Virus record (IMG/VR): IMGVR_UViG_3300030329_003157
Location: 1 to 37,929 of that record
Source of the DNA: a virus
DNA length: 37,929 bases
Reading direction: 5' to 3' (one strand)
A program made the translations under genes and the position numbers. The notes under the pieces are model-generated. The model was not told the origin of the DNA. It was given only the letters and a program-made list of their open reading frames with translations, and searched no databases. Shown piece by piece: positions 1 through 37,929 of this stretch (positions are counted from its first letter, which is position 1; the number at the start of each line of letters is the position of its first letter).

Positions 1-523
1 GGTATTAGCATCATGTCAAGCAGATGGTGGCGGAATTAATGGAGTAGGATTAGCTGGGAGTCCACATTTAGGTGCAGCTGCCGATTTTGATTTAATTCTA
101 ACAGCCATAATGCCAGAAGACCCAGAATTATCAAATTGGACATTAGTATTACCTCCAGCGATTTATGCAAATCTGGCTAATTTGGTTCAACTTGCTTATG
201 GAACTTCTGGTGCTCCATTAGGTGATAAATTCACTCAAACTGGATCTGTAACTAGATTATTTGGAATGAATGTAGTAGTAAGTCCTAATATCACAACTAG
301 TACAACAGATATGGATAGTGGTAGTGGAACTGATAACCAAGCTGTAGAAGGCTATATTATTCATAAATCTGCTTTGCATATAGCTTTTGCAAAAGATGTA
401 AATATTAAAACAGATTATGACATTGATTATCTAGGAACTAAAATGGTTTCTGATGTTATGTATGGTTGTTTAGTTCGTAATGCTAATCCAGCAGGTCAAA
501 AAAGAGTTCACTTCTTAACTTAA
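1..523 (+). CDS. Major capsid protein, C-terminal part (gene continues from window end)
   Basis: This is the C-terminal part of the coat protein that starts at 37408; the first complete codon is at base 2. The frame runs unbroken across the circular join, giving a 314-residue protein. The part seen here has the look of an HK97-fold shell subunit: an alternating helix and strand region, then a late segment in which residues such as GYIIHKSALHIAFAKDV lead into a compact C-terminal arm ending in KRVHFLT. The ATG at base 110 is internal and is not the real start. A strong hairpin and then a small Lys/Pro-rich gene follow. The family call rests on general pattern, on gene order after a scaffold gene, and on size; I cannot name a specific capsid family. 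Confidence 0.85.
   Translation, partial: VLASCQADGGGINGVGLAGSPHLGAAADFDLILTAIMPEDPELSNWTLVLPPAIYANLANLVQLAYGTSGAPLGDKFTQTGSVTRLFGMNVVVSPNITTSTTDMDSGSGTDNQAVEGYIIHKSALHIAFAKDVNIKTDYDIDYLGTKMVSDVMYGCLVRNANPAGQKRVHFLT
3..100. repeat. Terminal overlap, left copy (circular closure)
   Basis: These 98 bases are identical to 37832-37929. Joining the two ends keeps the capsid reading frame open, so this is the overlap expected when a circular or circularly permuted genome is assembled as a linear contig, not two biological copies. Bases 1-2 (GG) differ from 37830-37831 (AA). The second difference would change a Val codon (GTA) to Ile (ATA), which could be population variation or a contig-end error. 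Confidence 0.9.
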
Positions 524-550
524 TAGTTAAGATAATTCTTATATAATATT

Positions 551-576
551 AGGGTGGTGGTTCTTACTACCACCCT
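551..576 (+). terminator. Strong hairpin after the major capsid gene
   Basis: AGGGTGGTGG at 551-560 pairs with CTACCACCCT at 567-576 (ten pairs, one of them G-U) around a six-base loop. It lies between the capsid stop and the next gene. No U-run follows; the sequence goes on with ATAATTAGGAG, which includes the next ribosome site. It may be a leaky terminator or a stabiliser of the capsid mRNA that lowers expression of the lysis genes. Capsid genes in many phages are followed by such hairpins. Confidence 0.6.
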
Positions 577-594
577 ATAATTAGGAGATTATAA

Positions 595-786
595 ATGTCA
601 AAAGTCAATTATATTACAATTAAGAATAAGAAAAATGGCTTTACAAGAACGATGGGTGAGCCTGAATTTAATGGAATGATTGATAAAGATGATTATGAGG
701 TACTAACTACTGAAAAATCATCAAATCCAAAGCCAAAACCAAAGGCCAAACCAAAGGCAAAGCCTAAAGCAAAGAAAAAGAAATGA
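595..786 (+). CDS. Small Lys/Pro/Ala-repeat protein
   Basis: This 63-residue protein has an ordinary N-terminal half and a tail made almost only of Lys, Pro and Ala in PKAK-type repeats from about residue 45 to the end. Such tails resemble histone H1-like or DNA-condensing tails, but they also occur at the ends of small phage head proteins. The start has a good TTAGGAG site seven bases upstream. Its stop overlaps the endolysin start (ATGA), so the two are probably co-translated. The function is unknown. A role in the head or in binding packaged DNA is an inference from position right after the coat gene and from charge. Confidence 0.75.
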   Translation: MSKVNYITIKNKKNGFTRTMGEPEFNGMIDKDDYEVLTTEKSSNPKPKPKAKPKAKPKAKKKK

Positions 787-1265
787 TCCCAGACTTCAAG
801 GCCTTAATAGATAGGATTACCGAGAACGAAGGTTACCGCCAGGATGTATATACTTGCACCGCTGGATATAAAACTGTCGGGATAGGTATGGCTTTAAAGG
901 ACCTTGAAATATCGCCAGAACTAGCATATGATATTATTAAATGGCAAATAAAAGAAGGGCTTATTCGTATATCTAAAGAACATTCCCAAGAAAAAGTAGC
1001 AGAATTGGCTTCTAAACTTCACTTGTCTTGGTCCGAAAGATTAGATTGGTATGATGATTTGCCACCGATTGTAAAAGGCATTTTAATAGAGATGTCATTT
1101 CAATTAGGTATGCGGGGAGTAAGCAAATTTAAAAAAATGCTAAAGGCTATGAAGGAAAAGGATTGGAAAGAAGCATCTATTCAAATGCTAGATTCTAAAT
1201 GGGCTAGGTTAGATAGCCCTCAAAGGGCGGAAAGATTGGCCGATATAGTAAGAGAGCATGGTTAG
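783..1265 (+). CDS. Endolysin, T4-type lysozyme (GH24 muramidase)
   Basis: This 160-residue enzyme is predicted to cut the glycan backbone of peptidoglycan at the end of infection. The GH24 signature is clear near the N-terminus: Glu16, then Cys25, then Thr31 in YTCTAGYKTVGIG, with the spacing E-8-C-5-T. T4 lysozyme has Asp at the second position; Cys there is a known variant in this family. The length matches single-domain phage lysozymes. No signal peptide or membrane anchor is visible at the N-terminus, so release would need a holin, and several candidate membrane proteins follow directly. It overlaps the preceding gene by four bases (ATGA), and the next gene begins directly after its stop. 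Confidence 0.9.
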   Translation: MIPDFKALIDRITENEGYRQDVYTCTAGYKTVGIGMALKDLEISPELAYDIIKWQIKEGLIRISKEHSQEKVAELASKLHLSWSERLDWYDDLPPIVKGILIEMSFQLGMRGVSKFKKMLKAMKEKDWKEASIQMLDSKWARLDSPQRAERLADIVREHG

Positions 1266-1550
1266 GTGGAACAATGGGTAAGTATTGCAGAAAGATTTGG
1301 CTTACCTATGGTAATGCTACTTGGAATGTCGTATGGCATGGTTCAGCTTTTCAAATGGTTAGCTAATGATTTAATGAAACAAATAGCCGATAATCATTCT
1401 AGAATTGAAAATATTATTGTTAAGCTAATTGATAATAGTAAAGAAGAAAGACAGCAAAACAGGCAAAATATGAATGAAATTTTATCTAGAATGGACCAAA
1501 CTATATCAATAATGTCAAAACTGTCAGGAAATGGCTTAAAGAAAAAATGA
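1266..1550 (+). CDS. Small membrane and coiled-coil protein, holin candidate
   Basis: This 94-residue protein starts at a GTG that directly abuts the endolysin stop. It has one membrane segment at about residues 11-31 (LPMVMLLGMSYGMVQLF is the core), then a charged, heptad-like helical region and a Lys-rich end. One N-terminal membrane helix followed by a cytoplasmic coiled coil resembles small holin or holin-like proteins such as the BhlA type. With the lysozyme just upstream, a role in lysis is likely, but three neighbours are also candidates and the sequence does not show which one makes the hole. Confidence 0.65.
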   Translation: MEQWVSIAERFGLPMVMLLGMSYGMVQLFKWLANDLMKQIADNHSRIENIIVKLIDNSKEERQQNRQNMNEILSRMDQTISIMSKLSGNGLKKK

Positions 1551-1963
1551 ACAAAGTTGATTTAGAAAAATTAAAAAAAGAGAGAAATGCCAAACAAAGG
1601 CTTATGAAAGATAGGGCTATGGTTTGGGTTTCTATGTTAGCCCTTCCAAGCATTTGTTTAATGGTTGGGGCCTTAATTTATTCAGCTAAAACTTTAGGTG
1701 AAAGCCAATTAGCGGTTATATCTGGATTAGTTTCTTCTGTAACAATCGGTTTAATAACAGTATTACAAAGAATTACAGGTGCGGAAAAAGAGGACCCTTT
1801 AGTATCTATTGCTAAAGAATTAGTTCAACATCTAACAGAATCTAATGAAGGTTCTAAAGAAATTATTATGGATGATAAATCTATTAGAATACAAGGTAAA
1901 GATTCTAAAATAGTTCAAGGAAAGCATTTACTATACGGGAAAGATGGTAAATTAGATGACTGA
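1547..1963 (+). CDS. Two-helix membrane protein, holin candidate
   Basis: This 138-residue protein starts in an ATGA overlap with the previous stop. A Lys/Arg-rich N-terminus (about 1-25) precedes two hydrophobic segments at about residues 26-46 and 54-74, separated by a short polar turn. The remaining half is polar and acidic. Two closely spaced membrane helices with charged flanks are the layout of class II holins, so this is the best single holin candidate by topology. Identification is by topology and position beside the lysozyme only; no sequence motif is diagnostic. Confidence 0.65.
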   Translation: MNKVDLEKLKKERNAKQRLMKDRAMVWVSMLALPSICLMVGALIYSAKTLGESQLAVISGLVSSVTIGLITVLQRITGAEKEDPLVSIAKELVQHLTESNEGSKEIIMDDKSIRIQGKDSKIVQGKHLLYGKDGKLDD

Positions 1964-2255
1964 TGAAGCCATAAGATTGGTCCAGGAGCTTGGTTTTCCT
2001 GTTGCGGTAGCTTTGGGTTGTATGTTAATGCTTGGATGGGTTGTAAAATACATTTTGAAAGAAAAAATTGACGATACACTTAAAAATTTTGGGAATCGCC
2101 ATGATTTATTATTAAAAGAAATAGATGAAATTAAGAAAGAAATGCACCTTCGATTTGACCAGGAACGAGATGATACAGAAAAGGTTAAAAAGTGGTGTAG
2201 CGAAATCAAGTCAGATTTAAAAGTTTATATTGATTTAACAATGAAAGGAAAATAA
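1956..2255 (+). CDS. Small membrane and coiled-coil protein of the lysis block
   Basis: This 99-residue protein overlaps the previous gene by eight bases. A single membrane segment at about residues 14-33 (VAVALGCMLMLGWVVKYI) is followed by a long, heptad-rich charged helix. The layout matches the protein encoded at 1266-1550, and both carry an ERFGLP or ELGFP-like stretch just before the helix, so the two may be divergent duplicates. It could be a holin, antiholin or spanin-like helper. No lipobox or signal-arrest motif is visible, so I do not call it a spanin. Confidence 0.65.
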   Translation: MTDEAIRLVQELGFPVAVALGCMLMLGWVVKYILKEKIDDTLKNFGNRHDLLLKEIDEIKKEMHLRFDQERDDTEKVKKWCSEIKSDLKVYIDLTMKGK

Positions 2256-2256
2256 C

Positions 2257-2403
2257 ATGGAATGGTTAGCAAGTAATTGGGATTTATGTTTATTAGTGTT
2301 TATGATTGCAGAAAAAGCAGTTAAGTTAAGTCCGACAACTTATGATGATATTTTATTAGATATGGTTTGGGGTGGTGTTAAGAAAATGATGGGTAAAAAG
2401 TGA
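2257..2403 (+). CDS. 48-residue membrane-associated protein
   Basis: This short gene lies between two lysis-block genes, one base after the preceding stop. It encodes 48 residues: an amphipathic to hydrophobic N-terminal half (WDLCLLVFMIAEKAVKL), then SPTTYDDILLDMVW and a Lys-rich end. Small proteins with a hydrophobic helix followed by KLTPT-x-x-DD-type sequence recur in phage genomes near lysis or tail genes; this is from memory and no function is established. The downstream gene begins with a GTGA overlap of its stop, which supports translation. Confidence 0.65.
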   Translation: MEWLASNWDLCLLVFMIAEKAVKLSPTTYDDILLDMVWGGVKKMMGKK

Positions 2404-2804
2404 TACAGGCCAAATTAATAGGATTAGTATTAAAAGCCCTTTTTAAATCTGATATTTTTCAAGGGCTAATTAAGTATAAAGATGAAGATAATGAGCTTGA
2501 TATTAAGGTTAGGGATTTAGAAAAAAATATAACTGATATTGGGTTTAAGCATACAGCGGTAATAGATATGGTTAAAGGCTATTCTGAAACTATAGATAAT
2601 GTAGAACAAAATGTAAAATCTATAGATAAAGTTATTAAAAAAGTTGAAAGCAAAATAAAACAAATAGACAAAATAGCCCATCCACCCGCAATACCTTTAA
2701 AAGAAATAAATGAATTTCGAGCTATGAAAGATGAATTTAAAGGTGTTAAAAAAATAATAGATAAAATGAAAAAAGTAAGTTTATTAAAATCGGTATTTAA
2801 ATAA
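2400..2804 (+). CDS. Coiled-coil protein of the lysis block
   Basis: This 134-residue protein begins at a GTG that overlaps the preceding stop (GTGA). After an N-terminal stretch with some hydrophobic character (about residues 1-25), nearly all of it is predicted helix with Lys, Ile and Glu heptads at about 35-100, then a Pro-containing break and a second basic helix. No enzyme motif is visible. Its stop overlaps the next start (TAATG), which links the lysis block to the accessory virion genes. It could be structural or a lysis helper. Confidence 0.6.
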   Translation: MIQAKLIGLVLKALFKSDIFQGLIKYKDEDNELDIKVRDLEKNITDIGFKHTAVIDMVKGYSETIDNVEQNVKSIDKVIKKVESKIKQIDKIAHPPAIPLKEINEFRAMKDEFKGVKKIIDKMKKVSLLKSVFK

Positions 2805-3307
2805 TGGGTTCTATATCACAGACATTTTCAGAAACATTTACAAGTGATCAGGGTGTAACTTGGTCTGCATCTACTAGGAGTAATACTTATGAGGATATAG
2901 ATAATTATGATCGTAGAATATTATATTTAAACAGAGATAAAATACAAATAGCAGAAATTAATGATACAGGAACTGGATCAGTTGATGGTTGTCCTTGTTA
3001 TGATTGGGATTTTATACGATTTATAAGAATAGCGAATTTAATGGATGGGACAGAAGATGCTCATGATATAGCAATTCAACTTAGAACAAATGAAAGTACA
3101 CCAATAGATTATTTATTTATACTTCCTCCTAAAAGAGTTTTTATATTAGGAACTGGTCCACTATCAACATCAAATGCTTTTACAAATAAATTAGGAGCAA
3201 ATAAAGATGCTTTAGGAACTCCCGTAGGTATTTTTATAGCTTCAAATGATAGTCATAGTTCTAAGGTAGTGAAAGCTGATATTTTAATAGCATCAGAGGG
3301 AGATTAA
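2804..3307 (+). CDS. Beta-rich virion protein, copy 1 of three tandem paralogues
   Basis: This 167-residue protein is rich in Ser, Thr and Asp with alternating strand-like segments, and has no signal peptide or membrane segment. It shares an ordered pattern with the next two genes: a central RFIRIANL block leading into DIAIQLRTNES, then a hydrophobic strand (YLFILPPKRVFIL), and a C-terminal strand after SNDSHSSKVV ending in DILIASEGD. The repeat pattern and its place between capsid and connector genes suggest a small decoration, head-fibre or fibre-tip protein. It starts in a TAATG overlap. Confidence 0.65.
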   Translation: MGSISQTFSETFTSDQGVTWSASTRSNTYEDIDNYDRRILYLNRDKIQIAEINDTGTGSVDGCPCYDWDFIRFIRIANLMDGTEDAHDIAIQLRTNESTPIDYLFILPPKRVFILGTGPLSTSNAFTNKLGANKDALGTPVGIFIASNDSHSSKVVKADILIASEGD

Positions 3308-3308
3308 A

Positions 3309-3842
3309 ATGGCACATACATTAGATATTAAATATACAGAATCAGGAACAGTAGCAGGGAATGCTATAAGTTATGAAGTTTCAGATACTATTTCTATAGA
3401 TAAGGTAGTACATTTTAGATATAAACCTTTTAAGACTACTACAGCACATTCTGATTATATTTACAGGAAAGGTGGCGGAGCTAGTGGAGGATTATTTGAT
3501 TCAGATGGGTCTGCATTGAAATATGCTAGATTTACAAATTGTGCTTCATCGGGATTAGGTACTTCTTATGATATAACAATAGAAATGACAAACTCAGAAT
3601 CTGATAGTACAGAAGATACACCCTGGATTTTTAAATTAAAAGGAGGAGAAAGTTTAGTATTGTCTAAATGGATTAATTCTCAAGGAATAGGCTATAAAGG
3701 ATTAGATGATTCTCCAACTCTTGCAACTTTAGAGAATGAAAATATAGAAAGTAATTTAAGTAATATCAATACTATAAAGTGTGTTGAAATAGGTTCAAGT
3801 GGACCGCACTTAGAAGTATTGTTAGCAATGTCAGGATTTTAA
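3309..3842 (+). CDS. Beta-rich virion protein, copy 2 of three tandem paralogues
   Basis: This 177-residue protein begins one base after the preceding stop. The central block KYARFTNCASSG leading to YDITIEMTNSES, then WIFKLKGGESLVL, and the end IGSSGPHLEVLLAMSGF line up in order with the genes on each side. It has a Gly-rich loop (RKGGGASGG) near residues 54-62 that the others lack. The function is unknown; a decoration or fibre role is inferred from composition and context. The three copies are diverged enough that they may form a heteromer instead of being redundant. Confidence 0.65.
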   Translation: MAHTLDIKYTESGTVAGNAISYEVSDTISIDKVVHFRYKPFKTTTAHSDYIYRKGGGASGGLFDSDGSALKYARFTNCASSGLGTSYDITIEMTNSESDSTEDTPWIFKLKGGESLVLSKWINSQGIGYKGLDDSPTLATLENENIESNLSNINTIKCVEIGSSGPHLEVLLAMSGF

Positions 3843-3843
3843 T

Positions 3844-4404
3844 ATGTCAGTAAGAGATTATGATACAGAATCAATAACTTTAAGTGTAGGAGATGGCTTA
3901 ATTACAGAAACTGTAACTATAGGACCATTTGCAGAAGTTTTTAGATTTCATGGCCATTGGGTGGCAGATAAACCTATCTTATTATGGCAACGAAATTCAA
4001 GCCATGATTCAACAGATGATGATACTTTTTCAAATATGCCAGGGTTAGGAGCTGAATCAGGAGTAAGAGATATATCAACTGTATCTAATCCACATTTAAG
4101 ATACTTGAGAATTGCTTCAATATATCCAACTGGTGTATATTCTAGATTTTGGGTGATTTGTAAATTAAATAATGGAAGTTATTTAACAAGAACAGCAGAT
4201 AAAGGTACTTCAATTCCTATGGTGTATTTTATCAATGGTACTACAAATGGAGATTTAGAAGAAATGGGAGTAGCAACTCCTGATAGTGGAGATTCAAGTA
4301 TTCAATCTACTGCAGCTATTCCTGGTAATGAAATAGACTATATAGCCTTAGAAACAGAGGGGTCTAATCATGATATAGATATTTACATGGGATTTGATAC
4401 TTAA
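3844..4404 (+). CDS. Beta-rich virion protein, copy 3 of three tandem paralogues
   Basis: This 186-residue protein begins one base after the previous stop. It carries the third version of the shared pattern: EVFRFHGHW near residue 30, RYLRIASIY near 82, FWVICKLNNGS, and the end GSNHDIDIYMGFDT. Three aromatic and His residues in the first block (FHGHW) could line a ligand or metal site, but that is only a guess. It is predicted to be all beta, soluble and cytoplasmic until assembled, with the same inferred role as its neighbours. Confidence 0.65.
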   Translation: MSVRDYDTESITLSVGDGLITETVTIGPFAEVFRFHGHWVADKPILLWQRNSSHDSTDDDTFSNMPGLGAESGVRDISTVSNPHLRYLRIASIYPTGVYSRFWVICKLNNGSYLTRTADKGTSIPMVYFINGTTNGDLEEMGVATPDSGDSSIQSTAAIPGNEIDYIALETEGSNHDIDIYMGFDT

Positions 4405-4405
4405 A

Positions 4406-5740
4406 ATGTCTAAGAGTTTAAGAATTGGGAATTATCCATGTGCAATAACAGAAGATTTAGCCAATGTAACTATTGGGAGCAATAGAACTTCATTAGAGAT
4501 TGCTTCTTTAGGTAATGGAGCTAGAATTAATGGTGATTTAGAAGTTACTGGAAATATAATAGGACAAATTCTTTATACAGATATGATATTAGATGATATT
4601 AATTGTGATGATTTGGTTTGTGATGATTTAACAGCCAATGGTTCTACTATAACATTACAAAATTTAAGTTTAACTAAAACTTCTGGAGCTACAACCTCTC
4701 AAGATATATATAATCCTAATGGAGATTTATATTTAAGAGCAAATTCAAGAATTTTATTTAAAGATCATGATGAAGATATAACAATTTTTAATTTTGATTT
4801 AGATGATCAGCGTTTTAAAATACAAGATGATGGTGATACTGGAGATTATTTTAGTATTACTTTATCACCACATGGAGCTACAACTATAGCAACTATAGAT
4901 GATAATGCTACTGCAGCAGACTTAACAATAGATGTAGATGGCGATATAACTTTAGACCCAGCAGGTGGAGATATTACACTAAAAGGCGATGGTACAGAAT
5001 ATGCGAGATTTAGTAAGACAAATTCACAATTAGTATTTTATGAAAATGGTGGTGCTTCAACTGATGATTATTTTAGATTGAGATGTACTACAAACGGAGA
5101 AACACAAATAACAACATTTGATACTGCTGGATCAGATGCAGATTTTATATTAGATGTAGATGGGGATATTACTCTTGATTCGCATACAGGTGTTTTTGTA
5201 ACTAAAAGGGCAGGTGTAGAATTCAGTTCTTCTAATAGTAGCTATGCGGGAATGCTTCTAGGCTTTACTGAAGTATTTGATGATAGTATTAGTGGTGAAG
5301 ATACATTTCAATCAACCACTACATCATTTGTTAATTTAAGTTTAACACAAGGTGGTGGAGAAAAATATTTAAAAGTAGCTTTTGTAGTTCCTCCAAGCAA
5401 TAAAGTTTTAATTAAGGTTCATTTACCTGCTTGTGCTTATTGTGATGGAACTTTACATTTAGGTCTTGCAACTGATACTTCTGCAACAACCTTGCATGAA
5501 GATTATGAAAGAAGAGTTTGGGATGTAGATGAAACTGATACTGTTGGAATATTCTATCAATGGGTAGTTCATGGATCAGATCATAGTTGGAGTGCAGGAC
5601 AATCTAAAACATTATATGCTATGGTAAAAGAAGATACCGCAGGTGGAAGATTATTTAGTGGAGATGCAACTTTAGCTAATTATGGTGCTTGGACTATGGA
5701 AGCGGTAGCATTACCAGCAACAGTAGGAGATGGATCGTAA
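4406..5740 (+). CDS. Fibre-like protein with DVDGDITLD repeats
   Basis: This 444-residue protein starts at the ATG at 4406, one base after the preceding stop; an upstream TTG in frame would overlap that gene and is less likely. Residues about 125-270 hold two copies of a roughly 70-residue unit, each ending in ADLTIDVDGDITLD or ADFILDVDGDITLD. Repeats of this type occur in phage and metagenomic fibre proteins and are expected to form elongated trimeric beta structures. The last 160 residues form a distinct C-terminal domain with Gly, Trp and Cys, probably the exposed tip. It may be a head fibre, given its place between capsid and connector genes, or a side tail fibre. Confidence 0.7.
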   Translation: MSKSLRIGNYPCAITEDLANVTIGSNRTSLEIASLGNGARINGDLEVTGNIIGQILYTDMILDDINCDDLVCDDLTANGSTITLQNLSLTKTSGATTSQDIYNPNGDLYLRANSRILFKDHDEDITIFNFDLDDQRFKIQDDGDTGDYFSITLSPHGATTIATIDDNATAADLTIDVDGDITLDPAGGDITLKGDGTEYARFSKTNSQLVFYENGGASTDDYFRLRCTTNGETQITTFDTAGSDADFILDVDGDITLDSHTGVFVTKRAGVEFSSSNSSYAGMLLGFTEVFDDSISGEDTFQSTTTSFVNLSLTQGGGEKYLKVAFVVPPSNKVLIKVHLPACAYCDGTLHLGLATDTSATTLHEDYERRVWDVDETDTVGIFYQWVVHGSDHSWSAGQSKTLYAMVKEDTAGGRLFSGDATLANYGAWTMEAVALPATVGDGS

Positions 5741-5901
5741 TGGATGATGTAAAAGAAATAAAAAAAATTAAAAGTAATGGAAATAAAGAGAAACTTTCTA
5801 AAAAAGAAATGATTTTAAAATTAGAAGAAGAAATAGAAAAAATTAAAGTTATGTATCATCAAAAAACTGGTGCATTAGCTTATTTAAAGGAGCTTGAATA
5901 A
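5740..5901 (+). CDS. 53-residue coiled-coil protein
   Basis: The start at 5740 overlaps the fibre gene stop (TAATG), and its own stop overlaps the next start in the same way. The 53 residues are mostly Lys, Glu, Ile and Leu in heptads (KEMILKLEEEIEKIKVMY), so one coiled-coil helix is predicted. Set between two fibre-like genes, it could be a trimerisation partner or a fibre chaperone; neither is shown by the sequence. Starting further upstream would force a long overlap with the fibre gene and has no support. Confidence 0.6.
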   Translation: MDDVKEIKKIKSNGNKEKLSKKEMILKLEEEIEKIKVMYHQKTGALAYLKELE

Positions 5902-6704
5902 TGCCTTCTAAAACTAATAAAACTTATTCTAGTTATTATAAAAATGATGTAGCTATAGAACAGGCTGGAAATACTGGTATTGATGGAACTTCTAGGAGAT
6001 TAATAGACGGGGCAGGTAATAATACATCTCTTTTATTATCAAATAATGATTTTCAAGTTAAGCCAACTGTATCTAATACAACTACAACTATGACAGTAAA
6101 AAATAAAGCAGGTAATAATATATTGTCGGTAGATACAGAAAATAGTAGGGTTTTAGTTGGTGCTTCGCAGGTAGATGCTTTAGTTCAGTATGCTTATTTT
6201 TCATGTAGCCAAATGGATGTAGCAACAAGCCATATTATGATACCATTTCAATCTTCACATTCTTTTGGGGCTACAGATTCGTCAAATGAAGTTAATCTAG
6301 GAACAAGCACAAATCCAGCAACTTCTTTAGATGTATCAGGGGAAACTAATACAAATGAATTCTCAAATTGTTTTTGGTATATTCCAGATGCAATAACTAT
6401 AAGGGCGGTCCATATTTTAGTAGGAGGTTCACAAGCATCTACAACAGATAATTTAGATTTTCATTTAAGTTATTATACTTTAGATACAACAACAAATTTA
6501 GGTGATTTATCAAGTGGTGTAGTTATCGCAGATCAATCTGCTGTTATATCAGATGTGCATCAAGATGCGATAAAATATAAAAGTTTAACAATAGATTCAA
6601 ATAATAATGAAGTAGCATCTGGAAAAGTTATTATTTTAACTGTTAAATCCACAGGAACAACAGAGATTTCAGTAAATGCAACAGTAAAATTTAGCATACA
6701 ATAG
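5901..6704 (+). CDS. Fibre-like virion protein
   Basis: This 267-residue protein is rich in Asn, Thr, Ser and Val. Residues about 43-90 have the short strand pattern seen at fibre bases (NNTSLLLSNNDFQVK leading to NKAGNNILSVDTENSRVLVG). A second, globular-looking domain follows from about residue 95 to the end and holds the phrase IRAVHILVGGSQAS. It probably assembles as a beta-structured trimer attached to the particle. It is called fibre-like from composition, strand repeats and neighbours only; its partner and ligand are unknown. Confidence 0.6.
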   Translation: MPSKTNKTYSSYYKNDVAIEQAGNTGIDGTSRRLIDGAGNNTSLLLSNNDFQVKPTVSNTTTTMTVKNKAGNNILSVDTENSRVLVGASQVDALVQYAYFSCSQMDVATSHIMIPFQSSHSFGATDSSNEVNLGTSTNPATSLDVSGETNTNEFSNCFWYIPDAITIRAVHILVGGSQASTTDNLDFHLSYYTLDTTTNLGDLSSGVVIADQSAVISDVHQDAIKYKSLTIDSNNNEVASGKVIILTVKSTGTTEISVNATVKFSIQ

Positions 6705-6714
6705 GAGATAATTT

Positions 6715-8397
6715 ATGGCAGATTATAGTGGTGATAGCCCAGATACAACAGGAGATTCTTTTCTTCCAAACCCAATAGGAACAGGAAGTTTAAATGGAGA
6801 AAGTAGTGTAAATACTCAAGAAATTAAATCTATAGGTTATAAATCTTCTTCAGATACAGTAAAAGCAACGCAACTTTTATCTATTAGCAAATCAGCTTCA
6901 GATTCCGCAACTAAAACTTCTGATCCTAAAGAAGTTATTATAGAAAATACTGGAAATGTTCCCGTTTTGATAGCTACGGGATATGAAGGATATACAAGTG
7001 ATACAGCCGATGTCCATGCGAATACTGGTGCAATTTATGTTCATTCATTATTAGAACCAGGTGCTACATTAAATCCACCTGTAAGAAGTGTAATAAGTTT
7101 AGCTGCAGCTTCGGATGTAGCTCCTACTGCGGATGGTTTTGCAAATCAATCATTGTATAACCTACATGGAACAGCGGTAGATTTTACAGCTCCAAATGTA
7201 GCTTTAAAAGTAGATTCGGGATGTGAAGTTAAAAATACAACTTTAGCTAATACGAATGATCCTTTAAATTTTGGTGTTGAAGTTTCATCTTCAGCAAATG
7301 CAAAAAAAATACGGGTAGGAGATTACATAAGAGTTGAGAACGAAATATTGAAGGTAATAGGAACTTCTGATGATGATCCAACTGGTGAAATATCAGCAAG
7401 TGGGGATGTAAGATGTGAAAGAGCTCAATTTGGAACTGAAAATGTTTCTCATTCTGGAGCTCCAGACATATATTTCCCCGTATTTAATGAGTATTATGAT
7501 TTTGATAGAGCTTTATCTGGAAGTAGTCAATTAGTGCAGACAGATAGATCGGGAAGATTTAAATCTAGTAATTTTCTGGGATATGGCCGAACAGATGGAA
7601 CTACTCCACATGGAATAACTCCAGGTAGTGTTTTAATCCGCTTTTATTCTCAAGCATACCAAGAAGTAAGGATGGGCTCGGCAACAAATAATATTGAAGT
7701 TAAAGGTACAGATTCTACGCAGTTAGCTGTAAGTACATTATATGGATTTAATTTAACTATTGATGATTCAACAGCAACCTCTGTAACCTTTACTACAGAT
7801 AGTTCCGATGTAACTTTTACAAAGGTTATAGAATTAATAAATTCTTCTCTTGATACTTTAACAAATACAGCGGGAGGAGCTTTATTTGGTTATGGATGTG
7901 AATGTGGCCTTATTGACGGAAATTTAAGGTTTACAAGTACATCTCATTTATTGCCACATGATGGAACAAATGGTTCTCAAATTTTATTAGCAGATAATGG
8001 TGGAAGCGGAACAAATTTATTTAGTGGAAGTGCAGGTTTATTTCCCGATGATGCTTTAATAAATGCTCCAGTACCACCAAAACTACCTAATAAATATTTA
8101 TATGATCCTATAACTTATTCAAAATCGCCAAATATGGATGAATTTGCTTATGATGATGGTAGAGGTAATATTATATCTTCATTTGGATGCTCTGGTAGTA
8201 TTTCGTATGAAACAGGAGCATTTACATTAAATAATGCTCCCGCTAATGCCTGTTTTGAAGTTTCGGTTGCACATAATGGTCCATTTTCAGGTAAAATAGA
8301 TTCAGAACAAGGTGTAAGATGTAATTCAATTATTGATGTATATGGGAACACATTAAATAAATATGCAACAGGAAAAGTTAAAATAACTACAAGGTAG
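6715..8397 (+). CDS. Large beta-rich virion structural protein
   Basis: This 560-residue protein has a good GGAGA ribosome site. Its N-terminus is disordered and Ser/Thr/Asp-rich to about residue 50. A central unit at about 190-250 reads IRVGDYIRVENEILKVIG, then a Cys-Glu-Arg and GT-x-x-x-SH segment. The same GD-x-I, E-x-x-K and R-x-x-x-GT-x-x-x-H order occurs in the next gene at about residues 92-147. Several Cys pairs lie in the second half (YGCECGL, FGCSG, ACFEV). It is probably a major structural component of the head surface or the connector region. I recognise the general type but cannot name a family. Confidence 0.6.
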   Translation: MADYSGDSPDTTGDSFLPNPIGTGSLNGESSVNTQEIKSIGYKSSSDTVKATQLLSISKSASDSATKTSDPKEVIIENTGNVPVLIATGYEGYTSDTADVHANTGAIYVHSLLEPGATLNPPVRSVISLAAASDVAPTADGFANQSLYNLHGTAVDFTAPNVALKVDSGCEVKNTTLANTNDPLNFGVEVSSSANAKKIRVGDYIRVENEILKVIGTSDDDPTGEISASGDVRCERAQFGTENVSHSGAPDIYFPVFNEYYDFDRALSGSSQLVQTDRSGRFKSSNFLGYGRTDGTTPHGITPGSVLIRFYSQAYQEVRMGSATNNIEVKGTDSTQLAVSTLYGFNLTIDDSTATSVTFTTDSSDVTFTKVIELINSSLDTLTNTAGGALFGYGCECGLIDGNLRFTSTSHLLPHDGTNGSQILLADNGGSGTNLFSGSAGLFPDDALINAPVPPKLPNKYLYDPITYSKSPNMDEFAYDDGRGNIISSFGCSGSISYETGAFTLNNAPANACFEVSVAHNGPFSGKIDSEQGVRCNSIIDVYGNTLNKYATGKVKITTR

Positions 8398-8406
8398 GGT
8401 AAAATT

Positions 8407-9636
8407 ATGGCTGTAACTAGTACGATAGAATACTGTAGTGAAAGAGATTTAATCGATACATATCCGCATTTATCGCAATTTTCACTAAAAAAGAGATTGT
8501 ATGGATTCAAAAAAGAAGCAAGTTTAAATAATTGGCAAGATAGTTCTATAGATGCTCATTATTTGCATGGTTCTGGACTATGTACAGAAATATTCTTCAA
8601 TGGTGCAAAATTAAATCAACATGAATATTCAACAGTAGTAGCTTCTACAATAGCAACAAGCAATATAGATGCGGATGATTTAGGAGTATCTGTAGCAGAT
8701 GGAAGTGATTTTGCAACAGGGGATTTAATAAAAATTGGGAATGAGTGGATGAAATTAACAGGGGTTTCAACGAATGCCCTAGCAATGACTAGAGCCATGT
8801 TTCAAACTGTTAATACTCCTCATAAGGTGAATGCGAATGTAAGTATTCAATATGATGCAAGTGCAGGTGATTTACAACCAGGATCAGATGCTTCAAGCTG
8901 GACTTATGACCCAGCTCTTGATTTACTTATAATATATACAGTTAGTTTAGACCCAAATGAAAATATAGTTGAAACAGGTGATGATTGGGCTACAATTAAA
9001 ACTAGATTTATAAGAAAAGCATCAAGATTAATAGAATCGCATTTAGATAGTAGAATGTCAAGGGAAATAATGAAGGATAGGGAAGGAAATTATCCTGCGA
9101 TAATCGTTCATGCTACAGCATTACAAACTATATTATTATTATTAAAAGCCCATGATCCTACAAATGATATAATAGAGCCATTTCAAAGCGAATTAAACGA
9201 AATTCTGGATGGTTTAAAGGCGGGAACTATTGTGCTCCCTACCTCAGTATCCTCAGATAGTTCAAAAGGTGTTATAAGGCAAGTTTTAAGGGGTACAAAT
9301 AGTGATTTATATCCAGTTGAGCTAAAGGGTAATTATCATGGCTATGGCTATGATAATATTAAAGTTAAGGTAACTTTAGGTGGAGTTATAGGAACTTCAA
9401 CTTATTCTGTATGGGTAAAAGATAATGATACTTTAAAAAATAACCAAGTAGTAACAGATGAGAAAATAACGGGTGATTATGATTTGATAACTAGCGGTTT
9501 ATATTTAAGGTGGTCTGGGGATGATGTTGCATCGGCAACGACTACAACAGATGATGAATATGAAATAGAGGTTCATTCTAGCGGTATAAATTCAGATATT
9601 TCATCTGTTGGTTCTATAAGCATGACAAGGAGATAG
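8407..9636 (+). CDS. Head-tail connector (adaptor) protein with inserted beta domain
   Basis: This 409-residue protein starts with IEYCSERDLIDTYPHLSQF, the pattern of small head-tail adaptors, and has the matching helical half much later: WATIKTRFIRKASRLIES at about 194-211 and VHATALQTILLLLKAHD at about 234-250. In typical adaptors (HK97 gp6, SPP1 gp15, Mu gp36 types) these parts are nearly adjacent. Here a roughly 140-residue beta-rich region sits between them, including a GD-x-I, E-x-M, R-x-x-x-x-T-x-x-x-H unit shared with the preceding gene. A C-terminal beta domain from about residue 290 is also extra. It is predicted to ring the portal and accept the tail. Confidence 0.6.
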   Translation: MAVTSTIEYCSERDLIDTYPHLSQFSLKKRLYGFKKEASLNNWQDSSIDAHYLHGSGLCTEIFFNGAKLNQHEYSTVVASTIATSNIDADDLGVSVADGSDFATGDLIKIGNEWMKLTGVSTNALAMTRAMFQTVNTPHKVNANVSIQYDASAGDLQPGSDASSWTYDPALDLLIIYTVSLDPNENIVETGDDWATIKTRFIRKASRLIESHLDSRMSREIMKDREGNYPAIIVHATALQTILLLLKAHDPTNDIIEPFQSELNEILDGLKAGTIVLPTSVSSDSSKGVIRQVLRGTNSDLYPVELKGNYHGYGYDNIKVKVTLGGVIGTSTYSVWVKDNDTLKNNQVVTDEKITGDYDLITSGLYLRWSGDDVASATTTTDDEYEIEVHSSGINSDISSVGSISMTRR

Positions 9637-9637
9637 T

Positions 9638-10099
9638 TTGGCAGTAGCCTATGAAAATATATTTTATGATTATGTAATGAGCCCAATGCGGAATTTATTA
9701 TTTGATGAATTTAACTATGGGAAAATATATATTGCTCCAAATATTTTACACTTAGATAATTTTAGTATAAGAATTTGGGGAGATAGTATAGAAACTGTAG
9801 AAACTTTATCTTCTACATGGCAAAAACAATATAATCTAGGAATTTCTTTATATTGTATCGAGAAAAATCCGCAAGAGAATTTTTATAAGCAATTTTATGG
9901 AGATATTGAACGAATATATCAATTATTATTTGATAATTGTAAAGTAGTAGCAACGACATCTGATTCGATAACACATACTTGGATAGATGGAGTATGTGAA
10001 AGTTTTTTAATTAATGATTTTGAAGAAGGAGAAGAAGAAGTAGAGGGCCTAAATGTATGTAAATTCAATTTTAATTGTAAAGTTATGCGACACTCATAG
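9638..10099 (+). CDS. Probable tail terminator / head-tail joining protein
   Basis: This 153-residue protein starts at a TTG with a clear AAGGAG site about seven bases upstream, one base after the previous stop. Short helices at the N-terminus followed by strands, and the phrase LGISLYCIEKNPQENFYKQFYGD before the long helix at about residues 70-98, fit the size and order of tail terminators (lambda gpU type). Position supports it: just after the adaptor and two genes before the tail tube. No residue is diagnostic, so the call rests mainly on gene order and size. Confidence 0.5.
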   Translation: MAVAYENIFYDYVMSPMRNLLFDEFNYGKIYIAPNILHLDNFSIRIWGDSIETVETLSSTWQKQYNLGISLYCIEKNPQENFYKQFYGDIERIYQLLFDNCKVVATTSDSITHTWIDGVCESFLINDFEEGEEEVEGLNVCKFNFNCKVMRHS

Positions 10100-10120
10100 T
10101 AAATTATAGGGAGATATTAT

Positions 10121-10309
10121 ATGAAATATAAAGCAAAAAAAGAGTATAAAGAACTACCAGATGAAAAGAATTTTCTTTCATTAGGTTGTGCTTCAACTCA
10201 TTTAAGATTAATAGCAGATTTAACTGTAGAAATAGATATAAAACGATTAACTATTCCTAAAGCGATAGGTGATTGTTTGACTGAAATTAAAAGTAAAGGA
10301 GATAAATAA
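10121..10309 (+). CDS. 62-residue tail-region protein
   Basis: This is a small protein with a good GGGAGA site and a stop that overlaps the tail tube start (TAATG). It is Lys/Glu-rich at the ends with a short central segment (FLSLGCASTHLRLIADLTVEI) that could form two strands. Similar small genes sit just before tail tube genes in many siphophages, without a known job. No function is assigned. Confidence 0.55.
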   Translation: MKYKAKKEYKELPDEKNFLSLGCASTHLRLIADLTVEIDIKRLTIPKAIGDCLTEIKSKGDK

Positions 10310-11328
10310 TGGCTAAGAGTGATGCATTTCAAGTTGGAAGTAATACTTCGGTTATAATCGGGACAGAAGTTACCCCAGGCACCCCTACGAGTGCATCCAG
10401 CGGTGTAACATTAGAGATGCCAGTTACGGAGTATTCCTTTTCAGATATTAATAAACACAGCTTATCTGTGGCACCTTTTAGATCAGGCTTAGGTGGAATG
10501 ACCCAGTCAGATGATATGGTAAGATGGCAAGAACATGATAGGATGCATGAAATTTCATTAACTTTTCAATGTTCGGATTTAGCAATAAATAGAATCTGTC
10601 TTGCATTATTTGGGGATGGTGGAGATAGTGATGGAGATTGTGCATTGCTTGGCTCAATGCCTACCGCAGTACAAAGTCATGTAAAGCATGGGGTAGCAAA
10701 TATTACACCAGTAACACTTTGGTTTGAAAATGCTGCTCATACTGGTCTTGCTACTGATTTATATTTTACATCTTGTATGTGTACTTCTTTTACAATAAGT
10801 GGTGATGTCGGTGCAAATGCTGGAGTGGTGTCTGGAACAGCGACCTTTGTAACTGGATATAAAGCAACTGAAGCAGCATTAGAAATTCAATCTACATCTG
10901 CTACAAATACTTTACTTACAGCCCATACTACTTTATTCAATATGCATGATATGGTATCCCAATCATTAAATGGTCAGGATTTAGTTCTTTATAGTTTTGA
11001 TCTTACAATAGCTAGAGATGTTCAAAGAATTGGGTTTGATAAAGATGCTGATATGCATCCAATGGGATATTCTGTTGGTGGATATGAAGTAACAGGAAAC
11101 CTTACAGCAAAAAGAGATGACCATACTCTAAGTGCTATTGGTAGGAACTCTGGAATGGAACTTAATTTAGATACAACTGTATTTCAAATATTGGCACCAA
11201 AATTATTTGTTGATGATTCTGCAATTAGTTTTGATGCAGATGGCTGGAAGCAAAATATCCCATTTAGATGTACTTATGATAGTGCTGCAACATCTAATGC
11301 TGTAGTAACAATATCAACAGCTGCTTAA
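10309..11328 (+). CDS. Major tail tube protein
   Basis: This 339-residue protein is predicted to form the rings of the tail tube. The N-terminus (FQVGSNTSVIIGTEVTPGTP) is the pattern of the phage tail tube fold, where an early strand and TPGTPT-type loop precede the beta sandwich. The rest alternates strands with Ser, Thr and Gly loops and has one longer helix region near residues 215-235. It is somewhat long for a minimal tube protein, so an extra surface domain is likely. The chaperone pair and tape measure follow in standard order. Confidence 0.7.
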   Translation: MAKSDAFQVGSNTSVIIGTEVTPGTPTSASSGVTLEMPVTEYSFSDINKHSLSVAPFRSGLGGMTQSDDMVRWQEHDRMHEISLTFQCSDLAINRICLALFGDGGDSDGDCALLGSMPTAVQSHVKHGVANITPVTLWFENAAHTGLATDLYFTSCMCTSFTISGDVGANAGVVSGTATFVTGYKATEAALEIQSTSATNTLLTAHTTLFNMHDMVSQSLNGQDLVLYSFDLTIARDVQRIGFDKDADMHPMGYSVGGYEVTGNLTAKRDDHTLSAIGRNSGMELNLDTTVFQILAPKLFVDDSAISFDADGWKQNIPFRCTYDSAATSNAVVTISTAA

Positions 11329-11346
11329 TAAAAACAAGGAGAGCAA

Positions 11347-11667
11347 ATGTTTGAAAAAACATTAAAATCAGGAAGAAAAGTAAAAATAAAGGCATTATCT
11401 GAAGATCAAATAGCTGATTTAAAAGATATACCAGAAATTTACTTCATAGGGGAAACAGAAAGAACTATTAGGAATACTAATAAAGCGAATTTGGCATGGA
11501 TAAGGTGCGGATTAGGTGGCGGAGATTTTAGAGATTGGAAGCCAAACGGGGTGGCACCGCCAGATAATGTTTTAAAGCAATTAACAGCAGAAGAAAGATT
11601 GGAGTTAGTGGTATTAATACAACAATGTCAAATAGTAAACCCCAAAGAGCCCTCCAACTCGGAATAA
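11347..11667 (+). CDS. Tail assembly chaperone, upstream (G-like) part
   Basis: This 106-residue protein has a strong AAGGAGA site. Position between tail tube and tape measure, size, and helix-rich C-terminal half match the first of the two tail chaperones (lambda gpG type), which coat the tape measure during tail assembly and are not kept in the virion. Near its end the in-frame heptamer A-AAC-CCC at 11637-11643 would let ribosomes slip back one base into the following gene. The residue string LTAEERLELVVLIQQCQIVN precedes that point. Confidence 0.7.
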   Translation: MFEKTLKSGRKVKIKALSEDQIADLKDIPEIYFIGETERTIRNTNKANLAWIRCGLGGGDFRDWKPNGVAPPDNVLKQLTAEERLELVVLIQQCQIVNPKEPSNSE

Positions 11668-12083
11668 ATGTCTTAATTGATGAAAGTTGCGAGGGCAAAA
11701 ACTGTAGATATCATAAGTTTCCTTATGAAATATCCAATTTATTATTAGGTAAAAAAGATGAAAAAACATTATTTAATAATACCCAGGATATTTGGGATTT
11801 TATAAAACTCCTTCAAGAAGAATTATACAAGCATCAAGAAAAGGCTAGTTTTTTTACTATATTAGATAATATATGGGATCAGGTGCCTTTTTTTGCCTGT
11901 ACATCTCATTTAATATCAAACGAATCCCAAAAAGATATATCTAGATTCGTATATTCTAAAGATACTAATACACCACCATATTCTGGAACTTATGGTGATA
12001 CACCCCATATTTGGATTCAGAAATACTATATTATTAAACAAAGTATGAGTTTGAAAGAAAAACTATTTAAACAAAAGGCTTGA
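11625..12083 (+). CDS. Tail assembly chaperone, downstream (T-like) part, likely expressed by -1 frameshift
   Basis: The reading frame lies -1 relative to the preceding gene and overlaps it. The first ATG, at 11625, has no ribosome site, so the main product is probably a fusion: about 99 residues of the upstream frame and then about 146 of this one, near 245 in total. The segment after the shift carries CEGKNCRYHKFPYE, a possible metal-binding cluster, then helices with aromatic residues. Position just before the tape measure is that of lambda T. If not shifted, it would be a 152-residue separate protein. Confidence 0.65.
   Translation: MSNSKPQRALQLGINVLIDESCEGKNCRYHKFPYEISNLLLGKKDEKTLFNNTQDIWDFIKLLQEELYKHQEKASFFTILDNIWDQVPFFACTSHLISNESQKDISRFVYSKDTNTPPYSGTYGDTPHIWIQKYYIIKQSMSLKEKLFKQKA
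11637..11643 (+). promoter_or_regulatory. Slippery heptamer AAACCCC for -1 frameshift
   Basis: In the upstream frame the bases read A-AAC-CCC, which fits the X-XXY-YYZ rule for tandem slippage. The overlapping frame is open through this point and continues to 12083. AAACCCC is not the commonest phage heptamer (lambda uses GGGAAAG), so the rate may be low. I see no obvious strong downstream stem by eye. Confidence 0.55.
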
Positions 12084-12084
12084 T

Positions 12085-15000
12085 ATGGCAATAAGTAAAG
12101 AACAATTAGTAATAGAATTAAAAGCTAAAGGCATAAACCTTACTAAAGCTCAATTAACACAATTAGATAAAACTACAAAAGGTGCAACAAAGAGTTTTGG
12201 GGCTATGGCAGCTGGAATTGCGGGTACAACAGCTGCTTTATATTTAGCAGGGAAGGCTTTTAGTGATGTAACTAAAACTGGCATGAAATTTGAGCAATCA
12301 ATGGCCAATGTTAAGGCGATCTCTGGAGCGACAACTGCTCAATTTAAATCATTAGAAGCTAATGCTAAATTACTTGGTGCATCAACAAAATTTACAGCAT
12401 CGGAAGTAGCCAATCTGCAAACCGAATATAGTAAGCTCGGATTCACAGCCACAGAAATAGAAAGTGTTACAAAAGGAACTTTAGATTTAGCATCAGCGGT
12501 AGGTGAGGATTTAGCTATATCTGCTGCTACAGCAGGTGCAACTTTAAGAGGTTTTGGGATGGATACTAAAGAAACTACTAGAGTTACCGATGTTATGGCT
12601 AAATCATTTTCATCTTCTGCTTTAGACATGGATAAATTTAGTAATTCAATGACTTATGTAGCTCCTGTGGCAAAATTAGCTGGATTTGAAATAGAAGGTA
12701 CAACCGCAATTCTAGGCCAATTAGCTAATGCTGGTATAGATGGATCAATGGCTGGAACTTCATTAAGAAGAATATTTTTAGAATTATCAAATGAATCTTC
12801 ACAATTATCAAAAAGGCTAGGGGGTTCAGTATCTAGTGTAGATGAATTAATTCCTGCATTGCAAAAATTAAATCGAGAAGGTATATCTACCGCAGAAATG
12901 AAAGAACTTGTTGGTCAAAGATCAATTTCTGCATTTAGTGTTTTATTAGATGGTGCAAAGGATGTAGATATTTTAGCAGAATCATTTAGAAATGCTAGTG
13001 GCTCTGCTAAAGAAATGGCGGACATTCAACTAGATACATTAGAAGGTAAATTTACAATACTGAAATCTGCTATGGAAGGATTGAAAATATCTTTATTTGA
13101 TACTTTTGATGAGGGATTAAAGGGGACAGTTGAGGATATTACGAATGCTGTTCAAACATTAACTACAAATTTAGAAATACAAAAATTAGAAAATTATAGA
13201 TTAGGTAAAAGCTGGGAAGGATTAACTGATTCAGTTAAAACATCATTGCTAGAGCAAGAAATAGCATTAAAACGACAGGCAATAGAATTAGAAAAACAAC
13301 CTGGGACTTTATCAGTATTAGGTGGTCTATGGATGGATTTTGGTAGAATGTTAGAAAAAGGGATAGAAAATGTATCAATTTTAAGTGCAGCAGAAGAAAG
13401 TTTAAATAAAATGCAGTTAGAAAATACTAAAGGTATATGGGAATCCATTGTAGCAAGTCAAGTAAATGAAGAAACAATATCATCATTAACAGAGGAAATA
13501 ATTGGGTTAGAACTACAATTAAAGAATGTCAAAGGTGAATGGGTAGAGGTTACTGATGAAATGGCTCAACTTTTAAATATAGATACGGGCCATATATTCC
13601 TTTCTGATGAAGATTTAGAAGTATTTCAAGCACAATTAGATGATGCAAGATTATTAGCAGGTGATTGTGTTGCAGATCTTGATGATATATTGGAAGAATC
13701 ATCAGGGATGGGAGATTTCTTATCAGATGAAGAGTTAGCTAAATTAAAAGAAGCATTAGAAAAAAAGGTAGAATTAGAAAGACTAGCACAGGAAGAGGCT
13801 AGACAGCAACTAAAAGAACATGAAAAAAATATGTTAAATCTAGGTAAAGATAGTAGATTAATTAGATTAGAAGATGAAAAAGCTCAAGTAGAAAAATCTC
13901 TGAATATTCTTGGTATTGAGGGTGAAAAAAGAGAAGAATTAATGCAACAATTTGCAGACAGAGAAAAAGAATTACAAAAAACATTAGGGGAAGAAGCTGT
14001 TATTGCTCAAGAAGAAAGAATGATGGCTTTAAAAGAACATGCTTTAGAATTCGGTATAAATTCTGCTATAGATTTATTAAATGAACAAAGACGAATAGAA
14101 GAAGAAAAAGCATTACAATTAGAAAATTCAGAAATAGCATTAGCTGAAATAAGGCAAAAATATGCAGACAAAGAGAAAGATTTAAGAGATCAGACGGGTG
14201 AACATACTGTAAAATCCTATGTAAATTATGCTTCAAAGGCCATGAGTGTAGTTAGTGGTTTTATGAATCAATATGCAGCAATCCAACAAACAGAAATAGA
14301 CGCAGAAAGAAAAAAATTGCAAGAAAAGGGCAAAACTGATGCGGAAATTGAAAAATTATTAGAAGATCAAACGAACAAATTAAAAGCTACTAGGCATAAA
14401 CAGGCATTAATGGCAGCTTTTGAATCCGCAATAAATGCATATAATTCATTATCGGCAATACCAGTTGTAGGTCCAGGTTTAGGGGTAATAGCTGGAGCTG
14501 CAGCATTACAATTTGGATTGAAACAAGCTGAGCAAATTAAACAAGCGGAAGAAGGTGGTTTGATTGGCGGAAAAAGACATTCACAAGGTGGAACTATTAT
14601 AGAAGCAGAAGAAGGCGAGTATATAATGCAACGAACTGCTGTAAGTAAATATGGTTCAGATATGATGGATAAGATAAACAAAGGTTTATTTGAAAAAAAC
14701 CAGCTAGGTAGTCTTTATAGAGGATTGTCAGAACAAGGAAATATGAATTCAGACAAAATTTCTAATCTTGCGGATAATTTAGTAGAAGATCGAGGGGCAA
14801 ACGTTTTTAGTTATATGAATCCTGGCATAGATTGGGCTATGACAAAAGAAGGTTTAAAAGAAGCTAGAAAAGCGGAAAAATTTGCACAAGGTGGTCAAAT
14901 AGGGTCATCAATATTTCCAACTAATTTAACAGATGTGCAAATAGAAACAAATTCTAGTGTTCCTATAGGAAGCAATTTAACTTTTAATTTTTACATTGAA

Positions 15001-15087
15001 GGAAATGTATTGACAAATGATTATATTGAGGGTGAATTAGCGGAAAAATTACAAGATGCTGTTAGAAAAGGAGTAAATATAGGATGA
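12085..15087 (+). CDS. Tail tape measure protein
   Basis: This 1000-residue protein sets tail length and probably helps deliver DNA. The N-terminal third holds the TP901-type tape measure domain: KFEQSMANVKAISG at about residue 68 and LGASTKFTASEVANLQ at about 97. A short hydrophobic segment is at about 41-56. Long charged coiled coils span roughly 540-770. A Gly/Ala-rich hydrophobic stretch (VVGPGLGVIAGAAALQFGL) near 800 is followed by GGLIGGKRHSQGG, a motif common near the ends of tape measures. No lysozyme or peptidase domain is evident. The length suggests a tail of roughly 150 nm. Its stop overlaps the next start (ATGA). Confidence 0.9.
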   Translation: MAISKEQLVIELKAKGINLTKAQLTQLDKTTKGATKSFGAMAAGIAGTTAALYLAGKAFSDVTKTGMKFEQSMANVKAISGATTAQFKSLEANAKLLGASTKFTASEVANLQTEYSKLGFTATEIESVTKGTLDLASAVGEDLAISAATAGATLRGFGMDTKETTRVTDVMAKSFSSSALDMDKFSNSMTYVAPVAKLAGFEIEGTTAILGQLANAGIDGSMAGTSLRRIFLELSNESSQLSKRLGGSVSSVDELIPALQKLNREGISTAEMKELVGQRSISAFSVLLDGAKDVDILAESFRNASGSAKEMADIQLDTLEGKFTILKSAMEGLKISLFDTFDEGLKGTVEDITNAVQTLTTNLEIQKLENYRLGKSWEGLTDSVKTSLLEQEIALKRQAIELEKQPGTLSVLGGLWMDFGRMLEKGIENVSILSAAEESLNKMQLENTKGIWESIVASQVNEETISSLTEEIIGLELQLKNVKGEWVEVTDEMAQLLNIDTGHIFLSDEDLEVFQAQLDDARLLAGDCVADLDDILEESSGMGDFLSDEELAKLKEALEKKVELERLAQEEARQQLKEHEKNMLNLGKDSRLIRLEDEKAQVEKSLNILGIEGEKREELMQQFADREKELQKTLGEEAVIAQEERMMALKEHALEFGINSAIDLLNEQRRIEEEKALQLENSEIALAEIRQKYADKEKDLRDQTGEHTVKSYVNYASKAMSVVSGFMNQYAAIQQTEIDAERKKLQEKGKTDAEIEKLLEDQTNKLKATRHKQALMAAFESAINAYNSLSAIPVVGPGLGVIAGAAALQFGLKQAEQIKQAEEGGLIGGKRHSQGGTIIEAEEGEYIMQRTAVSKYGSDMMDKINKGLFEKNQLGSLYRGLSEQGNMNSDKISNLADNLVEDRGANVFSYMNPGIDWAMTKEGLKEARKAEKFAQGGQIGSSIFPTNLTDVQIETNSSVPIGSNLTFNFYIEGNVLTNDYIEGELAEKLQDAVRKGVNIG

Positions 15088-18020
15088 TAACTGTTCCTGC
15101 TTGGTTTGAATTAGATATTGAAAGGCCAGATACAAACTTAATCCCATTTGTAATTATTGAGCCTTTATCGGGAACAAGTTTAGGAGAAGATAGTATTTTT
15201 ATGTCTATACAGGACATTTTAATACCTCATATTTATGGGGGTGGAAACTATGAATTTAAACCGCTTTTATTAAATATACCTTCTTTTAAAGAATCTATAG
15301 ATATTTTGAAAAGAAAGCATAAGATAAATGCAGTGAATTTAACTTGTAGTAATTACGATTATAACGGAAAAATTCTTAGTAAATTATTACAAGATGTAAA
15401 ATATTTAAATGCTACTATATCTATAGGTATATGGAGCCCACATTCGTTAGGATTTAGAACATTTGTAAATTCAAGTTATTCACCAGAAGATGCACCTCAT
15501 GGGAATTATGACCAAGATGGCTGGGATTATATCTGGAGTAGGGTTTGTCCTACAATGTTTATAGGTAGATTAAAAGACTATACCTATACTGATAAACATG
15601 TAAAAATAAATATAGAAGATTTAAGTTTAACAAATTTAAAAAGAGAACTGCCCTTGTCTGCATCTAGGCTTGGAACAGAACATGAAGTGCCAGATAAATA
15701 TAAAAATAAATACAAACCTATAGTATATGGCCTTATTGATAGATGTCCTACTATATATAAAACAAGAACAACAGAAGGGTCTGAAAATATTGCTATAGAT
15801 ATAGAAACGGATTACAAGAATATAGAAATAGTCGGGAAAAATGATAGCTCTACAGCTATGGGAGATTGGTATATAGATTATACTTATGAAGAAGGAGGGA
15901 TTTATTCTATACCTACTGATCCATTATGGACCAAAGTAGGAGAAGATATTTTTAATGTTATGAAAGTAGGACTTTCTGGCTCGGAATATGACTACAATTC
16001 AAAAACTTATACTATACCAACGGAAACAATAAATGGGGCAGATAGAGAATATACATCTGATATAATTAATTTTACTCCCGATCCCATAACAAGAAATGCT
16101 TCTTCTCAGGGCCAAATTGCTTTGTCTATTTTAAGATTACCATCGGGGATAATTCAAGCTCCTTATAATGTATTTATTGCTCAAGAAGATGAATTTACTT
16201 TAACAAACATGGAAAATTTATTTAGGCATACAAGAGATATTTCAACAATAGATATAGAAACAAATTTTACAAGTACTATTAATAGCTTTAATAATGATGC
16301 TAATGCTCCAAGTATAGTAACTATAAATTTTAATTTTAAACCTATTTCGCCTAAAGTTTCTTTAGTTAGAAATTTTCCCATAGTTGATATACATGTAGAA
16401 ATGAAACCTATAACAAGTGAATCGAGCCCAACTTATATATGCGGAAGTGCTATAATATGGAATGATATACAAGGTGGGAATGATTTAGATACTACAGAAG
16501 ATATTTGGGCTTTGGGTGAATTTTCTTGGAATTCAAGAACAAATTTAGATTCTTTTGTAGGTACGGATTTTGGCTATCACTGGGAATTCTTAAAAAGTTT
16601 AAATGATCCAAATGTGATTGCTCCCCCAACAGGAGTATATGGAGTAATAGAAAGAAAATATGGTTTATATAAAGATACAAAGTTAGATACTCCATCTACT
16701 TCAGGAAGTATGAGAATTACCGATGTGGCAATGACAGGAGCAAATTTAAGTGCTTTACAATTATCTAGTATTCCTAAAGGCGGAGTAGGATCAGGATTAC
16801 CAGCATTTAGTTTTGGATCATGGCAAATACCTTATAAAGGGTCAGGTATGTGGCCTTCCGATGAAGTGAATTTTCATCAATATGATATATTTAGGGATAC
16901 ATATCATGCTGATATGGGAATGGGAAGTAGTGATGTAAGCGAATATGGTGTCTTTTCAGGTTATCCTGGAGGATATATTTTAGCTTTTGCGAAAGAAATC
17001 CAACCTAATTCATTTACTTCTCAAGAATTATTCACAGCAGAATGCAGTAATGAAATGGAAATTAAAGCTCAAATTGGCGGACTTGCTATGTATCAAATGA
17101 TGAATGCAGAAGGGCTTATAGATAAAGAATACTTTTTAAATATACAAGGTAGGCGGGAATCAACTGAAGAATATCCAAGTGCAAAATTTATTATTAAAGA
17201 TTTATTAGAGGATATAGAATATGATGGCATAGTAATAGATGAAAGTAGCGAATATAATAGTTTAGGATTAGGTTTTGCTTGGGATGAAAGAATAAGTTTC
17301 CAAGCATTATTAGAAAAAGTTATTTCAGCATCGGGAATTATTGCAAGATTTGATAATATGGGAAGATTTAAGATATCAGATATTCCAGATACAAGCACCT
17401 CTCAGTATAGTATAAATAAAAACAATGTTATTGATTATGAATTTAAGCAATCTAATATAGATTTAATTAAAAATAGATGTGATGTTTTATATAGGTATAG
17501 CTACCCAAATCAAGAATTTTCAAGAAATTCTTTGGATTTATTAAAACAATTAGACCCTAATAATACTATATTTGATACTAGTTTTGGATTAACAGCTAAA
17601 TTCCTATTTCCTCAATATAAGTTTGATTATTATGGTTTTAATACAATTCAAACTGAAGTTGTAGATGATGATAGGGGGAAGATGATTAGAAGTAATGATA
17701 GTGCTTTGAAATTTGCATGTTTTTATCTTTCTATGTATTGTAATAGACATTTAATTATAAAGCTGAAATTAAGTTTAGCTTATTTTAAATGTGAAGTAGG
17801 AGATATAGTAAGTATAGAAATGTTAGATGATACATATCCATACGGAATTAATTATACAATTTCAACATCTATAAATGGTCAAAGTGTTTATCCAACATTT
17901 ATCATTACAAGTACCAATAAAAGATTAGATTATATAGAAATAGAAGTTATGCAATTACATCAGATTAAAATGTATGATGAAGAAGATATTTTAAATTTTG
18001 TAGCAAGTTCAGGAACTTAA
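15084..18020 (+). CDS. Tail tip / hub-like protein
   Basis: This 978-residue protein is encoded directly after the tape measure, where tail tip and hub proteins lie. The first 230 residues look like a distal tail or hub base domain, including KYKPIVYGLIDRCPTIYK near 205. The middle is beta-rich. The last third has the recognisable hub order: AKFIIKDLLEDIEYDGIVID, then WDERISFQALLEKVISASG, and near the end FKCEVGDIVSIEMLDD, resembling the closing part of gpJ/Tal-type tail proteins. It probably closes the tail tube and carries distal proteins made by the next genes. No enzymatic motif was seen. Confidence 0.65.
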   Translation: MITVPAWFELDIERPDTNLIPFVIIEPLSGTSLGEDSIFMSIQDILIPHIYGGGNYEFKPLLLNIPSFKESIDILKRKHKINAVNLTCSNYDYNGKILSKLLQDVKYLNATISIGIWSPHSLGFRTFVNSSYSPEDAPHGNYDQDGWDYIWSRVCPTMFIGRLKDYTYTDKHVKINIEDLSLTNLKRELPLSASRLGTEHEVPDKYKNKYKPIVYGLIDRCPTIYKTRTTEGSENIAIDIETDYKNIEIVGKNDSSTAMGDWYIDYTYEEGGIYSIPTDPLWTKVGEDIFNVMKVGLSGSEYDYNSKTYTIPTETINGADREYTSDIINFTPDPITRNASSQGQIALSILRLPSGIIQAPYNVFIAQEDEFTLTNMENLFRHTRDISTIDIETNFTSTINSFNNDANAPSIVTINFNFKPISPKVSLVRNFPIVDIHVEMKPITSESSPTYICGSAIIWNDIQGGNDLDTTEDIWALGEFSWNSRTNLDSFVGTDFGYHWEFLKSLNDPNVIAPPTGVYGVIERKYGLYKDTKLDTPSTSGSMRITDVAMTGANLSALQLSSIPKGGVGSGLPAFSFGSWQIPYKGSGMWPSDEVNFHQYDIFRDTYHADMGMGSSDVSEYGVFSGYPGGYILAFAKEIQPNSFTSQELFTAECSNEMEIKAQIGGLAMYQMMNAEGLIDKEYFLNIQGRRESTEEYPSAKFIIKDLLEDIEYDGIVIDESSEYNSLGLGFAWDERISFQALLEKVISASGIIARFDNMGRFKISDIPDTSTSQYSINKNNVIDYEFKQSNIDLIKNRCDVLYRYSYPNQEFSRNSLDLLKQLDPNNTIFDTSFGLTAKFLFPQYKFDYYGFNTIQTEVVDDDRGKMIRSNDSALKFACFYLSMYCNRHLIIKLKLSLAYFKCEVGDIVSIEMLDDTYPYGINYTISTSINGQSVYPTFIITSTNKRLDYIEIEVMQLHQIKMYDEEDILNFVASSGT

Positions 18021-18022
18021 AT

Positions 18023-18691
18023 ATGCTAAATAGAAAATATGAAAATAACACAGTAATTCAATCACTATTTTTTAAATCTGCTTTTGGAATATTAGAAAAA
18101 GCAACATGGTTTAGCCCCCAAAAATATTTTGTTACTAAAAAATATCAATTATTGCAATCATTAAAAGATAATATATTGTATTTTGATGAATTTGCTGTAT
18201 CTTTAGGGAGAATTTTAATAAATAAAGATAATGAGCAATGGAATTCTTTAAGGTTTATTAATATATCATTAGAGAGCTCCCATAAAGAAATAGAAATTTT
18301 ATTAAATCCAATGTCTTTTAATATTGATATAAAAACAGATTACCAGCCTTTTGTATTTAATTTTATAGAAAATAATACACCTATTTTTAAAGTTAATAAT
18401 ACTTCTATTAATAAAGGATTTTGGATTAATTTTATAATTGAAGTTATTGATATGGATAATATTAAATATAATGAGAATATACCTTGTTTATTTAGCTTTA
18501 ATACATCTTCTTTATTAGGTGATTTAAATGGAGATGGTAAAATTGATATACATGATATTATGGGGTTATATAATTATATATATAATGATAAAGAAGTTGA
18601 TTATCCTAAATCTTTAGATATAAATAAAGATGGGATTGTAGATATACAAGATATTGTAGAATTATCAAATATGGTATTAAATAATGAGTAA
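18023..18691 (+). CDS. Tail protein with C-terminal dockerin-like calcium module
   Basis: This 222-residue protein starts at an ATG two bases after the tail tip stop. Residues 1-155 are a domain I do not recognise. Residues 165-220 form a dockerin type I-like pair of calcium loops: DLNGDGKIDIHD at 167-178 followed by helix IMGLYNYIY, then DINKDGIVDIQD at 199-210 followed by helix IVELSNMVL. The Asp and Asn ligand positions are all present in both loops. Dockerins bind cohesin modules in cellulosomes and related surface systems. Here the module may clamp tail parts or recognise a host surface protein; neither is shown. Confidence 0.7.
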   Translation: MLNRKYENNTVIQSLFFKSAFGILEKATWFSPQKYFVTKKYQLLQSLKDNILYFDEFAVSLGRILINKDNEQWNSLRFINISLESSHKEIEILLNPMSFNIDIKTDYQPFVFNFIENNTPIFKVNNTSINKGFWINFIIEVIDMDNIKYNENIPCLFSFNTSSLLGDLNGDGKIDIHDIMGLYNYIYNDKEVDYPKSLDINKDGIVDIQDIVELSNMVLNNE

Positions 18692-19229
18692 AATATATTA
18701 TGGTGATGGGCTTTGTAGTATTAACCCAGAAGGATCAAAAATAAAATTAGTATCTATAGATTATAAAGGAACTATTAAAATCAATGATTTAACAAGTGAT
18801 TCATTTTTTATTAATGCAACCAAAGATAAAATTTTAATTATTCCGCTAGGAAAAGGATATTTAACTGATTTGTTTAAATATGAAGGTGAATTTATAATTA
18901 AGCATGTATTTTGTTTAGATTCAAATGGGAATAAAATTAAAACAAGTAAAATAAAAAATGTAGATTATGCAAATTTCATAGAAACTAATGCAGAAGATTT
19001 AAATTTAAAGCCAGAAGAATTAAATAAATCTTTTAAAAGTATTGATATAACATGCCAAACTACTTTAGATAAATTAACGATTAATAATTTACATACATCA
19101 AAATTTAATTATAATTTATATTATAAAAATGGTCAAATATATAAAGGTCATATTCATATTCATATTAAAAATAATAAAATAATGACAGGTAAAAATCATA
19201 CTAATGAATCAAAAAATTTATATAAATAA
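18684..19229 (+). CDS. Distal tail protein, unknown
   Basis: This 181-residue protein overlaps the dockerin gene by eight bases and the next gene by one base. It is mostly strands with a short acidic helix region near residue 105. The C-terminal 35 residues read YYKNGQIYKGHIHIHI, then KIMTGKNHTNESKNLYK, a His-rich and GxxHT ending that I associate, from memory only, with tail-region proteins of marine phages. The His cluster could bind iron or zinc at the tail tip. The function is unknown; a tail role is inferred from context. Confidence 0.6.
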   Translation: MSKIYYGDGLCSINPEGSKIKLVSIDYKGTIKINDLTSDSFFINATKDKILIIPLGKGYLTDLFKYEGEFIIKHVFCLDSNGNKIKTSKIKNVDYANFIETNAEDLNLKPEELNKSFKSIDITCQTTLDKLTINNLHTSKFNYNLYYKNGQIYKGHIHIHIKNNKIMTGKNHTNESKNLYK

Positions 19230-20347
19230 TGTCTAATCAAGCTATAGGGAAATGCAGATTTTATGCAAATATTGGTGAATATTTTCATGCTAATAAAATG
19301 CTTCTATCTGCGGGAACTTTAAACAATTCACTTTTTTCAAGGCCCCATAAGATGTCTGTCTGGGGGGATTTTGATACTTTCGGATTTGACCAAACTACGA
19401 CAGTTTCTAATAAAACGACAGGAACTATCCAAATAGGTTCTTATAGCGGAGGTGCTCATACTGGTAATAGAATTGCACATTTCTTTAGGGATAATAGATT
19501 TATAGCAATATTAAATCATAATTTTTATCGAGCTCAAGCTAAATTTTGGTTGCAAACTTATTATTCTGGGCAAGGAGCCTATAGTTCTAGTAGAGCTATG
19601 GAGGAGATTGTTAATGGAACAATTAGCAGCAACATATGCTCCCCAGGTTATGATGGGTTTACTATATGCGAAATATTAGATGGTTTTGATGAAAATCATA
19701 ATTCAATAAGTATAGTTTTAGAAGCAACAAGCGGAACCACATTTGCTGAAACACCTGGTGCTGGATGTGTTATTTTAGGCACATTTTGGAATGTAGAAGC
19801 ACCTGATTTACAAATATCATCTAGTAGGGTGTTTGATAAACCTAAAGAATATAAAAGTTATAATGGAAGAAGTTTTACTAACTCAAAATGGAATGCCCCA
19901 GCTTTTTGGGATTTTGCACCCCCCTGGGGCTTAAAAGATGTTAATACTAATGCTACTAATCCTTATTTATTAAGAGGTAGGCAGGGAAAAAGAGTTTATA
20001 ATTTAAAATGGTCTTTTATAGATGAAAAATCACTATTTGGCATAACTTCATCGGATTCAATTTATACAGGAAGCACCCCCACATCTATGGGCCAATATGG
20101 TTATGAGGATACTGATTATACAAGTACAGGAACATTTGAAAGAGATTCAACTTTATTGGATTATGAATCATTTAATAAATTTTGGACTATATCGGCTGGA
20201 ATGACAATACCCTTTATTTTCCAACCAGATGCTAATAATACAGCAAATGACCAGTTTTCAATTTGCATTCTTAAAAAAGGTTCATTGAGAATAAGAAGAA
20301 CTTCTATTAAAAGATATTCATTATCTATGACAATACAGGAAATATAA
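19229..20347 (+). CDS. Distal tail protein, paralogue A
   Basis: This 372-residue beta-rich protein overlaps the preceding stop by one base. It aligns in order with the next gene: FIAILNHNFYRAQA against VGFLGHNFASADV, YDGFTICEI against YDGFSFYRC, GCVILGTFW against GCIFLGSYF, and GKRVYNLKWSFIDEKSLFG against GRRVVNMSFSFLDSSEIFP. The ends MTIPFIFQPDANNT and LPFLLHLDSNDNT also match. A gene pair of this kind at the end of the tail operon suggests tip or receptor-binding proteins. No known receptor-binding domain is recognised. Confidence 0.6.
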   Translation: MSNQAIGKCRFYANIGEYFHANKMLLSAGTLNNSLFSRPHKMSVWGDFDTFGFDQTTTVSNKTTGTIQIGSYSGGAHTGNRIAHFFRDNRFIAILNHNFYRAQAKFWLQTYYSGQGAYSSSRAMEEIVNGTISSNICSPGYDGFTICEILDGFDENHNSISIVLEATSGTTFAETPGAGCVILGTFWNVEAPDLQISSSRVFDKPKEYKSYNGRSFTNSKWNAPAFWDFAPPWGLKDVNTNATNPYLLRGRQGKRVYNLKWSFIDEKSLFGITSSDSIYTGSTPTSMGQYGYEDTDYTSTGTFERDSTLLDYESFNKFWTISAGMTIPFIFQPDANNTANDQFSICILKKGSLRIRRTSIKRYSLSMTIQEI

Positions 20348-20350
20348 AAA

Positions 20351-21517
20351 ATGCCTTCAAATGAACTAAAAACCCCAGTATTTTATATGAATGTAGTAGA
20401 ATGGTTAGCTTCTATAGGGTGGCTTCATGGAAGCGGTCATGGTATTAAATTCCATACAACCTTAGAAGCTAGTAATCCTAAAGAAGTGCCATTACCATAT
20501 AATGCTAATGGTAATAATGATTCATTACAACTACCAAAATTTGGGCCCCATGTCCCAGTAAGGGGAAGTAGAGCTAATGTGTTACCATATAAAGCTATCT
20601 TTGGAAGTAACGGATGTGTCGGGTTTCTAGGCCACAATTTTGCTTCAGCAGATGTAATAGTAGGCATACAAGAAGGTGTAGCAAATACAAGTAGTCCTTA
20701 TAATGAAGAAACAGCTACTGATTATAAACCTTTGTATATAAAAGATAGTGGAATGGTTAATATGAGTTTTAATTCTCCAGATTGGAAATTTTCAACAACT
20801 TATGACGGGTTTAGTTTTTATAGGTGTGATTATTCGGATTTCGATCAGACAGCAAACCCTGCTCAAATTAGATGGGAATCTGGGGCTTGGGGGGCGAATG
20901 ATACTAGTCCATATAATGGATTAGGCAGACCATCGGTTGGGTGTATTTTTTTAGGTTCATATTTTCAAATGCCTATTAATGCTAATATAAATATGAGCAT
21001 CTCTTATCAAATGGATGGAGTAGATACAGTAACCACACCTGGCGGAACATATTTATATAATGCAAAATATACAAGGCCGAAAAAATGGGGTAAACTAGGA
21101 GCTTTTGAACTACATTCTGGATCTGATAGCACAACTGCATCATTAACTGGAGATGGGGCTAGAATAGGTCGTAGGGTTGTTAATATGAGTTTTTCTTTTT
21201 TAGATTCAAGTGAAATATTCCCATTGATAGAAAGTACTGGTTTTTTATGGAATGATACTTTTTCTGGTAGATCACAGGGCTCTATGGATGCAAATTATGA
21301 AAGAACAACGGATGATTTATTATTAGGAAATAATTTTATAAGTCAGGTATTAATTCGTTGTAATGGAGGGCAATTACCATTTCTTCTACATTTAGATTCA
21401 AATGATAATACTCCAGGAAATTTTATGTTGGCAAAATTTGACCAATCAAGTTTTCAATTTAATCAGGTATCTCGTAATAAATATAATTTTTCATGTAAAA
21501 TAAAAGAAGTCTGGTAA
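20351..21517 (+). CDS. Distal tail protein, paralogue B
   Basis: This 388-residue protein is homologous to the preceding gene along nearly its whole length, with the shared landmarks listed there. The first 70 residues differ most, and it has extra Gly/Ser loops in the middle (WGANDTSPYNGLGRPSVGC). It starts three bases after the previous stop and is the last gene of the late plus-strand operon; a terminator follows 67 bases after its stop. It is probably a tail tip or adhesin component made in equal amounts with its paralogue. The function is inferred from place only. Confidence 0.6.
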   Translation: MPSNELKTPVFYMNVVEWLASIGWLHGSGHGIKFHTTLEASNPKEVPLPYNANGNNDSLQLPKFGPHVPVRGSRANVLPYKAIFGSNGCVGFLGHNFASADVIVGIQEGVANTSSPYNEETATDYKPLYIKDSGMVNMSFNSPDWKFSTTYDGFSFYRCDYSDFDQTANPAQIRWESGAWGANDTSPYNGLGRPSVGCIFLGSYFQMPINANINMSISYQMDGVDTVTTPGGTYLYNAKYTRPKKWGKLGAFELHSGSDSTTASLTGDGARIGRRVVNMSFSFLDSSEIFPLIESTGFLWNDTFSGRSQGSMDANYERTTDDLLLGNNFISQVLIRCNGGQLPFLLHLDSNDNTPGNFMLAKFDQSSFQFNQVSRNKYNFSCKIKEVW

Positions 21518-21583
21518 ACTTCCTCAACAGCCTACCGATATAGCTCTCCGCTTTGATGACGATTGGCTAACGATGGACCAAAG
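21518..21583 (+). other. GC-richer untranslated segment before the terminator
   Basis: About 60 bases between the last tail gene and the terminator are visibly richer in C and G than the AT-rich surroundings (for example CCGATATAGCTCTCCGC and ATTGGCTAACGATGGACC). No reading frame of note and no tRNA arms are present. It could be the body of a small RNA ending at the terminator, or just the 3' end of the late transcript. Confidence 0.35.
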
Positions 21584-21608
21584 GCCCCCATGTGATCTGG
21601 GGGCTTTT
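21584..21608 (+). terminator. Rho-independent terminator of the late operon
   Basis: GCCCCCA at 21584-21590 pairs perfectly with TGGGGGC at 21598-21604 around the loop TGTGATC, followed by TTTTG. It separates the late structural operon from the early operon that starts about 80 bases further on. Confidence 0.9.
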
Positions 21609-21658
21609 GTTTATTCTCCTCTAATAAATAATAAAAATAAAAAAAATAAAAAAAATAA

Positions 21659-21734
21659 TTAGGATATTCCAAATAAAGCATAATAAATTACTATCGTTAT
21701 GAGAAACTTAAATAAAACAAACAAGGAGCAAACA
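21659..21734 (+). promoter_or_regulatory. Early promoter and leader, copy A (plus strand)
   Basis: An A/T-tract stretch (21623-21660) precedes a weak -35 (TTAGGA at 21659), TAAATT at 21684-21689 as the likely -10, then GTTATGAGAAA and an AAGGAGCAAA ribosome site before the ATG at 21735. The same order of elements occurs upstream of two minus-strand genes (30276 and 31415). The ATG inside GTTATGAG is in frame with the real start in all three copies. Confidence 0.6.
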
Positions 21735-21914
21735 ATGGAAAACAAACATCAGCCGACTGATAAAATGGTTATTAATGCACTTTTGGACAAGATTACATCG
21801 CTTGAACATTCTCTTTTAAAGTCTGAAACTAAAGTGATGTTTCAAGAGGAAGAAATTGTAAAATTAAAACAAGAAAATGCAAACCTAAAACATGAATTGA
21901 AGGAGGTTGCATAA
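21735..21914 (+). CDS. 59-residue early coiled-coil protein
   Basis: This is the first gene of the early operon. The start at 21735 is chosen because AAGGAG lies eight bases upstream; an in-frame ATG at 21699 belongs to the shared leader. Residues 15-55 are heptad-patterned (LLDKITSLEHSLLKSETKV, then QEEEIVKLKQENANLKHEL), so a leucine-zipper-like dimer is likely. The C-terminal KEVA is encoded by the ribosome site of the next gene. The function is unknown; an early host-interaction or regulatory role is inferred only from position. Confidence 0.65.
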   Translation: MENKHQPTDKMVINALLDKITSLEHSLLKSETKVMFQEEEIVKLKQENANLKHELKEVA

Positions 21915-22177
21915 TGGTAACAAAAAAAGAAAAGAAATTGGTTGCAAAATTCATGGTAGCTGCATCACATGACATTTTCGGTGAGGATGTGGTAACAGAT
22001 GTAAACTTAATGGGTTCATTGCAAGTTGATAAAGAACAATTGTTGGTGTTTAGAGGGGAAAAGTTCTTTGACACCAAGATTGAAGCCATGAAACATCTTG
22101 AGAGCATAAGCCATTTAAGCAGTAGTAATAGTGTTGCTTGGATAGTACAAGAAATTTTCACATGGGAGGTTGCATAA
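21914..22177 (+). CDS. Early protein, 87 residues
   Basis: This begins in a TAATG overlap with the previous gene, after AGGAGG. It has a Lys-rich N-terminus and a mixed alpha/beta pattern (LQVDKEQLLVFRGEKFFDTKIEAMKHLESI cannot be matched to any family I know). It ends in WEVA, again encoded by the next ribosome site. It is small, soluble and of unknown function. Confidence 0.6.
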   Translation: MVTKKEKKLVAKFMVAASHDIFGEDVVTDVNLMGSLQVDKEQLLVFRGEKFFDTKIEAMKHLESISHLSSSNSVAWIVQEIFTWEVA

Positions 22178-22446
22178 TGAAATATCCATTTGAAATACTA
22201 TTAGAAAATGCACCAAATTCAAATGAGTTAAATTTTTGTATGAATGAAACAGGCTTTTCTATTTGGAGTAAAATGAGTTTTATTGAGGTGATTGAAGAAG
22301 TTGAATATATTAGAAGTAGATATTTAGAAGAAGGTTGGGATGCTTATGATGAAGTGCAAAAGGGTAATAAAGAATATTTGCAAGAACTGAAGGAATTAAA
22401 TGCAGTTATGAAGCATATTAAAAAGATATATAAGGAGGTTGCATAG
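22177..22446 (+). CDS. Early protein, 89 residues, acidic helical
   Basis: The start at 22177 follows GGAGGTTGCATA. Residues 35-85 are largely helical and charged (FIEVIEEVEYIRSRYLEEG, later ELKELNAVMKHIKKIYKEVA). No membrane segment or enzyme motif is visible. It ends in KEVA like its neighbours. No function is assigned. Confidence 0.6.
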   Translation: MKYPFEILLENAPNSNELNFCMNETGFSIWSKMSFIEVIEEVEYIRSRYLEEGWDAYDEVQKGNKEYLQELKELNAVMKHIKKIYKEVA

Positions 22447-22608
22447 ATGAAAATAACACTATATAGAGCAGATTTTAAAATTCTATCAGATGGAACAGAT
22501 TGTTTTGATGATATGCTTGTAGGCGAATTCAATATTAAAAGAGAAGAAGCAGAAGATATAACTGAAATAGAAATTGATGCTGAAATTCTCGGCAAGGAGG
22601 TTTACTAG
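22447..22608 (+). CDS. Early protein, 53 residues, acidic
   Basis: This short gene directly follows the previous stop (TAGATG) with AAGGAGG upstream. It encodes 53 residues with a strand-like start (MKITLYRADFKIL), a Cys-Phe-Asp-Asp segment and an acidic helix (KREEAEDITEIEIDAEIL). It ends in KEVY in place of KEVA, from the same junction sequence with small changes. The layout resembles the next gene, so the two may be distant relatives of the DpnD/PcfM-type small proteins. Confidence 0.6.
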   Translation: MKITLYRADFKILSDGTDCFDDMLVGEFNIKREEAEDITEIEIDAEILGKEVY

Positions 22609-22794
22609 ATGAAATATACAGTTAGAGTTACTGAAGTTTATGAATTAGAAAGAGAATATTATGTTGATGCGGATAATAAAAAACAAGCAAAGCAAATTGC
22701 TAAAGATAGTGATTGGTATGATGCTTCTGATGTAGATGGTCAATACCATATGAGAAAAATCAAAATTAATGAAGTTGTTAAGGAGGTTGCTTGA
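22609..22794 (+). CDS. DpnD/PcfM-like small protein
   Basis: This 61-residue protein has the pattern KYTVRVTEVYELEREYYVDADNKKQAKQIAKD split by short turns: two strands, then a helix starting after a V-x-A-D-N motif. That matches the general outline of the DpnD/PcfM-like family of small plasmid and phage proteins, whose role is not established. AAGGAGG precedes the start, and it ends in KEVA. Moderate confidence in the family, none in a function. Confidence 0.5.
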   Translation: MKYTVRVTEVYELEREYYVDADNKKQAKQIAKDSDWYDASDVDGQYHMRKIKINEVVKEVA

Positions 22795-22994
22795 TGGATT
22801 TTCTAATTCCTTGCAAAAAGGTATCAAAATGCCCCGATTGTAGCGGATCGGGGTATAAACCCCTTGAAAATAAAAAAGTATCGCAGACAAGCAATTACAC
22901 CCTTGAAATAGGATGTAAGAGTTGCGATTCAAAAGGTAAAATAGTTAAAAGAGTAGAATTATCAATAGAATCATTAAAGGAGCTAATGAAATGA
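22794..22994 (+). CDS. Small DnaJ-type zinc-finger protein
   Basis: This 66-residue protein has CPDCSGSG at about 14-21 and CKSCDSKGK at about 42-50, the CxxCxGxG pair of the DnaJ central zinc domain, expected to bind one zinc ion. It lacks the J domain, so it is not a full co-chaperone. Such mini-fingers are frequent in phages and may act in nucleic acid or protein contacts. It starts in a TGATG overlap with AAGGAGG upstream and overlaps the next gene by four bases. Confidence 0.7.
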   Translation: MDFLIPCKKVSKCPDCSGSGYKPLENKKVSQTSNYTLEIGCKSCDSKGKIVKRVELSIESLKELMK

Positions 22995-23395
22995 AACAAT
23001 TTAATTTATTTAAAAAAGGTGAAGTAGATGATATTGGAGAACAAAAATATTCCTCCAAAATAGAAGCACCAGTTTATACACCTAAAAATAAAAAACCACA
23101 TATTTTTGAATTATGTAATAAAGATAAAACACATAAGTTATTAAGAAAAATAGATGCTTCTAGTTTGCCTATTGAAGAAAAGCAGTTTTTAATGGATGCA
23201 GCAAGAAGGCATAATATATTTGATTATGAGAAGATAGCGGATTATTATGCTCAATCTAGTAGGGAGATGCAGGAACTTATGGAAGAATCTGCTTTAGTAA
23301 TAATTGATTTTGAAAAAGCTATTCAGAATGGGTTTGTAAGACTATGTAGTGAAGTTAAAAATCAATATTTACAGGAATATCAAGATGAGGAATAA
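22991..23395 (+). CDS. Partner protein of the TET-associated-type glycosyltransferase gene
   Basis: This 134-residue protein has a characteristic C-terminal block: FLMDAARRHNIFDYEKIADY then MQELMEESALVIIDFEKAI. From memory, this block recurs in phage proteins encoded next to TAGT-type glycosyltransferases, sometimes attached to ParB-like domains, suggesting a DNA-binding or modification-targeting role. Here it overlaps the glycosyltransferase start by 11 bases, so they are probably translationally coupled. No catalytic residues are evident in the 134 residues. The family role is inference. Confidence 0.6.
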   Translation: MKQFNLFKKGEVDDIGEQKYSSKIEAPVYTPKNKKPHIFELCNKDKTHKLLRKIDASSLPIEEKQFLMDAARRHNIFDYEKIADYYAQSSREMQELMEESALVIIDFEKAIQNGFVRLCSEVKNQYLQEYQDEE

Positions 23396-24236
23396 AGATT
23401 TTGCTATATTTATAATGGTTCATGGAAGGCCAGATAGAATGTGGACCTATAAAAGTTTAAGAAAGCAAGGTTATACAGGAAAGATATTTTTAGTAGGTGA
23501 TGATCTTGATAAAACAATACCAGAATATAAGCTAAAATATGGGGATGAGCTATTAGTATTTGATAAAAAGAAAGCATCTTTAGGAGTGGATTCTGGCGAT
23601 AATAGCGGTGATTTAAGAAGTACATTGTATGCAGCTAATAAAATATTTGATCTAGCAGAAGAACGGGGTATAGAATATTTTTATATAATGTGCGATGATT
23701 ATTATTATTTTGGCTATAGATACGATACGGGAGCTAGAATTATAAAAAATCTTGATAATGTTTTTGATATTATGGTTGATTTTTATAAATCTGTTGATAT
23801 AAAAACTATTGCATTTTCACAAGGGGGAGATCATATAGGGGGCTTTACTAAAATTAAAATGAAAAGGAAGGCCATGAACTCTTTTTTATGTAGCCCAAAA
23901 AGAAGATTTAAGTTTATGGGTAGAATGAATGAAGATGTAACAACTTATACTAATTTAGGAAGTAGAGGAGATATATTTTTTACTTTTACTAATATTCAAT
24001 TAGATCAAAAAGATCACCAGATAGAAAAAAAGGGCCTAACAGATATGTATCTAGATAATGGAACTTATATAAAATCCTTTTTTTCTGTGATGTATAACCC
24101 ATCAAATACAAAAGTTTCAATTATGAATGCAAATAATAAAAGAATACATCATGCAATAAGTTGGAAACATACAACTCCAATGATAATGGATGAAAAATAT
24201 AAAGAGGAAGTTTCGACTGCAAAAAACCTACATTAA
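23385..24236 (+). CDS. TET-associated-type glycosyltransferase (TAGT), DNA base modification candidate
   Basis: This 283-residue GT-A-type enzyme is predicted to add a sugar to a hydroxylated DNA base. Landmarks are FMVHGRPDR-like text near residues 10-18 (seen as FIMVHGRPDRMWTYKSL), KIFLVGDD at 33-40, the metal-binding acidic motif IMCDDYYYFGYR at 101-112, FSQGGDHIGG at 144-153, and RMNEDVTTYTNLGSRGDIFF at 180-199. These match the TAGT family described with TET/JBP oxygenases. The start at 23385 is preferred over the upstream ATG, which lies deep inside the partner gene. No TET/JBP oxygenase or hydroxymethylase gene is visible in the genome, so the substrate base is unclear. Confidence 0.75.
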   Translation: MRNKDFAIFIMVHGRPDRMWTYKSLRKQGYTGKIFLVGDDLDKTIPEYKLKYGDELLVFDKKKASLGVDSGDNSGDLRSTLYAANKIFDLAEERGIEYFYIMCDDYYYFGYRYDTGARIIKNLDNVFDIMVDFYKSVDIKTIAFSQGGDHIGGFTKIKMKRKAMNSFLCSPKRRFKFMGRMNEDVTTYTNLGSRGDIFFTFTNIQLDQKDHQIEKKGLTDMYLDNGTYIKSFFSVMYNPSNTKVSIMNANNKRIHHAISWKHTTPMIMDEKYKEEVSTAKNLH

Positions 24237-24252
24237 GTTACGGAATGTTTAC

Positions 24253-24258
24253 TATAAT
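24253..24258 (+). promoter_or_regulatory. Possible -10 box upstream of the nuclease block
   Basis: A perfect TATAAT lies in the gap between the glycosyltransferase and the next genes. The best -35 at normal spacing (TACATT at 24229) is weak, so this is only a candidate internal promoter. The rest of 24237-24314 shows no hairpin or gene. Confidence 0.3.
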
Positions 24259-24314
24259 AAGTATAGACATCTCCAAGCATGGTTCTTTCTCTTTAAAATT
24301 TAAGGAATAAGTAA

Positions 24315-24470
24315 ATGAATAATTATTTTAGAAGTGGCAGATATAATAGAAAGTTAAAAGAAGCATATTCTTATGATAAAAAAAAGAAGGAGTTATTAGA
24401 TGAAAGAAGAAAAAAAGAAGATAATATTGAGGAACGATCCAGCAAAGAAAAGACAACAGGTGAACTTTAG
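24315..24470 (+). CDS. 51-residue basic protein, doubtful
   Basis: The ATG is preceded by AAGGA at a usable distance. It would give 51 residues, extremely rich in Lys, Glu and Arg (RRKKEDNIEERSSKEK). The last 71 bases overlap the better supported gene at 24400 in another frame. Either it is real and translation of the two is coupled, or only its first part matters as leader. I keep it with low confidence. Confidence 0.3.
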   Translation: MNNYFRSGRYNRKLKEAYSYDKKKKELLDERRKKEDNIEERSSKEKTTGEL

Positions 24471-24606
24471 TATTGACAGAGCCTTGCATTTAGATATTAA
24501 GGATTTACATAATATGGAACAAAGAAGAAGGGGCCAAAAGTCTAATTTACAAGACTTCTTTGAAGAACTATTGGCTAAAGGAGTTAAAGAATGGCTCAAT
24601 CTATAG
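24400..24606 (+). CDS. Ribbon-helix-helix-like DNA-binding protein
   Basis: This 68-residue protein has a Lys-rich start, then one strand (QQVNFSID, residues 19-26), helix A (RALHLDIKDLHNMEQ) and helix B (KSNLQDFFEELLAKGVKEWL). This is the strand-helix-helix order of Arc/CopG-type dimeric DNA-binding proteins. It is the only evident candidate regulator in the genome. A good AAGGAG site lies about ten bases before the ATG. It overlaps the nuclease gene start by 16 bases. It could regulate its own operon or be a small accessory of the nuclease. Confidence 0.5.
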   Translation: MKEEKKKIILRNDPAKKRQQVNFSIDRALHLDIKDLHNMEQRRRGQKSNLQDFFEELLAKGVKEWLNL

Positions 24607-25496
24607 TATATACTAAAGAACAACTAGAAAAGGCATCATACCCCGATCTACTAGAAAACAATCTTGTATCATCACCTATACCGCTTAAAAGGCTAGATAC
24701 AAAGCATGGTAGAACTTATTACCAGAGAAATGTAGCGGTTGAAGATAGAGTTTATATGTATAGCTCAACTACTATACTTGATAATGTATTAGACAAGGGT
24801 TTAGGGTTTAAGATGTGGCTAGGTAATGCTAAAAGTTATGATGATGCTATGCAGTATGCTTCAGCTAGGGCAGAAGTTGGTAGTATGACCCATGCCCTCT
24901 GTATGTACTTAATTTGGGGGGAAACTATTGATTGTAGGGATGGATTCCTAAATGAGGATTCACTTAATACTACATTAGGAAAAAGAACTATTATACCAAT
25001 ACCAGATGAAGTTAAATTAAGGCTACAAGCATTTATAGATTTTTGTAAAGAGTATAAACCAAAATCTATTGCTACAGAGATTAGTCTTTATACAGATGAT
25101 AGGCTAGAAGATGGAAGTTTATTATACCCCTGGGCGGGAACCGCTGATAATATAATGAAGATAGACGGGAAGCTATGGCTCATTGATATAAAAACAGGTA
25201 AAGAGTATAAGAATTATGAACTACAATTAACATCATATAAAATTTTATGGGATCATTTATTCGGAAGTGAGCTTGGTAAAATTGATGAAATGGCTTGTTT
25301 ATATTTAAATGCTAGGGGAAAGTTTAAACTTGTAAAGTATAAATTTGTTCCAGAAGATTGGTTTACAATATATAGATTGTTTGAATATAATTTAAAAGAT
25401 AAGCGGGGAAATCTGCCAAAGATTGTAGAAAAAGAACCGCTACCAGATATTTACACATTAAGAGAAAAAAAGGAGAGCAAAGATGTCGTTAAATAG
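24591..25496 (+). CDS. RecB/Cas4-family PD-(D/E)XK exonuclease
   Basis: This 301-residue nuclease shows all conserved motifs of the RecB-type fold: GSMTH at 97-101, Glu163 in ATEISLY, Asp186 in AGTADNI, Asp199 and Lys201 in LIDIKTGK, and the Gln212-x-x-x-Tyr216 motif in ELQLTSY. It is predicted to be a metal-dependent DNA exonuclease working on phage DNA ends in recombination or replication, or degrading host DNA. It lacks the four Cys of the iron-sulphur Cas4 type as far as I can see. The SSB-like gene follows with a 14-base overlap, a usual pairing in phage recombination modules. Confidence 0.85.
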   Translation: MAQSIVYTKEQLEKASYPDLLENNLVSSPIPLKRLDTKHGRTYYQRNVAVEDRVYMYSSTTILDNVLDKGLGFKMWLGNAKSYDDAMQYASARAEVGSMTHALCMYLIWGETIDCRDGFLNEDSLNTTLGKRTIIPIPDEVKLRLQAFIDFCKEYKPKSIATEISLYTDDRLEDGSLLYPWAGTADNIMKIDGKLWLIDIKTGKEYKNYELQLTSYKILWDHLFGSELGKIDEMACLYLNARGKFKLVKYKFVPEDWFTIYRLFEYNLKDKRGNLPKIVEKEPLPDIYTLREKKESKDVVK

Positions 25497-25977
25497 TGAA
25501 AATCAGTTAAAGTTCAAAGAAGGAGCTACAACTGAACCATTAACAATAACAAAAGCAGGTTTTGAGGAACTACCATTTGGTAACAAATTTGTAGTTCATA
25601 TAAAACCATTAATAACAGGTGAAACTTATTTTTTGCCATCACCTGGATTAGAAAAAAAGCTAAAAGAAGAAAATGTTGATATTAGCGATCAAATAACTAT
25701 AGAGAAGGTTGCAAAAAGTGAACAATATCCATATGGTTATTTTAGTGTGTCGGTTGTTCAAAAAGGCGGTGTAGCAAATAGCCCTGTTGGTGCGGGTTTT
25801 GCTCAAAAAGATGCTAAACATGAATCTGTTGAAAACTTTGAAAAGCAATTTGATTCAAAAGATGATAAAATGGCATTACATGAATTAACTATAAGAGTTG
25901 AAAAACTTGAAAGTATAGTTGCAGCATTATCAGGTAAAGAGGTTGAAAAGTCTGATGATGAAGCTATACCATTTTAA
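25483..25977 (+). CDS. Single-stranded DNA-binding-like protein
   Basis: This 164-residue protein ends in SDDEAIPF, the acidic tail with terminal hydrophobic residues that SSB proteins use to recruit partners. The first 95 residues are strand-rich, compatible with an OB fold (GNKFVVHIKPLITGETYFL, later PYGYFSVSVVQKGG). A helical segment (HELTIRVEKLESIVAAL) before the tail may oligomerise. It has a strong AAGGAGA site inside the end of the nuclease gene. The SSB call rests on the tail, fold pattern and neighbour; the core is too diverged to be certain. Confidence 0.65.
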   Translation: MSLNSENQLKFKEGATTEPLTITKAGFEELPFGNKFVVHIKPLITGETYFLPSPGLEKKLKEENVDISDQITIEKVAKSEQYPYGYFSVSVVQKGGVANSPVGAGFAQKDAKHESVENFEKQFDSKDDKMALHELTIRVEKLESIVAALSGKEVEKSDDEAIPF

Positions 25978-25989
25978 TTAAATAAATAA

Positions 25990-26061
25990 GGGGGGCGGTT
26001 GCTCCTAATTCCAGACATTTCTCATAACAAATTAATAGTCTGGTTGCTTACAGCCCCCCTA
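25990..26061 (+). ncRNA. Hairpin-rich leader element S1
   Basis: AGGGGGGC at 25990-25997 pairs perfectly with GCCCCCCT at 26054-26061, and CCAGAC at 26012-26017 pairs with GTCTGG at 26039-26044 inside it. The base composition is far more GC-rich in the arms than the flanks. It precedes the ATG at 26071, which has no ribosome site. The 3' side (ATAGTCTGG ... CCCTATC ... ATG) resembles the 3' side of element S2 at 26674-26702. Alternatively, a TTG at 25999 would make this region the N-terminus of the next protein. Confidence 0.55.
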
Positions 26062-26070
26062 TCCATTACT

Positions 26071-26388
26071 ATGATAAAAAAATTAGAAGAAAAAGTAAAG
26101 AATATATTGATAAAATTTCCAGAAACTAGAGATAATGACCAACAATTAGTTTCTTTTGTATGGTGGCATCATCTAGGTACAGAAAGAGTAAAAAAAATGT
26201 CGGGATGGGATTTATTAACAATATTAAGTAGGAAAGAATTACCTAATATTGTATCTATATGGAGATGTAGGCAAAAACTACAAGAACACAATGCAGATCT
26301 GCGAGGTGAAAAGTGGGCGGATAGGCAAAAGCATAGCAAAGTAGTTAAAAAGGAAATTAAAGAATGGAATGGGACCCTATTTCAATAA
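26071..26388 (+). CDS. Conserved-type phage early protein, 105 residues
   Basis: The protein has an N-terminal helix, then LVSFVWWHHLG, then MSGWDLLTILSRKELPNIVS and WRCRQKLQEHNADLRGEKW. The last pattern (S-x-x-S-I-x-R-x-R-x-K-L-Q-E, then LRG) occurs in small phage proteins of unknown function with a winged-helix-like look. The start at 26071 has no ribosome site. An in-frame TTG at 25999 with AAGGGG upstream would add 24 residues encoded by element S1. I prefer the ATG because the extra part has unusual codon use: by hand count 10 of its 24 codons end in G or C. Confidence 0.6.
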   Translation: MIKKLEEKVKNILIKFPETRDNDQQLVSFVWWHHLGTERVKKMSGWDLLTILSRKELPNIVSIWRCRQKLQEHNADLRGEKWADRQKHSKVVKKEIKEWNGTLFQ

Positions 26389-26519
26389 TGAAGTGTATTG
26401 GATTTGTAATAATAGCTTTTTATTTAGGAGCATTTTTTGGAATGATTGTTATAGGTTTATTAAGGAAAGATAATCTAGAGCAAGAGGAGAAGGATAAAAG
26501 CAGGGGGTCCTCTAGATGA
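26388..26519 (+). CDS. 43-residue single-pass membrane protein
   Basis: This short gene begins in a TAATG overlap with the preceding stop. Residues 3-25 (CIGFVIIAFYLGAFFGMIV is the core) form one membrane helix, followed by a charged tail (RKDNLEQEEKDKSRG). Tiny inner-membrane proteins of this shape are common in phage early regions; functions include superinfection exclusion and holin regulation, none shown here. Its last 22 bases overlap the 5' arm of element S2. Confidence 0.6.
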   Translation: MKCIGFVIIAFYLGAFFGMIVIGLLRKDNLEQEEKDKSRGSSR

Positions 26520-26699
26520 GTATTGTTTTGGGCTACTCATGGGAATATATAGGACCGCACTCCTTTGCATCCCATATTACCCCCTGCTTACAATTCCAAA
26601 GCTATAAGAAAATAATAGGTATGCTCCGCAGAGGCCTTATAGCTTGGAAGTCGGAGGATATGGGAGCTATGCTTATAGTGTGGCTCCCTATCTTATAAT
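26498..26699 (+). ncRNA. Roughly 200-nt structured element S2
   Basis: Stems read directly from sequence: P1 AAGCAGGGGGT (26498-26508) with ACCCCCTGCTT (26579-26589), 11 pairs. Inside it lie P2 ATGAGTA (26516-26522) with TACTCAT (26534-26540), and GGGA (26541-26544) with TCCC (26570-26573) capped by AGGA/TCCT (26551, 26561). P5 is TTCCAA-A-GCTATAAG (26594-26608) with CTTATAGCTTGGAA (26636-26649), 14 pairs with one bulge. P7 is 26655-26667 with 26683-26694, about 12 pairs with one bulge, containing GGGAGC/GCTCCC. A 60-residue reading frame (26516-26698) runs through it with ATGA and TAATATG joints, but 29 of its 60 codons end in G or C by hand count, against 12 of 74 in the next gene. RNA structure, not protein, best explains this, though both could apply. 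Confidence 0.65.
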
Positions 26700-26924
26700 A
26701 TGGCAAAGAAATTAGCATTAAAGATATATATAGATGATCTTACGGGTGATGTAGAGGAAGTAGCTTGTTCTAAAAGATTTGATGAAGAAGGGCCATTATT
26801 TAAGATTGATGTATTAAAAGAATCAAAATTGGCTTTAGAATATATATATAAATATGAAAGAGATAAGTTTTTAGAAGAATTGGTTATAGAAACGGGCCAA
26901 GATGGTAAAATAGCTAAAGCATGA
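26700..26924 (+). CDS. Early protein, 74 residues
   Basis: This protein starts with strands (KKLALKIYIDDLTGDVEEV) and continues with a charged helix (LALEYIYKYERDKFLEELV). There is no ribosome site before the ATG; the sequence just upstream is the 3' arm of element S2 and ends TATAATATG. A GGAGG at 26653 could instead serve a nine-codon frame (ATG at 26669) that ends one base before this start, so re-initiation is possible. The function is unknown. Confidence 0.6.
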   Translation: MAKKLALKIYIDDLTGDVEEVACSKRFDEEGPLFKIDVLKESKLALEYIYKYERDKFLEELVIETGQDGKIAKA

Positions 26925-26932
26925 GGTAATAA

Positions 26933-27091
26933 ATGATAGAAACAAAGATGGTTAAATACTTTTTAAAAAATACACCACAATCCGAAATAGTAGCGGATTT
27001 TAAAGATATAGCAAATGGTAGCTATACTGTTGCTATGTTAAGAAAAGATATAATTGATACATGGAATGTAAAAGAAAGTATAGATGGCTAA
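26933..27091 (+). CDS. Early protein, 52 residues
   Basis: This is a short gene with a GAGG site seven bases upstream. It encodes 52 residues (MIETKMVKYFLKNTPQSEIV at the start) with a likely helix, a strand-turn (GSYTVAMLRKDIIDTW) and a polar end. Its stop overlaps the following start by eight bases. No motif is recognised. Confidence 0.55.
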   Translation: MIETKMVKYFLKNTPQSEIVADFKDIANGSYTVAMLRKDIIDTWNVKESIDG

Positions 27092-27236
27092 TTGTGAGCA
27101 TATAAATACCGAATATATACCTCCAGAAGAAGATATTGGTGTATATGAGAATTATATTTGTTTAGATTGTGGTATTAATCTTCCACTACCAGAAGAATGG
27201 GAATGCCACTTTGAATCAATAAAGCATGAAAAATAG
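27084..27236 (+). CDS. Small zinc-ribbon-like protein, 50 residues
   Basis: This short gene overlaps the preceding one by eight bases and ends just before the ribosome site of the replication gene. Its 50 residues contain CEH at 4-6, CLDCG at 26-30 and ECH at 40-42, enough ligands for one zinc ribbon. Many phage genomes carry such mini-ribbons of unknown role near replication genes. Confidence 0.6.
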   Translation: MANCEHINTEYIPPEEDIGVYENYICLDCGINLPLPEEWECHFESIKHEK

Positions 27237-27245
27237 GAGAGCAAC

Positions 27246-28196
27246 ATGGCAAGAAAAAGAATGATCCATCCAGGAATATGGACAGATGAAAAGTTTTTAA
27301 CACTAAAAAATAATGAAGCAAGGTTATTATTTATAGGAATGATGAACTTTGCAAATGATGAAGGTATATTTAAATACAAACCAATAAGCCTAAAAGCACA
27401 AGTTTTACCATTAAGTAGTTCTAAATTACCTATCATTGAGGACTACATTAGGACTATGTTAGAACTAAAGTTATTAGAAAAAGGCCATGATATTGATGGA
27501 ACTAAATTATTAAGATATACTAATTGGCATACATACCAGAAAATCAATCATGCAACCCCAAGTAAATATACGTTTACTAAAGAGGAAATAAAGGATTCAA
27601 TTAATACTAATGTAGAAGTAAGTGAGGATTCAAGTAAGACTACTTCACAATATAATATAAATAAAAGTAATATAATTAAAGATAATACAATTAAAAGTAA
27701 TACAAGTTCAAAGAAAAATCAAGATTTTACATTTGAACAATTCTATGATCTTTATCCAAAGAAACAAGCTAAAGAAAAAGCACAGAAATCATTTAAAAAG
27801 CTAAAAAAGGCCGAAATAAAGGCCTTAAAGGTTGGATTAGATAGTTGGGTGGCATATTGGGAAGAAAGTTCCACAGATGCACAATTTATCCCATTACCCG
27901 CTACTTGGATAAATCAAAAGAGGTGGAATGATGATATCCCTACTGTAGAAGCGGATAAACCTAATAAGTTTAAGTCGGATTTAGATAAAGAGATATTTAA
28001 CCGCCATAATAACCAAATAGAACAAGATAAGCGGATGAAGGCCTACATGGAAGAAGCTACTAAAAATGCTAGTGATGAAATACCCGATTTATTAGAGGGC
28101 CTTAAAAAGCATAAGGAGGATAATGAGAAGCCACTTAAAGGCCTTATTGGACAGGTTGTTGCCAAGTCTAAAGCTAATACCAGTGCAGATGGATAA
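27246..28196 (+). CDS. Replication initiation / replisome organiser protein
   Basis: This 316-residue protein has two domains joined by an Asn, Ser and Lys-rich linker (about residues 118-155). The N-terminal 110 residues (KRMIHPGIWTDEKFLTL, then LLFIGMMNFANDEGIFKY) are a winged-helix domain as in phage replisome organisers. The second part, FEQFYDLYPKKQAKEKAQKS at about 159-178 and PLPATWINQKRWNDDI at about 218-233, is typical of the helicase-loader half of such proteins. It is predicted to bind an origin and load the host replicative helicase. No phage polymerase or helicase is visible, so host machinery is probably used. It has a GGAGA site. Confidence 0.8.
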   Translation: MARKRMIHPGIWTDEKFLTLKNNEARLLFIGMMNFANDEGIFKYKPISLKAQVLPLSSSKLPIIEDYIRTMLELKLLEKGHDIDGTKLLRYTNWHTYQKINHATPSKYTFTKEEIKDSINTNVEVSEDSSKTTSQYNINKSNIIKDNTIKSNTSSKKNQDFTFEQFYDLYPKKQAKEKAQKSFKKLKKAEIKALKVGLDSWVAYWEESSTDAQFIPLPATWINQKRWNDDIPTVEADKPNKFKSDLDKEIFNRHNNQIEQDKRMKAYMEEATKNASDEIPDLLEGLKKHKEDNEKPLKGLIGQVVAKSKANTSADG

Positions 28197-28644
28197 TAGA
28201 ATCTTTATAGGTATTGATCCAGGAAAGAGTGGTGGCATTGGTGTTATATACAACGATAAGTATTATGTAAGACCATGCCCTAATACCATATCGGAGATGG
28301 CGGATGAGTTAATACTTATTAAAGAGATGGCTCCAGATATACCTATATACACAGCTATAGAGTTAGTCCATAGTATGCCAAAACAAGGTGTTAAATCAGT
28401 ATGGACCTTTGGAAAGAATTATGGCCAATGGCTAGGTATATTGGCTACACTAAAGATACCATACATAGAGGTAACACCTCATAAATGGATGAAGCACTTT
28501 GGTTCTCTACCTAAAGAGAAGAAGCATAGGAAGAACCACCTTAAACACTTGGCACAGCAACGATACCCAGAGATTAAGATAACTCTAAAGGTAGCGGATG
28601 CTATGCTAATAGCTACATACTTACGGGAAACTAATAAGCATTAG
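28189..28644 (+). CDS. RuvC-like Holliday junction resolvase
   Basis: This 151-residue nuclease is of the RNase H-fold RuvC type. Predicted catalytic acids are Asp10 in IGIDPGKSG, Glu58 in TAIELVHSM, and Asp137 in KVADAMLIATY. The intermediate block VWTFGKNYGQWLGILATL and the PYIEVTPHKW strand match phage resolvases. It would cut branched replication intermediates before packaging. The start at 28189 puts the first strand close to the N-terminus and overlaps the initiator gene by eight bases; a longer version would run far inside it. Confidence 0.85.
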   Translation: MDNRIFIGIDPGKSGGIGVIYNDKYYVRPCPNTISEMADELILIKEMAPDIPIYTAIELVHSMPKQGVKSVWTFGKNYGQWLGILATLKIPYIEVTPHKWMKHFGSLPKEKKHRKNHLKHLAQQRYPEIKITLKVADAMLIATYLRETNKH

Positions 28645-28834
28645 ATAGTAAGTAAATAAGTAAGTGTTTATGGGTTAATTGACCCCACAAACAATCAAAT
28701 ATATCATTGATATTTAGTTTACATAATATCAGTTATCGGTATAACGGGTATATGGGGGGATTAAATTGCTTTGCCTTCGGGGTCAATCATACGAATTTTT
28801 ATAAAAATTAACATTAATGGTTTTATATTATGGC
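28645..28834 (+). other. Untranslated structured region before terminase small subunit
   Basis: This holds no gene. ATTGACCCC at 28678-28686 is inverted as GGGGTCAAT at 28779-28787. Between them are ATATCATTGATAT (28701-28713) and GTTATCGGTATAAC (28732-28745), each self-complementary, and the near-direct repeats CGGTATAA and CGGGTATA. A perfect AT palindrome, AATTTTTATAAAAATT, follows at 28794-28809. Candidates are a terminase recognition site, an origin, or a structured 5' leader; position by terS favours the first. Confidence 0.5.
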
Positions 28835-29545
28835 ATGGAAATAGTAGAAAAAAATAAAAAACTTAACATTAAACAAGTTGCGACTATTGAAATTTTGGCC
28901 CAAAATCCATCTATATCTAATAAAGAATTAGCTATTCAAGTTGGTGTTGGGGTCCATACAATTAGGGATTGGAAGAAGAATCCAATAATCATAGAAGCAT
29001 TTTATGATAGGTTTATGGAAGTAGCGGGAAGATACCTTCCCAATGTATTAATGGCTCAAATTAGAGAAGCTGAATTAGGAAATACACAAGCTGCAACATT
29101 AGTCTTAAAGCATTGGGGTAAATTTCAAGATGTAATAGTTCATAAGATAGAAGCCCCATTTGCTCAATTTCAAAAGATGCAAAAACTTGAAAATATTAAA
29201 GATGCTGAAATCGTTAATGATATTAACGTTAATGATAATCTTGATCCTGGGCTAATTGAATCATTTAAAGAATTGCCTAAAAGAAATGAAGAAAATAATT
29301 CACCTAAAAAAGTAGTTGAGAAAAATAATAAGCGGTTAAAGGGTGCATATAAGAAAGATAAAATTAATTCCCAACAAATGGAAAGACATTATTGGAGGAA
29401 ACGGGCTAAAGCTGTTGGTATAGAACCACTACCACCTGGTAGGCCATCTAAAGATAAGTTGAATAGATGGCAAAAAGATATCATAGAGGCTGAAACTAAA
29501 TTTGCTAATGGGATTTTACCTAATAAACAAAAAAGCCCCAATTAA
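28835..29545 (+). CDS. Terminase small subunit
   Basis: This 236-residue protein is predicted to bind phage DNA at the packaging start site and hand it to the large terminase. The N-terminal 60 residues hold a helix-turn-helix (NPSISNKELAIQVGVGVHTI, then RDWKKNP), as in many TerS proteins. A middle helical part (LPNVLMAQIREAELGNTQAA) would form the oligomer. The C-terminus is basic with HYWRKRAKAVGIEPLPPGRP, likely a contact with TerL or DNA. Neither this ATG nor the one at 28817 has a ribosome site, so the start is uncertain. TerL is far away on the other strand, which is unusual. Confidence 0.7.
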   Translation: MEIVEKNKKLNIKQVATIEILAQNPSISNKELAIQVGVGVHTIRDWKKNPIIIEAFYDRFMEVAGRYLPNVLMAQIREAELGNTQAATLVLKHWGKFQDVIVHKIEAPFAQFQKMQKLENIKDAEIVNDINVNDNLDPGLIESFKELPKRNEENNSPKKVVEKNNKRLKGAYKKDKINSQQMERHYWRKRAKAVGIEPLPPGRPSKDKLNRWQKDIIEAETKFANGILPNKQKSPN

Positions 29546-29551
29546 GGGGCT
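29534..29551. terminator. Bidirectional terminator between convergent genes
   Basis: AGCCCC at 29534-29539 pairs with GGGGCT at 29546-29551 around AATTAA. On the minus strand it is followed by TTTTTTG; on the plus strand by ATTTTG. The terminase small subunit stop codon lies in the loop. It ends both the plus early operon and the minus operon that reads from 30276. Confidence 0.85.
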
Positions 29552-29581
29552 ATTTTGTGGCTTATATTTGATTTTAGTTAT

Positions 29582-29950
29582 TTAAAAATTATAATCATAA
29601 TGCCTAATAGGATTTAAACCAACTCTAAAAGTGCCTTTAGAATATCCTTTTTTACCTAGACGAACTTTTAAAGTATAACCTTTTGCATCTGATTTTATAA
29701 TCCATTTTTGAGAATTATTATTAACACAATGAGCTGAATAACCACCTGCTACCATTTCTGGCTTCCAAGTTGGGTCTAATTTAGATTCCATGCTTCTTAT
29801 TGTTAATGTTTTTCCAGAATCGCTAACTTTAATTATCTCATAAGGGTGAGCATCACTATAACCAAATTGATTACAATACATACCAACTTCTGGCTTTAAA
29901 GTTCCATTATTATATTTTTTTAATAAGTCATATTTTTCTTGATTCGTCAT
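29582..29950 (-). CDS. Phage protein of unknown function, 122 residues
   Basis: This starts in an overlap with the upstream minus-strand gene (TAATG) and ends 31 bases before the shared terminator. Residues 22-65 read GMYCNQFGYSDAHPYEIIKV, then SDSGKTLTIRSM, a strand-rich pattern I have seen in small phage and plasmid proteins of unknown role. The C-terminus (GLNPIRHYDYNF) is also characteristic. It is predicted soluble and beta-rich with no catalytic motif. Confidence 0.65.
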   Translation of the reverse strand: MTNQEKYDLLKKYNNGTLKPEVGMYCNQFGYSDAHPYEIIKVSDSGKTLTIRSMESKLDPTWKPEMVAGGYSAHCVNNNSQKWIIKSDAKGYTLKVRLGKKGYSKGTFRVGLNPIRHYDYNF

Positions 29951-30276
29951 TATTTGATCTCCTTATTTAATTCTTTAGCAAGATCAGTTTCAATTAATTT
30001 CCACTTACTATAATCATAATCACCATTCTCATCAACATATTGCTCTTCTACATAAGAATAATATTTATTAACATTAACTCCATTTGATTGATATACTACA
30101 CCTTTACTTCCAAGTTTAATAAATTCTTCATTACAATAAGTAACTCTTTCTAGTTCCAATTTTGAATTAGTAATTGCATGGCCTGGATGTTTAGCTGAAC
30201 AAGCATTTAAAACAGCTGCGATTTCTTTTCTCGTTTTAATATACTCTGCTCTTGTCATTTCGTTAAAGTCTTTCAT
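29950..30276 (-). CDS. Early protein, 108 residues, first gene of minus operon 2
   Basis: The start at 30276 is set by AAAGGAG eight to nine bases upstream; in-frame codons further up belong to the repeated leader. The N-terminal third is helical (NEMTRAEYIKTRKEIAAVLN). After a CSAKHPGHAITN turn the rest is strands with many Tyr (YYSYVEEQYVDENGDYDYS). No family is recognised. It shares its promoter type with the early plus-strand operon, so early timing is likely. Confidence 0.6.
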   Translation of the reverse strand: MKDFNEMTRAEYIKTRKEIAAVLNACSAKHPGHAITNSKLELERVTYCNEEFIKLGSKGVVYQSNGVNVNKYYSYVEEQYVDENGDYDYSKWKLIETDLAKELNKEIK

Positions 30277-30350
30277 TTGTTGCTCCTTTGTATTTTTATT
30301 TTCGTTTCTCATAACACTATAATTTAGGGGCTTATACAAATACCATGCAA
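30277..30350 (-). promoter_or_regulatory. Early promoter and leader, copy C (minus strand)
   Basis: Read on the minus strand: TTGCAT (30350-30345), 18 bases, TAAATT (30326-30321), then GTTATGAGAAA, then an AAAGGAGCAA ribosome site before the ATG at 30276. A/T-tract repeats lie upstream (30351-30386) and could act as an UP element. It matches copies A and B. Confidence 0.65.
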
Positions 30351-30386
30351 GTTATTTTATTATTTTTATTATTTTTATTATTTTAA

Positions 30387-30818
30387 TTATTTACTATCCT
30401 TCCAAAGTTGTAAAAATATTTGTTCACAATGGTTTCTACATAAATCATATAATCCTGTTCCAGAAGCCATTAATGGACATTCTTTATTATGTTCTAAACC
30501 TAACACAGCATGGCCTAATTCATGGTATACAACTGCTCTTAAATTTTTACTATTAATAGCATTTAAACCTATTCTTATAACATTTTGGCCTAAATACCCA
30601 AGACCTGCAGCACCCGTCATATCGCAAATTCTAACTTCAACTCTAGGAAGCTCTGGGATTAATTTTTTAGCTTCATAAATAATACTTATAACTTGTTTTC
30701 TCAATTTATAAGTTTTCTCATTCATGCTTAAATCTTCATATTTCCAGCTTAAACCTTCTTTAGAAGTATTAGAACCTGTTTTATAATTTAAAATTTTATT
30801 CTGTAATTTAGTTTTCAT
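30387..30818 (-). CDS. Small metzincin-type zinc metalloprotease
   Basis: This 143-residue protein has the full metzincin zinc motif HELGHAVLGLEH at 99-110 (three His ligands plus the general-base Glu100) and a following CPLMAS with Met117 as the Met-turn. The preceding strands (VEVRICDMTGAAGLGYLG, NVIRIGLNAI) fit the upper half of a minimal matrixin-like fold. No signal peptide is seen, so it probably acts inside the cell. The start at 30818 follows GGGAGG, one base after the zinc-ribbon gene stop; a longer in-frame opening lies inside that gene. The substrate is unknown, with phage or host regulators possible. Confidence 0.75.
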   Translation of the reverse strand: MKTKLQNKILNYKTGSNTSKEGLSWKYEDLSMNEKTYKLRKQVISIIYEAKKLIPELPRVEVRICDMTGAAGLGYLGQNVIRIGLNAINSKNLRAVVYHELGHAVLGLEHNKECPLMASGTGLYDLCRNHCEQIFLQLWKDSK

Positions 30819-30819
30819 A

Positions 30820-31146
30820 TTATGCACCCTCCCCTGAACAACTACAATCATCACTTCTATTACCACATACATCACAAGGATGGGCACATTCAAAATTTCT
30901 ACAGTAATCTTTAGGCCTAGAACAAGATTCGCAATATTCTTCCTCTACATCTGCTTGATTGACAAAATCATGTATAGCATTAAGTTCTTCTATTGTTAAA
31001 GCAATAGTATCTAATGTATCACCATCAAATTGCTTTAAAATAAAAGTCTTACCATCTCCAGAAGTAGAAATTTTAGTCCATGTAGCATCTTCATGCTTTT
31101 TTATTATGTTTTTATTAACACCAACCATTTTTTGTTTAAAATTCAT
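30820..31146 (-). CDS. Zinc-ribbon protein, 108 residues
   Basis: The N-terminal 75 residues are strands and a helix (FILKQFDGDTLDTIALTIEEL). The C-terminal 35 residues are Cys-rich: CESC, DYC, FEC, PCDVCG and DDCSC, enough for two zinc sites in a short cross-brace or double ribbon. It lies between two minus-strand genes with one-base overlap upstream and one-base gap downstream, so it is co-expressed with the metalloprotease and may present or regulate its target. Function is inferred only from context. Confidence 0.65.
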   Translation of the reverse strand: MNFKQKMVGVNKNIIKKHEDATWTKISTSGDGKTFILKQFDGDTLDTIALTIEELNAIHDFVNQADVEEEYCESCSRPKDYCRNFECAHPCDVCGNRSDDCSCSGEGA

Positions 31147-31415
31147 TATTTACACTCCTTACTGATAATATTATTATTACTATCTCTTGTTATAGTTATT
31201 GTTACATAAGCAACTTTAAAATGTGATCTTGGTTTTCCATACCATTGAGCCACTCTATTCAAATCATAATCCATATCATCTAAATCTTCATATAGACCAT
31301 CTATTATTTCTTCCATCCATGAAGGTTTAAAGTTTTTTTCTGTATCCCACTTAATACCCACTATTTTCCAGCCTTCATGGTATGTTATAGTTTTTGATGT
31401 TTTGGTTAATTCCAT
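31146..31415 (-). CDS. Early protein, 89 residues, first gene of minus operon 1
   Basis: The start at 31415 is fixed by AAAGGAG about eight bases upstream in the repeated leader. It has a strand-rich start (TITYHEGWKIVGIKWDTE), a central acidic helix (MEEIIDGLYEDLDDMDYDL) and a final strand pair (HFKVAYVTITITRDS). The acidic centre resembles small DNA-mimic-like proteins, but there is no specific support for that role. Its stop overlaps the zinc-ribbon start. Confidence 0.6.
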   Translation of the reverse strand: MELTKTSKTITYHEGWKIVGIKWDTEKNFKPSWMEEIIDGLYEDLDDMDYDLNRVAQWYGKPRSHFKVAYVTITITRDSNNNIISKECK

Positions 31416-31484
31416 ATTTTGCTCCTTTGTTTTATTTTCATTTCTCATAACCCTTTAATTTACACATAAAAAGGTATATGTCAA
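31416..31484 (-). promoter_or_regulatory. Early promoter and leader, copy B (minus strand)
   Basis: Read on the minus strand: a perfect TTGACA (31484-31479), 16 bases, TAAATT (31462-31457), then GTTATGAGAAA and an AAAGGAGCAA site before the ATG at 31415. A-tracts lie upstream. This is the strongest of the three copies by -35 match. Confidence 0.75.
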
Positions 31485-31522
31485 TAACTTTTTTTATAAA
31501 AATAAAAAAAATTATTTTTATA

Positions 31523-31550
31523 TTGTTTTATGATATAAAAGTATTATATT
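31523..31550 (+). promoter_or_regulatory. Promoter candidate for the plus-strand gene at 31585
   Basis: TTGTTT at 31523-31528, 16 bases, then TATATT at 31545-31550, followed by AAAAGGAGGG before the GTG start. With copy B it makes a divergent promoter pair in the 31449-31584 gap, which holds no gene. Confidence 0.5.
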
Positions 31551-31584
31551 AATAGGAAAACTTAAATTGTAAAAGGAGGGTATT

Positions 31585-31800
31585 GTGGCAGAAAAGTTGC
31601 CATTTGATATTCGTCTTGCTAATGCTATAGGCGAATATGAAGTTATATTTGGTGAGCATCCACCTACTTTTGGTTATAAAGATGAAGAGTTGTATAATCT
31701 ACTTTTAAATTCTATTGAAAGCAAGATAGAAATGCAAGGTATTGATAAAAGAATAAAGGATGTTCTGGATATCCCAGATGACGAAAATATATATACTTAA
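31585..31800 (+). CDS. Lone plus-strand protein, 71 residues
   Basis: It starts at a GTG with a very strong AAAAGGAGGG site. The residues are mixed (FDIRLANAIGEYEVIFGEHP, then acidic helices) with no recognised motif. It is the only plus-strand gene between two minus-strand blocks, and its stop abuts the stop of the MuF-type gene with no gap (CTTAATTAAG spans both stops). It has its own candidate promoter. It is possibly a late accessory or a recent insertion. Confidence 0.65.
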   Translation: MAEKLPFDIRLANAIGEYEVIFGEHPPTFGYKDEELYNLLLNSIESKIEMQGIDKRIKDVLDIPDDENIYT

Positions 31801-33354
31801 TTAAGGTAATTTACCTGAATTAACTTTATCTATTAAGTTTTCGTAATATTTTGCAAGTTCGGGCATTTCTTTAACTATATATTCCCAATAAATAGGATTT
31901 TTATGGGTATAAAATGTAGTTAAATTGGCAAAAGTTTCATGGAATTGCCAGGATATATCTCTATAATAGGGTTTACCATGTCCATATCCTATTTTTTCTT
32001 TTGTTATTGCACCATAAAGGTCTGCTAAAAATTCTAATGCTTCATCACCTTTGTCAGCAATTAATGATTTAACCAAAGGGTCATTTTGAGCTATTTTATA
32101 ATTTTTTATATTGCGATGGCTTTTTATCCAGTCGGGAATTTTATCATGGGTACCATACCGCACTAAAAGGTCCAATTCTTTAAAAGAAAAACTTTTTTCT
32201 TTAAATAATGCTTTAGCTGCTTTTGATCTAGTAGGGTTTCCTAATCTTTTATTAACTGCTACAAAAGCATCATCAAATTCTAAAAAATCAGTTAAAGAAT
32301 TTACAAATTGATTACGATTTAAGTCTGGGTAATTTGAAAGCATGGCATTAAGTCTGCCTCTACCCCACCCGTTTAAAAAATCTTCAACAAATTCTTTGGG
32401 ATTACCATGTAATTTACTTTTTCTATAATGATCTTTAATAATATTATGAAGCTCATAGCCACCTCTATTACCTATATAGTGAAGATTGTGATGTATAAAA
32501 TGACCAAACTCATGCCTTATAGTTGAATCTATCCCAACACCAGAAAGGCTTTCCATATTAATCGTTCCATGCCTGTACAAATAGGAACTATCTGATTGAT
32601 TTTTAATCCATTTGTTAATATACTTATTTTCAACACTGTTAAAAAATGAACCACCTTTTCCATCAGATATATGCTTAATTTGTGGAATTTTAGTTAAAAG
32701 TTTTTTAAATTTTTCATTTGCATTATTAAAAGCATTTTGGAAAGCCTTGTTAGCTGGAATATTCCCAGAATTAAATACTTTCTTCCATCCAATTTTATCT
32801 GATCCAACTTTAGGTCCAGGCTCTTTAACTGGTGCATCAACCTTTTTAGACATTTTCCCAGTAGGGTCTAAAACACAATAGCAAAATCCTCTACATACCG
32901 ACCACCCGCTACCAGGAAGTCCTTCACCTTCCCATTCTGCAAATGTCATTTTTTGCCCCGCCCTACCATCGCAATCCATACAAATTCTATGTCCTCCAAC
33001 AGATACCCAGACAAATTCACCTTTATCTAAATCATAATTTTGGTATTGGCCTAATTTGGCAGATTGATTTATTCCATCTACAATACTTGCTTTTGTATCA
33101 TTTCTTAATTTGCCAAATATACTTCCACCCGTTCCCATATCATTAGTTAAAGTTTCTTTTATAACATTTTCAGAAATACCAGCTTGGCTCATAGTAAAAA
33201 CAGATTTTTCTAAACTATTGCTAAAGGTCCGAACGTCATAAACCATTTTATCCATAACTCCAAGAAGCATAGTTTCAACTTCTGGAGGTAGTTCATCTAG
33301 CGATGCTAAAACACTACTAAAATCTTCACCAAATATATCTATAAAATTTGCCAT
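31801..33354 (-). CDS. MuF-type head morphogenesis protein fused to a gluzincin-like metallopeptidase
   Basis: This 517-residue protein has an N-terminal SPP1 gp7/MuF-type domain to about residue 165: an early helical part, then CMDC at 125-128 and CRGFCYC at 154-160, the usual zinc-binding end of that domain. After a linker, a second domain (about 190-517) carries HEFGH at 281-285 in STIRHEFGHFIHH and FHETFANL near 471-478, where Glu473 could be the third zinc ligand. This HEFGH plus downstream E-x-F-A order resembles the anthrax lethal factor-like peptidases. MuF proteins enter the capsid with portal, so the domain could be a delivered effector or a maturation protease. Confidence 0.75.
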   Translation of the reverse strand: MANFIDIFGEDFSSVLASLDELPPEVETMLLGVMDKMVYDVRTFSNSLEKSVFTMSQAGISENVIKETLTNDMGTGGSIFGKLRNDTKASIVDGINQSAKLGQYQNYDLDKGEFVWVSVGGHRICMDCDGRAGQKMTFAEWEGEGLPGSGWSVCRGFCYCVLDPTGKMSKKVDAPVKEPGPKVGSDKIGWKKVFNSGNIPANKAFQNAFNNANEKFKKLLTKIPQIKHISDGKGGSFFNSVENKYINKWIKNQSDSSYLYRHGTINMESLSGVGIDSTIRHEFGHFIHHNLHYIGNRGGYELHNIIKDHYRKSKLHGNPKEFVEDFLNGWGRGRLNAMLSNYPDLNRNQFVNSLTDFLEFDDAFVAVNKRLGNPTRSKAAKALFKEKSFSFKELDLLVRYGTHDKIPDWIKSHRNIKNYKIAQNDPLVKSLIADKGDEALEFLADLYGAITKEKIGYGHGKPYYRDISWQFHETFANLTTFYTHKNPIYWEYIVKEMPELAKYYENLIDKVNSGKLP

Positions 33355-33845
33355 TATTTTTTAAATGCGGACCTAATTCTTAATCTTCTTCCAACTGTAG
33401 CTTTTTCATAAGCAGGTTGACCTGGATACATTGTTTTAGGTATGCCAAACCATTCTCTTTTAGGAACTTTAGAACCATAAAACCATTGTTTTTCATTTGT
33501 TTGTATAAAGCCAGTATTATGATATGCCCCATAATAACGACCTTTTTTACTTTTACCTGCCATATGTATAGCAAATATCTTTTTTGACCTTGTAGCGGGT
33601 ATTTTCTTTGTCTTGTGCATATTTCCCGTTCTATTCAAGGGCTTACTTCCACCTAAAACTTTAGTAATAGGTTCTAAATCTTTAAAACTATTACCATGTA
33701 TATCTTTACCGCTATTTATTCCATCTATAATAGCTTTATTAATGCTACTACCTAAAACATTAAGATCATCAACAATAATTTTATCTAATTTGTTGGCTAG
33801 TTTTTTTAAGTTAAAGGTTTTTTTAATTCTTAATGCTTTAGGCAT
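33354..33845 (-). CDS. Phage virion morphogenesis protein (Mu gpG / tail completion type)
   Basis: This 163-residue basic protein has the pattern of this family: INSGKDIHGNSFKDLEP in the first half, then KPLNRTGNM, AYHNTGF, and VPKREWFGIP near the end. It is expected at the head-tail interface or in tail completion. The start at 33845 overlaps the upstream stop by eight bases; an ATG at 33872 would also be possible. It ends in a TAATG overlap with the MuF-type gene. Confidence 0.65.
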   Translation of the reverse strand: MPKALRIKKTFNLKKLANKLDKIIVDDLNVLGSSINKAIIDGINSGKDIHGNSFKDLEPITKVLGGSKPLNRTGNMHKTKKIPATRSKKIFAIHMAGKSKKGRYYGAYHNTGFIQTNEKQWFYGSKVPKREWFGIPKTMYPGQPAYEKATVGRRLRIRSAFKK

Positions 33846-34074
33846 TTTCCATAACCCTTTTGCCAAATTCATCACCCAATTTATGAGCTTCTGTAAATAC
33901 TTTTACATATTGAGTAAATATATTTTCAATAAAATCATATCCATATTGTTCTGGATTTTCTAAAACTTGATCTATATCAACTTGAGGAATAGCAATATCT
34001 ATATCATTCTTTTCCTGCAGCTTGGTTACGAACTCTATTAAAGATTGATCCAGTTTGTTGGTCTTTTGTGCCAT
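33838..34074 (-). CDS. Small head-region protein, 78 residues
   Basis: Start MAQKTNK at 34074 follows a GAGGGAG site; the gene overlaps the portal 3' end by 71 bases. The sequence is mostly helical, with LDQSLIEFVTKLQEKND and IFTQYVKVFTEAHKLGDEFG. Small helical proteins often lie between portal and minor head genes. No known function. Confidence 0.55.
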   Translation of the reverse strand: MAQKTNKLDQSLIEFVTKLQEKNDIDIAIPQVDIDQVLENPEQYGYDFIENIFTQYVKVFTEAHKLGDEFGKRVMENA

Positions 34075-35359
34075 TAGCTCCCTCATTTTCTTTTAGTTCA
34101 TTTGTAGCTTGGTCTTTTGATAGGTCTTTATTGTATTTCATCATCAATTTGGCCCGAGTAGTCATATTATTATCTAGTAGCCATGTATTCCAAGCTATTT
34201 CATCTTGAACCATCATCGGATACTCTGGCTCGTTAAAATCAACTCCAAAATTTGAAGGAAGGTTGATTTCATTAACTCGGGCAATAGTATGCTCTAAATC
34301 AAATAAAGCTCTTTCATGGTGAGCATAAATTTCTAAATCATCCTGATAATCTTCAAATTTTTCAAGGTCTTTAATTTTTAAAGCTATTCCAGAACTTGGC
34401 CTATCTTTATTAGTTTCAGAAAAACTAATATTTAAATGATTGTTTTGAGCAACTAATTCTAGCATACCTCTTGCCAATCTTAAACCATCATTGATATTAA
34501 CATTAGGTGAAATTATTTTTAAATCTGTTCCTTCTGGCATTACTATAATTTCATCAGATCCAGCTCTTTGAATTTTTTCATCTTGATATAGGCCTGTGGC
34601 TACATATTGACCAAATAACTGATAGCGACTTCCTAAAGTCATTTCAGAAAATAATATGTTAATCATTTCATTTACAGAAATTATATCATAAGCGGGATAA
34701 CAAAAGAAATTATCTATTTGATGGTCCCTGTGGAAGAAAACAAATGGCATACGACCATACGGGTTTTCATATTTTTCTAATTCTTTCATTTCAGAATCAT
34801 AAATAATTTTATATTTATCATCCCAATAACAATATAAAGGATCAGGGATTAGACCAGCATCATCACTTGGTAGCATCATAGGATAAATAAGGCCTAAAGG
34901 CTCAAGAGGGTTATCTGGGTTTAATATAACATCAAATTTATAAAATGGTGTATATTCAAAGTAGCTTAAACCATCAAGGCCCTGCTTCCATGAAACTTGG
35001 ACCGCAATAGTACCAACTAACTTTGTCATTTTCTCAATATGCTTCATTTTAAAATCTTTAAATCTTGTCAATGATTGGTATTCATCATTTTTATTTGGCA
35101 AGGTCCTAGAAGCTCCGAGTGTATAAATTCTACTCATTTTGTCAATCATTCTTTTGGTAACATTATAGCTTTGAAGCGGTATTTCTTGAAATGCGGATGC
35201 TTTAAAATAGGTTTGGATGTATTTAGCGGTATCATCCCCCTGATAATAATCCAATAGTTTATCAATAAAATTATATCTACTTCTATTATTTTGTAGCTTC
35301 ATATCTTTAATAGAGGTTTTTATAACATTTTCAGCATAATTCTGTAAGTCATATATCAT
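34004..35359 (-). CDS. Portal protein
   Basis: This 451-residue protein lies right after the large terminase with a four-base ATGA overlap. The order and features fit the phage portal family: an N-terminal helical part with IDKLLDYYQGD, a stem and wing region (GRMPFVFFHRDHQ), a long helix with VNEMINILFSEMTLGSRYQL, and a C-terminal helical crown ending in a polar, Asn/Gln-rich tail. It would form the dodecameric channel for packaging and for tail attachment. The length matches SPP1-like portals. Confidence 0.85.
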   Translation of the reverse strand: MIYDLQNYAENVIKTSIKDMKLQNNRSRYNFIDKLLDYYQGDDTAKYIQTYFKASAFQEIPLQSYNVTKRMIDKMSRIYTLGASRTLPNKNDEYQSLTRFKDFKMKHIEKMTKLVGTIAVQVSWKQGLDGLSYFEYTPFYKFDVILNPDNPLEPLGLIYPMMLPSDDAGLIPDPLYCYWDDKYKIIYDSEMKELEKYENPYGRMPFVFFHRDHQIDNFFCYPAYDIISVNEMINILFSEMTLGSRYQLFGQYVATGLYQDEKIQRAGSDEIIVMPEGTDLKIISPNVNINDGLRLARGMLELVAQNNHLNISFSETNKDRPSSGIALKIKDLEKFEDYQDDLEIYAHHERALFDLEHTIARVNEINLPSNFGVDFNEPEYPMMVQDEIAWNTWLLDNNMTTRAKLMMKYNKDLSKDQATNELKENEGANGTKDQQTGSIFNRVRNQAAGKE

Positions 35360-36717
35360 CTTTTGCTAGTCCTTAATTTATGGTTTTTAATTGGGAATCT
35401 ATTTATTATTCCATACCTAACCGCATCCATTCCATGATCTGTATGGCCATCTTTTAATGGTGCTTCTTTTAATGTCTTACCTTCACCCTCATCTGGATAT
35501 CTATACCCCTCAAAATCTTCTATTATACCATGACAGGATTCATCAATATGAAGCCTACGGGTTCCATCCTGTGATAGAATGAAGTTTCTAACATGAGAAA
35601 TTCCAGAATTAACATTTCTACTTGCTTTATCTCTTACAGAATAAACTCTGTGGCCCGTCATTTGGTAGAATATTTCAGCTTCACCAACTCCTACAGAAGC
35701 CTGGACTTGGTAACCCGCAGGATCGCCAAAAACTCTAGCGATACGATATTTTTTTTCTTTTATCATATTAACCAAATCTAAAGTTCTTAAATTTTTCTTG
35801 TGTATAATTTCATCAAATATATATATATGCTCTACACCTTTATTATCTTTAACCACTTGAAAAAATACAACAGCAGGACAACGATAACCGAAGTCAATAG
35901 AAACATAAGTTGGAAGCTGATGATGATAATTATAACTACAGACATTCCCATCCCTAGTAAAATCATCATAAACCCTTCCAGATAGTGATGTAAATTCTGC
36001 CCCATATTCTTGATAATAAACCTCCTTTGATAAGGTCCTTCTAGCTTCTTTTAAATCTGGATCATCTTCACCATCAGGAAAAGCATATACATTTTCCCAT
36101 GATGGAGAATTAAATGAATACCAATTTTTTTCTGATTTACCTTGTAAAAATAACTCATAAAAGTGGCTAAATCCATCTGGTGTAGATATAAAAATAGCCC
36201 TTCCTTTTTTATCTGATAATGTAGGACGGACATACATTTCCCAAATTCTTTTAAGATTTGGTATTTTAGATGATTCATCTAATATTACTAAATCGCAACC
36301 ACTACCAATTAATCCGCCTGGATGTTCCGCACTTTTGCCACATAATACACTACTACCACCATCCCAATCAAATCTTAAAATCTGTTCTTTGTTAGAAAAT
36401 TGAGATGGTTTGTATCCTTTTGTTATCACTAATTCATCGTAAACCATTCTAAATATTTTTTCTGATGTTGTATATGTAGGTGCTACTATCCATGTTTCTG
36501 TTCCTGGTGTTGTTAATGATAATTCCGCTTCCCTAGCTGCAGAATATGATTTTCCAAACCTCCTACCGCAACAAGCAACAATAAATCTAGTACCATCAGG
36601 ATTATATTTAGGGTGATATTGCCCTTCTGGCGGGTTATGAAGTTTTTGTTGGCCCTGATGAGGATTGTAGCCTACAAAATCAAACCATTGTTGCTTATAA
36701 TCTTGAATGTTATCCAC
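35356..36717 (-). CDS. Terminase large subunit
   Basis: This 453-residue packaging motor and nuclease shows Walker A CGRRFGKS at 50-57, Walker B LVILDES at 143-149, the coupling motif ISTP at 177-180, and nuclease acids Asp275 in SIDFGYR, Asp332 in FGDPAG, and Asp427/Asp431 in HTDHGMDAVRYG. It starts at a GTG at 36717 without a ribosome site; a promoter very close upstream could make a near-leaderless message. It is the first gene of the minus-strand head block. Its small subunit lies on the opposite strand 7 kb away. Confidence 0.95.
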   Translation of the reverse strand: MDNIQDYKQQWFDFVGYNPHQGQQKLHNPPEGQYHPKYNPDGTRFIVACCGRRFGKSYSAAREAELSLTTPGTETWIVAPTYTTSEKIFRMVYDELVITKGYKPSQFSNKEQILRFDWDGGSSVLCGKSAEHPGGLIGSGCDLVILDESSKIPNLKRIWEMYVRPTLSDKKGRAIFISTPDGFSHFYELFLQGKSEKNWYSFNSPSWENVYAFPDGEDDPDLKEARRTLSKEVYYQEYGAEFTSLSGRVYDDFTRDGNVCSYNYHHQLPTYVSIDFGYRCPAVVFFQVVKDNKGVEHIYIFDEIIHKKNLRTLDLVNMIKEKKYRIARVFGDPAGYQVQASVGVGEAEIFYQMTGHRVYSVRDKASRNVNSGISHVRNFILSQDGTRRLHIDESCHGIIEDFEGYRYPDEGEGKTLKEAPLKDGHTDHGMDAVRYGIINRFPIKNHKLRTSKR

Positions 36718-36805
36718 AAGTTATTAACATTTTATTGTAATTAACATTAACTAATTTATAAATTAATAGGTAGTATTTCAAAAATATTAATAAGAAAGGA
36801 AAGAT
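36718..36805. promoter_or_regulatory. Divergent promoter region between terL and scaffold genes
   Basis: It holds no gene. For the plus strand, TTGTAA (36735-36740), 16 bases, TATAAA (36757-36762) precede the scaffold start, which has AAAGGAAAG. For the minus strand, TACAAT lies close to the GTG of terL. TTAACATT occurs twice (36724 and 36741), and TTAACATTAA also occurs at 28808 and 28863 near terS. Confidence 0.5.
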
Positions 36806-37342
36806 ATGTCCGAAGAAATGAAGCAAGATAATGCTCAAGAAAACCCAAGTAATGCGGTAGAGAATAAACCTGATTCCCCTTCAAGTGATGGTTTATTGCC
36901 AGAGATAATGGCAAAGAAAGAAAAGATTAAAACATTAGAAGCAGAACTTGCTAAAAGAGATGCTAATGATGAAAAAAGAAGGGTAAAGAAGTTAGAAGAA
37001 GAAGGTAAATATAAAGAGTTGTTAGCAGAACAATCTTCTACCATTGATAATTTAAATGCTAAATTGGAATCTCAAACTGGGATTGTAAATAGTTATAAGC
37101 AGAATTTAGTTAATGGTTTAGCTTCTGATGATGAAAGAAAAGAATATCTTTCAACTAAAAGTGTTGATTTCCTAGAGGAATTAACGAAGGAAAAAGCTGC
37201 GATGGCTCCTCCGCCTGTAGATAATCCTCAAGAATCTTTGGGGTCTGTCCGTAAGGTTGTTTCAAATAAGCCTTATGCAACTATGACTGAAGCAGAAAGA
37301 CGGGAATGGCATGAGAGTCAGACAGCACATTTAAGAAAATAA
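36806..37342 (+). CDS. Scaffold protein
   Basis: This 178-residue acidic to mixed-charge protein lies just before the capsid gene. An N-terminal disordered part (about 1-30) precedes a long coiled-coil segment (KKEKIKTLEAELAKRDAND, about 37-90) and a basic C-terminal end (TMTEAERREWHESQTAHLRK). This is the classic shape of a phage internal scaffold, which guides coat assembly through its C-terminus. It has a clear AAAGGAAAG ribosome site. No maturation protease domain is seen in it. Confidence 0.85.
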   Translation: MSEEMKQDNAQENPSNAVENKPDSPSSDGLLPEIMAKKEKIKTLEAELAKRDANDEKRRVKKLEEEGKYKELLAEQSSTIDNLNAKLESQTGIVNSYKQNLVNGLASDDERKEYLSTKSVDFLEELTKEKAAMAPPPVDNPQESLGSVRKVVSNKPYATMTEAERREWHESQTAHLRK

Positions 37343-37407
37343 TATAATCCCGACCGAAGGCTCTTATAGAGTAGTTGAGGAAGGGGCAATTTTAAGGAGT
37401 ATTAAAA

Positions 37408-37929
37408 ATGGCAATTGCTGAAAAAAGTATATATACTGGTGGAGCAATGTCTGGTGTAACAGATTCGCATGATGTATTTGTACCTCAAGTCTGGGGCCCA
37501 GCGGTTCAAAAGGCATTTAGAGAAAAATTAGTATTTGGAGCATTATGTAATGATTTATCAGATATGATCGCAGGGGGCGGAGATACTATAAATCTCCCAA
37601 CCATTGATACAATTTCTTCTGGTGATAAAACAGCTGAACAAGCAATATCTTATGATCCAGGTGCTGCAGTTCAAACTCAAGAAACTCTCACTGTGAATAA
37701 ACATACCTATGCTGCTTGTTTAATTGAAGATATATTGGCTACAACTTCTAGTTATCAATTAACTTCAATATATGCACAGGAACTTGGGGAATCATTGGCA
37801 AATGCGATTGATGTTTATATTGAAAGTCAAATATTAGCATCATGTCAAGCAGATGGTGGCGGAATTAATGGAGTAGGATTAGCTGGGAGTCCACATTTAG
37901 GTGCAGCTGCCGATTTTGATTTAATTCTA
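37408..37929 (+). CDS. Major capsid protein, N-terminal part (gene continues at window start)
   Basis: The start follows TTTAAGGAG at a good distance, 65 bases after the scaffold stop. The 174 codons here join in frame to base 101, giving 314 residues. N-terminal landmarks are GVTDSHDVFVPQVWGPAVQK at about 16-35, IAGGGDTINLPTID at about 54-67, and a long helical part near AQELGESLANAIDVYIES, the order typical of HK97-fold coat proteins with an N-arm, extended loop and spine helix. No N-terminal delta domain or protease is seen. Confidence 0.85.
   Translation, partial: MAIAEKSIYTGGAMSGVTDSHDVFVPQVWGPAVQKAFREKLVFGALCNDLSDMIAGGGDTINLPTIDTISSGDKTAEQAISYDPGAAVQTQETLTVNKHTYAACLIEDILATTSSYQLTSIYAQELGESLANAIDVYIESQILASCQADGGGINGVGLAGSPHLGAAADFDLIL
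37832..37929. repeat. Terminal overlap, right copy (circular closure)
   Basis: Identical to bases 3-100. See the left copy. The unique genome length after joining would be about 37,829 bases. Confidence 0.9.

Follow-up and report, generated by a model that had tools for sequence, protein, structure and literature searches.

An element of about 200 nt (26498-26699) carried by an uncultured tailed phage is very probably a conserved structured RNA, a judgement drawn from its comparison with one counterpart in a diverged relative. The two phages showed three predicted domains (A, B, and C) whose order, position, and strand are the same and which are maintained through compensatory changes, without a conserved protein frame. 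Our preferred reading, to which we give a probability of roughly one half, is that the element controls ribosome start on the next gene in cis through a split ribosome-binding site.

The window, by which we mean the whole stretch of DNA analysed, is an IMG/VR record of 37,929 bases with 32% GC. Its opening 98 bases reappear exactly at its far end, as would be expected for a complete, circularly closed tailed-phage genome. The element sits in an early rightward block, between the gene for a small membrane-type protein, whose 3' end overlaps the 5' arm of domain A, and an ORF followed by a replication initiator and then a Holliday-junction resolvase (Table 1). Short direct repeats within the replication initiator gene (27585-27716) are possibly origin iterons. 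A TET-associated glycosyltransferase (PF20691) encoded at 23349-24233 suggests modified DNA bases, and the relative has an m5C methyltransferase right after the element. No DNA similarity of the window to named phages was found, a TerL search of genome contigs gave no match, and searches of viral contigs with the neighbouring ORFs, the exonuclease, and the replication protein found no close relatives. The upstream ORF had weak relatives in named phages; the single annotated neighbourhood read, that of Butyrivibrio phage Arawn, was not syntenic.

Table 1. Features of the element, its surroundings, and the sequences compared with it (window coordinates unless another locus is named)
Feature	Coordinates	Strand or block	Remarks
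Exonuclease	24591-25493	rightward block	
SSB-like protein	25483-25974	rightward block	acidic DDEAIPF tail
Sister element E1	25986-26062	+	GGGGGGC/GCCCCCC hairpin; fills the gap from the SSB-like gene to the SD-less gene 26071
ORF	26071-26388	rightward block	without SD, after E1
Upstream gene, small membrane-type protein	26388-26519	+	43 aa; 38% identity over 29 aa to L038:8247-8333
Domain A	26498-26589	+	branched interior closed by 11-bp outer stem (26498-26508/26579-26589), a perfect inverted repeat
60-codon open frame	26516-26698	+	runs through the element; judged not a gene (codon score)
Domain B	26594-26649 (arms 26594-26608/26636-26649)	+	hairpin, 6+8 pairs, one-base bulge, 27-nt loop
GCTCC in B loop	26623-26627	+	can pair with GGAGC 26663-26667, 5' arm of C
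Candidate Shine-Dalgarno (SD) GGAGG	26653-26657	+	-9.5 kcal/mol with anti-SD; 42 nt 5' of ATG 26700
Domain C	26655-26694	+	hairpin, 6+12 pairs, one-base bulge; ends 5 nt before ATG 26700
Downstream gene	26700-26924	+	74 aa; 48% identity to L038:9649-9798; without proximal SD
L038, outer stem of domain A	8339-8349/8409-8419		TTAAGCAGGGT...ACCCTGCTTAA
L038, hairpins after domain A	8423-8490 and 8495-8523		
L038, m5C methyltransferase gene (PF00145)	start taken as 8528		from first motif LDLFSGIGG
Anabaena subtropica 70-bp repeat	L048, L049, L051, L054, L057, L067, L070-L073, L076, L077, L080		

Folding analysis confirmed much of the architecture that an earlier note on this DNA had described from the sequence. 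The perfect outer stem was present (100% complementary), as was a 14-pair stem with one bulge, now domain B. The last stem, put there at about 12 pairs with one bulge and ending six bases before ATG 26700, has its one bulge but is longer (18 pairs), with 5 nt left between its end and the ATG, and the three-way-junction interior was predicted by folding of the window but gained little support from the relative. Perfect inverted repeats of at least 11 bp around a 30-110 nt loop occur at five sites in the window and two in L038, the locus that holds the relative's copy, with the element among each. The element had a minimum free energy (MFE) of -75.4 kcal/mol against -57.2 +/- 4.6 for its shuffles (z -3.9), none of the 300 being as low, and the L038 copy gave a z of -4.6; for a longer span around the element the z was -2.2 (4 of 200 shuffles). 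Among all 200-nt segments on both strands, the one starting at 26501 had the lowest MFE. Local GC content was 0.43-0.44 against 0.32 for the genome, in line with the GC-rich arms noted before, and GC skew drops at the element from about +0.5 to about 0.

The relative was found through TerL searches as a 32,174-base contig (G013, IMG/VR contig 3300030098_005255, loci L037 and L038), with a TerL identity to the window phage of about 75%. The two phages are syntenic over the genes that begin with the exonuclease and end with the membrane-type protein, after which L038 has the element, the m5C methyltransferase gene, and then the homologue (9649-9798) of the window's downstream gene. Between them the downstream gene has changed and the element has been retained, and since the gene that follows differs (a 74-aa ORF in one, an m5C methyltransferase in the other), the RNA is not tied to one gene. 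A riboswitch specific to one gene was ruled out on the same ground, and the idea of an inserted hairpin element became unlikely with the element occupying one and the same gene junction in both of these diverged phages.

Covariance models built on the window sequence alone were run unfiltered against L038 in full (17,174 bases, both strands). The best match of the domain A model (R2) was 8339-8419 (19.2 bits, E 0.0049; runner-up E 0.27), and that of the model for B and C (R1) was 8423-8530 (14.9 bits, E 0.035; runner-up E 0.74). These top matches are adjacent, in order, on the same strand, and at the syntenic gene junction; two adjacent first-rank matches so placed are very unlikely to arise by chance, though each E-value is modest. 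A search with default filters and the single-sequence models missed the L038 homologue, and no further copies were found with R1 and R2 in 25 other sources.

Comparison of the two copies revealed compensatory changes of the kind that the earlier note had named as support for RNA. In the model-fitted alignment, 13 of the 32 pairs of B and C were changed on both sides and none was broken (B, 6 of 14; C, 7 of 18), figures to be read with the facts that the alignments were fitted to the window's structure, thus leaning towards structure, and that two sequences lie below R-scape-type statistics. All 61 cells across B and C pair, and the partner-sliding control gave at most one two-sided change. Model-fitted alignments were used because MAFFT alignments misplaced stem C; in a hand alignment of B and C, the stem cores held only compensatory or preserved pairs. 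Domain A had eight compensatory pairs, two of them in the outer stem, with one broken and seven gapped pairs, and its interior is less certain than its outer stem. With a syntenic homologue that keeps three domains through such changes, a frame that scores as non-coding, and no Rfam match, the suggestion of a possible new structured RNA has held up.

A small protein encoded by the 60 codons would be one alternative. The start of this frame overlaps the upstream stop (ATGA), a single base separates its end from the next ATG, and just 25 of 2,000 shuffles produced a frame of such length from an ATG. However, its codon score, on a scale set by the codon usage of long genes, was -0.268 per codon, at the off-frame mean (-0.276) and under every in-frame 60-codon window (mean 0.251, minimum 0.001). 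No relatives of it were found among named phages, the matching frame in L038 ends after 32 codons, and every reading frame across B and C is disrupted there. We therefore regard a protein gene as extremely improbable. The G/C-ending codon counts in the earlier note were reproduced (GC3 0.48 in the frame, 0.16 in the next gene). It had also set out beforehand that homologues keeping the protein while breaking the stems would speak against RNA; the opposite was seen, as the stems are retained in the relative and the frame is not. The element might also work as DNA, with hairpins of the single strand that serve in replication or priming close to the gene for the replication initiator, a proposal that would suit its position between the SSB-like gene and the initiator and the local change in skew. 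We consider this very unlikely: the pairs of B and C include seven G-U wobbles on the + strand, which also folds better than its complement in both phages (-75.7 against -68.7 in the window, -63.9 against -61.2 in the relative), and for these two reasons a + strand RNA is favoured over DNA. A DNA element would moreover leave the alignment to the start codon and the SD unexplained.

Searches for known RNA classes gave no identity for the element. Neither the window nor the loci of the relative gave a match at gathering score to any family of Rfam release 15, on which basis known Rfam riboswitches, ribozymes, and introns were rejected; a sub-threshold match to DUF2815 RNA (18.6 of 41.2 bits) lay outside the element. 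An intrinsic terminator was rejected on the tail after C, TATCTTATAA, which has no T-run and is only a weak match to the consensus, and a tRNA or tmRNA was rejected for want of an ARAGORN match. Matches to the outer-stem pattern in 10 viral and 40 genome stretches were attributed to chance (mostly coding-like or GC-rich sequence) or to an Anabaena repeat. The latter, a dispersed 70-bp repeat of Anabaena subtropica FACHB-260 in nearly identical copies whose ends resemble CAGGGGAAG/CTTCCCCTG, has no relation to the element of the phage.

The start codon at 26700 had been described as lacking a ribosome site, which is correct for the proximal position (-1.5 kcal/mol) but overlooks the GGAGG lying 42 nt upstream, beyond hairpin C. 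Its L038 counterpart, AGAGAGGTGA, binds the anti-SD at -12.4 kcal/mol and is also spaced 42 nt from the AUG, and the stretches directly 5' of both corresponding starts bind it poorly there (0.6 and 0.2 kcal/mol). Fourteen genes of the window are preceded by a gap of at least 8 nt, and a proximal SD was present in 10 of them; the four without one are those at 26700 and 26071, which follow the two elements, that at 110, close to the end of the record, and that at 28817. The terminase small subunit gene also has no SD, and 5' of it lies a 9-bp stem, ATTGACCCC...GGGGTCAAT, around about 90-100 nt (28677-28787), with an unexceptional overall fold (z -0.6).

With C folded, the SD-to-AUG spacing would fall from 42 nt linear to about 15 nt in the window and 11 nt in L038, the 15-nt value requiring that C open in its lower part. 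Because lower C pairs with the SD bases (mean unpaired 0.39), C must partly open for the split-site geometry in the window. The duplex between the B loop and the 5' arm of C was calculated at -11.9 kcal/mol in the window and -13.3 in L038, and was matched by 23 and 11, respectively, of 1,000 shuffled loops. The pairing of GCTCC with GGAGC is thus a possible pseudoknot or switch, and its predicted presence in both phages suggests two alternative states.

We propose that the element is a non-coding structured RNA within the early mRNA, acting in cis between two genes; of the three roles suggested earlier (regulatory leader, abundant small RNA, inserted hairpin), a cis-acting leader fits best. 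Hairpin C, standing between the SD and the SD-less AUG, would fold to bridge a split ribosome-binding site. More speculatively, the start codon would be reachable with C folded and out of reach with B and C pseudoknotted, and domain A would probably serve as a stable cap or as a binding platform for some ligand. A weakness of this split-site reading is that the bridge requires C alone, leaving A and B unexplained.

The closest known arrangement is that of T4 genes 38 and 25, in which a hairpin shortens the SD-AUG spacing from 22 to 5 and from 27 to 11 nt, respectively (PMC3014915). In both phages compared here, too, an SD beyond normal distance and a hairpin between it and the AUG were found (42 nt, C), and the effective spacing of 11 nt in gene 25 compares with a predicted 11 or 15 nt here. 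However, T4 has one small hairpin over 22-27 nt, whereas here the distance is 42 nt and two further conserved domains precede. In the window phage the SD is also predicted to pair partly into C.

In the genome scan no z was lower than that of the sister element E1 (-6.1), and the top match of its window-only model (R3) in L038 was the syntenic 7834-7914 (E 0.035). Two blocks in the E1 loop, TTGCTCC and TTTCTCATAAC, are complementary to the leader GTTATGAGAAA...GGAGCAA of three other genes, so that E1 may act in trans in the window phage; these antisense blocks were not seen in L038. The leaders lie at 21696-21740 (+), 30315-30280 (-), and 31451-31419 (-) and are preceded by TAAATT-like -10 sequences. 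Stretches of this type are about 90% identical in another locus (L006), exceeding the identity of the TerL gene. A further hairpin, ATTAGGGTGGTGGTT...TTACTACCACCCTAT at 548-578, has a stem resembling E1 (R3, E 0.0004).

Other RNA functions were weighed against the split-site mechanism. An independent phage small RNA, with A-C cut from the operon transcript and targeting RNA or proteins of host or phage in trans, would explain equally well that the element is not bound to one downstream gene, as its compact, stable, multi-domain fold is kept whatever gene follows, and the complementarity of the E1 blocks to three leaders points the same way. Excision, however, would strip the downstream genes of their sole SD, no similar complementarity to leaders is seen in the main element, the E1 blocks were not seen in L038, and C is not followed by a T-run; we hold this alternative to be unlikely, though worth keeping in view. 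Somewhat less probable is a processing or stability site, whose hairpins, as RNase III targets or as barriers to exonucleases, would set upstream versus downstream gene levels. Long hairpins do fill intergenic gaps at two places in the same operon, as long bulged hairpins lie between early genes in T7. The RNase III sites between the cistrons of T7 early mRNA, however, consist of one hairpin each, followed by the SD of the next gene, and show no multi-domain conservation. Plain cleavage needs neither three conserved domains, nor the recurring B-loop/C-arm pairing, nor the 42-nt SD spacing, and a cut within C would deprive the next gene of its ribosome site. A transcription-modifying RNA acting in cis on RNA polymerase, as in HK022, would likewise be a conserved folded RNA within an early operon of a tailed phage. 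The HK022 putRNAs, however, are about 70 nt with two stem-loops and lie either immediately 3' of the early promoters or some 270 nt away from them (PMC9378689); the present element differs, having about 200 nt and three domains several kb past the likely early promoter (21.7 kb), and we see very little prospect for this explanation.

To our knowledge, the catalogue of structured RNAs in dsDNA phages is poor, and the present element, spotted in raw sequence and backed by compensatory changes in one relative, is new to Rfam. If the split-site reading is true, a rare device of T4 would be extended to a further group of phages, in the form of a much larger RNA that may contain its own switch, and would offer a directly testable model for phage early-gene timing. 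A bolder idea, which we put forward tentatively and consider rather unlikely, is that multi-domain RNAs of this kind, lying between phage genes, form a new family and stand in for the normal SD leader, with A as stable cap, B as sensor hairpin, and C as bridge. Such RNAs would be modular, the same RNA standing ahead of different genes in related phages, and capture of the C arm by the B loop would switch the start of whichever gene follows on or off.
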